Source: an uncultured bacterium (lineage in GTDB: Bacteria; Actinomycetota; Actinomycetes; S36-B12; CAIYMF01). Taken from it: DNA of 59,899 nucleotides. A program made the translations under genes and the position numbers. The notes under the pieces are model-generated. The model did not search any database. It was given only the letters and a program-made list of their open reading frames with translations, and had not been told where the DNA came from. Shown piece after piece: positions 1-59,899 of this stretch. The stretch's first letter is position 1. The number at the start of each line of letters is the position of its first letter. The stretch covers positions 1-59,899 of the forward strand of contig CAIKEU010000019.1 of NCBI GenBank assembly GCA_903826575.1, given 5' to 3'.

Positions 1-545
1 GCGGCGGCCGCAACTCTGGCGATCTCTTCATATGAGTCGATAACGAAACTACCGACCCCGGCCGCAACGGCCGTTTCAATCTCGTCATGACCCTTGTTGT
101 TACCGTGGAATGAGATGCGATCAGGCGGGAAACCCGCGCGTAATGCGAGGGCCAATTCACCACCCGAGCACACGTCAAGGTTGAGACCCTCGTCGGCAAG
201 CCACCGAACAGTGGTGGCAGACAGGAACGCCTTGCCCGCGTAGTAGACCGTGCCCGGAATCTCGGTGTTGTCGTATGCCTGCCGGAATGCAGCCGCGCGA
301 GAACGGAAATCACCTTCGTCGAGAACGTAAAGCGGTGTGCCGAATTCATCGGCGATATCGCGGACATCAAGACCCGCTACCTCGAGTGACTGCTGACTTA
401 GGCCTTCGCCAGCGGCGCGAGAAACATTGATCGGCCAAACGACCGGTGAGAGTTCATGCAGTGATGCTGAATCGACCGGCGCTAGTGGCGCGCCCAAGGC
501 AGAGACCATGTCGCCATGACGGGGGCCCGCCGGATGTGCACGCAT
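1..545 (-). CDS. lysA: diaminopimelate decarboxylase, N-terminal part (cut by window edge)
   Basis: Reading the minus strand from an ATG at 545 gives about 181 residues of a fold-III PLP decarboxylase, and the frame is still open at base 1. The stretch YYAGKAF contains the lysine that binds PLP in this family. It is followed by LDVCSGGEL and by FHGNNKGHDEI, both typical of DAP decarboxylase. The enzyme converts meso-diaminopimelate to lysine in the cytosol. The ATG at 545 is the first possible start after an in-frame stop; an ATG at 509 is an alternative. The gene lies 54 bases downstream of argS on the same strand, the usual actinobacterial argS-lysA order, so co-transcription is likely. The C-terminal half is outside the window. 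Confidence 0.93.
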   Translation of the reverse strand, partial: MRAHPAGPRHGDMVSALGAPLAPVDSASLHELSPVVWPINVSRAAGEGLSQQSLEVAGLDVRDIADEFGTPLYVLDEGDFRSRAAAFRQAYDNTEIPGTVYYAGKAFLSATTVRWLADEGLNLDVCSGGELALALRAGFPPDRISFHGNNKGHDEIETAVAAGVGSFVIDSYEEIARVAAA

Positions 546-599
546 GGCACAAGGTTACTGGCGTGCACTTCCGTGGCGACGACTGGCTTCGCGCCGCGA

Positions 600-2267
600 C
601 TACATCCGTTCTGGTGCACTCACTCCCAGAATCCCAAGACCGTTCGCAAGGGTCTGACGCGCGGCCGCGCACAGCCAGAGCCGCGAAATGTTGATCGGCT
701 CGAGCTCAGCATCTGCACCGGGTAGAACACGGCAAACGTCGTAGAACTTGTGATACGCCGTGGCAAGTTCCTCGAGGTAGCGCGCAATGCGGTGTGGCTC
801 ACGAAGTTCAGCTGCCGATGCGACGACGCGTGGGAATTCAGCAATCGCGCCGAGGAGTGCAGCCTCGCGGTCATGCGTCAGTAGAGATGGGTCGAAATCC
901 GATGAGCGCCAATCGATTCCGAGATCCGTCGCACCGCGAAGCACCGATGAAATTCGAGCATGCGCGTACTGCACATAGTAGACGGGATTGTCGTTCGTAC
1001 GCGAAACAAGTAGATCGAGATCGAGAGTGAGCGGACTATCGACGGGGTACCGAATCAGCGAGTAGCGCGCCGCGTCTACGCCCACCTCGTCAACGAGGTC
1101 TTCAAGGGTAATCATGTTGCCGGCACGCTTCGAGAGCCGAACCTCTTCACCATCTTTGAACATCTTCACGAGCTGTCCGATCAAGACCTCGATGTTGACG
1201 TCAGGATTGTCACCAGCACAGGCCGACACCGCACGAAGACGATTAACGTAGCCGTGGTGATCGGCGCCGAGCAGGTAGATGCAGACGTCGAAACCGCGAG
1301 CGCGCTTGTCGACGTAGTAAGCAGTGTCAGAGGCGAAGTAGGTGAGCTCACCGTCTGCCTTGATGAGCACTCGGTCTTTATCGTCGTCGAATTCACTCGT
1401 GCGCAGCCATGTTGCGCCATCTAGCTCGAAAACGTGACCCTCGGCGCGCAGCTTCTCGAAGCCACGATCAACAGCACCCGACGAGTGCAAGGTTCGCTCG
1501 GAGTACCAGACATCGAAGTGGGTGTTGAAGTTGTCGAGTACGTCCTTCTGCTGCTGAAGCTGAAGCGCGTAGCCGGCTTCGCGGAATGCCTCGTAGCGAT
1601 CTGGCTCAGGCAGGCTGACGATGTTGGGGTCGGCAGCGACAACCTGCTTGGCGAGATCGTCGATGTAAGCGCCCTGATATCCACCCTCCGGCACGTCCGT
1701 GCCAAGAGCACGAGCCTCGATCGACTGACCGAACTTATCCATCTGGACGCCACGGTCGTTGATGTAGAACTCGCGGGCCGTCGTGGCGCCGGCAGCCTCT
1801 AGGACGCGAGCGAGTGCGTCACCAACCGCAGCCCAGCGGGTATGACCAAGATGTAGCGGGCCGGTTGGGTTGGCTGAAATGAATTCGACGTTGAAATGCT
1901 GACCGGCGTAACGATCGATGTGACCGTACGTCTCCCCCGCGACCACAACATTGCGAGCCGTTTCGCCTAGGGAAGCTGCGTCAAGGGTGATGTTAAGGAA
2001 GCCGGGGCCAGCGATGTCAACCTTGGCGACGCCGTCCACCTGACGGAGTTCGCCGGCGACAAGTTCGGCAACGGCGCGGGGATTACTGCCGGCTGGCTTG
2101 GCTAGAACGAGCGCGATGTTCGTCGCGTAATCACCGTGATCGAGATTCTTCGGGCGTTCGACCACAACCTCATCAGGGACTTGACCCGGCTCTAGATTGA
2201 GGTCGCCACGTTCTACGCACGTGACGACAGCGTGACGAATAGCGGCAGACAGTAGTTCGGGGGTCAT
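600..2267 (-). CDS. argS: arginyl-tRNA synthetase
   Basis: 555 residues, normal length for class I ArgRS. The N-terminal Add-1 domain covers roughly residues 1-100. The HIGH-type signature is HLGH at 139-142, preceded by ANPTGP. The KMSKS-type loop appears as RLSKRAGN. The C-terminal anticodon-binding DALR domain ends in the common PERM-type tail. The enzyme charges tRNA-Arg in the cytosol. It starts at an ATG at 2267, only about 48 bases from the divergently oriented tRNA-Arg(CCG) gene at 2315, so a synthetase and one of its substrates are back to back. It is probably the first gene of an argS-lysA operon. No anomaly seen. Confidence 0.97.
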   Translation of the reverse strand: MTPELLSAAIRHAVVTCVERGDLNLEPGQVPDEVVVERPKNLDHGDYATNIALVLAKPAGSNPRAVAELVAGELRQVDGVAKVDIAGPGFLNITLDAASLGETARNVVVAGETYGHIDRYAGQHFNVEFISANPTGPLHLGHTRWAAVGDALARVLEAAGATTAREFYINDRGVQMDKFGQSIEARALGTDVPEGGYQGAYIDDLAKQVVAADPNIVSLPEPDRYEAFREAGYALQLQQQKDVLDNFNTHFDVWYSERTLHSSGAVDRGFEKLRAEGHVFELDGATWLRTSEFDDDKDRVLIKADGELTYFASDTAYYVDKRARGFDVCIYLLGADHHGYVNRLRAVSACAGDNPDVNIEVLIGQLVKMFKDGEEVRLSKRAGNMITLEDLVDEVGVDAARYSLIRYPVDSPLTLDLDLLVSRTNDNPVYYVQYAHARISSVLRGATDLGIDWRSSDFDPSLLTHDREAALLGAIAEFPRVVASAAELREPHRIARYLEELATAYHKFYDVCRVLPGADAELEPINISRLWLCAAARQTLANGLGILGVSAPERM

Positions 2268-2314
2268 GGATTGAGCCTACCGACATGGGCGCTGATAGGG
2301 TCATTGCACTCCTG

Positions 2315-2386
2315 GCCCCCGTAGCTCAGGGGATAGAGCGGTGCCCTCCGGAGGCATGCGCGCAGGTTCGAATCCTGCCGGGGGCA
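2315..2386 (+). tRNA. tRNA-Arg, anticodon CCG
   Basis: A full cloverleaf can be drawn. The acceptor strand GCCCCCG pairs with CGGGGGC, discriminator A. The D-arm is GCTC/GAGC. The anticodon stem GTGCC/GGCAT encloses loop CTCCGGA, with anticodon CCG reading CGG. The variable region is four bases, and the T-arm GCAGG-TTCGAAT-CCTGC is intact. CCA is not encoded. The gene is followed at once by a 44-base perfect hairpin and three repeat units carrying copies of its 3' tail, so it is probably the anchor of the island described separately. Confidence 0.97.
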
Positions 2387-2430
2387 CGCCCTTTCCTAAC
2401 CTCGCACGAGTGCGGGGTTAGGAAAGGGCG
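2387..2430 (+). terminator. long perfect hairpin 1 after tRNA-Arg (terminator-like)
   Basis: A 20-bp stem with loop CGAG and one G-T pair begins on the base after the tRNA discriminator. It could stop or process the tRNA transcript, although the run of T after it is weak (TTCT). It is also the first member of the three-unit repeat array, so a terminator role is only one reading. Confidence 0.6.
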
Positions 2431-2498
2431 TTCTCATGACACAGTCAGGATTCGGGAGGAGAATCGCGAAAGCGATTCGACGGGTCCTGCCGGGGGCA

Positions 2499-2544
2499 CT
2501 TCCTATTTTTGATCCCACATGAGTGTGGGATCAAAAATAGGAAG
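2499..2544 (+). repeat. long perfect hairpin 2 of the array
   Basis: A 21-bp perfect stem with loop TGAG directly follows the second copy of the tRNA tail. Both arms differ from hairpins 1 and 3 over most of their length, yet pairing is complete, so the pairing rather than the sequence appears to be conserved. Confidence 0.85.
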
Positions 2545-2614
2545 TACTTATGACGCTGTCAGGATTCGAGGAGGCGGCCGTCAACAGACGGCCGACGGAC
2601 TCCTGCCGGGGGCA

Positions 2615-2658
2615 CGCCATTTCCTAACCTCGCATGAGTGCGGGGTTAGGAAATGGCG
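2615..2658 (+). repeat. long perfect hairpin 3 of the array
   Basis: A 20-bp stem with loop TGAG directly follows the third copy of the tRNA tail. It differs from hairpin 1 by a compensated pair: CCCTTT/AAAGGG in hairpin 1 is CCATTT/AAATGG here. TTTTCATGAC follows. Confidence 0.85.
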
Positions 2659-2721
2659 TTTTCATGACGCAGTCAGGTCCGGAGAATCGCGAAAGCGATT
2701 CGACGGGTCCTGCCGGGGGCA

Positions 2722-3183
2722 CTCAACTTCTTCAATGGTAACAAGGGATTTCAGCGATTTTCCGGATCTCGTGCCACATTTCGTGCCACTTGGGGCTTTC
2801 AGAGGCTTCCACTGGTGTGATTCGCCTCTTGCCCTGCCGGGCACTCCGCTTCGTGGAGCCAGAGGAGTCATCGCCGCGATCTTGATCGTTTGGCCGTGGC
2901 ACTGGGAGGGGAATGGAGGTTCGCGAACGTGACGCCATCGCCGATCTCTGCCCCCCTCGCGATGAACAGCCATGCGACGCCCAGCCGTGCCAGCATCACT
3001 CACCTGGTCGTCACTGTAACGGTCAGCATCGTTCTGGCACCAGACAACCTTCGGAACGATCGCACGTCAGAGAACGGCACAATCTGGGAAACCATTGCCC
3101 CGCATGGGCTCTCGTCTGGCGGAGCGACGGTCTTGCAATGCACATGTCTGCTGACCGTCTGAGACGCGTTCGCGGCCGATTGC
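2722..3183. other. gene-poor stretch with CGTGCCAC direct repeats
   Basis: No convincing gene: the open frames on both strands lack recognisable domains and overlap one another. CGTGCCAC occurs twice as a direct repeat at 2770-2777 and 2782-2789, shortly downstream of the last tRNA-tail copy. Short direct repeats beside a tRNA 3'-end copy are what arm-type sites of a tyrosine recombinase would look like. That reading is inference, supported only by the integrase remnant near 5 kb. Confidence 0.4.
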
Positions 3184-3657
3184 TCAAAGCGCTTTAAGGT
3201 CCTGGAATCGCGCCGCCTGCGCCGCGGCGGACTTCAGCGCCTCGAGGGACAGTTGCACCTCGCCGTCTTTCGGTTCGAGCATCGCCCAGCGGATGTGCAG
3301 TGTGGCGGACTTGGTTGCATCGAGGTCTAGGGGAAACCAAAGTCGAAACGTCCAGCGCTCCAGTCCGTCGTCAGATCGCCCGCCCTCCCCGGCTACGAGT
3401 TGTGACAGATGCGAATCGCCAACATCGCCATCCGCACTGAGTACCTCCAACCAGACCTGCGGCTCTTGCGAACCGCCTGGTCCATCAAGACCAAATCCCA
3501 GCGAGAGATCGCAGTCCTGACCCAATACGTCAAGGACGCAAAAGACGCCCTCCTCCGTTGCCGCAACTCCGTGAAAGACGGCGGTCGCGGAATCCCCCCG
3601 CGCGACCATCCAAACCGGGGTGCCCAGCTCCCGTGGAACGAGATCCCGGCGGGGCAT
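3184..3657 (-). CDS. hypothetical protein
   Basis: 157 residues from an ATG at 3657, chosen because AGGGAG lies eight bases upstream; the open frame extends to 3936 but would then overlap the neighbouring gene. The protein is soluble, without signal peptide or membrane segment. It has alternating hydrophobic stretches suggesting a beta-rich fold (WMVARGDSATAVFHGV, WTFRLWFPLDL, LHIRWAM) and a helical C-terminal tail. I do not recognise the family. It lies downstream of the secreted protein at 3714-4613 on the same strand and may be co-transcribed. It is in the tRNA-linked accessory region, so it may be island cargo. Confidence 0.6.
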   Translation of the reverse strand: MPRRDLVPRELGTPVWMVARGDSATAVFHGVAATEEGVFCVLDVLGQDCDLSLGFGLDGPGGSQEPQVWLEVLSADGDVGDSHLSQLVAGEGGRSDDGLERWTFRLWFPLDLDATKSATLHIRWAMLEPKDGEVQLSLEALKSAAAQAARFQDLKAL

Positions 3658-3713
3658 AACTCGCTCCCTGTTCAAGTGCGCGACTCGTTTCGACTCATTC
3701 CACTCACCCCGAC

Positions 3714-4613
3714 TCAGTAGACACAGACGTTGTCTGTCGTGTGACAAGTAGCGTCCGGCGTCTTCGCGCCATCCGCCGTGTACGACCCGAACGGATTGAG
3801 AAAGACCCACAAAGTGATGGCCACGGTGAGCACCGTTCCGTGGAGGGACCCTGTACTTGAGACGTAGTAGGTCCCCGAGCCCGACACATCGCCGGTGTTC
3901 GCGCTTCCGACAACGCCGCCGCGGTTGATCGCCCACAACTGGTAGTGCTTATTGCCGAAGTTTCCGGCGTTCGGCGAGTACAAGCACAGAGGGGAACCGA
4001 TCTTGCTCGTGACAGCGCCCGGATTGACAGTGACCGTGCAGGAGAATCGGTCCGTATCCGCTTGGCAGCCTTGTAGGTTGCAGAAGTGCGCTGCAACGAT
4101 CAACCCGATCTTGGTCCACGATGTCCGACCACTCCCGACGACGCCCCGTACCGCAAAAGAGTTGGGATCTCCGCCATCCACCGCCGCTACTGCCACCGTG
4201 TCGCTGGCAATGAGGGACGTTCCGGCCGACTCCACTGGGGTGGCGCTTCCGGGCGGCTGCGTGACAGCTGTGTGCGAGACAGATGCAAACTGTGTGCTGA
4301 TCCGACTTGACAGCGCCGACAGCTGATCGAGCTGCCTTTGCGCAGTGAGCGGCGAGGTCAGGCCTCGCAAGTCCAGTGAGTCACCAGACGCGATCGAAGA
4401 CTTCCACCCCTCGATGAGTGCCATAGCGTCCGTGCGGTACTGAGGGTCCTTGGCGGACATATTCGCGATCGCCTCAGCATCACTCTCATTGCCTGTCGTA
4501 ACGACCAGGATCTCTAGCTGCGAGCCGCCCATTGCCGGTTTAGCCCAGAGCAGCGGCGCCCAAATCGATGAAGCGGCAACTGCTACCGCGATCAGGACAA
4601 TTCGGCGCTTCAT
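3714..4613 (-). CDS. secreted hypothetical protein
   Basis: 299 residues from ATG at 4613. The N-terminus MKRRIVLIAVAVAASSIWA followed by LLWAKPAMG is a classical Sec signal peptide with cleavage near AKA/AKP. The open frame extends upstream to 4874, but that part has no family features and the signal peptide marks the start; GGGGAG is very close to the ATG, so an ATG at 4634 is a possible alternative. The mature part has a helical section with a Ser/Thr/Pro-rich patch, then a cysteine-containing half (CNLQGC, FSCTV, CLYS, TCHTTDNVCVY) that may form disulfides. It ends in -NVCVY. The family is not recognised. Probably exported; role unknown. Confidence 0.65.
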   Translation of the reverse strand: MKRRIVLIAVAVAASSIWAPLLWAKPAMGGSQLEILVVTTGNESDAEAIANMSAKDPQYRTDAMALIEGWKSSIASGDSLDLRGLTSPLTAQRQLDQLSALSSRISTQFASVSHTAVTQPPGSATPVESAGTSLIASDTVAVAAVDGGDPNSFAVRGVVGSGRTSWTKIGLIVAAHFCNLQGCQADTDRFSCTVTVNPGAVTSKIGSPLCLYSPNAGNFGNKHYQLWAINRGGVVGSANTGDVSGSGTYYVSSTGSLHGTVLTVAITLWVFLNPFGSYTADGAKTPDATCHTTDNVCVY

Positions 4614-4944
4614 AACTCCCCTAGGTTTGCGCATCGGGGAGTTCGTCCGAGAACCACCCGCCGGGGATGACATTACTCTCAGGTGGGACGTCGGAGGTAA
4701 CTTTCGAGGCACGACGGACGGGCACACGGCGCTACCGAACTGTTCGCGGGAGTAATCATCGAGCAGCCGGCAACTAATGCAACGGTGATACCGCATCCGC
4801 TCGACCCAAAAGGCCTGTAGCTCAAGGCGCATTGACAAGGTAAGAAAATGCCAGGGCTCGGGTTCAATCCTCAACTCCTACGGCGGTAGTTGCGATGAGG
4901 GCGCAATCCTTACCACGTGCCCGGTTGTTGGCTCAGCCCAGAAG
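4614..4944. other. noncoding stretch in accessory region
   Basis: No supported gene. A segment around 4810-4890 has tRNA-like words (GTAGCTCAA and GGGTTCAATCC), but no acceptor or T stem can be paired, so it is not called as a tRNA. Confidence 0.35.
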
Positions 4945-5169
4945 TCAGCCGGTGACGCTGCGGGCCTTGAGGTCGATTACCTTGCCCTGGGCGAGGGTGG
5001 CGCCGGTGGTGGCCGCCACTGCGGCTCCAGTGCGGCGTAGGTCGTGGACGTGCAGATCTGGGCGTCCGGCCGCCTCACGGTCGGGCCAGAACACCCTGTG
5101 GAGGCTGCAGACGGGGATGTAGCCGGCGTCGCGGCGGCTGAACACCGGCGAGTCCTGATGAGCGAGCAC
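4945..5169 (-). pseudogene. tyrosine recombinase (integrase) remnant
   Basis: A 74-codon fragment contains VFWPDREAAGRPDLHVHDLRRTGA, the well-known stretch around the HxxR catalytic box of actinobacterial phage-type integrases. The following ATTGATLAQ matches the family. The usual continuation (a segment like LMARLGHS and the catalytic Tyr) is missing: the frame runs into unrelated residues and stops. The N-terminal domains are absent too. It is a dead fragment of an integrase, consistent with an old integration event at the tRNA-Arg. Confidence 0.75.
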
Positions 5170-5319
5170 GTCTCGCTCGCGGTTGCGGCTCTGCGGAAGA
5201 CAGACGAAGCGACCCGAGAGCGAATCGCGAATCGTGTGATTGCTTCAGTGGGGAGCTACATGAAGGATGTGCGCGTTCACATCCCTGGCGCCGCCCGCTG
5301 CATTGTCGGAACGAAGTAG
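5158..5319 (+). pseudogene. C-terminal fragment resembling a SAM-dependent methyltransferase
   Basis: The plus frame ending at 5319 carries LAVAALRKTDEATRERI, a short helix, then YMKDVRVHIPGAARCIVGTK. This resembles the final helix-strand of class I methyltransferases, which often end in a hydrophobic strand after a DGR(V/I)-(I/L)P-like turn. The upstream part of this frame is antisense to the integrase remnant, so no Rossmann domain or SAM motif is present. A truncated gene tail is the best explanation; the family call is tentative. Confidence 0.4.
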
Positions 5320-5414
5320 AGCAATTCAGAGCCGACTACCCGGGACTTACTGCTTGATCGGAAACTGTCCGATAGGTTCACCACATCGGTCACGGGGCGC
5401 ACATAAGGATGACG

Positions 5415-7070
5415 ATGTCGGATTCAAAGATCACCACTGCATTCGTCGGCGGGTCCATCTTCAGTGACGCCCTCGGTGCACCGCAGCGTGCTGCCGTCGC
5501 GGTTCGAGACGGACGAATCGCCGCGATTGGAACCGATGAGCAGATTCGCGATCTCACCGACGCATCCACGGACGTCGTCGACATTTCTGGGAGGCTCCTG
5601 TCCCCCAGTTTTCAGGATTCGCACGCCCATCCGCTGCTCGCCGGCGTCAACATGCTTCTGTGCGATGTGCACGGCGCACACTCGGCAGACGAGACGATTG
5701 AGCTAGTACGCGCCTATGCCCAATCCCATCCCGATGTGTCATGGATTAACGGTGCCGGCTGGCACATGGGAGATTTCCCGAACGGCACGCCGACGCGGCA
5801 GATGCTCGACTCAGTGGTCCCAGATCGTCCAGTCTTCTTAACTAACCGCGATGGTCATGGCGCTTGGGTCAACTCGAAAGCCCTCGAAATCGCTGGCATC
5901 AACGCAGCCACCGCAGATCCGAGCGACGGCCGTATTGAACGTGAGCCCGACGGCTTCCCCGCTGGAACCTTGCACGAGGGTGCCATGTCTCTGGTTGATC
6001 GCTTAGTACCCGGCTCCACCCCGGACGCTGACTACGCCGGTTTGATGGCGGCACAGAAACACATGTTCTCTCTCGGCATCACCGGCTGGCAGGACGCCGC
6101 CGTCGGTGAGGTATTCGGCAACGATGACATCCTGCCGACGTACATCAAGGCCGCTCGCAATGGTGACCTGAAGGCTCGCGTCGTCGGCTGCCTATGGTGG
6201 GATCGCAACCGCAGTGCTGATCAAATCCAGGATCTGATCGATCGTCGCGCTGAGGCCGTGGTCGGACGATTCCGAGGAACCACGATCAAGATCATGCAGG
6301 ACGGCGTGGCCGAAAACTACACGGCCGCCATGACTGAGCCCTACCTCGACGGTTGCGGCTGTTCGACGGAAAACTCAGGCCTGAGCTTCGTCGACCCGAT
6401 CGCACTTCGCGAATACGTCACAACCCTTGATGCTGCTGGCTTCCAGGTGCACTTTCATTCGCTCGGCGACCGCGCCGTCCGCGAAGCGCTCGACGCCATC
6501 GAGGTTGCGCTCACGACGAATGGGCCGTCGGACAACCGCCACCACCTCGCCCACCTTCAAGTTGTACATCCCGACGACATTGCGAGATTTGCACGACTCA
6601 ACGCGACGGCCAACGCCCAACCGCTATGGGCATGTCACGAAGTGCAGATGGATGAACTCACGATTCCGTTCCTCGGTGAGCCACGATCGTCATGGCAGTA
6701 TCCGTTCGCAGAGTTGCTCCGTGCCGGCAGCCGTCTCGCGGCTGGTAGCGATTGGCCGGTCTCGTCAGCCAACCCCTTAGAAGGCATGCACGTAGCCGTG
6801 AATCGTACCGGCCCGGGAGCCACGGGAGCCTACGCAGAGCCGCTCTATGCGCACAACCAACTCACTCTGGCTCAGGCATACAGTGCTTACACCTCGGGGA
6901 CAGCACGCATCATGCATAACGATGACGTTGTCGGTCACCTAGCCGAAGGTGCGTACGCCGATCTCGTCGTTCTCGATCGCAACCCATTCGACGCCGCTAC
7001 GTCAACGATCGCGGACACCAACGTCACCCGCACCTATGTCGAGGGCGAGTTGGTTTACTCCGCGGAGTGA
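5415..7070 (+). CDS. amidohydrolase family protein (YtcJ-like, amidohydrolase 3)
   Basis: About 551 residues. Start ATG 5415 has AAGGA five bases upstream; the ATG at 5409 overlaps that site. Typical features in order: an N-terminal beta-sandwich half with ISGRLLSPSFQDSHAHPLL, where the HxH is a metal-ligand motif of the TIM-barrel amidohydrolases; FLTNRDGHGAWVNSKAL; DGVAENYTAAMTEPYLDG; VHFHSLGDRAVREALDAIE; LAHLQVVHPDDI; AAGSDWPVSSANPLEGM with the late metal-binding Asp; and a C-terminal LAEGAYADLVVLDRNPF. The family hydrolyses C-N or similar bonds in diverse substrates, so the substrate cannot be named. It lacks a signal peptide and is probably cytosolic. It is the first intact gene after the decayed island. 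Confidence 0.9.
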   Translation: MSDSKITTAFVGGSIFSDALGAPQRAAVAVRDGRIAAIGTDEQIRDLTDASTDVVDISGRLLSPSFQDSHAHPLLAGVNMLLCDVHGAHSADETIELVRAYAQSHPDVSWINGAGWHMGDFPNGTPTRQMLDSVVPDRPVFLTNRDGHGAWVNSKALEIAGINAATADPSDGRIEREPDGFPAGTLHEGAMSLVDRLVPGSTPDADYAGLMAAQKHMFSLGITGWQDAAVGEVFGNDDILPTYIKAARNGDLKARVVGCLWWDRNRSADQIQDLIDRRAEAVVGRFRGTTIKIMQDGVAENYTAAMTEPYLDGCGCSTENSGLSFVDPIALREYVTTLDAAGFQVHFHSLGDRAVREALDAIEVALTTNGPSDNRHHLAHLQVVHPDDIARFARLNATANAQPLWACHEVQMDELTIPFLGEPRSSWQYPFAELLRAGSRLAAGSDWPVSSANPLEGMHVAVNRTGPGATGAYAEPLYAHNQLTLAQAYSAYTSGTARIMHNDDVVGHLAEGAYADLVVLDRNPFDAATSTIADTNVTRTYVEGELVYSAE

Positions 7071-7209
7071 ATCCGACAGGGGGTGCGGCTTTAACTCAAA
7101 GCGACGAGTCACATACTCACTGTTTTACCTGTGGTCCGCTTGGGCGGAATTGCGATCGCTTAGGTGGTTCAGGAGGGCATGCACTCAGGGTGCTTCCTAT
7201 TATTGCGAA

Positions 7210-8640
7210 ATGAATTCACGGGGAAGAATAAGTTCTGGATGCGCCGCATTCGCGCTAACGCTAGGAATTCTCGCCCTCGGCGGGCCAACAAGTTCAGCTG
7301 CCACAGTCGCAGCCGCGCCGACGTTAACGCGCGTCACCATGATGACGCCGACGATTAATACCAGCGCAGCCGCAGGCGAAGTCGCCGTTCAGGTGAATCT
7401 TGTCGCCTCACCAAAGGCGAACATTACTGATGTGCGCCTCACGTTCTACAGACACCCCTCGCTGAACGTGAAGGAAAACATCGTCGTATTCGCGGCAACG
7501 AATCACATTGCCGCGAATGCGAAGAAGGAGTGCACGATCGCTCGCCACGCGGTTTCGCCGACCATGGGTGACACCACCATGTGCTTGGTTTCAGGCACAG
7601 TGTCCAATGGCGTGTTTGAGCTTCGAAACTTGCTTCCGCAATGGTCGACGCAGGGCGAGTACGCCTTGGACCGCGTCGAGGTCCGCGACAGCCTCGGAAA
7701 GTCGGTCGATCTCACCTACACGACCCTTCAAAGTCAACGAAAGTCAGTCGTCTTCACACAAGTTGGCCCTGGCGACAACGTTGCTCCGATATTGGCCTCG
7801 GCAACGATCGTCAACCCCACCGTCACATCTGCACAGCAAGACGCACTCGTGGCCCTACGAATCCACGCCACCGATAATCAGTCTGGGGTTTACCTCATCA
7901 GTGCTCGCTTCCGTCGCGGTGTAGTTACCAGCGACGGCACGACTTACGCGGCTCCGGAGCTGGTCTCGTCTGCATTCGCTGGACGTGCGTGTCCGGCGTC
8001 GAGTGCCATCGCCCCATTAGTTGGCCAATACGGGTACGTCTGCCGGGAAACTGGGACGAAGCTCGACGGCACCTACCTTGCGTACTTCCTGGTCAAGCAC
8101 TGGGCCGCTCAGGGCAACTATGAATTAACCAACCTCAGTTTGGTAGATGCAGCCCAAAATCGCCTTGATGACATTGGCATTGATCTCCAACAGGCCAACG
8201 CCTCGGCAAGCTTCACCCAGACTGGAGTCGGTGACACGGACGGACCGACAGCCTCGGCCATCAGTGTCTCAACTCCGGTTGTAACAGCGAAGGCCAATCG
8301 CTTCGATGCCGTGATCAAAGTGCATGCCCTCGACGCCATCTCCGGAGTGAAGCAGGTATGGATCGATTACAAATCTGTGGCTAAGCCGACTGCACCGATC
8401 ATGACGTTCACGTCCAAGGACATTGCGTGTTCGGTTGCCGCCGCAGTTAACCAGTGCCGGTACAGCGGGACGTCATTCGATGGCGTTTGGCGGATTCATT
8501 CGCTCATGTCTTCGTCATCACCGAAGGGTTTTTGGAACCTGTGGCGGATCAGGATCCAAGACAACGCGGGCAATCTGACGACACTGTCCGGACCTGCATT
8601 GACGGCTGCTCATCTCACTTCATCCATCAGGTTCGCATAG
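7210..8640 (+). CDS. secreted three-repeat beta-sandwich protein
   Basis: 476 residues from ATG 7210, where a signal peptide begins (MNSRGRISSGCAAFALTLG, then ILALGGPTSSAATVAA). The open frame continues upstream into the preceding gene, but that part is a shadow. The mature protein has about three tandem repeats of 140-150 residues. Each ends in a conserved block: LPQWSTQGEYALDRVEVRDS, VKHWAAQGNYELTNLSLVDA, then LMSSSSPKGFWNLWRIRIQD. The first two are followed by FTQVGPGDNVAPILAS or FTQTGVGDTDGPTASA, then a VNPTVTS-like strand. The pattern suggests bacterial Ig-like or discoidin-like beta-sandwiches used in adhesion or surface binding. No catalytic motif seen. A strong hairpin terminator follows. 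Confidence 0.8.
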   Translation: MNSRGRISSGCAAFALTLGILALGGPTSSAATVAAAPTLTRVTMMTPTINTSAAAGEVAVQVNLVASPKANITDVRLTFYRHPSLNVKENIVVFAATNHIAANAKKECTIARHAVSPTMGDTTMCLVSGTVSNGVFELRNLLPQWSTQGEYALDRVEVRDSLGKSVDLTYTTLQSQRKSVVFTQVGPGDNVAPILASATIVNPTVTSAQQDALVALRIHATDNQSGVYLISARFRRGVVTSDGTTYAAPELVSSAFAGRACPASSAIAPLVGQYGYVCRETGTKLDGTYLAYFLVKHWAAQGNYELTNLSLVDAAQNRLDDIGIDLQQANASASFTQTGVGDTDGPTASAISVSTPVVTAKANRFDAVIKVHALDAISGVKQVWIDYKSVAKPTAPIMTFTSKDIACSVAAAVNQCRYSGTSFDGVWRIHSLMSSSSPKGFWNLWRIRIQDNAGNLTTLSGPALTAAHLTSSIRFA

Positions 8641-8648
8641 CCAAGCGC

Positions 8649-8699
8649 TTGTGTCTCGGTAGGTGACGGGCTCCCAAACCCGAACCTACCGAGGCACAA
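8649..8699. terminator. bidirectional hairpin terminator
   Basis: A 16-bp stem (8649-8664 with 8684-8699, one G-T pair) encloses a loop that can itself pair GGG with CCC. It lies between two convergent genes, the repeat protein ending at 8640 and the carbonic anhydrase ending at 8711, and fits termination from both sides. T tracts are weak. Confidence 0.75.
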
Positions 8700-8710
8700 T
8701 TCCGCCGCCG

Positions 8711-9289
8711 TTACGAAGCAGCGCCAACCTTGGTCGCTTCAGGAATTTCAACCAGGCGGCCTGTCGCCACGTCATAGATGTAGCCGTAAATCGGGATGCC
8801 CGCTGGCACGAGCGGGTGGCTGCGGATCCGGTCCACATCTTCTACGACGCTGCGCGCGTTGTCCTTGATCGTCAACCAATTGATGTAGTTGCCGGCCGCC
8901 GATCCCGGCCCCGTGCCGACATCAGTGAATCCGTCTGAACCTAGTGCAGCTGTTTCTAGACTGCTCTCAAGCAGTCCGCGGATGACCTCATCGGTGAAAA
9001 ACTCCATCCCACAGTTGCTGTGATGAATGACGAACCACTCCTTGGTACCCAGAAGCTTGTACGAGATCACCAGTGAGCGGATCGCATCGTCACTTGCCCG
9101 ACCACCCGCATTGCGAATGACGTGCGCATCACCTTCGGACAAGCCCGCGTACTTTGCTGGATCGAGACGCGCATCCATGCAGGTAAGAATTGCGAACTGG
9201 CGAGCCGGCGGCAGAGCAAGCGAACCCTTGTCGCCGAAATCGGCAACGTAGGCATCGTTGGCGGCGATAACTTCAGGTAATACAGACAT
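8711..9289 (-). CDS. beta-class carbonic anhydrase
   Basis: 192 residues. Zinc-site motifs: CMDAR with Cys37, Asp39 and Arg41, and HHSNCG with His90 and Cys93. The family catalyses reversible hydration of CO2 to bicarbonate in the cytosol. The Asp39-Arg41 dyad and the motif [18 protein letters not shown] are conserved in full, so it should be active. The start ATG 9289 has GGAGT seven bases upstream. It stands alone, convergent with the secreted repeat protein. Bicarbonate supply for carboxylases is the likely role. Confidence 0.95.
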
Positions 9290-9622
9290 TCGAGTACTCC
9301 AATAATCAGGGGAATGAAAAGGCGTGTAGACGTGCGTAGCTGAACCCGGCGATGACCATCCGGGCGCAGATGCATAGCAAGATAGGTACGTCCTCGTCGA
9401 CTAGCGGGCGCACATGTCAATGTGGCGAGAAATCGTCACGCATTACGTGAGATTAGGCAGCTAGCCGACGCGCAGACAGCGGCAGGAACACACACGCATC
9501 AAGTCGACAGTGCGTCGACGTATGAGCGCGGTTCCAGACATGCCCTTACCTAAACAGAACAGCTCCGAATTTCCAAACTCATTCCAAAAAGTGAGATGCG
9601 CCGCATTGCAAGCACACCTCGA
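9290..9622. other. intergenic region upstream of carbonic anhydrase
   Basis: About 330 bases without a supported gene. It must contain the promoter of the carbonic anhydrase gene and the 3' end region of the MFS gene. A minus-strand frame through 9420 runs over the carbonic anhydrase start and has no family features. I see no strong hairpin or repeat here. Confidence 0.5.
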
Positions 9623-11479
9623 TTAGGTTAGCTCGGCGTCGGGATTCTCAACGCGCACATAGTCTTTCGGCTCTTCGCCAAGCCGGTCACCACTCTCAAC
9701 TTGCGAAACATTTGCAATTGGTGAACTTGCAAACCACGAGGCAACTGCTGCGATGAACATCATCGCCGCCGCGATGCCAAACACAAGAGCCAATCCAGAT
9801 TGGAACGGAGATGAGATCAGCGTTGGGAAGAATTGATTGCCCGTAAGCGTCGCAATGTTCTCTGGCGGCAACACATTAAGCAGACCGGTCGGCTCAAGTA
9901 GCGATGCAATCGGATTGATCCCCAAGAACGCTGCGAACAAAATGCCAACCGGCGGAAGGCTCGCGAGCTGATGGGCTACATCGCTAGGAACCTTCTGCGC
10001 GATGAGGCCGGTTGCCAAAGTTGCCGGGAGTGAATGCGCCAAGCCCACAACCATTAATGAGAAGAAGGCTCCGATCGATACCGCAGAGCCCGCGTTGAAA
10101 AAAGTCATGCGCATTCCTGAAGCCGCGCCACGTTGCGCCGCCGGCACGCTGTTCATGACCACCGATGCATTAGGTGACGAGAACATGCCTGAGCCAACGC
10201 CGTTCATGAAAATCAGGAAGGCGAAAACCACATACGCGAAGTCAACTGGTAGTACGACTAAGCCGAGAAACGAGACCGCAGAGATCACTGCGCCGAGAAC
10301 TGTGAAGCGACGGGTTCCGTACCGATCACTCAACCAGCCGGAGACGGGGCCGGCAACCAGGAACCCGATCGTGAGCGGCACCAGAAAGATACTTGCCCAC
10401 AGAGGCGTGCTTTCATACGAGTAACCCCTGCGTGGAAGCCAGATTCCCTGAAGCCAAATGATCAGTATGAGCTGAAGGCCACCTCTGGAGATCGAACCTA
10501 AGAGGCCAGCAAGGTTGCCCAGTGCGAAAGCTGGGATCTTAAACAAGCTCATGTGGAACATCGGATCGTCTACCCGCTGCTCAACCACAACGAACAGAAC
10601 GAGCAGACCAACTCCAGCGATCAACGAGCCGTACACCCACGGGTTACCCCATCCCATGGCAGAGCCGCCGTAAGGCTGAAGCCCATACGTGACTCCAGTA
10701 AGGAGCATCGTGAGCCCAAGCGCGAAGGTCAGGTTGCCTGGCACATCGAGTTTGCCCTTATGTCGAACGCCCACTTCGTGCAGCGACGCATAAGACCAGA
10801 TTGCTCCGATCACGCCGAATGGCACACTGACCCAGAACACTGCCCGCCAATGCCACTCACTCAAGACCCCGCCAATCACCAGGCCAAGGAATGAACCGGC
10901 AATGGCAGCCACCTGGTTTACCCCAAGCGCCATACCGCGCTGGTTCACCGGGAAAGCGTCGGTGAGAATCGCAGTGGCATTAGCCATGATCATGGCTGCG
11001 CCAACAGCTTGGACGGCGCGGAATCCGATGAGCCAGAGAGCACCGGCAGACCCATTCCACGGTACGAGCGATAAGGCAATAGAGGACAGCGCGAAGACCA
11101 GAAATCCCATGTTGTAAATGCGAACTCGGCCCTGCAAATCCCCTAGTCGACCGAACGTCACAACCAGTGCGGCGGTGATGAGCAAGAAGCCGAGCAACAT
11201 CCACAGCAGGTAGCTCACATTTGCGGGATTCAAAGGATCCAGATCAATCCCACGAAAGATCGCTGGCAACGAGATCAGCACGATCGACGAATTGATCGTG
11301 GCCATCGTCAAGCCGAGGGTGGTATTCGACAATGCGATCCACTTGTAGCGCGGGTGGTCTCGCTCACGCCACGACGGTGCACCTTGGCCAGCCTCAACTG
11401 TCACCCCACAAGCATGACGTACGTTCGCAGCCACCTGAGCCGGAGGTCGATAGCGGATAGATCCCACCGATTCCGGCAT
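9623..11479 (-). CDS. MFS transporter, DHA2 (14-TM drug:H+ antiporter) family
   Basis: Up to 618 residues. The N-terminal transmembrane region contains LSNTTLGLTMATINSSIVLI, where the DHA2 signature Asp before T-I-V-N is replaced by Asn-Ser. Motif A appears as GRLGDLQGRVRIYN. Motif C-like MALGVNQVAAIAGSFLGLVIGGVL follows. About 14 membrane segments are visible, ending with a cytosolic acidic tail. DHA2 proteins export drugs or other small hydrophobic compounds with proton exchange. The first ATG (11479) leaves ten bases to the divergent hydrolase gene. A GTG at 11404 would shorten the N-terminus by 25 residues and leave room for promoters, and I favour it. Substrate unknown. Confidence 0.9.
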   Translation of the reverse strand: MPESVGSIRYRPPAQVAANVRHACGVTVEAGQGAPSWRERDHPRYKWIALSNTTLGLTMATINSSIVLISLPAIFRGIDLDPLNPANVSYLLWMLLGFLLITAALVVTFGRLGDLQGRVRIYNMGFLVFALSSIALSLVPWNGSAGALWLIGFRAVQAVGAAMIMANATAILTDAFPVNQRGMALGVNQVAAIAGSFLGLVIGGVLSEWHWRAVFWVSVPFGVIGAIWSYASLHEVGVRHKGKLDVPGNLTFALGLTMLLTGVTYGLQPYGGSAMGWGNPWVYGSLIAGVGLLVLFVVVEQRVDDPMFHMSLFKIPAFALGNLAGLLGSISRGGLQLILIIWLQGIWLPRRGYSYESTPLWASIFLVPLTIGFLVAGPVSGWLSDRYGTRRFTVLGAVISAVSFLGLVVLPVDFAYVVFAFLIFMNGVGSGMFSSPNASVVMNSVPAAQRGAASGMRMTFFNAGSAVSIGAFFSLMVVGLAHSLPATLATGLIAQKVPSDVAHQLASLPPVGILFAAFLGINPIASLLEPTGLLNVLPPENIATLTGNQFFPTLISSPFQSGLALVFGIAAAMMFIAAVASWFASSPIANVSQVESGDRLGEEPKDYVRVENPDAELT

Positions 11480-11488
11480 GATCTGACT

Positions 11489-12922
11489 ATGAGCGATTCC
11501 GTAGCCGGCCCGTCACTGTCCGCACCAACTGCGTCCTTACTCGATCGTGCTGCCAAGGCCTTCGTAGACGTGCACGCAGCCCCCGGAGTCAGCATCGGCA
11601 TCGTTAAGGATGGCCAGGTCGCGCAGATTCTTAGCGCCGGGTTCGCTGATCCGAACGGTCTGGTGCCCGTTCGACCAGACCACCTCTACGAAATTGGCTC
11701 GATCAGCAAATCCTTCACAGCCTTGTCGGTTCTCACATTGGTAGACGACGGCGCCTTGTCACTGACGGACACTGTCGAGCAGCACGTCCCTTGGTTTGAG
11801 GTTCAAAGCCAGTACCCGCCATTCACCCTGCGCCACTTGCTCGACCATTCGTCTGGACTCATCATGGGCTCTGATTCATGGCCGGACGAATTGGCCCAAG
11901 TGCACGCATTGCGCACCAGCCTCACTGGGTCGGCACCTGATTCGATCTTCCATTACTCGAATGTCGGGTTCATGACCCTCGGCGTTGTAGTGAGTGCAGT
12001 GACCGGCACATCGTGCACGCAGATCATGCAGGAGCGAATACTCGACGTCGTCGGCATGCACGACACGATCACCACGATCACTGACCATGATCGCTCACGG
12101 ATGGCAGTGGGAAGCCAGCCTGTGCATGAGGACGAGGCATGGCGTCCCGGCGATCCGCTTGCGCCCGCCACCTGGTTCGAAATCTCAGCAGTGGACGGCA
12201 ATATCGCGTCAACAGCCGGCGATATGGCGCGCTATCTCGCCATGCTGCTCAACGGTGGCGAGGTGGACGGTCGACGAGTTATCTCCCCCGAATCCCACCA
12301 GGCGATGATCACCCCAACCTCCCCCGGTGGCGAGCCAGCGCCCGGCGACTCTCGTTACGCACTCGGTATCAACATCGAGCGAATCTCCGAACAAACCTGC
12401 ATAACGCACGGCGGTGGAATGGTCGGCTATTCCACGTTCATGATTGGCGAGCTCACGCGCGGGTTTGGCGTCATCGTTCTCACTAACGCACCCGGAGATG
12501 CTCCAGGCGCCCAATGGTTAGCTCGCACAAGCTTTGAGATTTTGCGGAACGAAGTAGAAGGCAATGTTTCACCGGAGGCCAGCACTCCTACATACATTCC
12601 TGCGGAGCGCCCCGAGCTACCACGTGGCGATGACGGAAGCGTCGACGAGCGGCTCAGCTCGTATGTCGGCCACTATCGCTCTTTCAGCCCATGGTTCACT
12701 CATCTTCGAATCGCGGCCGAGCACGGCAAACTTTGGCTCGTTGCACCCAACGGAGTGGAGGCTCCCGGCACGGTTGAACTCGTCGAACTCGAGCCTGGGG
12801 TGTTTCGCGAGGGTGCTGATGCTCGACTTCCCGAACGGCTCATCATCGGCCCGGTTGTCGACGGAAAGGCGGTGTGGGTGAGCCGACACGACTGCCGATA
12901 TTCGCGCACGTTCCGCGATTAA
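11489..12922 (+). CDS. serine hydrolase, class C beta-lactamase / penicillin-binding-like family
   Basis: 477 residues from ATG 11489. Active-site motifs are SISK (Ser71, Lys74), YSN (Tyr156, Asn158) and HGGG in ITHGGGMVGYS, the family equivalent of KTG. After about residue 390 there is an extra C-terminal beta-rich domain (YVGHYRSFSPWFTHLRI and following), as in many esterase- or peptidase-type members. No signal peptide is visible, so action in the cytosol and a substrate other than beta-lactams are more likely: EstB-like esterases and D-aminopeptidases share this fold. It is divergent from a DHA2 exporter. Confidence 0.88.
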   Translation: MSDSVAGPSLSAPTASLLDRAAKAFVDVHAAPGVSIGIVKDGQVAQILSAGFADPNGLVPVRPDHLYEIGSISKSFTALSVLTLVDDGALSLTDTVEQHVPWFEVQSQYPPFTLRHLLDHSSGLIMGSDSWPDELAQVHALRTSLTGSAPDSIFHYSNVGFMTLGVVVSAVTGTSCTQIMQERILDVVGMHDTITTITDHDRSRMAVGSQPVHEDEAWRPGDPLAPATWFEISAVDGNIASTAGDMARYLAMLLNGGEVDGRRVISPESHQAMITPTSPGGEPAPGDSRYALGINIERISEQTCITHGGGMVGYSTFMIGELTRGFGVIVLTNAPGDAPGAQWLARTSFEILRNEVEGNVSPEASTPTYIPAERPELPRGDDGSVDERLSSYVGHYRSFSPWFTHLRIAAEHGKLWLVAPNGVEAPGTVELVELEPGVFREGADARLPERLIIGPVVDGKAVWVSRHDCRYSRTFRD

Positions 12923-12975
12923 GGACCAGATTCGCTTCCCCTACATCGTTGTCAAAACCGGCACCGATGACTCGA

Positions 12976-13016
12976 CATACACACAGCATTGATTGTGCCT
13001 GTTCACATACACAATC
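12976..13016. promoter_or_regulatory. candidate GntR-family operator upstream of the regulator gene
   Basis: An inverted repeat GATTGTG-N12-CACAATC lies at 12991-13016. CATACACAAT within it (13006-13015) recurs exactly at 13941-13950 before the aminotransferase gene, and CATACACACA sits at 12976-12985. Position 70-110 bases before the regulator start suits autoregulation. Confidence 0.5.
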
Positions 13017-13084
13017 CCCGCACATGCCATATCGTTGTGGACGGGGGTAGTGATGTCTTAGAAGACCAGGCTGAGGGGCTACCA

Positions 13085-13876
13085 GTGGTGCACGACCGGC
13101 GCGAACAGTTGCGCTACGAACAAGTCATGTCGATGATCGAGGCGATAATCGACGACAACAAACTCCAACCTGGAGATCGCCTACCAACGAACAATGAGTT
13201 AGCTGAACTGGCCTTAGTCAGCCTGATTTCAGTTCGTCGAGCTCTTGACGAACTCGAGCGTGCGGGCCGTGTCAGAAGGCACCAAGGTGTGGGGACGTTC
13301 GTCGCCGCGGAACGCATCCTCACCAGCCCCGCACTCGCCGGTGGCCTCTTGGAAACAATGACCGGAGGGGTTGAACGTCAACGGGTAGACACTCGACTGT
13401 TGGACGTGAACCGAGGAACTCCCTCGGCCGACATAGCCACGGCGCTGGCCATGACCGCGAACACTCTCGTCTGGTGTATTCGACGACTCCGGGTAATCGC
13501 CGATCGCCCTATGATCAGCGAAACGTCATACATACCAGTCAATCTCGCGCCCGACTTAGATTCTGAACTCAACGGCTACGGTGGATCGCTGTACCAACTC
13601 TTGGGGGACCGATACGGACTGGTTGACGCCTATGAAGAACAACAACTCGAGATCATTAAGCCCGCCACCACGGATAGAAAGATCCTGTCCCTGACCGGCC
13701 GCGATCTTGTGGTGCGGATCCGTGGGGTCAGTTTTTCGGTAAACGGCAGCCCCTTCGACTGCTTCGAACAGGTCTATCCGGTTGATGGATTCACGTTCTA
13801 CCTGTCAGGTCGCACGGACCGGCAGGTTCTCCCGCAGACACATTCAGGCACCTGGTCAATTTCACCGCATCGTTAA
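13085..13876 (+). CDS. GntR-family transcriptional regulator with UTRA domain (HutC-type)
   Basis: 263 residues from GTG 13085, chosen because GAGGGG lies seven bases upstream; the open frame goes back to a TTG at 12989. The N-terminal winged helix-turn-helix includes LQPGDRLPTNNELAELALVS, VRRALDELERAGRVRRHQGV and GTFV, a near-perfect GntR signature. The remaining 170 residues match a UTRA ligand-binding domain (WCIRRLRVIADRPMISETSY, ending FYLSGRTDRQ). Such repressors sense the substrate or an intermediate of the pathway they control. The next genes, an aminotransferase and an FGGY kinase on the same strand, are the likely targets, supported by the shared CATACACAAT motif. Confidence 0.92.
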   Translation: MVHDRREQLRYEQVMSMIEAIIDDNKLQPGDRLPTNNELAELALVSLISVRRALDELERAGRVRRHQGVGTFVAAERILTSPALAGGLLETMTGGVERQRVDTRLLDVNRGTPSADIATALAMTANTLVWCIRRLRVIADRPMISETSYIPVNLAPDLDSELNGYGGSLYQLLGDRYGLVDAYEEQQLEIIKPATTDRKILSLTGRDLVVRIRGVSFSVNGSPFDCFEQVYPVDGFTFYLSGRTDRQVLPQTHSGTWSISPHR

Positions 13877-13940
13877 CCAAACGTTTGCCTCAAGCATCAT
13901 CGAGGTCGATCTGTTTCGACCCAATCACTGCTAAAGTCTG

Positions 13941-13950
13941 CATACACAAT
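13941..13950. promoter_or_regulatory. second copy of CATACACAAT motif, before the aminotransferase gene
   Basis: CATACACAAT here is identical to the word in the inverted repeat before the GntR gene. It sits 40 bases before the aminotransferase ATG, inside the probable promoter. Only the half-site is present, so binding by the neighbouring regulator is inference. Confidence 0.4.
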
Positions 13951-13989
13951 ATTTACGATCAGATCCGATGAGCAGATGTGAGAGCAACC

Positions 13990-15351
13990 ATGACGGAATC
14001 GTTCGTTTCGGCGTACAACGCGCAAACTCCCACCTCAAAGGCTCTATTCGAAAGAGCCAGCAAGACCATTCCTGGTGGCGCAGGAAGTAGCGCGCGCACG
14101 GTGAAGTTCGGTTGGTCTCCATATCCTCCCTTCATGCGCCAGGGCACTGGATCGCACCTGACGGATGTAGACGGCAACGAGTACATCGACTATCTGCTCG
14201 GGCTCGGCCCGATGATTCTCGGCCACCGTCACCCCGTCATCACACAGGCTGTCGCCGACGCGATTGCTGAATATGGAACCTGCTTCGGGCTGCCATACGA
14301 ACTCGAAATCGAAGCAGCCGAGAAGGTAGTTGCGGCGGTTCCCGGTATTGAAAAAGTTCGATTCACGAATTCTGGTAGCGAAGCAGTCGGAAGCGCAGTT
14401 CGCCTTGCTCGCGCTCACACCGGTCGCCGTCTCATCGTGCGCTTCGAAGGTCACTACCACGGGTGGCAGGACACGATTTACTGGAGCAACCACGTAGATC
14501 CGAAGTTGGCGGGCCCTAAGGAAAGCCCACGACCGGTCGCGTCCGGACCCGGTGTGCCACTTGAACTTACTGACACCCTTGTCGTGCTCTCGTGGAACGA
14601 CCCGGAGAGTTTCGTCAAACTCATGAACGAGCGGGGCCATGAAATTGCCGCCGTCATCACTGAGCCAGCAGTATTCAATACCGGATGCATCCTGCCTGAA
14701 CCGGGCTACCTCGAGCTGCTGCGATCAGAAACCATCAAACACGGCTCGCTCCTGATTTTCGATGAGGTAATCACCGGGTTTCGCTTCGCCCGCGGCTGCG
14801 CACAAGAATTCTTTGGCGTCACTCCTGATCTAACAACCCTCGCCAAGGGTCTCGGCGGCGGTTTTCCCGTAGCAGCTCTGGGTGGATCACATGAAGCGAT
14901 GAGCATGATCGCTGAAGGTCGCTATTCACATTCGGGAACGTATAACGCGAATGTCGTTGCCTGTGCTGCTGTGTCAGCGACGATGGATGTGCTTGCTGAA
15001 CCAGGCCTGTATGAACGGCAGCGCGCCCTCGGCGACCGTCTCGCCGAAGGTCTGCGCAAGATTGCCGCGGACAGCGGAATTGCCGCGCGTGTCGATGGAC
15101 TCGGGACCGTCTTCCAGCTCTGGTTCTCTGAGCATGCGATCAAAAACTGGCGTGATGCTGAGCAATACGCAGATGAGGCAATGTTCACTCGCTGGTGGGA
15201 AGAAATGATCACGCGCGGAGTACTCTTCCATCCTCTACAACTCGAGAACCTATTCGTCTCGCTCGTCCACACCGACGAGGACATCGATCGCACCCTCGTC
15301 GCCGCTGCAGACGCGTTCGAGGTCCTGCGTGCGGAGAACCGAAACCGATAG
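13990..15351 (+). CDS. class III PLP-dependent aminotransferase (glutamate-1-semialdehyde aminomutase-like)
   Basis: 453 residues from ATG 13990 (a GTG at 13978 also opens the frame). Family features in order: SKTIPGGAGSSARTV; VDGNEYIDYLLGLGPMILGH; FTNSGSEAVGSAVRLARAHTGR; FEGHYHGWQD; LIFDEVITGFRFA with the PLP-ring Asp; and TTLAKGLGGGFP with the PLP-binding Lys. It resembles GSA aminomutase, but no other tetrapyrrole gene is near, and the extra C-terminal WWEEMITRGVLFHP is typical of catabolic relatives acting on omega-amino or beta-amino compounds. It follows a GntR regulator and is separated by 13 bases from an FGGY kinase, so a catabolic role is likely. Substrate unknown. Confidence 0.9.
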   Translation: MTESFVSAYNAQTPTSKALFERASKTIPGGAGSSARTVKFGWSPYPPFMRQGTGSHLTDVDGNEYIDYLLGLGPMILGHRHPVITQAVADAIAEYGTCFGLPYELEIEAAEKVVAAVPGIEKVRFTNSGSEAVGSAVRLARAHTGRRLIVRFEGHYHGWQDTIYWSNHVDPKLAGPKESPRPVASGPGVPLELTDTLVVLSWNDPESFVKLMNERGHEIAAVITEPAVFNTGCILPEPGYLELLRSETIKHGSLLIFDEVITGFRFARGCAQEFFGVTPDLTTLAKGLGGGFPVAALGGSHEAMSMIAEGRYSHSGTYNANVVACAAVSATMDVLAEPGLYERQRALGDRLAEGLRKIAADSGIAARVDGLGTVFQLWFSEHAIKNWRDAEQYADEAMFTRWWEEMITRGVLFHPLQLENLFVSLVHTDEDIDRTLVAAADAFEVLRAENRNR

Positions 15352-15364
15352 GTAGATCAACGAC

Positions 15365-16852
15365 GTGGTGTCAAGCGTGCCGACAGCTAACTCGGTGTTC
15401 GTAGGCCTTGATCTCGGTACGTCCGGGCTCAAGGGTGTCGTGATCGATTCCTTAGGTACCGTTATTGCGTCCGCTCGATTTGATTACCCCAGTCACCGAC
15501 CAGCCATAGGAGCCTCGGAGCAAGATCCCAATGACTGGGTGCAGGCGATCGTCAAGGTCATCGGTGACCTGTCGACGACCATTCCTGCAACGCAGTGGTC
15601 GGGTATCGGCCTATCGGCGATGATCCCCACGATGGTGATTACCGACTCCCAGGGCGAACCCGTCCATCGCGCTATCACCTGGGAGGACGCTCGTGCACAG
15701 GTGCTCGGTGACCACGTACGCGAACGCGTTGGCGCCAAATCCGTATATGAGAAAACAGGTCAATGGCTCGACGGACGTTACTTACTGCCCATGTTCGCTC
15801 GTGTTGCAGCCGATCTCCCCGAGACGCAGTTGTACCTGCTCGGTGCAAAAGACTGGATTCTGCACTGGCTCACCGGTGAGTTCGCTACGGACCCTGCAAC
15901 CGCGACGGGAACAGGTGCTTATGAACTGTCCAGTCAGTCTTACTCGTCGACGATAGCCGCGGCTGCAGCCGAACTGGCGGGACGATCGCTACCGACCCTC
16001 GCACCTGTAACCGAATCGACCCACATTTATCGTCTGACTCATCAGCGCGCTCGCGAACTCGAGTTGCCGATCGACCTACCTATCGCGGTAGGGGCTGCAG
16101 ATGCGGTGGCCGCTATTCTCGGGTTAGGCGTGCACACTCCCGGCGATGTTGTTTACCTCGCCGGTACCTCGACGGTCATCGTGGGCATCGACGAACGTGC
16201 ACACTTCGACGTGAGTCAACGATTCCTCGTGACACCGTTGGCGCTAGATGGCTACGGACACGAGATGGATCTGCTTGCCACGGGCTCGGCCATCGCCTGG
16301 CTCACCGACTTGCTTGGGCTTGATTCACCGGACGAGCTGACCACGCTGGCACGAACCGTGGCACCCGATCACGATGGATTACCAACCATGCTTGGCTACG
16401 TAGCGCCCGGCGAACAGGGAGCACTCTGGGACCCAGCACTGACAGGAATCATCGAGGGGATGACTCTGCACACGAGCGCTTCCGACATTGCCCGGGCATT
16501 GCTGACGAGCATCACCTTAGAGTCCGCGCGGTGCATCGATGTCTGGGACGAGAACTCGACAACCCGTGGAGTGATCCACGTTGCCGGCCGAGGCATCAGC
16601 TCGGATGCGCTACAGGAACTCGCTGACGCAACCGGCCGAAAGACACACGCCTGTGGCCTTGTGGAGACTCCTCACTCGGCTGTCGGTGCTGCACTCATCG
16701 TTGCTGCGGCACTGGGTGTTTCACCGCTTCCCATTCATCACAGGGATGATTCGGAGATGACGCCACGGCCAGAAGCCGCCGCTGTGTGGAACCAACTCCA
16801 CCAGCGCCACGAAGATCTGCGCGCGCGGACGTCAGCACACACCCAGAACTAG
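15365..16852 (+). CDS. FGGY-family carbohydrate kinase (xylulokinase-like)
   Basis: 495 residues from GTG 15365. The ATPase core begins VFVGLDLGTSGLKGVVID, the phosphate-1 loop of the actin-like kinases. Other family parts: the WEDAR stretch, GAKDWILHWLTGEFATDPATA, and the second half with DAVAAILGLGVHTPGDVVYLAGTSTVIV and VAGRGISSDALQELADATGR (adenosine motif). These enzymes phosphorylate sugars or polyols using ATP in the cytosol. The gene is 13 bases after the aminotransferase, so the pair is one operon. An aminotransferase with a sugar kinase suggests use of an amino-polyol or a sugar-derived amine, but this is inference. It ends ten bases from the convergent ABC operon. Confidence 0.9.
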   Translation: MVSSVPTANSVFVGLDLGTSGLKGVVIDSLGTVIASARFDYPSHRPAIGASEQDPNDWVQAIVKVIGDLSTTIPATQWSGIGLSAMIPTMVITDSQGEPVHRAITWEDARAQVLGDHVRERVGAKSVYEKTGQWLDGRYLLPMFARVAADLPETQLYLLGAKDWILHWLTGEFATDPATATGTGAYELSSQSYSSTIAAAAAELAGRSLPTLAPVTESTHIYRLTHQRARELELPIDLPIAVGAADAVAAILGLGVHTPGDVVYLAGTSTVIVGIDERAHFDVSQRFLVTPLALDGYGHEMDLLATGSAIAWLTDLLGLDSPDELTTLARTVAPDHDGLPTMLGYVAPGEQGALWDPALTGIIEGMTLHTSASDIARALLTSITLESARCIDVWDENSTTRGVIHVAGRGISSDALQELADATGRKTHACGLVETPHSAVGAALIVAAALGVSPLPIHHRDDSEMTPRPEAAAVWNQLHQRHEDLRARTSAHTQN

Positions 16853-16862
16853 TGCGAGCCGC

Positions 16863-17924
16863 CTACGGCACTTTGGCCACGAAGTGGCAGGCAGCGCTAT
16901 GGACACTTTCAATAGAGATCTGCACGAGCGCAGGATCATCGGTACGGCAGCCAGCTGGCTCGCCCCGCTCACGGTAAAGCGGGCAACGCGGATGAAACCG
17001 GCAGCCACCAGGGATCGCGGTCGGGTTTGGAATCTCGCCTGTCAGCACAGTTCGGTTCGTAACCGCAGAGGTTTCCGGCACCGGGATGACCGACACCAGC
17101 GCCTTGGTGTACGGATGCTGCGGATTGTTGATCAGTTCAACTGGCGAACCTTCTTCAACGACGCGCCCGAGGTAAACAACCGCAATCCGATCAGCGAACA
17201 TCCACGCCAGTGAAAGATCGTGAGTGATGAACAGGTACGCAACGCCCAGTCGGTCCCGCATATCGGCCATGAGGCGGAGAATTCCCGCTCGCAACGATAC
17301 GTCCAACATCGATACCGGCTCATCTGCGACAACGACGGAAGGTTCCAAAATCATCGCAGCAGCGATCGCAACTCGCTGACGCTGACCGCCGGATAGTTCA
17401 TGGGTGAACCGACGAGCAATGCGGTCTGCGGGGGTCAGCCCAGCACGCTGTAACGCGGCCAGTCCGAGCTCGCGACGATGCGCATCCGAATCGCCAATAT
17501 CGTTGATAACCAGCGGCTCAACCACGGTGTCCATCACCGTCATGCGCGGGTCGAGTGATTCAAATGGGTCCTGAAAGATCATTTGAAGTCGCGGCCGTAC
17601 CTTCCGCAATTCCTTTCCACGAAGTGGCACCAAGTCCACGCCGTCGAAAATTATTCGGCCTGAACTCGCGTCGATCAGTCTCATCACTGCGTTGGCGATT
17701 GACGTCTTACCACTACCCGATTCCCCAACAATGGCAAGGGTTTCACCCGGGTACAGTGCCAGATTAACTCCATCTACGGCACGAGCAATGCTCTTTCCGC
17801 GTCCGGCAGGATTTTTGACCTTGTATTCGACGAACAGGTCTTCGATCGCAACGATGGGAGCACGATCGTTAGCCCCTGAGCCGCGAACGTCAGGCTGTTC
17901 GTTGGACGGTTCAGTCACCATCAC
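16863..17924 (-). CDS. oligopeptide/dipeptide ABC transporter ATP-binding protein (DppF/OppF type), Opp1
   Basis: 353 residues with a complete ABC ATPase: Walker A GESGSGKTS, Q-loop region MIFQDPFESLDPRM, signature LSGGQRQRVAIAAAM, Walker B VVADEPVSMLD, then ITHDLSL as switch. The C-terminal oligo_HPY region (NPQHPYTKALVSVIP and GCRFHPRCPL, with Cys residues and a following CHF) marks the peptide-transporter subgroup. It pairs with the DppD-type ATPase to energise import. The start overlaps the stop of the upstream gene by four bases, so translation is probably coupled. It is the last gene of a five-gene operon. All motifs are intact. Confidence 0.95.
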   Translation of the reverse strand: MMVTEPSNEQPDVRGSGANDRAPIVAIEDLFVEYKVKNPAGRGKSIARAVDGVNLALYPGETLAIVGESGSGKTSIANAVMRLIDASSGRIIFDGVDLVPLRGKELRKVRPRLQMIFQDPFESLDPRMTVMDTVVEPLVINDIGDSDAHRRELGLAALQRAGLTPADRIARRFTHELSGGQRQRVAIAAAMILEPSVVVADEPVSMLDVSLRAGILRLMADMRDRLGVAYLFITHDLSLAWMFADRIAVVYLGRVVEEGSPVELINNPQHPYTKALVSVIPVPETSAVTNRTVLTGEIPNPTAIPGGCRFHPRCPLYRERGEPAGCRTDDPALVQISIESVHSAACHFVAKVP

Positions 17925-18916
17925 TGCACCCCCGAACTGTCAGCGTCGAGCAGATGACATGCCGCAAAGTGGCGATCGTTCAAAGCGACCAACTCAGGTG
18001 CAACGTTTGCGCACTGCGTGAGCGCTACGTCGCAGCGAGGCTGAAAGCGACATCCCTTTTGTGGCTTGGATAAATCCGGTGGTGAACCTGGAATTCCATC
18101 AATGAACACTCGCTCGCGATGGATGTTTGGGTAAGCGCGCAGGAGTCTTTGCGTATACGGGTGACGCGCAAGTACCTGGCCGCTCGATTCGCCAAATACA
18201 TCCTGTGACGGGCCGGTCTCGGCCATCTTGCCTGCGTACATGACAGCAACCCGATCACAGGTTTGAGCCAGAACGGAAAGATCATGGGAGATGAGCAACA
18301 TGGCGAGGTTGTAGCGATCACTCAAGCTTTGTAGAAGATCAATGATCTGCGCCTGCGTCATAACGTCGAGTGCGGTGATGGGTTCGTCCGCGATAACCAG
18401 ACGCGGCCGACATGCCAGGGCCATCGCGATCATCACCCGTTGACGCATACCGCCGGAAAACTGATGTGGGAAATCGTGCGCGCGACGAGACGGGATGCCC
18501 ACAGCTTCAAGCAGCTCCCGCATTCGGTCATCGGCTTGCGCTGAGGTAACTGACGAATCGTGAACCCTAATGGGTTCAGCGATCTGACTACCGATTGTTT
18601 GCACCGGATTCAACGCGTTGAGGGCACCTTGAAAGACAACTGAAATTTCCTTCCATCGATAGGCACGCATCGCATGCTCGTCGAGTGCGCTTAAGTCAAC
18701 GCCGTCGAAGGTCACCGATCCGGAGGTAATACGAGCATTTCGGGGCAGCAACTGCGGAATGGCCATTGCCATGGTGGTCTTTCCGCAACCTGACTCCCCC
18801 GCAAGGCCAACGAATTCACCCGCCTCAATCGACAGACTTACCCCATCAACCGCGTGAACGTCACCGTCAGCTGATCCGTACGAGACACGAAGATCTCGCA
18901 CATCAAGAAGACTCAT
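17921..18916 (-). CDS. oligopeptide/dipeptide ABC transporter ATP-binding protein (DppD/OppD type), Opp1
   Basis: 331 residues. Walker [11 protein letters not shown]-loop [14 protein letters not shown], signature [16 protein letters not shown], Walker [13 protein letters not shown], switch ISHDLSV. The C-terminal oligo_HPY part ends [15 protein letters not shown] and CHLL. The QGAMNALNP-type motif separates the D subunit from the F subunit. It is a cytosolic ATPase bound to the two permeases. It overlaps the permease gene before it by one base and the DppF-type gene after it by four. Confidence 0.95.
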
Positions 18917-19815
18917 TACTCACCCTTCAATCGAGGATTCGCAATTCGTTCAAACGAATGACCAACCAGAGTGAAGCCGAGTACGACTACCAAGATGCCA
19001 AGACCGGGCGGCATAAAGTACCACCAGGCACCCAAGCCCACCGCGCCCGAGACAAAGGCAAAGTGCAACATAGAGCCCCACGAAATTCGGTCCGGATCGC
19101 CTAGACCAATAAAGCTCAGCGTGGCCTCCGCGAGGATGCAACCGGCAACAACCAAAATCGTATTCGCCACAATTAGTTGCAGCACGTGTGGCGCAACGTT
19201 ACGTCGAATGATGCGCGCATCTGACGCACCGAGTGACTTGGCTCGAGCCACGTATTGACGCTGCCGAAGTGAAAGGGTCTGGGAGCGAACGATTCGTGCC
19301 GTTCTCGGCCACGACAATAGACCGATCACCAAGATGATAATCAGCAGGTTCTGTCCAAAGATTGCGCCCATCGCAATCATGAGCGGTAGAGCGGGAATCA
19401 CAAGAAAGAAGTCCGTTGCGCTCATCAAGGTCGTGTCGAGCGGCCCCATGAAATAGCCAGCCACAATCCCGATCCCAGCGCCAATTACAGTCGAGATCAA
19501 AGTCGCCATGATGCCCACAAATAGCGAGATTCGGGCGCCAGCGAGAAACTCGCGGAAGACGTCGCGACCTAACTCATCAGTCCCCAGCCAGTGGTCAGCG
19601 GACGGTGGTTGCAAGATCGTGGATGAATCCGCGCCGACATCGGCGGGATTGAATGGGAAAACGAACGGGCCGAGCACGGCAACAACCGCGGTAACAACCA
19701 AAAGAATCAAACCGATGCGACCCAGCCGATCCGCCCAGATCGAGCGCAACATCGCGGAGAATCCAGATGGCGGTACATCGATCGACTCATCATTCGTCGA
19801 AACATCGAATGCCAT
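18916..19815 (-). CDS. oligopeptide/dipeptide ABC transporter permease (DppC type), Opp1
   Basis: 299 residues, about six membrane segments. It begins with the OppC N-terminal segment (RLGRIGLILLVVTAVVAVLG), then HWLGTDELGRDVFREFLAGA, the DppC landmark. The EAA loop that contacts the ATPases reads RAKSLGASDARIIRRNVAPH. A late segment ATLSFIGLGDPDRISWGSML is typical of C-type permeases. It should form the channel with the DppB-type partner. Starts and stops overlap with both neighbours by one base, indicating a tight operon. Confidence 0.95.
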   Translation of the reverse strand: MAFDVSTNDESIDVPPSGFSAMLRSIWADRLGRIGLILLVVTAVVAVLGPFVFPFNPADVGADSSTILQPPSADHWLGTDELGRDVFREFLAGARISLFVGIMATLISTVIGAGIGIVAGYFMGPLDTTLMSATDFFLVIPALPLMIAMGAIFGQNLLIIILVIGLLSWPRTARIVRSQTLSLRQRQYVARAKSLGASDARIIRRNVAPHVLQLIVANTILVVAGCILAEATLSFIGLGDPDRISWGSMLHFAFVSGAVGLGAWWYFMPPGLGILVVVLGFTLVGHSFERIANPRLKGE

Positions 19816-20780
19816 TACGCCACCGCCACTCTCGGGTCAAGACGACGATAGACCAGATCTGCGATGAAGTTTGCGACCAGTACGGCAACAGAGATGATCA
19901 GGAAGCAGGCTTCCAATGTTGGGTAATCGCGAGCCAAGACCGAGTTGTACGTGAGCAGACCCATCCCCGGCCACGAGAAGACCACCTCAACCTGGATTGC
20001 ACCAGCAACCAGAGCACTGATGTACAACACCGACGCCGTTACCACCGGAAGCAACGCGTTCCGGGTGGCGTGCTTCCACACCATCGTTCGCTGTGACAAC
20101 CCCTTACCACGAGCCGTCAGCATGTAGTCCTCGCTCATAACTTCGATGAGCGAGGTGCGCGTGATGATGACGAAGAAGGCGATATCAACGAGCGCCAGAG
20201 TCAACGTGGGCAAAATCAGATGCCGAGCGATGTCGGCAATGTACTGAAAGTAGTTCTGGTACTCAGCATTCGGTGTCGTGATTCCCGAGATCGGTAAGCC
20301 ACCGAGCCAGACTCCAAAAATGAAGACCAAGAGCATTCCGACCCAGAAGGTCGGCAGACTCCAGAACACCAACGAAGTGACCACTGTTGCGGAATCCGAT
20401 TTTGAACCTTGGCGCGAACCAGCGAAAACACCGATCGCGATACCCAACAGCACAACGACCGTTGTAGAAACCGTTAAAAGAATCAATGTGTTGACCAGAG
20501 CCCTGCCAACGATGTCGCCGACATTCTCGTGCAGGGCGAAGGAGTATCCGAGGTCACCGTGAGCAAGGTTCTTCAGGTACGTGAGGTACTGGGAGAATAT
20601 CGAGCCGTCGAGACCATACGCCTCTCGAAGCTTGGCCACCTGCTCGGGCGACAGTCGCTGAGACCTCGCGATCAGCCTGATCGGATCACCCGGGATGACG
20701 TGAAACAGGAAAAAGTTGAACGTCACGATCGCAAAGATCGAGGCGCACAGAACTAGGAACCTGCGCAAAAGAGGCGGCAT
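19815..20780 (-). CDS. oligopeptide/dipeptide ABC transporter permease (DppB type), Opp1
   Basis: 321 residues with six or so membrane segments. The first one is FAIVTFNFFLFHVIPGDPIR, the classical DppB start, followed by RLSPEQVAKLREAYGLDGSI. The EAA loop is TARGKGLSQRTMVWKHATRN. The C-terminal segment FSWPGMGLLTYNSVLARDYP is typical of B-type permeases. It begins nine bases after the solute-binding protein gene. Full length, no anomaly. Confidence 0.95.
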   Translation of the reverse strand: MPPLLRRFLVLCASIFAIVTFNFFLFHVIPGDPIRLIARSQRLSPEQVAKLREAYGLDGSIFSQYLTYLKNLAHGDLGYSFALHENVGDIVGRALVNTLILLTVSTTVVVLLGIAIGVFAGSRQGSKSDSATVVTSLVFWSLPTFWVGMLLVFIFGVWLGGLPISGITTPNAEYQNYFQYIADIARHLILPTLTLALVDIAFFVIITRTSLIEVMSEDYMLTARGKGLSQRTMVWKHATRNALLPVVTASVLYISALVAGAIQVEVVFSWPGMGLLTYNSVLARDYPTLEACFLIISVAVLVANFIADLVYRRLDPRVAVA

Positions 20781-20789
20781 GTGCAGAGA

Positions 20790-22475
20790 TTACGATCCGG
20801 CCGGCTTTACCTTCAGGTAGTTATCCCTGGTGAAGTTAAAGATCATTCCACCCGGCACCTGCGCCCAGCCGGTGAAACCTGAATTAGCGTAAGCCTGCAG
20901 TTTCTTCTGGTAGACCGCTACCAGATAAGCAGTGTCTTCGTAGAAGATCTTTTGCATCTGCTGGACGAGGCCAACGCGCTTGGCGTGGTCGAGTTCACTT
21001 GCCTGCTGCGTGTACAGCGCGTCGTACGCTGGGTTCGAGTAGAAGACATCATTGTTGCCACCGATCTGACTCGTCAGCGGCACCCCAAGCATGTAGCTCG
21101 GATCGTTCACTCCGCTGTCCCAGCCCCACACGAAGATGTCCCAGTCGGGAGCGTCGACGTTGTAGACCGTCGAGCCCATCGTGTCGGAATCGACGGTGGA
21201 GAAGTTAAGTTTGATTCCGACCTTTTGAGCGCTGGCCTGAAAAAGCTGTGCAGTGCGAACGTCAACCGATGTTGTAGCGATCGCGATGATGCGGAACTCG
21301 AGAGGCTTGCCATCCTTTGTCTGACGGATGCCATTGCCGTCTTTGGTGGTGTAGCCAGCCGCATCGAGAAGCGCATTGCCCTTGTCAGGATTGTTGTCGA
21401 TGAGTTCGTCAGCTGTCGGCTCCCAATAGAAGTCGCCAAACGACGGCATCAGAATCGATCCGCCTGGGGCGGCATAACCCGCATAAGCGATCTGAGCGAT
21501 CTGATTGCGGTCGAGTGCATACCCCAAGGCTTGCCGCACGTTCTTGTCGAGCAAAAGCGGATTGCCCTTTGATGCCGGCTTCTTACATAGGTTAAAGCCG
21601 ATGTGGTGGAACGAGAATGAATCCAACGTGGCTGAGGTTAGATCCTTATTGCCCTCTAGGCCCTTGAAGACGGTCGGCGGAACCTGGGGGATGATGTCAA
21701 TTTCGCCGTTCTTGAGCGCTTGCGCCATCAAGTCGTCATTCGTATAAACCGTCCACGACGCACCGGTGGCAACGGGCTTGTCACCCCACCACGACTCGTT
21801 GCGGCTAACGCTCACCGTTTGACCCTGCGTGCGGGCCTTGAATGTGAAAGGACCTGTCCCGACGGGCTTATCGTTCGTCGCTTTTTGGATTTGATCAACC
21901 GTCATCGCAGACCAGATGTGCTTGGGCAAAATCGGAACGACCAACCCAGGGTCAAAGGCCTGCGGCGACTTGAAGGTGGCCACCACAGTCTTAGCATCCG
22001 GAGCGGTCACGGACACGAACTCGGTGAAGTACTGCGAATTGATTCCGAGTTGGTTCTTTCCGATCAATTCATAGGTGTACACGACGTCGTCAGCGGTAAA
22101 TGGTTTTCCGTCGTGCCACGTGACCCCATCGCGCAGGTGGTACGTGATCGTCGCGCCGTCTTGGGTGGTCGAGGACGCAAGACCTGGCTCTGGCTTGAGG
22201 TCCAAACCATATGCGCTCAGCGTGTCATAGATCAGCGACTGAACTTCGATGGCCTCGGTCGTTGTCGTAGTTAGCGGGTTGAACGTGTCGATGTCGGACT
22301 TCCAGCCCACCTTGATCGACTTACTCGTCACCACGTTGTTCGTTGGCGGCGCACAAGCGCTCAGAAGGCCCGGGACGGCAGCGAACGCACCCGTCAAAAG
22401 GGCCGCTCGGAGAACAGAGCGACGGCTCACGAGTGCATTGAGGCCCGAATCATCCGAAGTCTGCATACTAACCAT
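20790..22475 (-). CDS. extracellular solute-binding protein family 5 (lipoprotein), Opp1
   Basis: 561 residues. The N-terminus has a twin-arginine sequence (SRRSVLRAALLTGAF) and a lipobox LLSAC with Cys41, so it is probably a Tat-exported lipoprotein on the outer face of the membrane. The family 5 signature appears as LRDGVTWHDGKPFTADDVVYT. DALYTQQASELDHAKRV and IFYEDTAYLVAVYQ near the end are typical of SBP_bac_5 proteins. Ligands of the family include peptides, nickel, opines and cello-oligosaccharides, so the substrate stays open. It is first in the operon with the B, C, D and F components. Starts at ATG 22475 or an ATG three codons later. Confidence 0.94.
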   Translation of the reverse strand: MVSMQTSDDSGLNALVSRRSVLRAALLTGAFAAVPGLLSACAPPTNNVVTSKSIKVGWKSDIDTFNPLTTTTTEAIEVQSLIYDTLSAYGLDLKPEPGLASSTTQDGATITYHLRDGVTWHDGKPFTADDVVYTYELIGKNQLGINSQYFTEFVSVTAPDAKTVVATFKSPQAFDPGLVVPILPKHIWSAMTVDQIQKATNDKPVGTGPFTFKARTQGQTVSVSRNESWWGDKPVATGASWTVYTNDDLMAQALKNGEIDIIPQVPPTVFKGLEGNKDLTSATLDSFSFHHIGFNLCKKPASKGNPLLLDKNVRQALGYALDRNQIAQIAYAGYAAPGGSILMPSFGDFYWEPTADELIDNNPDKGNALLDAAGYTTKDGNGIRQTKDGKPLEFRIIAIATTSVDVRTAQLFQASAQKVGIKLNFSTVDSDTMGSTVYNVDAPDWDIFVWGWDSGVNDPSYMLGVPLTSQIGGNNDVFYSNPAYDALYTQQASELDHAKRVGLVQQMQKIFYEDTAYLVAVYQKKLQAYANSGFTGWAQVPGGMIFNFTRDNYLKVKPAGS

Positions 22476-22568
22476 GTTGGGAGTGAATCAGAACGTGCCT
22501 AAGGCGTCAACAACCATGGCGGATTTATGCGATATCGAGTGTCGACTGCAACCGACTCGTGACCGAAC

Positions 22569-22580
22569 GTCAACGTTGAC
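22569..22580. promoter_or_regulatory. 12-bp perfect palindrome before Opp1 operon
   Basis: GTCAACGTTGAC is a perfect palindrome in the short gap between the GGDEF-EAL gene and the Opp1 operon, about 95 bases before the binding-protein start. It might be a dimeric repressor site. No second copy was found in the window by eye, so support is weak. Confidence 0.3.
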
Positions 22581-22583
22581 ACC

Positions 22584-24377
22584 TCAAGGACGCAACAGCA
22601 GGACGCGTGCAGGGGTGCTCTGCATGTCGCCTGGAAGCCCTGGCCCGGGCCGTCCAAATAGGAATCCCTGACCAAGGCGACAGCCTAGGTCGGCTAATTC
22701 ATTGAGTTGCTCAGGACGTTCTACCCCCTGAGCAACGGCGACTAGGTTCATGCGTTGAGCAAGAACCAGCAGGCTCTCGACGATAGCTACGCTTCGAGGA
22801 TCGTCGGGTATTCCACTAACGAACGACCGATCAATCTTCACCATGGTGATCGGGTAATGCGCCAGACGCGACAGTGACGGAAAACTCGTTCCGAAATCGT
22901 CGATCGCCAGCCGAACACCCATCTGCTCAATGCGCTTCACGTTGGTCAACGTCGTCGACTCTTGACTAATCGTCGAAGGCCGAAGAAATGCATGTTCAGT
23001 GATTTCCAGCCAAAGCAGGTGCGGTTCCAAGCCCGACCCTGCGAGCAACGACGACACATAATCGGGAGTGGCTGGGTCGGATAGATGTGCGGCAGACATG
23101 TTCATCATCAATCGGAACTCACGCCGATGCTCGGCAATGCGTCGAGCGACGGCATGAGCCGCCGTTCGGAGCACGAACCGATCGATGTCGATATCGAGCC
23201 CCAATTCCTGAGCCGTGGGCACAAACGCACCAGGTGCAAGTAGGCCGCGCAGGGGATGATTCCAACGCACTAAGGCTTCAACGCCGACAATGTCTCGCGT
23301 AAGCAAATCGACGATTGACTGATAGTGAACGACGATTTCCCCTCGATCAATGGCGCCAACGAGGTCATCAGCCAACTCCCTTCGTGACCGCTGGTCGCCA
23401 ACTTTCAGCATCGACCGACCATGTGAATCACGCTTGCGAATCTGCATGCCCTCTTCGGCGTGAGCAATAACGTCTTCACTGGCTTTGTGGCCGTCGGAAC
23501 ATGCACCACCAATGCTGGCGGTGAGATTAATGGCACCAGACCCGAGGTAAATGGGATGTTCAAAAACTTCCGCAACGCTTGCAATGATGGTCGCGTATGC
23601 AACGTCAGCGGTTTGATCGTCCACTGGGGCGGCAACAACGAATTCATTTCCATTCACACGAGCAACAATTGCTCCGCGATACCTGTCCATGGCATCGACG
23701 AGTCTGGCCGCGACCTTTCGCAGCACTCGATCGCCGGACTCACGACCGAAAAGGTCGTTCACTGATGCGAATCGGTCAATATCGACGTAGGCCACAGCGT
23801 ACGCGACCAGAGCGTGTTCCCAGGCTTGTAATTGCCGCATCAGAAGTCGACGGTTCGCAAGGTCCGTTAGTTCGTCATGTAGAGCCTGGTGTTCGAGTGC
23901 GCGGCCAATAGCCCGCAACCGGCTTACATCTTGAGCAGTGACGACAAACCCTGGAGAAATCGGATCATCATGTAAATCAACGATTGTGAGTTCGTAAGGA
24001 ACTGATTCAGAACGTCGCGACGCTAGAAGTTCAACCTCGATTGTCTGTCGGTGAATGACTCCGTCACCATGCCTGCGAGCAAAACTAGCAATAAGGTCGT
24101 CTACCCGAGCGCGATCGGCCGGCGCCACGATGGATGTTAGGGCACACCCTTGGATGGCCTCGACATCATGGCCTAGGGACCTAGTCAGCGCTGCCGAATT
24201 GGAAACCACGGTTCCAGTGACATCGAGTAAAAAGGTCACGACTTCTGCGTGATCGATTATGTGTCGAAGCTGCACAGCAGTTAGCTCGTGCGGATCTACA
24301 TTTCGAGGGTTTTCGGGATAACCGCTGACCCCCACCGCCGATTCGTCCTGATCCCCCGTCACATTTCCAGAGTGCAA
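22584..24377 (-). CDS. PAS-GGDEF-EAL protein with degenerate GGDEF and altered EAL site
   Basis: 597 residues. A PAS domain covers about 30-155, GGDEF about 160-325 and EAL about 335-590; no membrane segment is visible. The diguanylate cyclase site is NGNEF (242-246) in place of GGDEF, which should abolish or strongly weaken c-di-GMP synthesis. In the EAL domain most catalytic positions are present: Glu367 and Arg371 (EALVR), Asn426, Glu458, Asp493-Asp494, Lys514 and Gln570. The Glu of the AEGVE motif is Gln550. Spacing matches RocR numbering, where this position is Glu352. The protein may be a c-di-GMP sensor rather than an enzyme. It is a single gene upstream of Opp1. Confidence 0.92.
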   Translation of the reverse strand: MHSGNVTGDQDESAVGVSGYPENPRNVDPHELTAVQLRHIIDHAEVVTFLLDVTGTVVSNSAALTRSLGHDVEAIQGCALTSIVAPADRARVDDLIASFARRHGDGVIHRQTIEVELLASRRSESVPYELTIVDLHDDPISPGFVVTAQDVSRLRAIGRALEHQALHDELTDLANRRLLMRQLQAWEHALVAYAVAYVDIDRFASVNDLFGRESGDRVLRKVAARLVDAMDRYRGAIVARVNGNEFVVAAPVDDQTADVAYATIIASVAEVFEHPIYLGSGAINLTASIGGACSDGHKASEDVIAHAEEGMQIRKRDSHGRSMLKVGDQRSRRELADDLVGAIDRGEIVVHYQSIVDLLTRDIVGVEALVRWNHPLRGLLAPGAFVPTAQELGLDIDIDRFVLRTAAHAVARRIAEHRREFRLMMNMSAAHLSDPATPDYVSSLLAGSGLEPHLLWLEITEHAFLRPSTISQESTTLTNVKRIEQMGVRLAIDDFGTSFPSLSRLAHYPITMVKIDRSFVSGIPDDPRSVAIVESLLVLAQRMNLVAVAQGVERPEQLNELADLGCRLGQGFLFGRPGPGLPGDMQSTPARVLLLRP

Positions 24378-24501
24378 CGCCTAGCGCGTTGAGTCGCCCC
24401 GAGCAGGCCAACCGGGACCAATTTCACTCAGTTGGCCGAGATGGGATCGTCGACGCCGTGGCGTCATGCGTCGCAGTTCATCTACGCCGCGATAGAACGG
24501 G

Positions 24502-25278
24502 TTAGGCGCGGTCGAAGATGGGTGTCGCGGGCTTTTCTTCGGTTGGACGAATCACAGTGTCGGCGGGAGCTGCGCGGTCGGCTTTCTGCGCAGCATCGAG
24601 GTATGTGCGCGCTTTAGCAATAGCCGCTATCGCGGTCGCCCACTTCGCGTTTGCAACGGTAAAGGGCGTTGCTCCATCGACAGCTGAGCGCGGCGCGACC
24701 CGGTATGCGGCGGTCACAGCAGCCACAAGATTGGAGGCGGCCGCATCACATCGCCTAGCGGCACGTTCTAGCGCAACATCGGCCGTGTGATTAGTACGAA
24801 GCTTGGCAGCTCGTAATTTGGCAGACGATGCAACCAAGAGCTCGGCCATCCGCGAACCACGCAGCACAAAGACCGCTCGCGGATACACCACCTGGTTCAC
24901 CCGCAATGCCGTCATTTTGGCTCGATCGGCCTCGATCTGGTCAACGGTGGTGGCGCTGCTGACATCCATGCTCAGGACGCCGAGCTTGGCAACTCCATCA
25001 GCAAGAACTAATTGCATCTCGTCGCGACGCGAAGACGATATGAAGTGAGTGCGAGTAACACTCGTATTAAGCCCGAGGAGTCGCGTCTGGCGCGCGTCTA
25101 TGTATGCAAGCACCTGCGCACGATCTTGGTCGAGCGTCAACGACGACGGCACAACAGCACCGGCTGCCATGACAGGTATGGCAACTGTGCCTAAGCCGAC
25201 CGTACTTAGTGCGACTATCGCCGTTACTGCACCGACGCGCTGCCCGAAGCTGAACACGTGACGTTCTCCCCTACTCAA
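24502..25278 (-). CDS. secreted alpha-helical hypothetical protein
   Basis: 258 residues from an ATG at 25278. Residues about 12-40 (VGAVTAIVALSTVGLGTVAI and on to MAAGAV) look like a signal peptide or anchor. The rest is rich in Ala, Arg, Leu and Val with long helices and almost no Gly or Pro, suggesting a helical bundle. The C-terminus is charged (RPTEEKPATPIFDRA). I recognise no family. It is a single gene, divergent from trmB. It could be an extracytoplasmic coiled-coil or adapter protein; nothing shows its role. Confidence 0.65.
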   Translation of the reverse strand: MSRGERHVFSFGQRVGAVTAIVALSTVGLGTVAIPVMAAGAVVPSSLTLDQDRAQVLAYIDARQTRLLGLNTSVTRTHFISSSRRDEMQLVLADGVAKLGVLSMDVSSATTVDQIEADRAKMTALRVNQVVYPRAVFVLRGSRMAELLVASSAKLRAAKLRTNHTADVALERAARRCDAAASNLVAAVTAAYRVAPRSAVDGATPFTVANAKWATAIAAIAKARTYLDAAQKADRAAPADTVIRPTEEKPATPIFDRA

Positions 25279-25413
25279 TAAACATCTGCAACCGTGCTAC
25301 ATCATCTACCGAAAGACTCACGGTGGATTCTCTGACCGCTACGTCGCATGTACTGACATGCGACGCTAGTGTCTGGCCCGATATACCCCTTCGTCGATGA
25401 GGATAAACCAGAT

Positions 25414-26064
25414 ATGAGCGACATTCGGACCTTCCATGCCAGGAAGGGACGAGTGAGCGCAGCCGAACGAGACGGCATCGACCGACTATTACCCACTTTC
25501 GGCATTCCGGAGGGTGAACTTGATTCACAGTCCATTTTTTCTGGTCTGCCAGTTATCTTCGAAATCGGCTTCGGACTTGGCGACGCCACAATTGAGATGG
25601 CACAGGCCGAGCCTGGGCGCGGAATCATCGCAGCAGATGTTCACACCCCGGGCGTTGGTCGACTGCTCAATCGCATCGAGGGCTTAGGGCTGAGGAACGT
25701 CCGCGTTCTGCACGGCGATGCCATCGAGTATTTGCGCACGGCTGTCCCGGACTCATCACTCAACGAAGTCCGCGCGTACTTTCCCGACCCGTGGCCCAAA
25801 GCGCGTCATCACAAGCGTCGACTCTTTCGTCCCGACCTCGTGCGATTACTGACCTCGAAGTGTGAACCCGGTGGATTTATCCACGTCGCAACAGACTGGC
25901 AGGAATACGCAGACGCAATGCGACAGGTCTGCGCAGCCGAAGGCGAATTGGTCCTCATCGCAGATTCTCCCGTGCCACTGCGCAGTAGGCCGACAACAAA
26001 ATTCGAGGCAACCGGTTTACGCAAGGGTCACGTCGTCACAGACCTGCTCTACCAACGACAGTAA
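25414..26064 (+). CDS. trmB: tRNA (guanine46-N7)-methyltransferase
   Basis: 216 residues from ATG 25414, which has GAGGA upstream; a GTG at 25369 would add 15 residues. The SAM-binding motif I is FEIGFGLGDATIEMAQAEP. The TrmB signature YFPDPWPKARHHKRRLFRPD is complete and includes the catalytic and tRNA-contact Asp and Arg residues. HVATDWQEYADAM follows. The enzyme makes m7G at position 46 of tRNAs in the cytosol. It stands alone between two secreted-protein genes and reads opposite to both. Confidence 0.95.
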   Translation: MSDIRTFHARKGRVSAAERDGIDRLLPTFGIPEGELDSQSIFSGLPVIFEIGFGLGDATIEMAQAEPGRGIIAADVHTPGVGRLLNRIEGLGLRNVRVLHGDAIEYLRTAVPDSSLNEVRAYFPDPWPKARHHKRRLFRPDLVRLLTSKCEPGGFIHVATDWQEYADAMRQVCAAEGELVLIADSPVPLRSRPTTKFEATGLRKGHVVTDLLYQRQ

Positions 26065-26114
26065 GTGCAGGCCAGCCACGCGGTTCCGAAACTGCTAACG
26101 CTTTCGAGTGGATG

Positions 26115-26846
26115 TCACGTTCCGTGACCGCAGTGCGTTCCACTCCAACTGGACCATGAGTTGTACCTGCTGACGTTCACGGCAAAGGTCAATGCTTGCG
26201 CGTCCGGCGGAGCGAGGTACGCCCTAGCGAAGCCGTAGACGCCGGCTCGATGAGACTGGATGCGCCACGTGCTGTCGAGGTACTGGAAAGCTCCCGATGC
26301 AGAGGTGTGCGGGTTGCGAGCCGTCCAAAGCCCTGCTCGCCACGATTCGTGATGAGCAACGCAACGGGCGAACCGCTCTACCTCAGGGTCGAATTTTGCC
26401 CACACATCACTTGTCACTGCCCAAACCGCTGGTGCCGGGGGAACATCGGCGAGTACAGGCGGATGGGACTTGGCGAAGTCAATCAACGCCGTCCACGTCG
26501 CTTTGCGCACAACTCCATCGGCAGGAGTGATCCGGTTCTTGGTCTGGAACGCCTTCACCGTCGTGACCGAACGAGCTCCATAGGTGCCACTCACTGGGAG
26601 GTGCAGGACGGCCTGAAGGTAACTGACCGCTCTACCTCGGGCGCCTTGATGCAATACCGGCAGGTATGAAGGTGGGGTCGCTGACGTTCCTACAAACCGC
26701 GCTGGGCTCGCATGCACCACTGGTCCAGCAGCTGACGAACTCACCGAAGCGCCTGTTGCTTGCGCTGGCAATGGGCTGCCGAAGACGGCAACTACCGACG
26801 CTGCAGCCACAGCGCATCGCGCCAACGTAGCGAGACGACGTGACAT
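26115..26846 (-). CDS. secreted cell-wall hydrolase: peptidoglycan-binding plus transglycosylase/Rpf-like domain
   Basis: 243 residues with a signal peptide (LARCAVAAASVVAVFGSPLP then AQA). A PG_binding_1 domain spans about residues 65-125 (LHQGARGRAVSYLQAVLHLP then VSGTYGARSVTTVKAFQ). The C-terminal lysozyme-like domain starts near 150: ARCVAHHESWRAGLW has the Glu expected to be catalytic, followed by SGAFQYLDSTWR. Such proteins cleave wall glycan and can act in resuscitation or division. A c-di-AMP riboswitch directly precedes the ATG and overlaps its ribosome-binding site, so expression is likely controlled by c-di-AMP, as known for rpf genes in other actinobacteria. Convergent with trmB. 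Confidence 0.9.
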   Translation of the reverse strand: MSRRLATLARCAVAAASVVAVFGSPLPAQATGASVSSSAAGPVVHASPARFVGTSATPPSYLPVLHQGARGRAVSYLQAVLHLPVSGTYGARSVTTVKAFQTKNRITPADGVVRKATWTALIDFAKSHPPVLADVPPAPAVWAVTSDVWAKFDPEVERFARCVAHHESWRAGLWTARNPHTSASGAFQYLDSTWRIQSHRAGVYGFARAYLAPPDAQALTFAVNVSRYNSWSSWSGTHCGHGT

Positions 26847-26855
26847 GTCGATCCT

Positions 26856-27011
26856 CCGCCGCCTGCGAGGTGAGCTGTCGGGTTAGGCCGAAGGACATGG
26901 CCCGTCACTGGGGAGTGACTTCACCCCGAGGATGATCACAGTGATCACCCGTTGGTGGTTCCCCCACCCCCGTCCTGGCTTCGGTACGCACACAGGGACG
27001 GGGTTCGGCGG
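26856..27011 (-). promoter_or_regulatory. c-di-AMP riboswitch (ydaO-yuaA type)
   Basis: The minus strand carries the conserved blocks of the class in order: CCGCCGAACCCC, GGGGGTGGGGGAACC, CGGGTGATC, CGGGGTGAA, CCTTCGG, then CTAACCCGACAGCTCACC and TCGCAGGC. The closing stem P1 pairs 27006-27011 with 26856-26861. The ribosome-binding site GGAGG (26853-26857) shares two bases with the 3' strand of P1 and lies six bases before the ATG. Ligand binding, which stabilises P1, would be expected to hide it. Recognised by pattern, without a covariance search. Confidence 0.9.
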
Positions 27012-27133
27012 TCCATATGCGTAGCCCGCCTGTTCGTCGGGCCACCCCCACAGTACCGATTGACAAGATCACTGTCGATTAAGGGAAGCCGCCATGAGGA
27101 GCACGTGAGGCTTGCGCGCGCTAACCTTGACCC

Positions 27134-27628
27134 GTGACCGATCATGCAATCGCCGAAGCCGGTTGGTATCCCGACCCAGCGCGGCCCAGCATTTTGCGCT
27201 GGTGGACCGGGTCCGAATGGACTGAGTCGACCCATCCCATCGAAGCATCCTCACCCCCTCACACCAGGGAAATGTCTAACCCTTTTCCTGAACTTGAGAG
27301 TTCAGAGTCAGCAACCGTCGCTCGCAAGATCTGGCCTGCCGTTGTTATCGTCGGCACGCTGCTCGTGGTGATCGTCGGCGCACTTGCGGCCCTCACGACA
27401 GCGCTAAACAAGAGCAACCTCGATACTGCCGCGGCGCAGGCGCAGATCAGTTCACAACTCACCGCTCAATTTAGACTTCCAATTTCGGTAACGTGCCCGG
27501 CTCATGTTCCACTCGAAAAGGGTGGCGTGTTCGAGTGCACGGCGTCCGACGACAAGGGCTACCAGCGCACGGTTCGGGTCACCCAAACCACCGATTCGGG
27601 CGATATCACGTTTGTTTTGGAAAACTGA
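27134..27628 (+). CDS. DUF2510/DUF4333-like single-pass membrane protein
   Basis: 164 residues from GTG 27134. The N-terminal GWYPDPARPSILRWWTGSEW is the DUF2510 motif of actinobacterial membrane proteins, facing the cytosol. A membrane segment follows at about 66-88 (IWPAVVIVGTLLVVIVGALA). The outer part has SVTCPAHVPLEKGGVFECTA and a VTQTTDSGDITF end, matching DUF4333, a small disulfide-linked lipoprotein-like domain. Function of the family is unknown; a cell-envelope role is inferred. It is divergent from the riboswitch-controlled hydrolase, so the shared gap near 27020-27130 probably holds both promoters. Confidence 0.82.
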   Translation: MTDHAIAEAGWYPDPARPSILRWWTGSEWTESTHPIEASSPPHTREMSNPFPELESSESATVARKIWPAVVIVGTLLVVIVGALAALTTALNKSNLDTAAAQAQISSQLTAQFRLPISVTCPAHVPLEKGGVFECTASDDKGYQRTVRVTQTTDSGDITFVLEN

Positions 27629-27703
27629 GGCCCTTAAAAGCTCGCGCTCTGGATAAGTAAGTAATCTCAAGAACTGGAGGCTTACACGAACTGAACAGCA
27701 GGC

Positions 27704-30700
27704 TTACGTGGCCCGGACCGCAACTGTCGACGACCCGTCCGGCCGGCGGCGGATTTCAATCCGATCCGGAATCCGTTCCTTGAGTTCACTTACGTGACTG
27801 ACGATTCCGACGACCCGACCGCCATCGCGTAACGAATCGATGACCGATAGAACCGACTCAAGTGATTCAGGATCTAGCGAGCCAAATCCCTCATCGATGA
27901 ACAACGTCTCAAGCTCAACCCCACCGGTCTCATCGCGCACCACATCGGCCAAGCCGAGTGCCAGGGCGAGCGAAGCATAGAACGACTCACCTCCAGATAG
28001 CGTTCGCGTATCACGTCGAGCACCGGTCCATTGATCGAGGACAAGTAGGCCAAGGCCAGCCTTCCTGTTGCCGCTCACGGCCTCATCACGCTCAAGAACA
28101 TAACGTCCATCGCTCATACGATCGAGGCGCCGGCTCGCAGCTTCAACGACGGACGCGAACCGCTCACGTAAGACGTATGTCGACAACGTCATCCGCCGCG
28201 GATTGACTCGCCCCTGGCCGGTCAGCGCGTCAGCAACCCGAATTGTCGGAGCCGTCCGAGCGGTAACTTCCGCGATAGCGGCACTAGCCGCTGTTATCGC
28301 TGCAACGCACCTGCCTACCTCATTGACGGTGATCTGGGCTGAGGTCGCTTTGGTTCGCGCCAGCTCGGCCGCACGATTCGCGAGGTTCAGCTGCTCGTTT
28401 GCTACGTCGAGATCCGGAGTGATCTCAGGTATCTCCACCTCGTCACTTTCAGCCAGTGCAGCGGCGTTGATGGCTACCGCGCGCTCATAATCGGCGATTT
28501 CACTGGTAACGGCCCTCAATCGTTCGTCGCTGCGAACTCCGGCGAGAGCGTCTGCCGTATCTTCGCAACCCGCCTCACGTGCAGCCGCGTCGATCGCTTC
28601 GGAGATAGCCAGCAGATGCCGTTGAAGATTTTCAGCCTCGCTCGTCGCTCGCGCCCATTCGCTGGTGATGCCGACGTGGCTAGTTAACACCTCCACTCGC
28701 TCCGCGATCGACGTATAGTCTCCCCGCTTCGACTCAATGAACGAGGTGCTCTCAGCAACTTGTGCCGCCTGACCTGCAATCTGCTCATCTAGGCTGACGA
28801 GCTGCGATTGCGCTTTTGCGAGCCCTGCTCGGGACTCGTCGAGTTCGCGTTGAAGTAGATCAGCCTGTGCCGCACACGTGGGAAGATCGAGTTCAGCTTG
28901 GCTGGCTTGTCGAACTAGTTCCTCGAGTTCGGCGATTTCCGTTGCCGGATCTACGTCACCAGCCAGCGCTCGATTCCGCTCCCGCTCGGCAACGGCCGAT
29001 GACAAAACAGATTCGAGATCGCGTCGGCGTTCAGCCAAATCATCGAACACTCGAGTTAGTTCATCGAGTTGCTCTTGTGATACAGGTTCGTCGACTGCTT
29101 GCGCCAAGTTGGGATGTTCGGTCGACCCACACACCGCACAGGCATCGCCAGCAGCAAGGGAGCCCGCAAGTTCAGCAGCCATCCCCGCCAGCCGTCGTTC
29201 GGTGGCCACTTGCACATCATCGCGAGCGTTCTGCGACTGATCGACAACAGCGCGGACCTCAGTTTCACAATCCAGGACCCGCGCATCGAGAGCTTCCCGC
29301 TGCTCCCAAGCGCGAAGACGTTCCTGGGCTGCGCCGAGTCTGAGCTGTAAATCGGGCGCGCGCACAGCTAAGTCGCGCAGCACGTCGCGCTGTTGGACGA
29401 GGGCCGCCAACTGCTCGGGGAGCTGTTCAACACGTTGGGAAAAGGTGGTCACTTGGTCGATAACAACACGCTGCTGATCCAGCAAAGATTTCAAGGAAGC
29501 CGACTGAACGGCTAACCCCTCCTCGATCGACCTAGCTGGGCCTAACTCAAGCAGTTCTTCTGCGAGGCGTTGAGATAGATCCAGGATGTGTTCGGCGGAT
29601 GGTGGGGTTGGAAGTGACACATCAAGAGTTTCGGTGAGCGCCCGCTCATGCCCGATACAGATGGCAGTTTGCGCCGAGCATTGCAGCTCGATGCGTTCAC
29701 GTTCATCGAACATCGGCTTCAGTGCTTGCACACGCATTGCCCGGTCCCGCTCTTTGGCCAGCCCCCCGATGTGCTGGGCCATCACATTAAGTTGTGCACG
29801 TTCGCCAGTGAGTTGAAGTCGACGTCGAATGGCCTCATGAACTGCAACGACCCCCTGATGTGCCGTTGTTAGTGCGGCCAGCATCCACTGCGCATCCGCA
29901 TCTGTGAGCATCGCGGCATCGTTCAACGATGCGACGTGAGAACGCACGCTTTCGAGCCAAACGGAGCGCGCGGCCTCGGTCATAGCAACCAGTTCGTCAA
30001 CGTCAATCGTGAGGTCGTCTGCCGATACGTCCCCGAGCGCCTGCCGCAGCGAGACAATTCCGTCCCTGAGCGATTGATCAGAGAGCGCTAATTCGCGCTG
30101 CGCAACTATCCGTTGTTCGCCGGCAATTCGCTCCATCACCTGATAATGATCGGTAGCAAACAGTCGCTGAAGCACATCACGACGATGTTCTGCATCGGCA
30201 CGAAGGAAGGTCGCGAACTCTCCCTGTGGCAGCACGACGACCTGACAAAACTGTTCGAGGCTGAGGCCTCCCAGCAGTCGGCGCACCTCGTCATCAGCTT
30301 CTCGAACCCTGTTAGAGATGAGCTCTTCGAATAATTCGTTGCTATCGTCAAACACGCGACGCCATAGCCACACTCGGGCATTGACAGTGGTTGTTCCTGA
30401 CCCATCGCGCTTGGCACGTTCGAAAGCGGGTGTACGTCGAATTCGGTAATTGCTCCCGCCAATCGCGAAATCGATTTCAGCGAAAGGTTCTCCGTCGGCA
30501 GCAAAATCCGACACCAGCCGATCCTTACTTGTGGACCGCCCCGCCACACCTCCGTAAAGGGCAAAGGTGATGGCATCAAGGATCGTCGACTTACCAGCCC
30601 CCGTTGGTCCCTCAAGCAGAAACAAGCCACCAGTGCAGACGCGACCGAGATCAATGTCATGAACCCCGGAAAAAGGGCCAAGAGCTCCTAGACGAAGACG

Positions 30701-30712
30701 CTGCAATTTCAT
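27704..30712 (-). CDS. sbcC: exonuclease SbcC (Rad50-like ATPase)
   Basis: 1002 residues. Walker A GPTGAGKS at 35-42. Two long coiled-coil arms surround the zinc hook CAVC at 524-527. Near residue 900 the ABC signature LSGGESFYASLALALGLADV is followed by Walker B LETLFIDEGFGSLD. This is the ATPase half of the SbcCD complex, which opens hairpins and processes DNA ends and protein-blocked ends in the cytosol. The start overlaps the stop of sbcD by four bases, so the pair is translationally coupled. All motifs intact and length normal for Actinobacteria. Confidence 0.96.
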   Translation of the reverse strand: MKLQRLRLGALGPFSGVHDIDLGRVCTGGLFLLEGPTGAGKSTILDAITFALYGGVAGRSTSKDRLVSDFAADGEPFAEIDFAIGGSNYRIRRTPAFERAKRDGSGTTTVNARVWLWRRVFDDSNELFEELISNRVREADDEVRRLLGGLSLEQFCQVVVLPQGEFATFLRADAEHRRDVLQRLFATDHYQVMERIAGEQRIVAQRELALSDQSLRDGIVSLRQALGDVSADDLTIDVDELVAMTEAARSVWLESVRSHVASLNDAAMLTDADAQWMLAALTTAHQGVVAVHEAIRRRLQLTGERAQLNVMAQHIGGLAKERDRAMRVQALKPMFDERERIELQCSAQTAICIGHERALTETLDVSLPTPPSAEHILDLSQRLAEELLELGPARSIEEGLAVQSASLKSLLDQQRVVIDQVTTFSQRVEQLPEQLAALVQQRDVLRDLAVRAPDLQLRLGAAQERLRAWEQREALDARVLDCETEVRAVVDQSQNARDDVQVATERRLAGMAAELAGSLAAGDACAVCGSTEHPNLAQAVDEPVSQEQLDELTRVFDDLAERRRDLESVLSSAVAERERNRALAGDVDPATEIAELEELVRQASQAELDLPTCAAQADLLQRELDESRAGLAKAQSQLVSLDEQIAGQAAQVAESTSFIESKRGDYTSIAERVEVLTSHVGITSEWARATSEAENLQRHLLAISEAIDAAAREAGCEDTADALAGVRSDERLRAVTSEIADYERAVAINAAALAESDEVEIPEITPDLDVANEQLNLANRAAELARTKATSAQITVNEVGRCVAAITAASAAIAEVTARTAPTIRVADALTGQGRVNPRRMTLSTYVLRERFASVVEAASRRLDRMSDGRYVLERDEAVSGNRKAGLGLLVLDQWTGARRDTRTLSGGESFYASLALALGLADVVRDETGGVELETLFIDEGFGSLDPESLESVLSVIDSLRDGGRVVGIVSHVSELKERIPDRIEIRRRPDGSSTVAVRAT

Positions 30713-31866
30713 GCGGAGGTCTCACGCTCACGACGAGCCAACTCTTCGACCTGCGCAACAACCGCCATCTCATCCTGCGTCGGCTCATCACCGCCGGTAT
30801 ACGCCAAGAAAGATCGACTTACCTCAACCGGATCATGTGCTGCTGCACGCAATCGCGCCAGGTCGGCATCGACGGCAACCTGCGCGGAATCAGGACGAAA
30901 CTCCATCACGACAATGTGCGGGAAGCGCTCGCGCAATCGTTCCATCGGCGCATCGGGACGTCGATCATCGGTGAGAGTGACATGAAGCCACGCCTCTTCA
31001 TGAAGAATCAGATCAGGGTCAGCGAGTAAGTCGTCTAAGTGGCCGACAATCCGAGCGAGCGGGCGGGGCACCGGCGTTGGGATCAGCGTCTGCTCAACGC
31101 GGCCTGCACCATCGATATCGACGAGCGTGACCGACGTGCGATGGTTGATTTCACTAAACGAAAACGCCAGTGGACTTCCGCTGTAGCGAACGACCGCCGT
31201 GGATCCCGTGACACGTTGAGCGCCATGCAAGTGACCGAGCGCGACGTAGTCGACGCCATCGAACACGCTGGCCGGCGCATCGCCAACCCCACCGACCCGA
31301 ATATCTCGCTCGCTGTCACTTGGTTGTCCGCCGGTGATGAACGCGTGGGCCAGCACCACGCTTCGACCGGGATTGCGAACGAGCTGTGATCGGATCCGAT
31401 CCATGGATGCAGCCAGAACCGCGGTATGGGAACGAGCGCAGGCCAGCTCAGTGTGCGCAACATCTGGATCCAGATATGGAATCGCAAAAATGTGAACGTC
31501 ACCATCGTCATCGGCGAGTGTCACCGGGCGGTCGAGATCCGCGGTTCGGGTTCGCAGATGAATCCCGGAGACCTCAGCGAGTTCGGCCCCGAAACCAAGC
31601 CGCGTGGCCGAATCATGGTTGCCGGCGATAAGAACCACCGGGATTTTCGCGATCGCGAAGTCACGCAGGGCCTCTGAGGCACATCGAACGGCATCGACCG
31701 ATGGCACGGCCCGATCGAATATGTCCCCGGAGACAAGCACCGCGTCAACATTTTGTTCGAGCGCCTGGGCTAACAGCCAAGCTAAGAATTCACGTTGCGC
31801 ATCGATTAGGTCGACTCGATGAAAGGCTCGGCCCAGATGCCAATCGGAGGTGTGAAGGAGGCGCAC
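30709..31866 (-). CDS. sbcD: exonuclease SbcD (Mre11-like nuclease)
   Basis: 385 residues. Metal-binding phosphoesterase motifs: HTSDWHLGR (Asp8, His10), VSGDIFDRAVPS, AGNHDSATRLG, then VLAHAFITGG and YVALGHLHGAQ. The C-terminal domain contacts SbcC. It is an Mn-dependent nuclease that, with SbcC, cuts DNA hairpins and palindromes. Start ATG at 31866. It precedes sbcC by a four-base overlap and is ten bases downstream of the L,D-transpeptidase gene on the same strand, so read-through from that gene is possible. Confidence 0.96.
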   Translation of the reverse strand: MRLLHTSDWHLGRAFHRVDLIDAQREFLAWLLAQALEQNVDAVLVSGDIFDRAVPSVDAVRCASEALRDFAIAKIPVVLIAGNHDSATRLGFGAELAEVSGIHLRTRTADLDRPVTLADDDGDVHIFAIPYLDPDVAHTELACARSHTAVLAASMDRIRSQLVRNPGRSVVLAHAFITGGQPSDSERDIRVGGVGDAPASVFDGVDYVALGHLHGAQRVTGSTAVVRYSGSPLAFSFSEINHRTSVTLVDIDGAGRVEQTLIPTPVPRPLARIVGHLDDLLADPDLILHEEAWLHVTLTDDRRPDAPMERLRERFPHIVVMEFRPDSAQVAVDADLARLRAAAHDPVEVSRSFLAYTGGDEPTQDEMAVVAQVEELARRERETSA

Positions 31867-31876
31867 CGATTCGAGA

Positions 31877-33031
31877 CTACTTTGCTACCGGCCAGTGACC
31901 CTTGAGCTTCGAGTGAGCCAACCATGTCGACCAGGCAATGTTGTAGGGGCCACCGATGCTATTGCCCGGCTCCATTGCACGGTTGGTTCCGATTGTTACA
32001 ACAGGATCACCCGTAACCGAATGGTCGTAAAACCACTTCGCGTCATTAGTTAGCAGGTTTGTACAGCCGTGTGACCCGTTGAACTTTCCAATCCGGAAGG
32101 CAGCCCATGGGGCACCATGAACGAACTCACCCGACCAGGTGAGGCGAACTGCCCACGGGGCGGTCAGGTCGTACTGATCATTGGGATCAGTAATGCCCGC
32201 CAACTTACTCGTCATGTGACGTGTCGGATACTTCTCGGCAACAGCCTTGACTCCCGACCGAGTCTCAAAGCCCTTCTTGCCCAACGACACCGGGAAGTTC
32301 TTGACGAGATGGCCATCAATGTAGATCTTCATGCGATCGGTGGTTGCGTTCACCTTGGCCACAAACGCGCGAGCGGTATGCAACGTGTAGATGCGCATAG
32401 TGCTTGCGCGACCGATGAACCGGAACTGCTTTGACTCGTATAAATCAACACCCTTGAGCGTCAATTTGACGGTAATAGTGGCGTGTCCGGGCCAAAAGGT
32501 CCGCTGACGGAACATCGCTGATGAGTTTGATTGCCACATCCACGCGCCCGAGGACGGTTTGCCATTGACGAAAACACGCATGTTTTCCTCGGCCAACTGC
32601 TTGTGAGAGATGTCGTGCGAAAAGTTGACCGTGATCGGATAGGCAATCCCCACAGTCTCACCGCTTTGCGGATACACCGAAACAGAGACACCCTGAGCTG
32701 GTTTTGGCTGCGGACACGAAGAGGTGGCCACGCTCAGTGGGGCAGCGATGGCGGGAGTGATCGAAAGTAACGGGGTTGGCGTCACAGTCGGTGTCGCCGT
32801 CGGGCTTGGCGTCACGCTCGGTGTCACGGTCGGTGTGACGGTCGGGGTCGGCGTCGGCGTCGAGTGAGTTGGAGTTGGAGTTGGCGTCGGCGAGTGTGAG
32901 CACGATGATGCCGTCACATTAGAGGCCTGAGCAGGACTAGAAAGGGCCACGACGGCCACGCCAGCTGCGGCGACAGCCACAGCGGCAAGAACTGACATCT
33001 CAGGTCGCACAAGCGCGGAGCGCCAGTTCAT
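31877..33031 (-). CDS. secreted L,D-transpeptidase (YkuD) with Pro/Thr linker
   Basis: 384 residues from ATG 33031, chosen for GAAGGGG upstream; the open frame runs further up into a repeat array. A signal or anchor segment (SVLAAVAVAAAGVAVVALSS then PAQA) is followed by a Thr-Pro repeat linker at about residues 47-87. Two Ig-like domains follow (YPITVNFSHDISHKQLAEEN and onward). The catalytic YkuD domain ends with HGAPWAAFRIGKFNGSHGCT plus N, where Cys is the nucleophile. The enzyme would form 3-3 crosslinks in peptidoglycan outside the membrane. The layout matches mycobacterial Ldt proteins. It precedes sbcD by ten bases. Confidence 0.93.
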   Translation of the reverse strand: MNWRSALVRPEMSVLAAVAVAAAGVAVVALSSPAQASNVTASSCSHSPTPTPTPTHSTPTPTPTVTPTVTPSVTPSPTATPTVTPTPLLSITPAIAAPLSVATSSCPQPKPAQGVSVSVYPQSGETVGIAYPITVNFSHDISHKQLAEENMRVFVNGKPSSGAWMWQSNSSAMFRQRTFWPGHATITVKLTLKGVDLYESKQFRFIGRASTMRIYTLHTARAFVAKVNATTDRMKIYIDGHLVKNFPVSLGKKGFETRSGVKAVAEKYPTRHMTSKLAGITDPNDQYDLTAPWAVRLTWSGEFVHGAPWAAFRIGKFNGSHGCTNLLTNDAKWFYDHSVTGDPVVTIGTNRAMEPGNSIGGPYNIAWSTWLAHSKLKGHWPVAK

Positions 33032-33046
33032 ACAATCCCCTTCGTT

Positions 33047-33151
33047 GATCACACTGCTATCGAACACATAACTCTTGAACACTTAGTTCTTGAACACTTA
33101 GCTGTCGAACACCTAGCTGTCGAACACATCGCCATGGAACGCACTGCCGAT
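33047..33151. repeat. seven 15-bp tandem repeats upstream of the L,D-transpeptidase
   Basis: Units start at 33047, 33062, 33077, 33092, 33107, 33122 and 33137. Plus-strand consensus is near GAACACTTAGCTGTC. The GAACAC core is exact in the five units from 33062 to 33122; the outer units are GATCAC and GAACGC. The array lies just before the ribosome-binding site on the minus strand, inside the probable promoter or leader. Fifteen is a multiple of three but the array lies outside the chosen coding start. It could be a repeated regulator site or slippage-prone DNA. Confidence 0.85.
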
Positions 33152-33299
33152 ATCGAAACCGCAAAATCACCGGTCAATCGAAACCTCTGTAACCACGAAT
33201 GGTCACTGATCAGCTTTCAACAGACTGGACCATCAGTTTACCCCGCGAATCCCCGCCAAAACACGGGCATCGATTCCGAGGGAGGTCCATGATCTTCCC

Positions 33300-34787
33300 A
33301 TGAGTTCAACCTCCTCCCCTAGCCCGCAGCAGAACCCGGCATCTTCGGCGGCCAACACCGGCACATCTGGCAACCGTCGCGTGATTACCGTCGCCTCGGT
33401 GGCGGCTCTAGGCGGATTTCTCTTCGGATTTGATTCCTCGGTAATTAATGGGGCAATTCCTGGCATCACGGCCCAATACAACACCTCGCCGGCGGTAACC
33501 GGTTTCACAGTCTCGATCGCTCTGATTGGTTGTGCGATCGGAGCGTGGTTCGCCGGCCGCATCGCCGATCGAATCGGCCGAATCAAGGTCATGACTTTGG
33601 CGGCCATCGTCTTCATCGTGTCGGCCGTCGGATCTGCATTTCCCGGCGGCGTCTACGGACTCATGTTCTGGCGACTCGTCGGCGGCCTAGCCATTGGCAC
33701 AGCGTCGGTCATCGCGCCGGCTTACATTGCCGAAATTGCCCCCGCACACCTACGCGGTCGCCTGGGATCATTGCAGCAACTTGCGATCGTCACTGGCATC
33801 TTCATCGCACTGCTCACCGGCTATGTCATCGCACATGCCGCCGGCAGCGCCTCCCAAGACTGGCTGTTCGGCATCGAAGCATGGCGATGGATGTTCTTGG
33901 CCGAAATCATTCCAGCGCTTGTCTACGGTTTCGCGGCACGTACGATTCCCGAATCGCCGCGCTACCTGATCAGTAAAGGCGAGATCGCACAGGCACAAGC
34001 AGTGCTTGCATCGGTTGGGCAAGATGCCGACGACTCGTCGATCGCTGAAATCCAGGCGACTATGGCCGGCGAGCAAGCCCAAAGTGTTCGTGACCTGCGT
34101 GGACCACGCTTCGGGTTACTTCCCGTCGTCTGGGTTGGCATTATTTTGTCCGTACTGCAGCAGTTCGTTGGAATCAACGTCATCTTCTACTACTCCAGCG
34201 TGCTCTGGCAGGCGGTCGGCTTTGGGGAAAGCGACGCACTCAAGATCTCGGTGATCAGCGGTGGCATCAACATCATCAGCACCTTGGTGGCAATCTCGTT
34301 GATCGATCGCGTTGGACGAAAGCCGCTGTTACTTATCGGCTCACTCGGCATGACCATTGCCCTGACGACGATGGCTTTCATCTTTAGCACCGCACCGTTG
34401 AGCGAAGTCGCCGCGTCATCTACGTGTGCAGCACCGTGTATGCAGCCGGTACTCGCCGGAGGTACTGCAACAACCGCGCTCATCGCGGCCAACGCATTCG
34501 TGTTCTTCTTTGGATTCTCGTGGGGTCCCGTGGTGTGGGTACTTCTCGGCGAGATGTTCCCCAATCGAGTCCGCGCGATTGCCCTGTCGGTCGCCGCATC
34601 AGCTCAATGGTTGGCTAACTTCGTGGTGTCGACGTCGTTTCCGCCACTGGCCGCTGAGGGACTGGGCTTTGCGTACGGGTTGTATGCCTTCTTTGCGGCC
34701 GTTTCGCTGTTCTTCGTGTGGAGATACGTGAGGGAAACCCGCGGGGCAACGTTGGAATCGATGGACAACGCATACGCACAGGTGTAG
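33300..34787 (+). CDS. MFS sugar porter (SP family)
   Basis: 495 residues, 12 membrane segments. SP-family marks: GGFLFGFDSSVINGAIPG in TM1, GRIADRIGRIKVM after TM2, PESPRYLISKG before the central loop, QQFVGINVIFYYSSVLWQ in TM7, and a late DRVGRKPLLLIG. These proteins import sugars such as glucose, galactose or xylose with protons. The start at ATG 33300 leaves about 270 bases to the divergent L,D-transpeptidase. A strong hairpin terminator follows. No sugar-metabolism gene sits next to it, so the sugar is not indicated. Confidence 0.94.
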   Translation: MSSTSSPSPQQNPASSAANTGTSGNRRVITVASVAALGGFLFGFDSSVINGAIPGITAQYNTSPAVTGFTVSIALIGCAIGAWFAGRIADRIGRIKVMTLAAIVFIVSAVGSAFPGGVYGLMFWRLVGGLAIGTASVIAPAYIAEIAPAHLRGRLGSLQQLAIVTGIFIALLTGYVIAHAAGSASQDWLFGIEAWRWMFLAEIIPALVYGFAARTIPESPRYLISKGEIAQAQAVLASVGQDADDSSIAEIQATMAGEQAQSVRDLRGPRFGLLPVVWVGIILSVLQQFVGINVIFYYSSVLWQAVGFGESDALKISVISGGINIISTLVAISLIDRVGRKPLLLIGSLGMTIALTTMAFIFSTAPLSEVAASSTCAAPCMQPVLAGGTATTALIAANAFVFFFGFSWGPVVWVLLGEMFPNRVRAIALSVAASAQWLANFVVSTSFPPLAAEGLGFAYGLYAFFAAVSLFFVWRYVRETRGATLESMDNAYAQV

Positions 34788-34821
34788 CCGAGACAACATC
34801 GTTGTATGCCAACCCGGCGCA

Positions 34822-34868
34822 CATCGAATGAAGGGGTGACCCAATACGGATCACCCCTTCATTCGATG
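34822..34868. terminator. bidirectional hairpin terminator
   Basis: A perfect 18-bp stem (34822-34839 with 34851-34868) with an 11-base loop lies between the convergent sugar porter and aldehyde dehydrogenase genes. The stem is strong enough to stop transcription from either side. Confidence 0.85.
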
Positions 34869-34896
34869 ATGTGAATCGATGTGTTCGGATCGACGT

Positions 34897-36360
34897 CTAG
34901 CCGTTGAAGATGATCAGGCGTTCCTCAGTCATCTCGCGGACTGACCACGCTGGGCCCTCACGGGTGTTACCCGAATCGCGTAGTCCGCCGTATGGCTGAT
35001 GATCGGCACGCCAAGTCGGTACCTCATTGATGAGTACACCACCGAAGTCCAGCGTGCGAGCCGCCTTAAGAGCCTTCGAAACGTCCGCGGTGAAGACACC
35101 AGCCTGCAAGCCATAACGGGTGTCGTTTGCCAGGCGCAACGCCTCATCAAAGTCGTCGTATCGCGTCACCGCGACGACCGGGCCGAAGACTTCAAGTTCG
35201 CAAACCTTCATATCCGGTGTCGCGTCGACGATGAGCGTCGGTTGGAGCACCCCGTCGTCACCGATCTCGCCTCCGGCCGCAATCGTTGCCCCTTGGGATT
35301 GCGCTTCTTCGATCCACACGGCAACTCGGTCGCGCTCACTCTTGGAGATAAGCGCGGAGACATCAGTTGCCTCGTCGAGCGGATCGCCAACGACGAGAGC
35401 CTCAACGGCAGCTGTCAGTTCGGTGATGACCTCGTCCGCGATTGACGAGTGGACGAGCAGTCGTTGAGTAGAAATACACGACTGACCCGCGTGACTGAAT
35501 CCGGCAACCTTCACCTTGGCAACCGCAGTCTTCCAATCACCGTCGGCCTCGAGGATCAGCGGAGCGTTGTTTCCGAGCTCGAGTCCCACCCGCTTGTGTG
35601 GTGCACGTGCGCGAATTCCCCAGCCAACTTCAGGCGATCCGGTGAACGTAATCAGAGCAACGTCGTCATGGTCGACCAGCGCATTGCCAACAACCGAGCC
35701 TGGGCCCGTAACGACGTGCAGGTATCCGGCAGGAAGGCCGGCTTCCTCGAGAAGGACCTTTGCAAACAGAATCGACGAGAACGGGGTTTGGCCGGCGGGC
35801 TTCAAAACGACGGCACAACCAGCAGCAATCGCAGGGCCGAGCTTGTGTGCAACGAGATTGAGCGGGAAGTTAAATGGTGCGATCGCACCGATCACACCGA
35901 TCGGAACCCGCATCGTGAAGCCGAGTTTGCCCACACCTGCAGAAGCTGCATCAAGCGGCACAACCTCGCCGGCAAGTGAGCGTGCGACGGACGCGCTGAA
36001 CTGCAACGTGCTGATAGCGCGCTGCGCTTCAGCGCGAGCAGTCTTAATGGGCTTGGCCGCCTCAAGGGCAATGCATCGTGCAAATTCCTCCTCGCGAGCC
36101 TGCATCGCGATCACAGCTCGGTCGAGGATTTCAGCACGTCGCCACTGCGGCAAAGGCTCGTCATGCATGGCCTGCTTGGCAGCAGCCACTGCGCGATCTA
36201 CGTCACCAGCGGTGAGCTTGGGCACCGAGCCGAGCAAGCGACCGTCGTACGGGGCGTGAACCTCGGATGATTCACTTCCCGTGATCCAATCGCCATTGAT
36301 CGGGACAGCGGTGACCACGTTGGGATCGATCCCTGGAATGCCTGTGGTTTCTGAAGTCAT
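34897..36360 (-). CDS. NAD(P)-dependent aldehyde dehydrogenase
   Basis: 487 residues. Catalytic Cys in SHAGQSCISTQR and Glu in GLELGNNAPLI; the usual second Gly of ELGG is Asn. The substrate-cofactor region AIAPFNFPLNLVAHKLGPAI is intact (Asn is the oxyanion residue), as is EVFGPVVAVTRYD. The C-terminal WRADHQPYGGLRDSGNTREG is common in lactaldehyde, succinate-semialdehyde and non-phosphorylating glyceraldehyde-3-phosphate dehydrogenase groups. It oxidises an aldehyde to an acid in the cytosol. Fits catabolism of amines in this window, but no operon partner shows the substrate. Confidence 0.93.
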   Translation of the reverse strand: MTSETTGIPGIDPNVVTAVPINGDWITGSESSEVHAPYDGRLLGSVPKLTAGDVDRAVAAAKQAMHDEPLPQWRRAEILDRAVIAMQAREEEFARCIALEAAKPIKTARAEAQRAISTLQFSASVARSLAGEVVPLDAASAGVGKLGFTMRVPIGVIGAIAPFNFPLNLVAHKLGPAIAAGCAVVLKPAGQTPFSSILFAKVLLEEAGLPAGYLHVVTGPGSVVGNALVDHDDVALITFTGSPEVGWGIRARAPHKRVGLELGNNAPLILEADGDWKTAVAKVKVAGFSHAGQSCISTQRLLVHSSIADEVITELTAAVEALVVGDPLDEATDVSALISKSERDRVAVWIEEAQSQGATIAAGGEIGDDGVLQPTLIVDATPDMKVCELEVFGPVVAVTRYDDFDEALRLANDTRYGLQAGVFTADVSKALKAARTLDFGGVLINEVPTWRADHQPYGGLRDSGNTREGPAWSVREMTEERLIIFNG

Positions 36361-36411
36361 AGGGAGACGCTATCTTGCCGAGGCCTCACCCGAGAAACCG
36401 AACGTCTGTGG

Positions 36412-38514
36412 TTACTGCGAAATACCTAGGCAACTCAAAGCCCAGGCGTACACCTCGGCTTCGTACTCCAGTTCGCCGAAACGGCCTGACGGACCGCCGT
36501 GTGCACCGGCCCCGGTCTCGACGCGCAGAAGCACAGTGCCCGGTGAAGTCGGTGAGTCGACATTCATTCCGACACCCTGTGCAGGATCACTTGCACGCAA
36601 CCGGGCAACCCAGCGCGCTGGCTCTCGGACTAAAACCCGAACGTCGTGAACTGCGCCGGTCGCCAGTAGTGGAGGTCGATCCTGAACCTCGGGCAGGTGC
36701 AGCATCGGCGAATAGGCGGCGAGCCACTCGTACTGATCGGCAATGTGGGGATTTCCCCACTCAAACCACTCCTGCGCAGTCAGCGGAAGGGTGGAATCCA
36801 ACATGGACGTCACAACATCGACGAAGGGAACCTCGGCAAGCACGCCGGCCCATAGTTTGGGGTTTCGGCCATAGAGCGCACCCTGCAGGAGGCCACCTGC
36901 GGACAGGCCGCGGGTGACGATCGACGAGACTCGACCATCGAGCAGGTACTCCCCAACTGCGGCTTGATCATCAAAGGTGTTCACCTTCGTCTCCATGTGG
37001 CCACCGTCATACCAATTGCGGCCCATCTCTCCACCGCCACGCGGATGGCCAACGGCAAACACAACACCGCGATCGAGTAGAGATGGCACAGAGCGCCACC
37101 AGTCAATGCCCCAATCCGGATCGCAACTGGCTTCGTAGGAGCCGTAACCGTAAAGGACGCACGGCGCAGATCCGTCCAGTGGAGTTGCGCTTAGGCGCAG
37201 CAGATCAACAGGGACGCGCGCGCCATCGGGGCGTTGAACCCACTGACGTTCGATGGTGTAACGGTTGTAGTCGATATTCATGACCTCATTGCGATGCCGC
37301 TCGGTTCGACCGCCTGAAAAAGTGACGTCGAGCCATATGGACGGGTGAAGGAAGGACTCCATAATCACTGTCACGAACGATGCATCCCAGTTGTGGTTAC
37401 TGGCCAGATGGACCAGTCCCCCGGCATCGTCGGGAGTGATGTCCACGTGTCCGCCAGATTTGGCAACGAGCCGAACGATGCCTACCCCATCGCGTCGAAG
37501 AGCCACCGCATATCCGTCGGCGAACGCTTCCACTCCATAGATCCGTTCGGCAGGATTCTCGTCAATCAGGTCCAACCACACGCCCGGAGTGTCTTCGGGC
37601 GCCCACATAACCTTGAACTCGCCAGCATCAAGGTTCGTCGTGACGAAGAAGCCATCGGAACCATCGGGTCCGTGACCGGGCGCATGTTCGAGCTCGTATT
37701 CGATTCCAACCTCTCGCGTACGAACAATGCTCGGCGTTGACGTCACGTCGCTGGTGGGAACCAAGCGAACCTCGGTGAATCCACGCCCGCGGATCAACAG
37801 CACAGCGAAGGCACCCGAACGAGTAACGAAGAGCTCGGTTTCCATACGGTCGTCAAGATCCTCGAAAATCATGACGTCCGATGTGATGGCGGTGCCAAGA
37901 CGATGACACCAGACCTGATAGGGCCGGTACGTCTCGTCGTGGACGGTGTAGAGGAATGACGCTGAGTCTGCCGCCCATGCGGCACCGTAATAGACGCGCT
38001 CCACTACCTCATCGAGATCAACTCCCGTCTCCAGATCCCGGAATCGGAGCGCGTAAACCTCGTCGCCAGCCAGGTCAATCGACCAGGCCAGCCAGCGGCC
38101 ATCTGGGCTGATTTCGAGATATCCCTCGCGGGTGTACGCACTTGCCGACTCGTCATGAATCTGCTGAAGGTCGATGACGACGACGGCCTCTGTCTCAGTC
38201 TCGCCAACTGGCCATCGCACAAGTTGGTCGTATTCCAATCCAGACGGAGTCACCCGTCGATACATCCACCCGCCCGCCTGCCAGGCAGCAGACGGCTCAG
38301 ACTCCGGGACGCGCGCGATCATCTCGGCGGCAAGCCGTTCGCGGAGCGGAACTAAGCTTTGCGTTCGCTCGTCGTAATAGTCACGCTCGGCTTGCAGGTA
38401 CGTCAGCACCTCTGGTTCGTCCGGATCGGCAATCCAAGCGTAGGCATCTGTGGAAGTACGGCCATGGTGCTCAGAGGTGACTGGTCGCACTGCTGCAATC
38501 GGTGGGGTCGACAT
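36412..38514 (-). CDS. prolyl oligopeptidase family serine peptidase (S9A, oligopeptidase B-like)
   Basis: About 700 residues from an ATG at 38514; the frame extends 20 codons upstream to 38574 without family similarity. The N-terminal beta-propeller starts HHGRTSTDAYAWIADPDEPE, and continues LEISPDGRWLAWSIDLAGDE. The alpha/beta-hydrolase domain includes PCVLYGYGSYEASCDPDWGI, GVVFAVGHPRGGGEMGR and the nucleophile elbow GLSAGGLLQGAL. A GAHGGPSG near the end holds the catalytic His. These enzymes cut short peptides in the cytosol, often after basic residues. It fits with the peptide importers of the window. It is downstream of no operon partner. Confidence 0.94.
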   Translation of the reverse strand: MSTPPIAAVRPVTSEHHGRTSTDAYAWIADPDEPEVLTYLQAERDYYDERTQSLVPLRERLAAEMIARVPESEPSAAWQAGGWMYRRVTPSGLEYDQLVRWPVGETETEAVVVIDLQQIHDESASAYTREGYLEISPDGRWLAWSIDLAGDEVYALRFRDLETGVDLDEVVERVYYGAAWAADSASFLYTVHDETYRPYQVWCHRLGTAITSDVMIFEDLDDRMETELFVTRSGAFAVLLIRGRGFTEVRLVPTSDVTSTPSIVRTREVGIEYELEHAPGHGPDGSDGFFVTTNLDAGEFKVMWAPEDTPGVWLDLIDENPAERIYGVEAFADGYAVALRRDGVGIVRLVAKSGGHVDITPDDAGGLVHLASNHNWDASFVTVIMESFLHPSIWLDVTFSGGRTERHRNEVMNIDYNRYTIERQWVQRPDGARVPVDLLRLSATPLDGSAPCVLYGYGSYEASCDPDWGIDWWRSVPSLLDRGVVFAVGHPRGGGEMGRNWYDGGHMETKVNTFDDQAAVGEYLLDGRVSSIVTRGLSAGGLLQGALYGRNPKLWAGVLAEVPFVDVVTSMLDSTLPLTAQEWFEWGNPHIADQYEWLAAYSPMLHLPEVQDRPPLLATGAVHDVRVLVREPARWVARLRASDPAQGVGMNVDSPTSPGTVLLRVETGAGAHGGPSGRFGELEYEAEVYAWALSCLGISQ

Positions 38515-38710
38515 GGCACGACACGCTACTTGTTCAACCGGCACATCGCGACCACATACCGGATTACGGCTCACCGAGGTGGCTACGCAGTGACGAGAGC
38601 CGAACGCAGATTGACCAACGTTGAACAGAGATTTACGAAAAAGGTGACAACAAAGTTGTCACTCCCCTGTCATGAGGGCAATTCATGGGGTAGGAATTGG
38701 GGTACGTCTT

Positions 38711-38749
38711 CCTGACTTGCGAGTCAGGATCGCTGAGAACGACTCAGCG
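38711..38749 (+). promoter_or_regulatory. two-hairpin structured leader of Opp2
   Basis: Two neighbouring 7-bp hairpins: CCTGACT-TGCG-AGTCAGG (38711-38728) and CGCTGAG-AACGA-CTCAGCG (38731-38749). They end 16 bases before the ATG and just before the GGAGGGG ribosome-binding site. Twin hairpins recall guanidine-II (mini-ykkC) riboswitches, whose loops are ACGR. Only the second loop contains ACGA and the first is TGCG, so that class is not called. A cis-regulatory leader is plausible. Confidence 0.5.
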
Positions 38750-38765
38750 AGGCGATGGAGGGGTA

Positions 38766-40628
38766 ATGCGCACAGTGAGCCGACGCGCTCGAATCGTTTC
38801 AATAACCGGTGCTGCAAGTGTGCTGGCGGCAGTGTTGCTACCTGGGGTCGCTCAGGCCGACAGTGCGAGTCCAAGCCCGAGTGCAGCTCGGTCGGTGTTT
38901 ACGATCGGCGTCCTGCAGGACATGGACTCGGCTAATCCATTCACCGGCATTACCTCTGCCGCCTACGAGGTATTTCAAATGGAGTACCCGACGTTGGTCG
39001 AGTACGGCGCAAAAGACTTTGCCCCAGTGCCAGGAATTGCCGACTCGTGGAGCGAGTCCGCAGACCACTCGTCGTGGACCTTTAAGATCCACCCGGGTTT
39101 GAAGTGGTCAGATGGTCAGCCGATGACCGCCAAGGACGTGGCCTACACCTATAACCGCATTATCAATGGCAAATATGAGCAGACAAACTTCGGCTCGTAC
39201 GTTACGGCCATCACCAAAGCCGAGGCTCCCGACGATCTCACCGTCATTCTTCATACCAAGACTCCGTCGCCGATCGTGCCACATCCGGGCGTGTACATCA
39301 TTCCCGAACACATCTGGAAGTCGATCGACGAGAAAGCCGTCGTGTCATTCAAGAACGAGGGCACACCGGACGCTCCCAGCGTCGCGGGTGGTCCGTACTA
39401 CATGATCGAGCGCAAGGTCGGCCAGTTCATCCGCATGCAGGCCAACCCCAACTTTTGGCGCGGCAAACCTGCCGTCGACGAAATTGATTTTCGGCTCTTC
39501 AAGAACGGCGATGCTATGGCCGAGGCCCTCAAAAAGGGTGAAATCGACTTCGCTGAAGGGTTGGAGACTAACGTATACAACTCGCTGAAAAATCAGCCGA
39601 ACATCACGACCCTCGCATCCGCGCCCGCGTCCTTCGATGAACTTGCGTTCAACACTGGCGCTGCGCTCGATGACGGCACGGCGATCGGTGACGGTAATCC
39701 ACTGTTGAAAGATAAGAACCTGCGCGCGGCGTTGTCTTATGCCATCGATAAACAGGCCATGGTCGACAAAATCCTTGGTGGTGACGGTATTCCAGCCGAC
39801 ACCATCATGCCGCCACGGTACACGCAGTGGCACGTGACACCTACAACACCGATGACATACGACCCGGCGAAGGCAAAGGAGCTTCTCGACGCTGCCGGAT
39901 ACAAAGTGGGCGCTGATGGCATCCGCACTGATGCCAAGGGGAACCGGCTCAGCTTCCGACTTCTTGGTCGCACCGATAGCAGCACATCCCAGAAGGCTGT
40001 GCAGTTCATCAAGGGATACCTCGCAGCGGTGGGTGTCGAAGCCAACATCAAGATGGTTGGCGAGGACAACCTCACCGAGATCATCGGGCAAGGCAATTAC
40101 GACATGTTCGAGTGGGGTTGGGGAGTCGAACCCGACCCGAACTACATGCTCAACGTATTTACGTGCGCAAACCGCTCGTACAAGCAAGATGGCGCGATCT
40201 TGGCAAACGTGTCCGACTCGTTCTACTGCAACCCTGCCTACGATGCCCTCAACGCCAAGCAGCAGGTGGAGACTGACGTCGCAAAACGTCAGGCAATCAC
40301 AGCCGAGATGATGCAGATGCTCTACAACGATGCGCCATACATCATCACCTACTACTACGACGGCCACGAGGCCTACCGCTCTGATCGGTTCACCAACCTG
40401 GTAAACCAGCCGGACAAGGACGGGCCGCTCACATTCCAGTGGGGCACCTGGACGTATGAACAGATGAAGCCGGTGACCGCTGCAGACGCGGGTGCGTCGA
40501 ACAACTCATCGGGTGGGTCAAGCATTCCGTGGCTACCGATCCTCGGCGGCTTGATCGTGGCAGGCGGTGCGGGATTCTTGCTTGCGCGTCGTCGGCCAGC
40601 AAATGCTGCCTCAGACGACCGCGAGTAG
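38766..40628 (+). CDS. extracellular solute-binding protein family 5 with C-terminal membrane anchor, Opp2
   Basis: 620 residues from ATG 38766 with GGAGGGG upstream; the earlier open frame is a shadow. The signal peptide (ARIVSITGAASVLAAVLLPG then VAQA) has no lipobox Cys. Family 5 marks: LVEYGAKDFAPVPGIADSWS, IHPGLKWSDGQPMTAKDVAY, and AALSYAIDKQAMVDKILGG. At the end a Ser/Gly linker leads to a membrane segment at 588-607 (PWLPILGGLIVAGGAGFLLA), then RRR 608-610 and a short charged tail. So it is probably fixed by its C-terminus. Ligand unknown. It is first in an operon with B, C, D and F genes and an amine oxidase. Confidence 0.93.
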   Translation: MRTVSRRARIVSITGAASVLAAVLLPGVAQADSASPSPSAARSVFTIGVLQDMDSANPFTGITSAAYEVFQMEYPTLVEYGAKDFAPVPGIADSWSESADHSSWTFKIHPGLKWSDGQPMTAKDVAYTYNRIINGKYEQTNFGSYVTAITKAEAPDDLTVILHTKTPSPIVPHPGVYIIPEHIWKSIDEKAVVSFKNEGTPDAPSVAGGPYYMIERKVGQFIRMQANPNFWRGKPAVDEIDFRLFKNGDAMAEALKKGEIDFAEGLETNVYNSLKNQPNITTLASAPASFDELAFNTGAALDDGTAIGDGNPLLKDKNLRAALSYAIDKQAMVDKILGGDGIPADTIMPPRYTQWHVTPTTPMTYDPAKAKELLDAAGYKVGADGIRTDAKGNRLSFRLLGRTDSSTSQKAVQFIKGYLAAVGVEANIKMVGEDNLTEIIGQGNYDMFEWGWGVEPDPNYMLNVFTCANRSYKQDGAILANVSDSFYCNPAYDALNAKQQVETDVAKRQAITAEMMQMLYNDAPYIITYYYDGHEAYRSDRFTNLVNQPDKDGPLTFQWGTWTYEQMKPVTAADAGASNNSSGGSSIPWLPILGGLIVAGGAGFLLARRRPANAASDDRE

Positions 40629-40643
40629 AGCAAGCGATTCATC

Positions 40644-41675
40644 GTGGCACTGTTGACTGATACCCCCGCCCGCACGCCGTCCGCGGCTGGGGGCGGGTGG
40701 GCCAATCCATCCATTCGCTATGCGATCAAGCGAACCGGTGCGGCTCTGAGCACGTTTTTATTCGTGCTCATTTTCAACTTCTTCCTGTTCAGGATTCTTC
40801 CTGGCGATCCAGTCGCGCTCTACACACGCGGACGCAACGTTGATCCCGAAAGTATCCGCGCCCTTGAAGCAAAATTGCACCGACCCATTGGCCAGCAGTT
40901 CGTCGAGTACATCAAAAATCCGTTCACCGGCAACGGCCCCTCGGTGAAGTACAACGAATCAGTCTGGGACGTCATTGGGCCATCGCTATGGCCAACCTTG
41001 CTGCTCGTCGGTACCGCCACCATCATCGCGACAATCATCGGCGTCTGGCTCGGCATTCGAAGTGGCTGGAATCGCGGTGAAAGATTCGACGTCGTTTCCA
41101 CGAACACCACGCTCGTCCTGTATTCAATGCCTGAGTTTTGGTTCGGCATGATCATGTTGATTGTGTTTGCGGTCGGGATTGGGCCGATCCCAGGCATGTT
41201 CCCCACAGGTGGGCTGAGCGATCCCGGCGTTGATACGTCGTCACCTGCCGGCTGGGTAAACGTCGCATGGCATCTTGTCCTGCCCGTCACGACCCTTGCG
41301 GTGATTTATCTCGCTGAGTACTCACTCATCATGCGGGCGTCGATCATCGAGGAGCGTGGGCAGGATTATGTTCAGACCGCCCGCGCAAAGGGTTTGATGG
41401 ACAAGATGGTTCGACGTGATCACGCCGTCCCCAATGCTCTGTTGCCGACCATGACATTGGTCTTTCTAAATCTTGGCTTCGTAGTCGGTGGCGCAATCAC
41501 GATCGAATACGTCTACTCGATCCACGGCCTCGGCTCGCTTACCGTCGATGCGCTCCAAGGTCCAGACGTGCCACTCCTTCAGGCGCTATTCCTATTGTTT
41601 TCCGGTGCAGTCATCTTTGCCAATCTGGTTGCCGATTTGCTCTACGGCTACTTCGATCCACGGGTGCGCACATGA
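40644..41675 (+). CDS. oligopeptide/dipeptide ABC transporter permease (DppB type), Opp2
   Basis: 343 residues from GTG 40644, 15 bases after the binding-protein gene. TM1 is STFLFVLIFNFFLFRILPGD, followed by RNVDPESIRALEAKLHRPIG. The EAA loop is QTARAKGLMDKMVRRDHAVPN, and the last third has YVYSIHGLGSLTVDALQGPD, as in B-type permeases. It forms the membrane channel with the C-type partner. It overlaps the next gene by four bases. Confidence 0.95.
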   Translation: MALLTDTPARTPSAAGGGWANPSIRYAIKRTGAALSTFLFVLIFNFFLFRILPGDPVALYTRGRNVDPESIRALEAKLHRPIGQQFVEYIKNPFTGNGPSVKYNESVWDVIGPSLWPTLLLVGTATIIATIIGVWLGIRSGWNRGERFDVVSTNTTLVLYSMPEFWFGMIMLIVFAVGIGPIPGMFPTGGLSDPGVDTSSPAGWVNVAWHLVLPVTTLAVIYLAEYSLIMRASIIEERGQDYVQTARAKGLMDKMVRRDHAVPNALLPTMTLVFLNLGFVVGGAITIEYVYSIHGLGSLTVDALQGPDVPLLQALFLLFSGAVIFANLVADLLYGYFDPRVRT

Positions 41676-42601
41676 CGATGACGCAGCAATCGATCAACGA
41701 ATCCAGCGCGGCCGCACTGGGCGCTCGCGACGTAGTGAAGGCACGACGCAAAGCAAGTCGCCAGAGATTTACAACGAGTTTTCGCCAGAACAAAAGCGGC
41801 TTACTTGGACTGACCATCCTGCTGGTTTTCATTGCAGTGGCAATCGGTGCGTTCTTTATCCCCGCCAGTTCGCTAGATGTCACACAGGTGACGGCAGACC
41901 CCTTCCTGCCGCCGTCGCTGCAATGGCCGCTAGGCACTGACGACTCGGGGCGAAGCGTCCTGCTGCTGGTTGCAAAGGGCGCACAAATCTCGTTGCTCGT
42001 CGGCTTCGCTGCCACCATGTTGTCGATGTTCATCGGTACGACAGTCGGGATCGTCTCCGGTCACTACCGCGGTCTGACCGGCGGGGTTTTAGATCGCGTC
42101 ACGGACTGGTTCCTAGTGATTCCATATCTCCCCTTGGCCATCGTCTTGGCCACAGTGCTTGGTCGCTCGCTGCTGAACATCATCGTCGTGATTGGCGTTA
42201 CGTCATGGCCCGGAACGGCACGACTGATTCGGGCCCAGACTCTGTCTGTGACGGCACGCCCGTATCTCGAACGGTCGAAAGCTCTGGGGGCCGGAAATTT
42301 GCATCAGATGTGGAAACACGTTCTGCCGAATGTGATGCCGCTGGTGCTCGCTAACACGACTCTTGCGGTCTCAATCTCGATTCTTTCTGAGACGACGTTG
42401 TCGTTCCTCGGCCTTGGTGATCCGACCGCAATCTCATGGGGGTCGATCCTTGAACAAGGTTTTGCTGCAGGTGCCATTTCGCAGGGAGCGTGGTGGTTTC
42501 TCGCGGCACCCGGTGTTTGCGTAGTTCTCACGGTGTTAGCGTTCAATCTGATCGGACGTGCGACTGAAGATATCCTCGACCCCCGGCAGGAGACGGCCTA
42601 A
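41672..42601 (+). CDS. oligopeptide/dipeptide ABC transporter permease (DppC type), Opp2
   Basis: 309 residues. OppC-like N-terminus with FRQNKSGLLGLTILLVFIAV, then QWPLGTDDSGRSVLLLVAKG. The EAA loop is ERSKALGAGNLHQMWKHVLPN and the late segment ETTLSFLGLGDPTAISWGSI is characteristic. About six membrane segments. The start overlaps the DppB-type gene by four bases and the stop overlaps the next start by one base, so all are one operon. Confidence 0.95.
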   Translation: MTMTQQSINESSAAALGARDVVKARRKASRQRFTTSFRQNKSGLLGLTILLVFIAVAIGAFFIPASSLDVTQVTADPFLPPSLQWPLGTDDSGRSVLLLVAKGAQISLLVGFAATMLSMFIGTTVGIVSGHYRGLTGGVLDRVTDWFLVIPYLPLAIVLATVLGRSLLNIIVVIGVTSWPGTARLIRAQTLSVTARPYLERSKALGAGNLHQMWKHVLPNVMPLVLANTTLAVSISILSETTLSFLGLGDPTAISWGSILEQGFAAGAISQGAWWFLAAPGVCVVLTVLAFNLIGRATEDILDPRQETA

Positions 42602-43566
42602 TGGCACTGCTCGAGTTTGATGACGTATCGGTCACGTATCGATCACGCGGCACCGATATCCCAGCCGTGCGCGGGGTTACGTTGAGCGTCAACGCGGGTG
42701 AAAGTCTTGGCTTGGCGGGTGAATCTGGCTGCGGAAAGACGACGTTGACGAGCACTGTCTTGCGCATGCAGCCGAAGTCCGCGAAGGTCACCGGCGAGAT
42801 ACGTCTCAACGGCGACAACATTCTTGACATGACGTGGGGCCAGGTTCGCGCCCTTCGCTGGGCCGACGCGTCTGTGGTGTTTCAAGGGGCTATGCACGCC
42901 TTGAATCCGGTGCAGAAGATCGGTGATCAGCTGGCTGAACCGATCACACTGCACGACAAGGTGAGCAAGAAGGACGCTGATCGTCGAGTCGGTGAACTAC
43001 TCGAGATGGTGGGGCTACCGGCCCGCCGTGCACAGGCGTACCCGCACCAACTGTCCGGCGGCCAAAAGCAACGCGTGATGATCGCTATGGCACTTGCGTG
43101 TTCACCACAACTAATCATTGCCGATGAGCCCACCACAGCACTTGACGTCATGGTCCAAGCCCAGGTCCTCAACGTTTTGCAGGGTTTGGTCAAGGAACTC
43201 AACGTAGGCATGGTCTTCATCTCGCACGACCTTTCGGTCTTGTCGAGTACATGTGACCGCATCGCGGTTATGTACGCCGGCAAGATCGTTGAGCAAGGCC
43301 CGGCAGCTGATGTTTTCGATCATCCGCAGCACCCCTATGCGGGCGCGCTTGCAGGTGCTTTCCCACGAATCGGCGACACCCGCTATCGGTATTCGCCTTC
43401 CGGCTTACCGGGAGACCCGCCCTTTCCCGGCGATCTACCCAGTGGTTGTACCTTCCATCCACGATGCCCAGTAGCGGTCGAGCGGTGTTCAACCACCGAG
43501 CCGAATCTTGTGAAGCACGGCGACCATGAGACGGCATGCCTACTCGTTGGGAGTGAGATCGTATGA
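42601..43566 (+). CDS. oligopeptide/dipeptide ABC transporter ATP-binding protein (DppD type), Opp2
   Basis: 321 residues. Walker [27 protein letters not shown], signature [16 protein letters not shown], Walker B IIADEPTTALD, switch ISHDLSV. The C-terminal oligo_HPY motif is DHPQHPYAGALAGAFP, with GCTFHPRCPVAVERC. All elements of an active ATPase are present. It is clearly paralogous to the D subunit of Opp1. It overlaps the next gene by four bases. Confidence 0.95.
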   Translation: MALLEFDDVSVTYRSRGTDIPAVRGVTLSVNAGESLGLAGESGCGKTTLTSTVLRMQPKSAKVTGEIRLNGDNILDMTWGQVRALRWADASVVFQGAMHALNPVQKIGDQLAEPITLHDKVSKKDADRRVGELLEMVGLPARRAQAYPHQLSGGQKQRVMIAMALACSPQLIIADEPTTALDVMVQAQVLNVLQGLVKELNVGMVFISHDLSVLSSTCDRIAVMYAGKIVEQGPAADVFDHPQHPYAGALAGAFPRIGDTRYRYSPSGLPGDPPFPGDLPSGCTFHPRCPVAVERCSTTEPNLVKHGDHETACLLVGSEIV

Positions 43567-44594
43567 CAACCTCCGCCGATCTCCACAGGTCGTCCTCGCC
43601 AACTGGGCAAACCGCAGCGCTCGAAGCCCGCGATATCGCTGTAACCTTCCGCGGTCGCGGCGGCGGTGGTCAAGCCCGCGCTGTCGATGGTGTAGATCTG
43701 CGTCTTGGCCGCGGTGAGATTGTGGCACTCGTTGGTGAAAGTGGTTGCGGAAAAACAACTCTCGCCCGCACGCTGCTTGGACTCGAGCGTCCAGCGGAAG
43801 GAACCGTTCTAGTTAACGGAGAACCACTCGACTACTCCAGTCGCGCACTGAAGGCATACCGACGTCGCGTTCAACTCGTACTTCAGGACCCCACGGGAGC
43901 ACTCAATCCGAGGCACACCGTCTACGAGGCCGTAGCCGAAGGCCTTCGCATTCACGGGCTCACCGATAACGAGAATGAGCGGGTCGCCGAGGCCCTGTCG
44001 CTGGCGGGCCTGCGTCCACCCGAGCGGTTCTTCCTGCGCTACCCGCATGAGTTATCTGGCGGACAGCGCCAGCGCGTGGTGATCGCCGGCGCGCTCGTGC
44101 TCAAACCAGACGTGATCGTCGCCGACGAGCCAGTTTCGAGCCTTGACGCGTCTGTTCGTGGAGAAATTCTGGCGCTACTGCTTCGCCTTCGCGACGAACT
44201 CGGTCTGTCACTCCTGGTGGTGACGCACGATCTGGGTCTGGCATGGAACATCGCCGACCGGGTTGCGGTGATGTACCTCGGTCGCATCGTCGAGCAAGGT
44301 CCTACCGAGGAGCTTCTCGCAGCACCGAAACATCCGTACACACGGGCGTTGCTGTCGGTTGTCCCCGAGATGGGACGTGTGGAACAGGTCGTTTTAACCG
44401 GCGAACCACCAGATCCCACGCGCATTCCCACGGGATGTCGATTCCATCCACGCTGCCCCGTCGTTGCATCAGGCGAGGCCGCGACTCTCGGGATCCTCGA
44501 TCGATGTAATGGCAAGGCACTGCCACTGCTGCCAGCTACCGGCGCTCACTCAGCAGCCTGCTACATCGAAGAATCCGCTGACTCGCCCTCATGA
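43563..44594 (+). CDS. oligopeptide/dipeptide ABC transporter ATP-binding protein (DppF type), Opp2
   Basis: 343 residues. Walker [26 protein letters not shown], signature LSGGQRQRVVIAGALV, Walker B VIVADEPVSSLD, switch VTHDLGL. The oligo_HPY tail has APKHPYTRALLSVVPE and GCRFHPRCPV. A slightly longer Gly-rich loop (FRGRGGGGQARAVDGVD) sits between the first two strands. It completes the Opp2 transporter. The stop at 44592-44594 lies in one of two copies of a short direct repeat that also includes the next gene's start. Confidence 0.95.
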   Translation: MTTSADLHRSSSPTGQTAALEARDIAVTFRGRGGGGQARAVDGVDLRLGRGEIVALVGESGCGKTTLARTLLGLERPAEGTVLVNGEPLDYSSRALKAYRRRVQLVLQDPTGALNPRHTVYEAVAEGLRIHGLTDNENERVAEALSLAGLRPPERFFLRYPHELSGGQRQRVVIAGALVLKPDVIVADEPVSSLDASVRGEILALLLRLRDELGLSLLVVTHDLGLAWNIADRVAVMYLGRIVEQGPTEELLAAPKHPYTRALLSVVPEMGRVEQVVLTGEPPDPTRIPTGCRFHPRCPVVASGEAATLGILDRCNGKALPLLPATGAHSAACYIEESADSPS

Positions 44595-44607
44595 CGGGCT
44601 CATACTC

Positions 44608-45771
44608 ATGACGGGCTCGCAGTATGACGTCGGAATCATCGGACTCGGGGCGCTCGGTTCTTCCTCGGCGTGGCACGCGTCACGACGTGGATTCAGTGTC
44701 CTTGGCCTTGAGCAATTTGAGTTCGGACACGATCGTGGCGCTAGTCACGATACGAGCCGGATTATCCGTCACAGCTATCACCGTGCCAACTATGTCGCGC
44801 TGACCTTCGCTGCTTACGACGATTGGGCAGAACTTGAACAGGCAACGGGTGAATCGTTCGTGACGATTGCCGGCGGCTTGGACCTGTTTCCCGACAACGC
44901 CTTCATCAACATTGACTCGTACACCCAGGCGATGGACGCCCATGGCGTGCGTTACGACATCCTGGACACCAAGGGGATTCAGCAGCGGTGGCCCCAGATG
45001 GTCATCCCGGACGGAACCCGCGGGTTGTATCAAGAACGCGGCGGGATCGTTCCAGCCGCCCGGAGCGTGCGTGCGATGCAAGATCAAGCGCGTCATCACG
45101 GCGCGGACCTTCGGGAGCGTGCCGCGGTTACATCTATTCGCCAAGTTGGCGAGTCATATGAGCTCTCCACGGATTTCGAAACCTTCATCGTAGACCGTCT
45201 CGTCATCGCCGCAGATGCATGGACGGCAACACTATGCGCGGATTTAGGGTTCCCAATCGAACTCACTGTCACCGAAGAGCAGGTCACCTACTTCGCCATC
45301 GATGATCCTGAGCAGTTTCGACCCGGCACCTTTCCGGTCTGGATCTGGATGGACGAACCGTCGTACTACGGATTCCCAACGTATGGCGAAGACACAGTGA
45401 AGGCCGCGCACGATGCCGGTGGACCCGAGGTCACACCGCAAACACGAAGCGGTGAGCCTGATCCGGCCATGGAAGACACGCTCCAGGCCTTCGTGAACTC
45501 AACGTTCCCGGGCACCGGACACGTCGTGCGTTCGAAGCGCTGCCTCTATACCCTGCCACACGATCGCGAGATGGTGATCTCGAGTGTTCCGAATCATCCC
45601 AAGGTCGCGGTCCTGCTGGGGTCAGCTCAAGGCATGAAGTTCGCAGCCTGCTTCGGTCGTTTCGCCACCGAATTGATAACCGGCCAGACCCCATCGGTCA
45701 ACATCGACGATTGGCGCATTGATCGGCCAGGTATCACCGATCCGAATTTCGTTCCGGACTGGATGGCCTAG
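44608..45771 (+). CDS. FAD-dependent amine oxidase, monomeric sarcosine / N-methyltryptophan oxidase-like
   Basis: 387 residues from ATG 44608. The FAD fold begins YDVGIIGLGALGSSSAWHAS (GxGxxG). The RGASHDTSRIIRHSYH segment after it is typical of MSOX/MTOX. Cys312 in KRCLYTLPHDREMVI corresponds to the Cys that covalently holds FAD in this group. The family oxidises secondary N-methyl amines, giving formaldehyde, H2O2 and the amino acid. It starts 13 bases after the last transporter gene, so the Opp2 system may import an N-methylated or related amino compound. This link is inference; the enzyme family call is firm. Confidence 0.9.
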   Translation: MTGSQYDVGIIGLGALGSSSAWHASRRGFSVLGLEQFEFGHDRGASHDTSRIIRHSYHRANYVALTFAAYDDWAELEQATGESFVTIAGGLDLFPDNAFINIDSYTQAMDAHGVRYDILDTKGIQQRWPQMVIPDGTRGLYQERGGIVPAARSVRAMQDQARHHGADLRERAAVTSIRQVGESYELSTDFETFIVDRLVIAADAWTATLCADLGFPIELTVTEEQVTYFAIDDPEQFRPGTFPVWIWMDEPSYYGFPTYGEDTVKAAHDAGGPEVTPQTRSGEPDPAMEDTLQAFVNSTFPGTGHVVRSKRCLYTLPHDREMVISSVPNHPKVAVLLGSAQGMKFAACFGRFATELITGQTPSVNIDDWRIDRPGITDPNFVPDWMA

Positions 45772-45787
45772 CCCGTCTACACAACGA

Positions 45788-46387
45788 TCATGTAAGCAGA
45801 TCGCTATCGATGCCGAGTTCGGATGCAGCAGCCCCGCGCACCCACTGCGCAAGCTTCTTCTTCGTAATGCGTTGATGCATCATCACCTGAACCGCTAGGC
45901 CATCCAAGAGTGCAGAAATTCGCCAGGCACTTCCCGCAGGATCGGCACAGACGAACTCACCGTCATCGACACCTCGCTGAATCTGTTCTGTCAGAACATC
46001 TTTCCAGCGATCGTCGAGTCTGATGTATGTCTCACGCATCTGCGGCTCACGCAATGATTCAGCCCAGGCATCAACCCACACCGTCCAGCCATGTGCGTTG
46101 CCCTGTGGCGAGTAAAGGGCCAAAATGCGCCGCACTCCATCGGTCGGATTCTTTGCCCTCGCGACCGTGTCATCAAGGGTCGACAGGTCACGATTGACCG
46201 CGTATTCGAATGCCTCGGCCATGAGCTTTTCTTTGGTGCCGAAGTGGTAGAAAATCAACGACGTGCTGACCTCGAGTGCCGATGCGACGTCCGCGACCCG
46301 GGTGTGGCCAAAGCCGCGAGCAACAACCTGAGCCGCCGCGGCGGCAAGGATCTCCTCGCGCCGTAAGTCCACTTGTCTGCGTGCCAC
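45788..46387 (-). CDS. TetR-family transcriptional regulator
   Basis: 199 residues from GTG 46387. The open frame runs up to ATG 46474 but would overlap the divergent MFS gene, and 199 residues is the usual size. The N-terminal helix-turn-helix is clear: LRREEILAAAAAQVVARGFG followed by TRVADVASALEVSTSLIFYHFG and TKEKLMAEAF, the TetR signature. The C-terminal part resembles BetI-type ligand domains (WVDAWAESLREPQMRETY). It probably represses the divergent MFS gene. Its end lies 16 bases from the convergent amine oxidase gene. Ligand unknown. Confidence 0.9.
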   Translation of the reverse strand: MARRQVDLRREEILAAAAAQVVARGFGHTRVADVASALEVSTSLIFYHFGTKEKLMAEAFEYAVNRDLSTLDDTVARAKNPTDGVRRILALYSPQGNAHGWTVWVDAWAESLREPQMRETYIRLDDRWKDVLTEQIQRGVDDGEFVCADPAGSAWRISALLDGLAVQVMMHQRITKKKLAQWVRGAAASELGIDSDLLT

Positions 46388-46420
46388 GTCACTGACGATA
46401 CTGTTGCGCCGGTCAGTTAC

Positions 46421-47656
46421 ATGCAAACTCCCCAAGGAAAGCGAATCTTCGTGATCGCCGGCCATGCGCCCCACCTACCCATCAGGGCTGGGACGAGCAT
46501 TGCTGTGGGAGTGACGCTGGCCCTCAACGGATTCGCCGCTTCGACCTGGATCTCACGAATACCCGCCACCCGTGATCGACTCATCGCTGAGCCGCGGACG
46601 CTCGGTTTCATGTTGCTGATGACGGGAATTGGCGCGCTTGCGTTCATGCCGCTTGCCGGTCGGCTCGCAGCGCGATTCGGAAGTCGGCCCGTGCTGATTG
46701 GCTCAACGCTTGTAGCCGCGCCACTGCTGATCGCCGCGGCGCTCACCCCAAACCCGGTCACGACAGGAATGGCCATGTTCGCTCTCGGTGCGGGCCTGGG
46801 AACTGCCGACGTGGTGATCAACGTCCAAGGCTCATACGTCGATCGAACCCTTGATCGCGATTACATGCCTCGATATCACGCCGGTTGGAGCCTTGGCGCA
46901 ATCACCGGTGCCGCCCTGGGAGCCCTAGCGGCCCGCTTGGGCTGGCAACTGTGGCAACACTTTGCGCTCGCGTCAATGATCTTCGTCCTCGCCACGCTCT
47001 ACTTCGCGCTTACCTGGTACGTCGACGATCGTGAGTCGGCAGAAGATGCCGCCGCAACGGTCGAAACACGGCAATCCCTCCTGCGCAATCGACGCATCAT
47101 GACGATCGGGATTCTGGTGCTGGCAGCGGTATTTCTCGAAGGATCTGCCGGTGACTGGCTTGGGCTCTTCTTGCACGATGTCCGCGGTACAACACAAAGT
47201 TTCGGCGCCCTGGGTTACGCGACATTCGCACTAGCCATGGCTCTGATTCGCATTGCCGGAACCCCGATAATCGCCCGATATGGCCGCGCTCGAACAATTC
47301 GCATAGCTGGCTGCGTTGCGCTGATCGGCGTCCTGACAGTGCTATTGGTGCCGATAACGGCGGTTGCCCTCGTCGGAGTTTTAATGTGGGGAATCGGTAC
47401 CGGTCTGGTCTACCCAGCCGGCATGAGCGCATCGGGAGAAACGCCTGGCCGATCCGCTGAGGCGATCAGTCTGGTTAGCGTAATCGGTTACGCCGGGTTC
47501 TTGGTGGGTCCGCCAATCGTTGGCATCATCGCGCAGTACATCGGGCTATCACACGCGCTCTGGGTCGTCGTTCCTGGAGCAATCGCTATCGCCGTACTGG
47601 CGCCAGTTGTAGCGCACACGTCACGCAGCGACATGCAAACGGCCGATCAGTCTTAG
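46421..47656 (+). CDS. MFS transporter
   Basis: 411 residues from ATG 46421; a TTG at 46373 also opens the frame but would overlap the TetR gene. TM1 has SIAVGVTLALNGFAASTWIS then RIPATRDRL, the pattern of the YbjJ-like MFS subgroup. Motif A is GRLAARFGSRPV, and the second half contains GSAGDWLGLFLHDVRGTTQS. About 12 membrane segments. The substrate is unknown. It is divergent from a TetR regulator, the usual arrangement for a ligand-induced exporter. It overlaps the CocE-like gene at the 3' end by four bases in convergent orientation. Confidence 0.88.
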   Translation: MQTPQGKRIFVIAGHAPHLPIRAGTSIAVGVTLALNGFAASTWISRIPATRDRLIAEPRTLGFMLLMTGIGALAFMPLAGRLAARFGSRPVLIGSTLVAAPLLIAAALTPNPVTTGMAMFALGAGLGTADVVINVQGSYVDRTLDRDYMPRYHAGWSLGAITGAALGALAARLGWQLWQHFALASMIFVLATLYFALTWYVDDRESAEDAAATVETRQSLLRNRRIMTIGILVLAAVFLEGSAGDWLGLFLHDVRGTTQSFGALGYATFALAMALIRIAGTPIIARYGRARTIRIAGCVALIGVLTVLLVPITAVALVGVLMWGIGTGLVYPAGMSASGETPGRSAEAISLVSVIGYAGFLVGPPIVGIIAQYIGLSHALWVVVPGAIAIAVLAPVVAHTSRSDMQTADQS

Positions 47657-49653
47657 GCCAGATCTCTCGGGAACGATCGCGCCCACGTTCGTTGCCCAAT
47701 CACCACATCACCCTCAGCGCAGGACGAGGTGATCGATACCTCGTACGTTGTCTGCGTCGAAAGCATTTCAAGATGGGCATACGAATGAACGGTCGTTGGC
47801 TGTCCCGATCCGTCGTCAAGAAATGTAAGAGAGAGTTTGACGTCGGCTGTCGCGGTTTGGGCATGTGTGTTGGTATCAACAGTCACCCGACCCGAGTACG
47901 CCTCAATCATTGATCCGTACGGAGTCTGGTACTCACTTCCCTGAGCTGTCACACAGGCAGTTGTGCCGGCCAGGACATCGCGCTCGATTCGCCACGTGAC
48001 GCCGTCGGCAGATTCAGACGAGTGCTCATTGCCCGGAGTAAACATCGGTGGTGTAGGCGACCCGGCCGCGTCGTATTTTGGCAGCAGCAATGTCGCTGAC
48101 TGGATCGTCAAAGTGAGCGACTCAGGAGGCGCTACCGTGTTTGGCCAATCCGTGCCGGCAATTGCCAGCCGCAGCCGGCGACCAGGCGACCAGGCCCACG
48201 TGGTGGCCTCTAGTTCGACCTGCACGTCGTAGACCTCACCGGGGACGAGGGCGTCAGCCCGATCCATTCCATCGCGACGAGTGAGGTTAAGGGTGCCACG
48301 GGTCACAAGAGTCGATGTGTCATCGGGGCCAACATCTTCAAGTCGGATCGCGATCGTCGCCACCGGCGCGGACGACGACACAGAGAGCCGAACATATGAG
48401 TTGCCGGCGATCTCCAAACCCTGTGGATCGATGTCCCAAGTGATCGAGGCGGCATCGTCATAGCGCTGATCGGTGGGCTGACCCCATGGCAGATGCCCGG
48501 CGCACGAGATCCATGCGGCTGTTCCAACGTCAGGAATAACCCGATACGTACGCGCACCGTCGAGCGGGAACTCAACCCAACTTGACCGCACAGATGGCCA
48601 CGAATCAGCGCGCCACACCCCAGGGACGTATTCGAGTGCCGGGGCTGGATCATGGGAAGCGCGCGCGTACCAAACTGCTTCTGGCGCTCGGTCGATTCCG
48701 TTATCGATGCCACGTAGCCAACGATCCCACCACGTCACCATCTCCGGCACGAGGTCAATACGCGGGCCGGGCGCCGACGTAGAGGTGTCCGCATGTGCCC
48801 ACGGCCCCGCGAGCAAGCGACGCGGAACATTGTTCTGCGCCAACTGCTGCATCATTCGAAACGAGTTGTTGCGGTAGCCGTCGGCCCAGCCAGCAACAAT
48901 CATCGTCGGGATGTTGATGCGATCATACGCAGGGCGCACCGAACCCTGACGCCAATACGCACTGTCGCGCGGATTCTCGCGCCACGTCAAAAACCATGGT
49001 TCGTTCTTTTCAAAACGCGCTCGCCATTCCTCACGCCAGGCCGGCCCAAAAACGGCGGGAGTTGGCGGTAAGACATTGTAAGCCGTCATGTAGTGCGGAT
49101 AGTCGACGAGATCGATCCACTTCAACAGCCCGCCCATGTAGTGCACATCATCGGTGTGACGATCATCGGTGGCGTAGATCGCCACAATCGCCTTGAGATG
49201 CGGCGGCCGTTCACATGCCATTTGCAATGAGTTGAACCCGCTGTATGACGTGCCGTACATGCCGATGTTGCCATCGCACCATGGCTGGGCGACAAGCCAA
49301 TCCATCGCGTCAGAGAGGTCCAACTGCTCCGACGCTGGATACTCATCAACAGCTCGCCCGCCCGAATTGCCCGTGCCACGTAAATCAATGCGCGCCACGG
49401 CATACCCGTACTCGTCGCGCAGCCTTTCGTACTCGCTCTGGTGAGAGAACGAGGTGGCGTCATCCTTGCGATATGGAAGTGCTTCGATGATGCACGGCTG
49501 CGGCCCACGACTCGAATGAGGAATGTAGACGGTGGCGGCTAGGTACACGCCATCGCGCATCGGTATCCAGACGTTTGCCATGGAGCCTGTCAATCCCGTT
49601 CCGCCCGTCCCCTGCGTCGATTCTGCCGAGGCAACACCTTCGTGAATTGACAT
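47653..49653 (-). CDS. CocE/NonD family alpha/beta hydrolase (S15-like)
   Basis: 666 residues. The catalytic domain opens with VWIPMRDGVYLAATVYIPHS. The nucleophile elbow is MYGTSYSGFNSLQMA with the catalytic Ser, and PTMIVAGWADGYRNNSF and LLAGPWAHADTS carry the expected Asp and His. The C-terminal beta jelly-roll (YVRLSVSSSAPVATIAIRLE onward) is the X-Pro dipeptidyl-peptidase C-terminal domain. The family includes cocaine esterase, glutaryl acylases and X-Pro peptidases. No signal peptide. It begins one base from the stop of the P1 peptidase gene, so both are likely in one operon and may handle peptide or amide substrates. Confidence 0.93.
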   Translation of the reverse strand: MSIHEGVASAESTQGTGGTGLTGSMANVWIPMRDGVYLAATVYIPHSSRGPQPCIIEALPYRKDDATSFSHQSEYERLRDEYGYAVARIDLRGTGNSGGRAVDEYPASEQLDLSDAMDWLVAQPWCDGNIGMYGTSYSGFNSLQMACERPPHLKAIVAIYATDDRHTDDVHYMGGLLKWIDLVDYPHYMTAYNVLPPTPAVFGPAWREEWRARFEKNEPWFLTWRENPRDSAYWRQGSVRPAYDRINIPTMIVAGWADGYRNNSFRMMQQLAQNNVPRRLLAGPWAHADTSTSAPGPRIDLVPEMVTWWDRWLRGIDNGIDRAPEAVWYARASHDPAPALEYVPGVWRADSWPSVRSSWVEFPLDGARTYRVIPDVGTAAWISCAGHLPWGQPTDQRYDDAASITWDIDPQGLEIAGNSYVRLSVSSSAPVATIAIRLEDVGPDDTSTLVTRGTLNLTRRDGMDRADALVPGEVYDVQVELEATTWAWSPGRRLRLAIAGTDWPNTVAPPESLTLTIQSATLLLPKYDAAGSPTPPMFTPGNEHSSESADGVTWRIERDVLAGTTACVTAQGSEYQTPYGSMIEAYSGRVTVDTNTHAQTATADVKLSLTFLDDGSGQPTTVHSYAHLEMLSTQTTYEVSITSSCAEGDVVIGQRTWARSFPRDLA

Positions 49654-49654
49654 A

Positions 49655-50725
49655 TCAGACCGCCTTTTCTATGAGGGCACGTACGCGATCGATAGGCAGT
49701 GCAGGCACTGTACGTCCGTCAACCCCCGTGACGTCGTGCGCGGCAAGCATCGAGGTGATCACTGCTTCCTCCGCCGTATCAACGACCGCCTCAAAGTATG
49801 GATCTAACGCTCGACCCGAAAGCGGGGCACGAGGTGAAACCTCACCGCGGGGGGCTCGCAAACCAAGCGCCACAGCAAGGAAAATCTCGCCCGAACCATG
49901 CGTGGCAACAGAGCCGGTGCGCGCCAAGCCAAGCCCTACCCGACGGGCCAAACGCTCACAACCATGGTGATCAATCGGCGCATCCGTGACGACGACACCA
50001 ATACATGAGCCAGCCGGCGGTGGAGTCGGCCGACCCGGATCTCCAAGTAGCGCGCCGATAGGACGGCCGGCAAGGGTGAACCGAGGCCACGATCCATAGT
50101 TCGTCAGCAGCACTATGCCGACGACATGACCGTCCGGCAAAACACGTGACGAACTGCCGATACCGCCCTTGTAGTCGAAGCACGACATTCCCGTGCCCGC
50201 ACCAACCGCGCCATGTTCCGGCGCTACTCCCCCACCAATGTTTACCCGAGCGGCGGCAAGCGCGGCCGCGACATTCTCGTCCGTCACATGCATGCATCGC
50301 GGATCATTCAGCCACGAGTCATCGCATTCGCCGACCGCGGGGATGATCACATCGTCTACGCCGATCTGGGGCTGTTCGGCCATGAGTAGCCGACAGGCTG
50401 CGTCGTAGACCCGGCCCACCTGCATCGTGGACGTGAGGAATACGGGCGTCTCGAGGATGCCCCACTCGTCGATCTGTGAGCGCGCCGTCAGTTCACCAGC
50501 ACCGTTGAGCACGCTGACTCCGGCGGGCACCGGACTCGACCACGTATCTCCGAGATCGATGACGCTGACCCCGGTGCGCGCAATCCCTCGGCCAAACGGC
50601 GGCGGCGCGTCGTCGTAGACAACCGTCGAATGTCCGAGCCCAACGCCGGGCACATCGGAAATAGAATTTGTGGGTCCGACTGGTAGCGCTCCGATACTGA
50701 CTCCGAGATCAGCAAGGCGTGTCAT
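49655..50725 (-). CDS. P1 family peptidase (DmpA/BapA-like aminopeptidase)
   Basis: About 356 residues from ATG 50725 with AGGA upstream; the open frame extends to 50857 without family features. N-terminal NSISDVPGVGLGHSTVVYDD, then GAVGAGTGMSCFDYKGGIGS with SSRVL. The autocatalytic cleavage site and nucleophile Ser are expected in PPPAGSCIGVVVTDAPI, which corresponds to the start of the beta subunit in DmpA. These N-terminal nucleophile enzymes release N-terminal D- or L-amino acids or beta-amino acids from small peptides. It is next to a CocE-like hydrolase on the same strand and divergent from the deacetylase gene. Confidence 0.92.
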   Translation of the reverse strand: MTRLADLGVSIGALPVGPTNSISDVPGVGLGHSTVVYDDAPPPFGRGIARTGVSVIDLGDTWSSPVPAGVSVLNGAGELTARSQIDEWGILETPVFLTSTMQVGRVYDAACRLLMAEQPQIGVDDVIIPAVGECDDSWLNDPRCMHVTDENVAAALAAARVNIGGGVAPEHGAVGAGTGMSCFDYKGGIGSSSRVLPDGHVVGIVLLTNYGSWPRFTLAGRPIGALLGDPGRPTPPPAGSCIGVVVTDAPIDHHGCERLARRVGLGLARTGSVATHGSGEIFLAVALGLRAPRGEVSPRAPLSGRALDPYFEAVVDTAEEAVITSMLAAHDVTGVDGRTVPALPIDRVRALIEKAV

Positions 50726-50812
50726 ACATGCATCCTGCCCTAGGCGTTGTGGAACGCGCCCGAACTTCGCTGTGCGCGTCCCGATCGAGTCAACGTTTGG
50801 GATGCTGGTCCG

Positions 50813-51892
50813 GTGAGTATTCAGGCAGCAGCCGGACGGGCAATGGTCATTCGACATGACGCATGTGCACTACATGTGCCCGGCGCGGAAATTTGGGTTG
50901 GTGTTCGTACGCCGGGTACGGAAGTGACCGAACGTGTGGCTCGAATTGAAGCAACGCTGGCGGCATCGGGTTACGTCTTCGCAGAGGCTGCGGATCACTC
51001 CGACGACGTACTTGCATCGATTCACGATCCAGGGTTGCTGCACTACCTGGAAACCGCCTATCAGCGTTGGATTGAGGCTGGCTTCACCGATGATCCGGGC
51101 CAGGACCGCGTTGTCCCCTACTTAATGCCGACCGCTGGAATGTTGGATGGGCTTCCCGAGCGTGAGCCGACGGCCATTCACGCCGCCGCCGGGCGCTGGT
51201 GTTACGACACAATGACGCTGATCGGGCCCGGGACTTGGGCTGCTGCTCGCGCGGCCATTGACGTCACGCTCACAGCTGTCGATTACGTGACTGCTGGGGC
51301 TCGTCTTGTCTATGCCCTCACTAGACCTCCCGGCCACCACGCCACGCGCAGCGCATTCGGTGGTTCGTGCTACCTCAACAACGCTGCGGTCGCGGCGCAG
51401 GCATTGCGTCAGGCTGGACACGAACGCGTTGCCATCATCGACATCGACGCGCACCATGGCAACGGCACGCAAGCAATCTTCTACGACCGTGCGGACGTGT
51501 CCTACGGGTCGTTGCACATCGACCCGGCCGCCGGCTGGTTCCCGCACTATGCGGGCTTCGCCGACGAACGTGGACGCGGGATCGGCGACGGCGCGAATCT
51601 CAACATTGCACTTGCTCCGGAAACAGGAGACGACAACTGGCTTACGGCCGTCGACCAACTCGCCGTCCACGCGAGGGATCGCGGTGCCAGCGCCCTGGTT
51701 GTGAGCCTCGGTGTCGATGCAGCGCAAGATGACCCTGAATCACCGCTGCGCGTGTCAACGCGGGGCTATGAAACTGCAGGCCGAATCATGGCGTCCTTGA
51801 GGTTACCGACGGTCGCGGTGCAAGAGGGTGGCTATCACCTCGACACACTGGGGACGTTGGTAGATGCGACGCTCAGCGGGCTAGGCGGCTAG
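50813..51892 (+). CDS. histone-deacetylase-fold amidohydrolase (acetylpolyamine amidohydrolase-like)
   Basis: About 359 residues from GTG 50813; ATG 50843, which begins MVIRHDACALHVPG, is an equal candidate and the frame opens earlier at 50747. Class motifs: the HDACALHVPG opening, RPPGHHATRSAFGGSCYLNN with the active-site His pair, and DIDAHHGNGTQAIFY with zinc ligands Asp and His. VSLGVDAAQDDPESPL holds the third ligand Asp. EGGYHLDTLG is close to the usual EGGY end. The family removes acetyl groups from acetylpolyamines or similar amides with Zn. It precedes the ureohydrolase gene by 54 bases on the same strand, which suggests a polyamine-type pathway. Confidence 0.92.
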   Translation: MSIQAAAGRAMVIRHDACALHVPGAEIWVGVRTPGTEVTERVARIEATLAASGYVFAEAADHSDDVLASIHDPGLLHYLETAYQRWIEAGFTDDPGQDRVVPYLMPTAGMLDGLPEREPTAIHAAAGRWCYDTMTLIGPGTWAAARAAIDVTLTAVDYVTAGARLVYALTRPPGHHATRSAFGGSCYLNNAAVAAQALRQAGHERVAIIDIDAHHGNGTQAIFYDRADVSYGSLHIDPAAGWFPHYAGFADERGRGIGDGANLNIALAPETGDDNWLTAVDQLAVHARDRGASALVVSLGVDAAQDDPESPLRVSTRGYETAGRIMASLRLPTVAVQEGGYHLDTLGTLVDATLSGLGG

Positions 51893-51946
51893 CGTAAGCA
51901 CGAGTTACGAACATCCATGATCGAAGTGCGGAATGGGAGCTAGACC

Positions 51947-53005
51947 ATGCCACGGTACGGCCCACAGTTTGGACCGGATATCACGTTCCTGGGAATCGAT
52001 CGCTGCTCGATCGACGAACCGGAAACGTATGACAATGCTGACGTTGTGATCGTCGGCGCTCCATTCGATGGTGGTACGTCGTGGCGTGCGGGCGCGCGCT
52101 TTGGCCCACAGGCGATTCGTATGACTGACTACAACCCGCACGACGGGTCGCGTCCTTCGCTTGCCCTGCGCGTTGATGGGCTCGCCGACATGCGGGTCGT
52201 GGACGCCGGTGATGTCGAGATGTACTCCGGCGACGCGGCTCGTTCATGTGCCGATCTGGAAGTAGTGATCGAGAAGATTGCGAGTACTGGCGCGATCCCA
52301 CTCATTCTCGGCGGCGATCACACCGTCACCTGGCCAAACGTCACCGGTACGGCCCGCGCGCGTGGCTGGGGTCGCGTCAGTGTGATTCATTTTGACGCCC
52401 ATGCCGATACTGGTGACATCGAGTTCGGTTCGCTCGTCGGCCATGGTCAGCCGATGCGTCGACTCATTGAGTCGGGTGCCGTGCGCGGTGATCGTTTCCT
52501 TCAGGTTGGTCTGCGCGGGTACTGGCCGGGGCCAGAGACACTCGACTGGATGGCCGAGCAGGGCATGCGTTCGTACGAGATGACCGAAATCGTGCATCGC
52601 GGTCTCAACGAATGTCTGACTGAGGCATTTACCATCGCGATGGACGACTGCGACGGAGTCTTCCTCTCGGTCGATATCGACGTATGCGATCCGGGCGCCG
52701 CTCCTGGCACGGGTACGCCGGAATCCGGTGGCCTGTCCGCGCGTGAGTTGCTGGACGCGGTGCGACGTATCGCCCTCGAACTGCCTGTTGTCGGCATGGA
52801 CGTCGTTGAGGTTGCTCCTCCGTACGACCACGCTGACATCACGGCCATGCTCGGCAATCGCGTTGTCCTAGAAGCTATTTCTGGCATCGCCCGGCGTCGT
52901 CAGGACGCGGCCAATGGGACGACATGGGATCCACTTCAGCCCCTGCTTGCTGGACGTAAGAAGCCATCGACGGCATTACCTGAAGATTCACTGACAGCGG
53001 AGTAA
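51947..53005 (+). CDS. ureohydrolase family protein (agmatinase/guanidinobutyrase-like)
   Basis: 352 residues from ATG 51947. Manganese ligands are all present: His125 in GGDHTVTWP, Asp150, His152 and Asp154 in HFDAHADTGD, and Asp243 and Asp245 in SVDIDVCDPG. The first part ADVVIVGAPFDGGTSWRAGA and RFGPQAIR fits the agmatinase subgroup rather than arginase. The enzyme splits urea from a guanidino compound such as agmatine or guanidinobutyrate; the exact substrate is not readable. A C-terminal extension of about 25 residues follows the core. It probably works with the preceding deacetylase-like enzyme. Confidence 0.93.
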   Translation: MPRYGPQFGPDITFLGIDRCSIDEPETYDNADVVIVGAPFDGGTSWRAGARFGPQAIRMTDYNPHDGSRPSLALRVDGLADMRVVDAGDVEMYSGDAARSCADLEVVIEKIASTGAIPLILGGDHTVTWPNVTGTARARGWGRVSVIHFDAHADTGDIEFGSLVGHGQPMRRLIESGAVRGDRFLQVGLRGYWPGPETLDWMAEQGMRSYEMTEIVHRGLNECLTEAFTIAMDDCDGVFLSVDIDVCDPGAAPGTGTPESGGLSARELLDAVRRIALELPVVGMDVVEVAPPYDHADITAMLGNRVVLEAISGIARRRQDAANGTTWDPLQPLLAGRKKPSTALPEDSLTAE

Positions 53006-53172
53006 GCCTGCAACGCTAGTTCGCATCGGTCTGTTTCATGTACAGATGTGGCCAGCAACACCTACCCGATCGCCTTTCGACTCAGCCAACACGACCTCTT
53101 GGCGCGTACCCTTGAACAGTCACGGTCTGGCGGGTACGTCAGGCCTAGGTGTCTGGGAGCGAAGGGTGTTCC

Positions 53173-56100
53173 ATGTCTGCGCAGTCCGATCAAGAAGGAC
53201 GTTCGCCGTCGTTCGGACCAAATGAATGGCTCGTCGACGAGATCTACCAGCAGTACCTCGCAGATCCGAAGAGTGTCGACGAGGCGTGGTGGGACTTCTT
53301 CACTGACTACATGCCCACCGAACACTCGGGGATAGAACTGACGGCAGCTGCCCTGGCAGCTCATGAAGCCGCCCGAGTCGAAGCAGAAGCCGACGCCCTT
53401 GCGCAGGACGCCGATCGTGCCACGCACCCGTCACCTCAACCCGTTCCGGTGCCTACGGTCGTTTCCCCGCCGGAACCTGCCACTGCGCCAGCCTCGACTC
53501 AGGTAGCGCCAGCCGTTCCCGCAACCGTAACGCCGGCCGAAGTCGTGTTACTCAAAGGTCCGGCCGCGCGCGTTGTTACCAACATGGAAGCAAGCTTGGC
53601 TTTGCCAACAGCGACGAGTGTGCGCGCAATTCCCGTAAAGCTGTTGATCGACAACCGTATTGTGATTAACAACCACCTTGCCCGCGCCCGTGGAGGCAAG
53701 GTGTCGTTTACGCACCTCATTGGATGGGCGATGGTGCGAGCACTCAAGGCAATGCCCGAGATGAATTGGGCTTACACGGAAGTAGATGGCAAACCGGCCA
53801 TCCAGCACAATGAACGCGTCAATCTCGGCCTCGCAATCGACATCGCGAAACCGGATGGTTCGCGACAGCTGCTAGTACCGAACATCAAGAATGCCGACCA
53901 ACTCGATTTCGCCACGTTCTGGTCAACGTATGAGGAGTTGGTACGCAAGGCCCGAAACAACAAGTTGGGGGTCGATGACTTCGCGGGTACAACGATCAGC
54001 CTGACCAATCCCGGAACGATTGGCACAGTTCACTCTGTCCCACGTCTGCTGCCGGGTCAGGGCGCCATTCTCGGAGTGGGCGCCATGGATTACCCAGCTG
54101 AATGGCAAGGCGCATCGATCGACACTCTGGCCAAGCAGGCGATCAGCAAGATCGTCACGCTTACGTCAACCTACGACCACCGCATCATTCAGGGCGCTCA
54201 GTCAGGTGAGTTCCTGCGAATCATTCATGGGCTGCTACTCGGGGACGACGACTTCTACGACGACGTTTTTGCTGCCCTTCATATTCCGTACGAGCCAATT
54301 CGCTGGGCCGCTGATATCACTACCTCGCACGACGCGGATCTCGACAAAACGGCCCGGGTGCAGGAATTGATCCACGCCTTCCGAGTGCGCGGTCACCTGA
54401 TGGCAGATACCGACCCACTGGACTACACCCAACGGCAGCACTCGGACCTCGAGTTAGCGAGCCACGGACTCACCCTTTGGGATCTTGATCGCGAGTTTCC
54501 AACCGGCGGATTCAGTGCCAAGAGCTTCATGCGGTTACGCGACATTCTTGGGGTTCTGCGCGATGCGTACTGCCGCACCATCGGCATCGAATATATGCAT
54601 ATGCAGGATCCCGAGCAGCGGGAATGGATCCAGCAGCGAGTCGAGCGCAAGTATGACAAACCCGAGCGCGCAGAACAGCTGCGCATCCTGCGTCGCCTCA
54701 ACGCTGCTGAGGCATTCGAAACCTTCCTGCAGACCAAGTACGTCGGTCAGAAGCGCTTCTCGCTGGAGGGTGCCGAATCGGTGATTCCACTTATGGATGC
54801 GGTGATCTCGGCAGCCGCTCGAGCAGGCTTGGACGAGGCCTGCATTGGCATGCCGCACCGCGGTCGATTGAACGTACTGGCCAACATTGCTGGCAAGTCC
54901 TACAACCAGATCTTCCGCGAATTCGAAGGTGACTTCGAGGTTGAAGGCTCTGTTCAAGGATCCGGTGACGTGAAGTATCACTTGGGAACCAGCGGTGATT
55001 TCATCGCCGAATCAGGGGAGCATATTCCGGTTTATCTGGCGGCGAATCCATCACACCTTGAGGCTGTGAACCCAGTCCTAGAAGGTATTGTCCGCGCTAA
55101 GCAGGATGCACTTCCGATGGATCGCCATTTCTCCGTGCTACCGATCTTGCTGCACGGTGACGCAGCATTCGCTGGGCAGGGCGTAGTTATGGAGACCCTT
55201 AACCTTTCGCAGCTTCGCGGTTACCGCACCGGCGGCACCGTTCATATCGTGGTGAACAACCAGGTTGGGTTCACGACGTCGCCCGAGGCGTCACGTTCGT
55301 CCGTCTACTGCACCGACGTCGCGCGGATGGTTCAAGCTCCGATCTTCCACGTGAATGGCGATGACCCTGAAGCCGTTGTGCGAGTTGCGGAATTGGCTTT
55401 CGAATTCCGTCAGGAATTCAATAAGGACGTCGTTATTGACCTAGTGTGTTATCGACGACGCGGCCACAACGAGGCTGACGATCCGTCCTTGACTCAGCCG
55501 CTGATGTACAACCTGATCGATAACAAGCGATCGACTCGCAAGCTCTACACCGAAGCATTGATCGGACGCGGTGACATCAGTCTCGAAGAGGCCGAGACTG
55601 CGCTGCGCGACTATCAGGAGCAGCTCGAGCGAGTATTCGCCGAGACGAAAGAAGACCTCTCGCATCCGCGCGACGTTCATCACATTGACCCACCCGAGTA
55701 TCCGGCTCGAGTTGAGACTGCAGTTGCCGCCTCGACCATAGAGTCAATCGCTCGTGCACAAGTGTCACTTCCGGATGGTTTCACCGTGCACCCTCGGCTC
55801 GCGCCGCAGTTGCAGCGCCGAGTCGACATGGTGGCGGACAACAACATCGACTGGGCCTTCGGCGAGACATTGGCGTTTGGATCACTACTAGGCGAAGGTC
55901 GCGTTGTGCGTCTGGCCGGTCAGGACTCACGTCGTGGCACGTTCGGACAGCGTCACAGCGTCATCGTCGACCGAGTTACTGGCGAGGAGTACACGCCGCT
56001 GGCGAATCTCAGCGATGGCCAAGGTTACTTTTTCGTGTACGACTCCCTGCTATCGGAATACGCCGCGATGGGGTTCGAGTATGGCTACTCCGTCGCAGAT

Positions 56101-56865
56101 CCGGATGCACTCGTCCTGTGGGAGGCACAGTTCGGCGACTTTGCCGACGGCGCCCAGACAATCATTGATGAGTTCATCTCTTCAGGTGAACAAAAGTGGG
56201 GCCAGTTATCCGGTGTCGTTCTTCTTCTCCCCCACGGTCAGGAAGGTCAGGGCCCAGATCACTCGTCCGCCCGCATCGAGCGCTACCTGCAAATGTGCGC
56301 TCAGGACAACATGACGGTTGCAATGCCGTCGACGCCTGCCTCGTATTTCCATCTGTTGCGCTGGCAAGCACTTGCGCCACATCACAAACCGCTGATTGTC
56401 TTCACGCCGAAATCAATGCTTCGACTTAAGGCGGCAACATCCTCTGTCGCAGATTTCACCTCGGGCACCTTTGAGCCAGTAATTGTTGATACGAGTGTGG
56501 ATGCCTCGGCGGTTACCCGCGTCTTGGTGTGTTCAGGCAAGGTCACGTACGACTTGCTCGCCGAGCGTGAGCGTTCGGGTCGCACCGACGTCGCCATTGT
56601 TCGCCTCGAACAATTGGCACCACTGCCCGCCGATGCCCTCGCAGCCGCGGCTGCTCGCTATCCCGAGACGGCAGAGCTCGTGTTCGTCCAAGAGGAACCG
56701 GCAAATCAGGGTGCGTGGCCGTACGTGGCAGTCAACCTCATGGGGCACCTAGGCAATCGCAACTTGCGCGTTGTGTCACGCCCGGCCGCATCGTCACCTG
56801 CCGTCGGAACACATAAGGTTCACGAGCGCGAGCAGGCCGAACTCGTCGCGACTGCGTTCGCATAG
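53173..56865 (+). CDS. kgd: multifunctional 2-oxoglutarate decarboxylase / dehydrogenase (KGD/SucA type)
   Basis: 1230 residues from ATG 53173 with GAAGGG upstream. The actinobacterial layout is complete: a short E1-type N-terminus ([20 protein letters not shown] and DFFTDY), a Pro/Ala linker, an E2-like acyltransferase domain ending [16 protein letters not shown] with the catalytic His, and then the ThDP-dependent E1 domain. E1 marks: [67 protein letters not shown]. It joins the TCA cycle at 2-oxoglutarate with the separate E3. In mycobacteria activity is set by GarA. Length matches the family (about 1230). Confidence 0.97.
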
Positions 56866-56874
56866 GGAGCACGA

Positions 56875-57060
56875 ATGTATTTCACTGATCGCGGGATCGA
56901 AGAGCTGGAAAAGCGTCGAGGCGACGAGGACATCACGTTCGCTTGGCTAGCCGAGCGGCTTCGCACGTTCGTTGATCTCAATCCCGAGTTCGAAACCCCC
57001 GTCGAGCGGCTCGCTGTCTGGCTAGCACGCTTAGATGACGAGGACCCAGACGACGAATAA
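56875..57060 (+). CDS. small conserved protein downstream of kgd (DUF6104-like)
   Basis: 61 residues, ten bases after kgd. It begins MYFTDRGIEELEKRRGDED, continues VTFAWL-like (here ITFAWLAERLRTFVDLNPEF) and ends with an acidic LDDEDPDDE. Helical and charged, no membrane segment or signal. I recall this short family as encoded next to kgd in many Actinobacteria, which makes it a real gene and a likely partner or regulator of the enzyme. No function is shown by the sequence. Confidence 0.8.
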   Translation: MYFTDRGIEELEKRRGDEDITFAWLAERLRTFVDLNPEFETPVERLAVWLARLDDEDPDDE

Positions 57061-57077
57061 TCCTGCGCGGGATCGGG

Positions 57078-58049
57078 TCAGCCGTTGGTTAAAACGAGTT
57101 TGCCGACAACGTCACCGACGTTGAGTCGCTCAAATGCTGCTCGTGCGTCACGCAGGTCGTAGGCCGCGTCGATCGTCGGACGCACGCCGGTGCGTGCGAG
57201 CAGCGCCAGCATCGTCTCCAGTTCATCGCGAGTTCCCATGGTCGAGCCGACAACATTGAGCTGCAGGAAGAACACGCGATTGAGATCGGCCGGAGGATTC
57301 GGGCCACTGGTTGCACCCGACACCACCACTGTTCCACCCGGACGCAGCGACTTTAGCGAGTGTGACCACGTGGCTTCACCAACTGTTTCGATAACGGCAT
57401 CAACGCGGTCTGGAAGCCGGGCACCAATCTCGAAGGCTTCATCTGCGCCAAGTTCGAGTGAGCGCGCACGCTTCGCTTCGTCACGACTCGTTACCCAGAC
57501 GCGGTAACCCAGGGCTTTGGCGAGTTGGGTAGCTGCAGTGGACACTCCACCACCGGCGCCTTGGATGAGCACCGTGCCGCCCTCGGTGAGGCCCGACTTC
57601 GTCGCCAGCATCCGGTAGGCGGTCAACCATGCGGTGGGCAGGCAGGCAGCCTGCTCGAAGCTGAGTTCCTCAGGCTTGGCGATGACATTGCGTGCCGGGA
57701 CCGCGACAGTCTCGGCGAAGGTACCGGGGTAGAACTCACTCAAGAGCGTGCGTTTGGGGTCGAGGGTTTCATCACCGCCAACAGCATTGGGATCTCCCAC
57801 AACACCATGCACGACGACCTCAGAACCATCGTCGAGAACTCCTGCGGCATCGCAACCGAGGATCATGGGGAGTCGATCCTCACGAAGGCCCACTCCCTTC
57901 AGGCTCCACAGATCATGGTGATTCAAACTTGCCGCGCGCACGTTGACGCGTACCCAACCCTCCGGCACCTCAGTGTCGGGTTGTTCACCCAAGGTCAGGC
58001 CATTGAGTGGATTGTCGTTATCGAATGAAGTGACCGCTGCAGCAAACAT
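57078..58049 (-). CDS. zinc-type alcohol dehydrogenase / quinone oxidoreductase (MDR superfamily)
   Basis: 323 residues. N-terminal GroES-like domain with VNVRAASLNHHDLWSLKGVG, PMILGCDAAGVLDDGSEVVV and GTFAETVAVPARNVIAKPEE. The Rossmann domain follows: LIQGAGGGVSTAATQLAKAL (AxxGGVG-like pattern). No structural-zinc Cys cluster is seen and a catalytic-zinc Cys is replaced, so quinone oxidoreductase-like chemistry is likely. It reduces or oxidises small carbonyl or alcohol substrates with NAD(P)H. It stands between kgd and malic enzyme but on the opposite strand to kgd. Substrate unknown. Confidence 0.88.
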   Translation of the reverse strand: MFAAAVTSFDNDNPLNGLTLGEQPDTEVPEGWVRVNVRAASLNHHDLWSLKGVGLREDRLPMILGCDAAGVLDDGSEVVVHGVVGDPNAVGGDETLDPKRTLLSEFYPGTFAETVAVPARNVIAKPEELSFEQAACLPTAWLTAYRMLATKSGLTEGGTVLIQGAGGGVSTAATQLAKALGYRVWVTSRDEAKRARSLELGADEAFEIGARLPDRVDAVIETVGEATWSHSLKSLRPGGTVVVSGATSGPNPPADLNRVFFLQLNVVGSTMGTRDELETMLALLARTGVRPTIDAAYDLRDARAAFERLNVGDVVGKLVLTNG

Positions 58050-58096
58050 ACGACGAGCCTACCCGTCACACTGACTCACGTCAGCCTCGACGTTTG

Positions 58097-59302
58097 TTAT
58101 GCAGGATTGCGGATAACGCCGTCACGTATTGCTGCTGAAGAAACTGCTGCCGCAACGGTTTGAGCCAACCGTGGGTCGAACGGATCGGGCACTATGTAAT
58201 CGGCGTCCAGATAGTCACCGACCAAGCTTGCAATCGCATCGGCGGCAGCAAGCTTCATACCTTCGGTAATGCGGGTTGCTCCTACGTCTAGGGCGCCACG
58301 GAAGATGCCTGGGAATGCCAGCACGTTATTGATCTGGTTGGGGAAGTCACTCCTACCCGTCGCGACCACTGCCGCGCCAGCTTCGAGCGCAACCTCTGGG
58401 TGAACCTCGGGGTCAGGATTGGCAAGTGAGAAGACGATCGACTTTCGCGCCATCGTGCGAATAACGTCGAACCCAACCGTCCCGCCGGACACGCCGATGA
58501 ATACGTCGGCACCCGCAATGGCGTCCTCGAATGAACCCATCAGACCCGCCTTGTTGGTGCTTTCGGCAACGCCGCGTTTCACATCGCTTAAATCACTGCG
58601 GTCGAGGGAAAGCACGCCTTGGCGGTCGCACACGGCAATATCGCCAACGCCTGCTTCAACCAACATTTTCGCGATGGCGACACCCGCGGCTCCGGCACCT
58701 AACATCACCACGCGCAGTTGGGACATAGACCGCTTCGTCACCTTTGCAGCATTTTCCAAGGCAGCGGTTACAACAACTGCAGTGCCGTGCTGATCGTCAT
58801 GGAAAACTGGAATATCGAGACGTTCTTGAAGACGACGTTCGATTTCAAAGCAGCGGGGCGCACTGATGTCCTCGAGATTAATAGCGCCATATGCGGGTGC
58901 GATCCGCACTACCGTTTCAACGATTTCGTCGACGTCTTGTGTATCGAGACAAATGGGCACACAGTTGATCGCACCGAAGTCCTTAAACAACAGGGCTTTG
59001 CCCTCCATCACAGGCAGCGCTGCAACCGGTCCGATATCGCCCAGTCCGAGCACGGCAGAACCGTCAGTGACGATCAGGATGGCGTTGGATTTCCACGTGT
59101 GCGTCCACCCAAGTTCTGGATGATCGGCGATTGCTTGCGAGACCCGCCCGACACCGGGGGTGTATGCAACAGCTAGGCCTTCATTGTCGAAGACATCGAT
59201 GGTGGCGTTGACCTCAATCTTGCCACCGAGGTGGGTGATGAAGACGGGATCCGTATCGAATCTCGTATCGGAACTTGTGACGTCGTCACTTGCTCCAGCC
59301 AT
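58097..59302 (-). CDS. NAD(P)-dependent malic enzyme
   Basis: 401 residues, the short bacterial form. N-terminal domain: LAVAYTPGVGRVSQAIADHP with the catalytic Tyr, EGKALLFKDFGAINCVPICL with the catalytic Lys, and PVFHDDQHGTAVVVTAALEN with metal-binding Asp residues. Rossmann domain: VMLGAGAAGVAIAKMLVEAG. Later FSLANPDPEVHPEVALEAGA. It makes pyruvate and CO2 from malate in the cytosol. It is 27 bases downstream of sodX on the same strand and probably shares its transcript. Confidence 0.95.
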   Translation of the reverse strand: MAGASDDVTSSDTRFDTDPVFITHLGGKIEVNATIDVFDNEGLAVAYTPGVGRVSQAIADHPELGWTHTWKSNAILIVTDGSAVLGLGDIGPVAALPVMEGKALLFKDFGAINCVPICLDTQDVDEIVETVVRIAPAYGAINLEDISAPRCFEIERRLQERLDIPVFHDDQHGTAVVVTAALENAAKVTKRSMSQLRVVMLGAGAAGVAIAKMLVEAGVGDIAVCDRQGVLSLDRSDLSDVKRGVAESTNKAGLMGSFEDAIAGADVFIGVSGGTVGFDVIRTMARKSIVFSLANPDPEVHPEVALEAGAAVVATGRSDFPNQINNVLAFPGIFRGALDVGATRITEGMKLAAADAIASLVGDYLDADYIVPDPFDPRLAQTVAAAVSSAAIRDGVIRNPA

Positions 59303-59329
59303 GTGCCCATCCTTAGGTTCTTCGAACTC

Positions 59330-59659
59330 TCACCCTGATGTTATCGGACCCGGACGAGGCCAGTAGCGCCACCGGACAACGGCCTGGACAAACTCGTCGG
59401 GTATCGCTCCAAACGTCCGCGAATCATCACTTGCCGCAGAATTGTCTCCTTCTACCCACCAACCATCGGCTGTTCTACGAAGTGCGCGCTTCACCACGAT
59501 GAATCCCAGCCGGTTTGGGTGCTCGGCAACTATGATTTGCCCCGGCTTTACGTCCGCCGCCCTTATGGCGCGACAGACGAGCCAATCACCGTCTCGCAGA
59601 GCAGGGGCCATCGATTCTCCCGCGACAGCAACCCGCGACCATGTGCTACCACTCGACAT
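59330..59659 (-). CDS. sodX: nickel-type superoxide dismutase maturation protease
   Basis: 109 residues, a small S26-family (signal peptidase-like) protease. The catalytic Ser is Ser16 in VAGESMAPALRDGDWL, and the Lys is Lys57 in FIVVKRALRR. GDNSAASDDSRTFGAIP matches the last conserved box of the family. No membrane segment is visible, in line with cytosolic cleavage of the SodN leader. It is divergent from sodN with a 166-base gap, the usual sodX/sodN neighbourhood. The task is to remove the leader so that His1 is freed for nickel binding. Confidence 0.93.
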   Translation of the reverse strand: MSSGSTWSRVAVAGESMAPALRDGDWLVCRAIRAADVKPGQIIVAEHPNRLGFIVVKRALRRTADGWWVEGDNSAASDDSRTFGAIPDEFVQAVVRWRYWPRPGPITSG

Positions 59660-59825
59660 GACGTCACGCGCCCTTCCGCTGCTCCGCTCGTACGCCGGCG
59701 AACAACATCGAATCTAACCCTGCGGTGATGCCGATGTCATCGGCCGGGAGTAGTCTCGCCTATACCGGACACCCGTTCCACGAGACTCAACCAGATCACA
59801 CAATTTCGACGAGAGGGAACCACCA

Positions 59826-59899
59826 ATGTTGCGCATTCTTTTCGCACCAAAGACCACCGTCCATGCTCACTGCGACCTACCCTGTGGCGTCTACGACCC
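59826..59899 (+). CDS. sodN: nickel superoxide dismutase, N-terminal part (cut by window edge)
   Basis: The last 74 bases encode the start of NiSOD: a leader of 14 residues (MLRILFAPKTTVHA) and then HCDLPCGVYDP, the nickel hook. After cleavage before His1, Ni is bound by His1, Cys2 and Cys6, and the Tyr9 is also present. GAGAGGG-type ribosome-binding sequence lies upstream. The divergent sodX gene supplies the maturation protease. The remainder is outside the window, so completeness is not known. The enzyme detoxifies superoxide in the cytosol. Confidence 0.93.
   Translation, partial: MLRILFAPKTTVHAHCDLPCGVYD

What the first reader, a model, noticed from the sequence alone, without database searches (positions are those of the whole stretch)
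2373..2721. Tandem array of tRNA-Arg 3'-tail copies, each joined to a long perfect hairpin with changing but paired arms
Three units after tRNA-Arg(CCG) share an order: exact 14-base tRNA tail, 20-21 bp perfect stem with loop CGAG/TGAG, linker near CATGACGCAGTCAGG, short 7-8 bp hairpin. Hairpin 2 differs from 1 and 3 in nearly every arm base yet pairs fully, and the short hairpin of unit 2 is also replaced by another perfect stem. The changes are compensated, as expected when structure is under selection. The linker and tail follow the 3' half of the tRNA with a hairpin in the T loop. This could be a family of structured RNAs, serial integration scars, or single-strand recombination sites like those of cassettes. 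I know no named element with this build.
Basis: partly seen in the sequence, partly recalled or inferred. Interest (0 to 1): 0.75.

Follow-up and report, generated by a model that had tools for sequence, protein, structure and literature searches.

The report
tRNA-tail hairpin inserts with T-loop guide
Behind some tRNA genes of actinobacteria sit short inserts that repeat the gene's own tail and carry a hairpin matching its T loop; they resemble tiny gene-less mobile elements addressed by base pairing, a kind I did not find described.

Summary
Each unit is: a terminator-like long hairpin, a linker, then a short hairpin [guide]-GGAG-GA-[variable stem]-GA-CGGN, ending in a copy of tRNA bases 60-74. 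Tail copies follow 9 of 44 tRNA/tmRNA genes read in this genome; a model of the short hairpin hits 36 of 60 genomes, own included. No unit reached an Rfam cut-off.

Key new fact: the short hairpin's 5' arm is antisense to the resident tRNA's T loop. Bases 57 and 59 both match in 66 of 70 model-found units (10,000 shuffles: mean 19, maximum 32), while base 59 is kept mismatched to the hairpin's own 3' arm (paired in 5 of 77; shuffle mean 17.7). A congener has the empty site; presence is patchy.

Best reading: miniature, gene-less integrative elements inserted at T-loop 59^60, addressed by a base-pairing guide. Movement is inferred and the enzyme unknown: Y1 HUH, reverse transcriptase, IS110 and integron integrase were not found in this genome. 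A cis RNA switch is the main rival.

The parts
2315..2387 (+). tRNA-Arg(CCG); T loop 54-60 at 2367-2373; tail T60-C74 at 2373-2387
   Evidence: ARAGORN; Rfam RF00005; numbering read by eye
2388..2429 (+). unit 1 long hairpin (terminator-like), starts on the base after the tRNA
   Evidence: long hairpins of this family G-T 52 vs A-C 9
2430..2445 (+). unit 1 linker
   Evidence: (D2)
2446..2454 (+). unit 1 guide, reverse complement of tRNA bases 56-64
   Evidence: sequence; statistics
2455..2484 (+). unit 1 core: GGAG bulge, GA, variable stem 2461-2478, GA, CGG, N (2484)
   Evidence: one search hit 2446-2489, 63.7 bits (the unit was in the model's seed)
2485..2499 (+). tail copy 1 (T60-C74)
2500..2543 (+). 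unit 2 long hairpin, different arm sequence
   Evidence: I2
2544..2559 (+). unit 2 linker
2560..2600 (+). unit 2 guide (2560-2568) and core with variable stem GGCCGTC/GACGGCC
   Evidence: one search hit 2560-2604, 43.6 bits (in the model's seed)
2601..2615 (+). tail copy 2 (T60-C74)
2616..2657 (+). unit 3 long hairpin, close to unit 1's (80-nt repeat D1, 93%)
2658..2673 (+). unit 3 linker
2674..2707 (+). unit 3 short hairpin, shortened: GGAG bulge and part of the guide missing
   Evidence: one search hit 2674-2712, 30.8 bits; same core in sister species L090
2708..2722 (+). tail copy 3; by the insertion model the native tRNA tail displaced by the units
   Evidence: empty site in L256
2723..2789 (+). 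flank shared with the empty site of G009; holds GTGCCAC direct repeats like integrase arm sites (label recalled)
   Evidence: (D4)

Best explanation
The units are miniature, gene-less integrative elements (T60-to-T60 length median 112, 5-95% range 94-136, extremes 60 and 151) that sit between T-loop bases 59 and 60 of tRNA and tmRNA genes. Each brings a new T60-C74 tail, which completes the tRNA, and a terminator, which ends its transcript. At its right end it has a hairpin whose 5' arm is a guide complementary to bases 56-64 of the target tRNA, so it spans the insertion point. In the element's own right end (CGGN^TCCC) the guide pairs with wobbles and a kept mismatch at 59; in an intact tRNA gene (CRAN^TCCC) it pairs perfectly. 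Proposed mechanism: the hairpin, as single-stranded or extruded DNA, is cut after N, the guide pairs with the exposed T-loop strand of a tRNA gene, and strand exchange at 59^60 inserts the element; repeated insertion builds arrays. Shown: anatomy, junction, guide complementarity, kept mismatch, empty site, patchy distribution. Inferred: that the units move, that single-stranded DNA is the substrate, and that a tyrosine recombinase acting in trans is the enzyme.
For: Guide: of 70 units found by covariance model with a readable tRNA T loop, 66 match both variable bases 57 and 59; 10,000 shuffles give mean 19.0, maximum 32. In five tRNA species whose T loop varies between genomes the guide follows the variant, with one exception, L079. 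Asymmetry, same 70 units: Watson-Crick matches of the guide at 57/58/59 are 66/67/67 with the tRNA but 37/2/7 with its own 3' arm. Kept mismatch: base 59 pairs Watson-Crick with its own-arm partner in 5 of 77 parsed model-found units; shuffle mean 17.7, 0 of 10,000 as low. Predicted duplex stronger with the tRNA in 103 of 104. Junction: among 120 last units the identity run from T60 peaks at 15 bases (30 units). Empty site: G009 has tRNA-Arg plus the flank that follows the last tail in the window, with no unit; sister G004 has one unit; G001, G002, G003, G005, G006, G010 show none in the 300 bases printed. Tree of 14 genomes: 4 changes of presence, at least 2 forced by well-supported branches. 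Ser(cga): two tail copies in the own genome, one unit in G004, similar flank.
Against: No enzyme was found. Of 60 genomes (own included) Y1 HUH is in 3, RVT_1 in 7, IS110 Transposase_20 in 19, none of these in the own genome; integron integrase is over cut-off in 0 of 60. Clean empty sites can also arise by deletion between the 15-bp tails, so gain was not shown. A unit must already match its tRNA, so movement between unlike tRNAs would need a re-made guide; no such recent transfer was caught. In 40 of 120 last units the tail identity ends before base 13 although guide and core are there (they had to be, to be found), which may mean the hairpin has value of its own. No match of the strict pattern in the viral collection. 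G-T against A-C in the variable stem is 17 to 8, leaning to RNA if anything. The presence label on the tree is not more clustered than shuffles (147 of 500 as low).
Confidence: 0.42

Rival explanations
1. Cis-acting RNA switch kept by the host. When RNA polymerase reads through the terminator, the guide pairs with the upstream tRNA T loop and the distal tail replaces the proximal one in the acceptor stem, so read-through transcripts fold into a tRNA with a huge T-loop insert that is not functional and is discarded; this would tie tRNA output to correct termination.
For: Minimum-energy folds of 104 tRNA-to-unit transcripts put the guide on the tRNA in 59 and the acceptor 5' strand on the distal tail in 74, on the proximal tail in 21. 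Duplex with tRNA stronger in 103 of 104. Long hairpin is RNA-like (G-T 52 vs A-C 9). 8 of the 11 searched genomes of the small-genome family f7 (1.2-2.0 Mb) carry units. Variable stem covaries.
Against: A terminator precedes the unit, so little of it should be transcribed. Only 9 of 44 tRNA/tmRNA genes read here have a tail copy and presence at one tRNA is patchy within a genus. A host switch does not need an exact 15-base tail, arrays, or a junction at 59^60. No expression data were available.
Confidence: 0.27
2. Landing site or decoy for tRNA-targeting mobile elements: the units are extra attachment sites that draw integrases and insertion sequences away from the tRNA.
For: In the own genome a second copy of the tRNA-His unit's core, with the same variable stem and tail, lies at C17:3809 (L083); the sequence to its right lies on the same contig as tRNA-His, about 8 kb away, in G004, so an element appears to have used the unit's hairpin as its site. 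Insertion-sequence-like ends lie in tails at L085, L086, L139, L156. An open frame of 120 aa lies between two Ser(gga) units (L155) and about 5.7 kb between two Ser(tga)-type units (L168).
Against: Of the longest open frames within 1.9 kb downstream of last units, 30 of 65 listed were scanned: none hits a tyrosine recombinase, one (L053) hits transposase domains. The G004 right end shows no unit core. The intact T loop of a real attachment site is missing from the unit, and a decoy needs neither guide nor mismatch. The integrase-like frame in L271 hit nothing in Pfam or PHROGs; the L155 frame had no Pfam hit.
Confidence: 0.13
3. Neutral by-product: tandem duplication of tRNA tail plus terminator, with inverted-repeat arms kept matched by template switching during replication rather than by selection.
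For: Identical tandem units exist (L059, L070); variable stems are Watson-Crick at 526 of 605 outer-pair cells and are swapped wholesale between some units with similar long hairpins.
Against: Template switching should match the guide to its nearest partner, its own 3' arm, but it matches the tRNA further away. It does not explain GGAGGA in 80 and GACGG in 83 of 87 model-found units (the model itself favours them), the avoided pair at 59, or the spread over many genera and tRNA species.
Confidence: 0.08
4. Single-strand transposition by a resident Y1 HUH enzyme (IS200/IS605 or RAYT/REP type): guide, subterminal hairpin, then cleavage site.
For: Right-end geometry matches (guide, hairpin, cleavage site), as recalled for IS608.
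Against: Y1_Tnp found in 3 of 60 genomes and in 0 of 11 of the own genus.
Confidence: 0.03

Closest known systems
Genomic islands in tRNA/tmRNA genes (Islander; PMC4383910, abstract start and passages seen)
   Same: Insert splits the gene, restores it with its own copy of the 3' part and leaves the displaced fragment at the far end; T loop is one of the named crossover subsites; tRNA and tmRNA targets; tandem arrays occur.
   Different: About 110 bp, no gene, no integrase; conserved hairpin with a guide antisense to the T loop.
Integron gene cassettes with attC hairpins (from recall)
   Same: Arrays behind a fixed site; hairpin with unpaired spacer and variable terminal stem; junction next to the hairpin foot.
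   Different: No integron integrase over cut-off in 60 genomes; no cassette gene; the fixed site is a tRNA gene; one hairpin arm is complementary to the target.
IS200/IS605 elements and REP/RAYT (from recall)
   Same: Guide 5' of a subterminal hairpin pairs with the cleavage site; GGAG-like foot of a hairpin; non-autonomous repeats moved in trans.
   Different: Y1 transposase in only 3 of 60 genomes; 15-base tail carried; target longer and tRNA-specific.
Group I intron internal guide sequence (from recall)
   Same: One guide can pair with both the 5' side of the junction (CRAN) and the 3' flank (TCCC), aligning them.
   Different: Far too small for an intron core (not searched with intron models beyond the Rfam scans); the tRNA upstream is already complete.

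Membership tests
tRNA-gene genomic island | target gene regenerated, displaced 3' fragment at far end | tested here: met
   tail copies T60-C74; empty site in G009
tRNA-gene genomic island | integrase gene inside the island | tested here: not met
   107-116 bases from one T60 to the next in the window, median 112 over 126 first units: no room for a gene
Integron cassette/attC | integron integrase in the genome | tested here: not met
   TIGR02249 over cut-off in 0 of 60; weaker matches in all 60 and in all 14 controls, probably Xer-like; best 252.5 bits in G050 against a cut-off of 265
Integron cassette/attC | R box GTTRRRY / RYYYAAC (recalled) | tested here: not met
   neither pattern in the three window short hairpins plus tails
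Integron cassette/attC | folded hairpin with unpaired spacer and variable terminal stem | tested here: met
IS200/IS605 or REP-RAYT | Y1 HUH transposase available | tested here: not met
   PF01797 in 3 of 60, 0 of 11 in genus
Retroelement (group II intron, retron) | reverse transcriptase | tested here: not met
   PF00078 in 7 of 60, none of the 17 genomes of family f1
IS110/IS1111 with bridge RNA | Transposase_20 recombinase | tested here: not met
   PF02371 in 19 of 60, not in own genome or G004
Known Rfam RNA family | match to a curated model at its gathering score | tested here: not met
   window 2200-3000 at E up to 5: only the tRNA over gathering; hairpins gave sub-cut-off hits to microRNA-type models, best mir-204 E 0.0039, 23.3 of 48.4 bits; 20 further loci: tRNA, tmRNA and one ALIL pseudoknot away from the unit
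Intrinsic terminator (long hairpin only) | RNA hairpin directly after the tRNA | tested here: met
   starts at offset 0 in 88 of 111; G-T 52 vs A-C 9 in 94 hairpins; termination itself not tested

The most novel reading that the evidence does not exclude
A new class of gene-less mobile elements whose insertion site is chosen by base pairing: a hairpin guide antisense to the T loop recognises tRNA genes as single-stranded DNA (or in an RNA-DNA hybrid) and drives insertion at 59^60, with the kept mismatch in the element's own end making insertion run downhill. Host or passing tyrosine recombinases would do the chemistry on a programmable guide.
Probability: 0.25. Interest if true: 0.92.

Novelty: categorically new. 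Interest (0 to 1): 0.74.

Why it matters
It is a sequence family, spread over actinobacteria and attached to essential genes, for which I found no description. If the units move, they would be very small integrative elements that choose their site by base pairing without a known guided enzyme. If they are RNA switches, they would be a new way to control tRNA output. Either way the guide-T-loop coevolution gives a clean handle for experiments.

Tried and rejected
Y1 HUH transposition (IS200/IS605, RAYT/REP): the right-end geometry looked convincing, but the enzyme is missing from 57 of 60 genomes. Reverse-transcriptase and IS110 routes: absent from the own genome. Canonical integron: no integrase over cut-off. 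G-U content to tell RNA from DNA in the variable stem: inconclusive (17 G-T vs 8 A-C; predicted-pair G-U 2.3% in variable stems vs 5.7% in long hairpins; tRNA acceptor stems 5 G-T of 175). General decoy model: the downstream frames scanned are mostly ordinary or unmatched. Units as phage parts: 0 viral contigs with the strict pattern; in the 20 of 415 phage records listed by BLAST the match covers only query bases 1-81, that is the tRNA, not the units. Kink-turn reading of GGAG-GA/GA is a recalled resemblance, not tested. Pattern GAGGN{12,40}CGACGG was too loose (588 hits against 256 for the reversed control).

Rows dropped before counts: one search used 139 of 167 distinct rows; one search used 136 of 177 (30 without tRNA, 11 duplicates dropped), 70 of them found by model; one search parsed 152 of 164, parsed 77 of 87 model-found; one search used 24 of 25 pairs, which were chosen for similar long hairpins and are not proven orthologs. 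Loci were found by a pattern that fixes the guide's GGATTY, GGGAGGAG and CGACGG, so conservation of those letters and the 58 and 59 guide bases in them says nothing; the tests quoted use the model-found units. The model too favours the core letters.

Full report
WHAT IS THERE. tRNA-Arg(CCG) at 2315-2387 is followed by three units. T60-to-T60 spacings are 112, 116 and 107 bases (2373, 2485, 2601, 2708). Each unit has a 20-odd-bp hairpin that begins on the base after the tRNA tail, a 16-base linker, a short hairpin, and a 15-base copy of tRNA bases 60-74. The stretch 2315-2750 folds far below shuffles (z -13.7). A search of the own genome with the array gave hits on two other contigs, which proved to be the same kind of unit behind tRNA-Pro(CGG) and tRNA-His.

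HOW FAR IT SPREADS. I read the 3' flanks of the tRNA genes of this genome. A tail copy with at most 2 mismatches in 12 lies within the next 400 bases of 9 of 44 distinct tRNA/tmRNA genes: Ala(cgc), Pro(cgg), His, Arg(ccg), Ser(tga), Ser(gct), Ser(cga), Ser(gga), tmRNA; seven of these (not Ser(cga), Ser(gga)) also have a guide with at most 1 mismatch in 9 near it (one Gly gene had no readable T loop; some flanks are cut by contig ends). Model R1 finds no match at E up to 5 in the Ser(gga) flank. R1, a covariance model of the short hairpin built from seven cores of this genome, hit 36 of 60 genomes, own included, at E <= 0.01, 16 of 29 genera, but only 9 of 396 genomes drawn across the phylum, own included, at E <= 0.001 with stricter filters. 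In these 116 loci 108 of 126 matches have a tRNA or tmRNA within 600 bases upstream on the same strand; by eye most of the other 18 show a tRNA tail and hairpin upstream with the tRNA cut off or unread. Of all 177 model hits collected, 147 have such a gene, 116 of them at 45-70 bases. A gene predicted as tRNA-Sec also carries units (L275). Contigs of equal length place the order as Candidatus Nanopelagicales: G015:C27 (same family) = 32,705 bases as JALOLK010000025.1, G048:C11 = 27,722 as JABAYF010000013.1 (inference).

THE GUIDE. The 5' arm of the short hairpin looks at first like a T-stem copy. It is not: GGGAN'TYG is the reverse complement of the tRNA's C56-R57-A58-N59-T60-C-C-C. In the 70 model-found units with a readable T loop the arm is Watson-Crick complementary to the tRNA at 56-64 in 70, 66, 67, 67, 64, 67, 70, 60, 48; to its own 3' arm in 68, 37, 2, 7, 59, 65, 70, 56, 45. 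Both variable bases 57 and 59 match in 66; 10,000 shuffles of arms among units give mean 19.0 and maximum 32. The four exceptions: L079 has the tail of another tRNA species, L113 seems shifted by one base in the alignment, L090 and the window's unit 3 are shortened cores. In Ala(cgc), His, Pro(cgg), Ser(tga) and Ser(gga) the tRNA T loop differs between genomes and the arm follows it, save for L079 (136 units of both sources). The base N next to the tail pairs Watson-Crick with its partner N' in 5 of 77 parsed model-found units; shuffling N among them gives mean 17.7 and never as few in 10,000. So the arm is built to prefer the tRNA over its own partner; computed duplex energies agree in 103 of 104. 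Relatedness among units means these shuffles are not exact probabilities.

THE REST OF THE HAIRPIN. GGAGGA is in 80 and GACGG in 83 of 87 model-found units (the model favours them). Between them lies a terminal stem with 127 distinct sequences among 152 parsed units of both sources. All seven pairs of that stem show changes on both sides and 96.4% of cells pair in 81 distinct pattern-found units, whose stem was free in the pattern (alignment fitted to the model). Over 24 unit pairs with similar long hairpins the stem differs at 119 of 464 sites, guide 14 of 215, GGAGGA 4 of 144, GACGG 4 of 120, long hairpin plus linker 143 of 1392, distal flank 665 of 1152 (biased toward a conserved core for loci found by its letters and toward a conserved long hairpin by the choice of pairs). 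Some pairs keep the long hairpin but change most of the stem (L125/L152: 23 of 31 vs 9 of 58).

INSERTION. The window's last tail is followed by TCAACTTCTTCAATGG...GTGCCAC. Congener G009 has tRNA-Arg directly followed by that flank with no unit, an empty site; G006 and G002 have a related flank and no unit; G004 has one unit (long hairpin of unit 1 with core of unit 3) and the same flank; G007 has one related unit and another flank; G008, G012 and G015 have two; G001, G003, G005, G010 show none in the 300 bases printed. A tree of the neighbouring argS region (14 genomes) needs four changes of presence, at least two on well-supported branches; the label is not more clustered than shuffles (147 of 500 as low). 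Clean loss between 15-bp repeats would look the same as absence before insertion, so gain is inferred, not shown. Identity between the tRNA's tail and the last distal tail starts at T60; its run length peaks at 15 (30 of 120 last units), reaches the 40-base limit in 15, and ends before base 13 in 40.

ENZYMES. Of 60 genomes PF01797 is in 3, PF00078 in 7, PF02371 in 19, none of them in the own genome; TIGR02249 is over cut-off in none. Below-cut-off hits to TIGR02249 in all 60 are probably Xer-like tyrosine recombinases, present everywhere, which neither proves nor excludes them.

RNA READING. The long hairpin shows the mark of RNA selection, G-T 52 against A-C 9; it looks like an ordinary terminator. 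The variable stem shows 17 against 8, undecided. Minimum-energy folds of 104 tRNA-to-unit transcripts pair the guide with the tRNA in 59 and the acceptor strand with the distal tail in 74, the proximal in 21. A read-through transcript would thus tend to swap its 3' end. This is the strongest rival and could coexist with mobility.

OTHER ELEMENTS USE THE UNITS. Behind the tRNA-His unit lies a frame cut by the contig end that looks like an integrase N-terminus by eye; it has no Pfam or PHROGs hit. A copy of the His-type core with the same variable stem lies at G000:C17:3809; the sequence to its right is on the same contig as tRNA-His, about 8 kb away, in G004, although G004's own right end shows no core. 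Of 65 listed longest downstream frames, 30 were scanned: no tyrosine recombinase, one with transposase domains.

LITERATURE. Searches listed no paper that I recognised as describing such units; listings were seen, not the papers, except passages. In PMC4383910 (listing abstract and passages) islands in tRNA genes restore the gene and leave the displaced fragment, and the T loop is one of three crossover subsites. In PMC2864571, PMC11109978 and PMC8632094 I saw only the passages with the word tRNA; none describes this. Most subscription papers are not held, so 'not described' is limited to these searches.

VERDICT. Existence, spread, T-loop guide and kept mismatch are solid. That these are guide-addressed mini-elements is my best reading at 0.42; a cis RNA switch is next. 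I rate the kind as categorically new because each known family considered fails a tested defining feature, while accepting that a mechanism could still place it as an extreme miniature of tRNA-gene islands.

Noticed in passing
L085:1-145, L086 minus strand about 1310-1330, L139:1190-1260, L156 before 156; partner ends in the tRNA flanks of L014, L016, L036: Insertion-sequence-like elements (IS481-like by eye, untested) sit in tRNA tails between tRNA and unit hairpin; for tRNA-Thr(tgt) the repeated stretch is about 15 bp (CCCTCGTCGGCCCGG).
   Followed up: partly
L018 flank about +150 to +215, L009 flank about +45 to +105: A second core type (GGGCCCCCGCTAG...CTAGTAG) behind tRNA-Ala(cgc) tail copy 2 and tRNA-Val(tac), also with an arm complementary to the tRNA tail; no GGAG.
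   Followed up: no
L155:1541-2242: A 120-aa open frame (L155:1665-2027, no Pfam hit) lies between two identical units behind tRNA-Ser(gga).
   Followed up: partly
L168:111-5918: About 5.7 kb lies between two Ser(tga)-type units; the one frame scanned there had no Pfam hit.
   Followed up: partly
window 2560-2600 and L026 1635-1678: Unit 2 of tRNA-Arg and the tRNA-His unit share the 7-bp variable stem GGCCGTC/GACGGCC with different loops, a hint of exchange between tRNAs.
   Followed up: no
window 2766-2789: GTGCCAC direct repeats downstream of the last tail, present also at the empty site; look like integrase arm sites of a lost element (recalled label).
   Followed up: no
L215 minus strand about 4430-4600: A tRNA-Pro-like T arm runs, across an N, straight into a unit hairpin: probably an assembly collapse of the repeat.
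   Followed up: no
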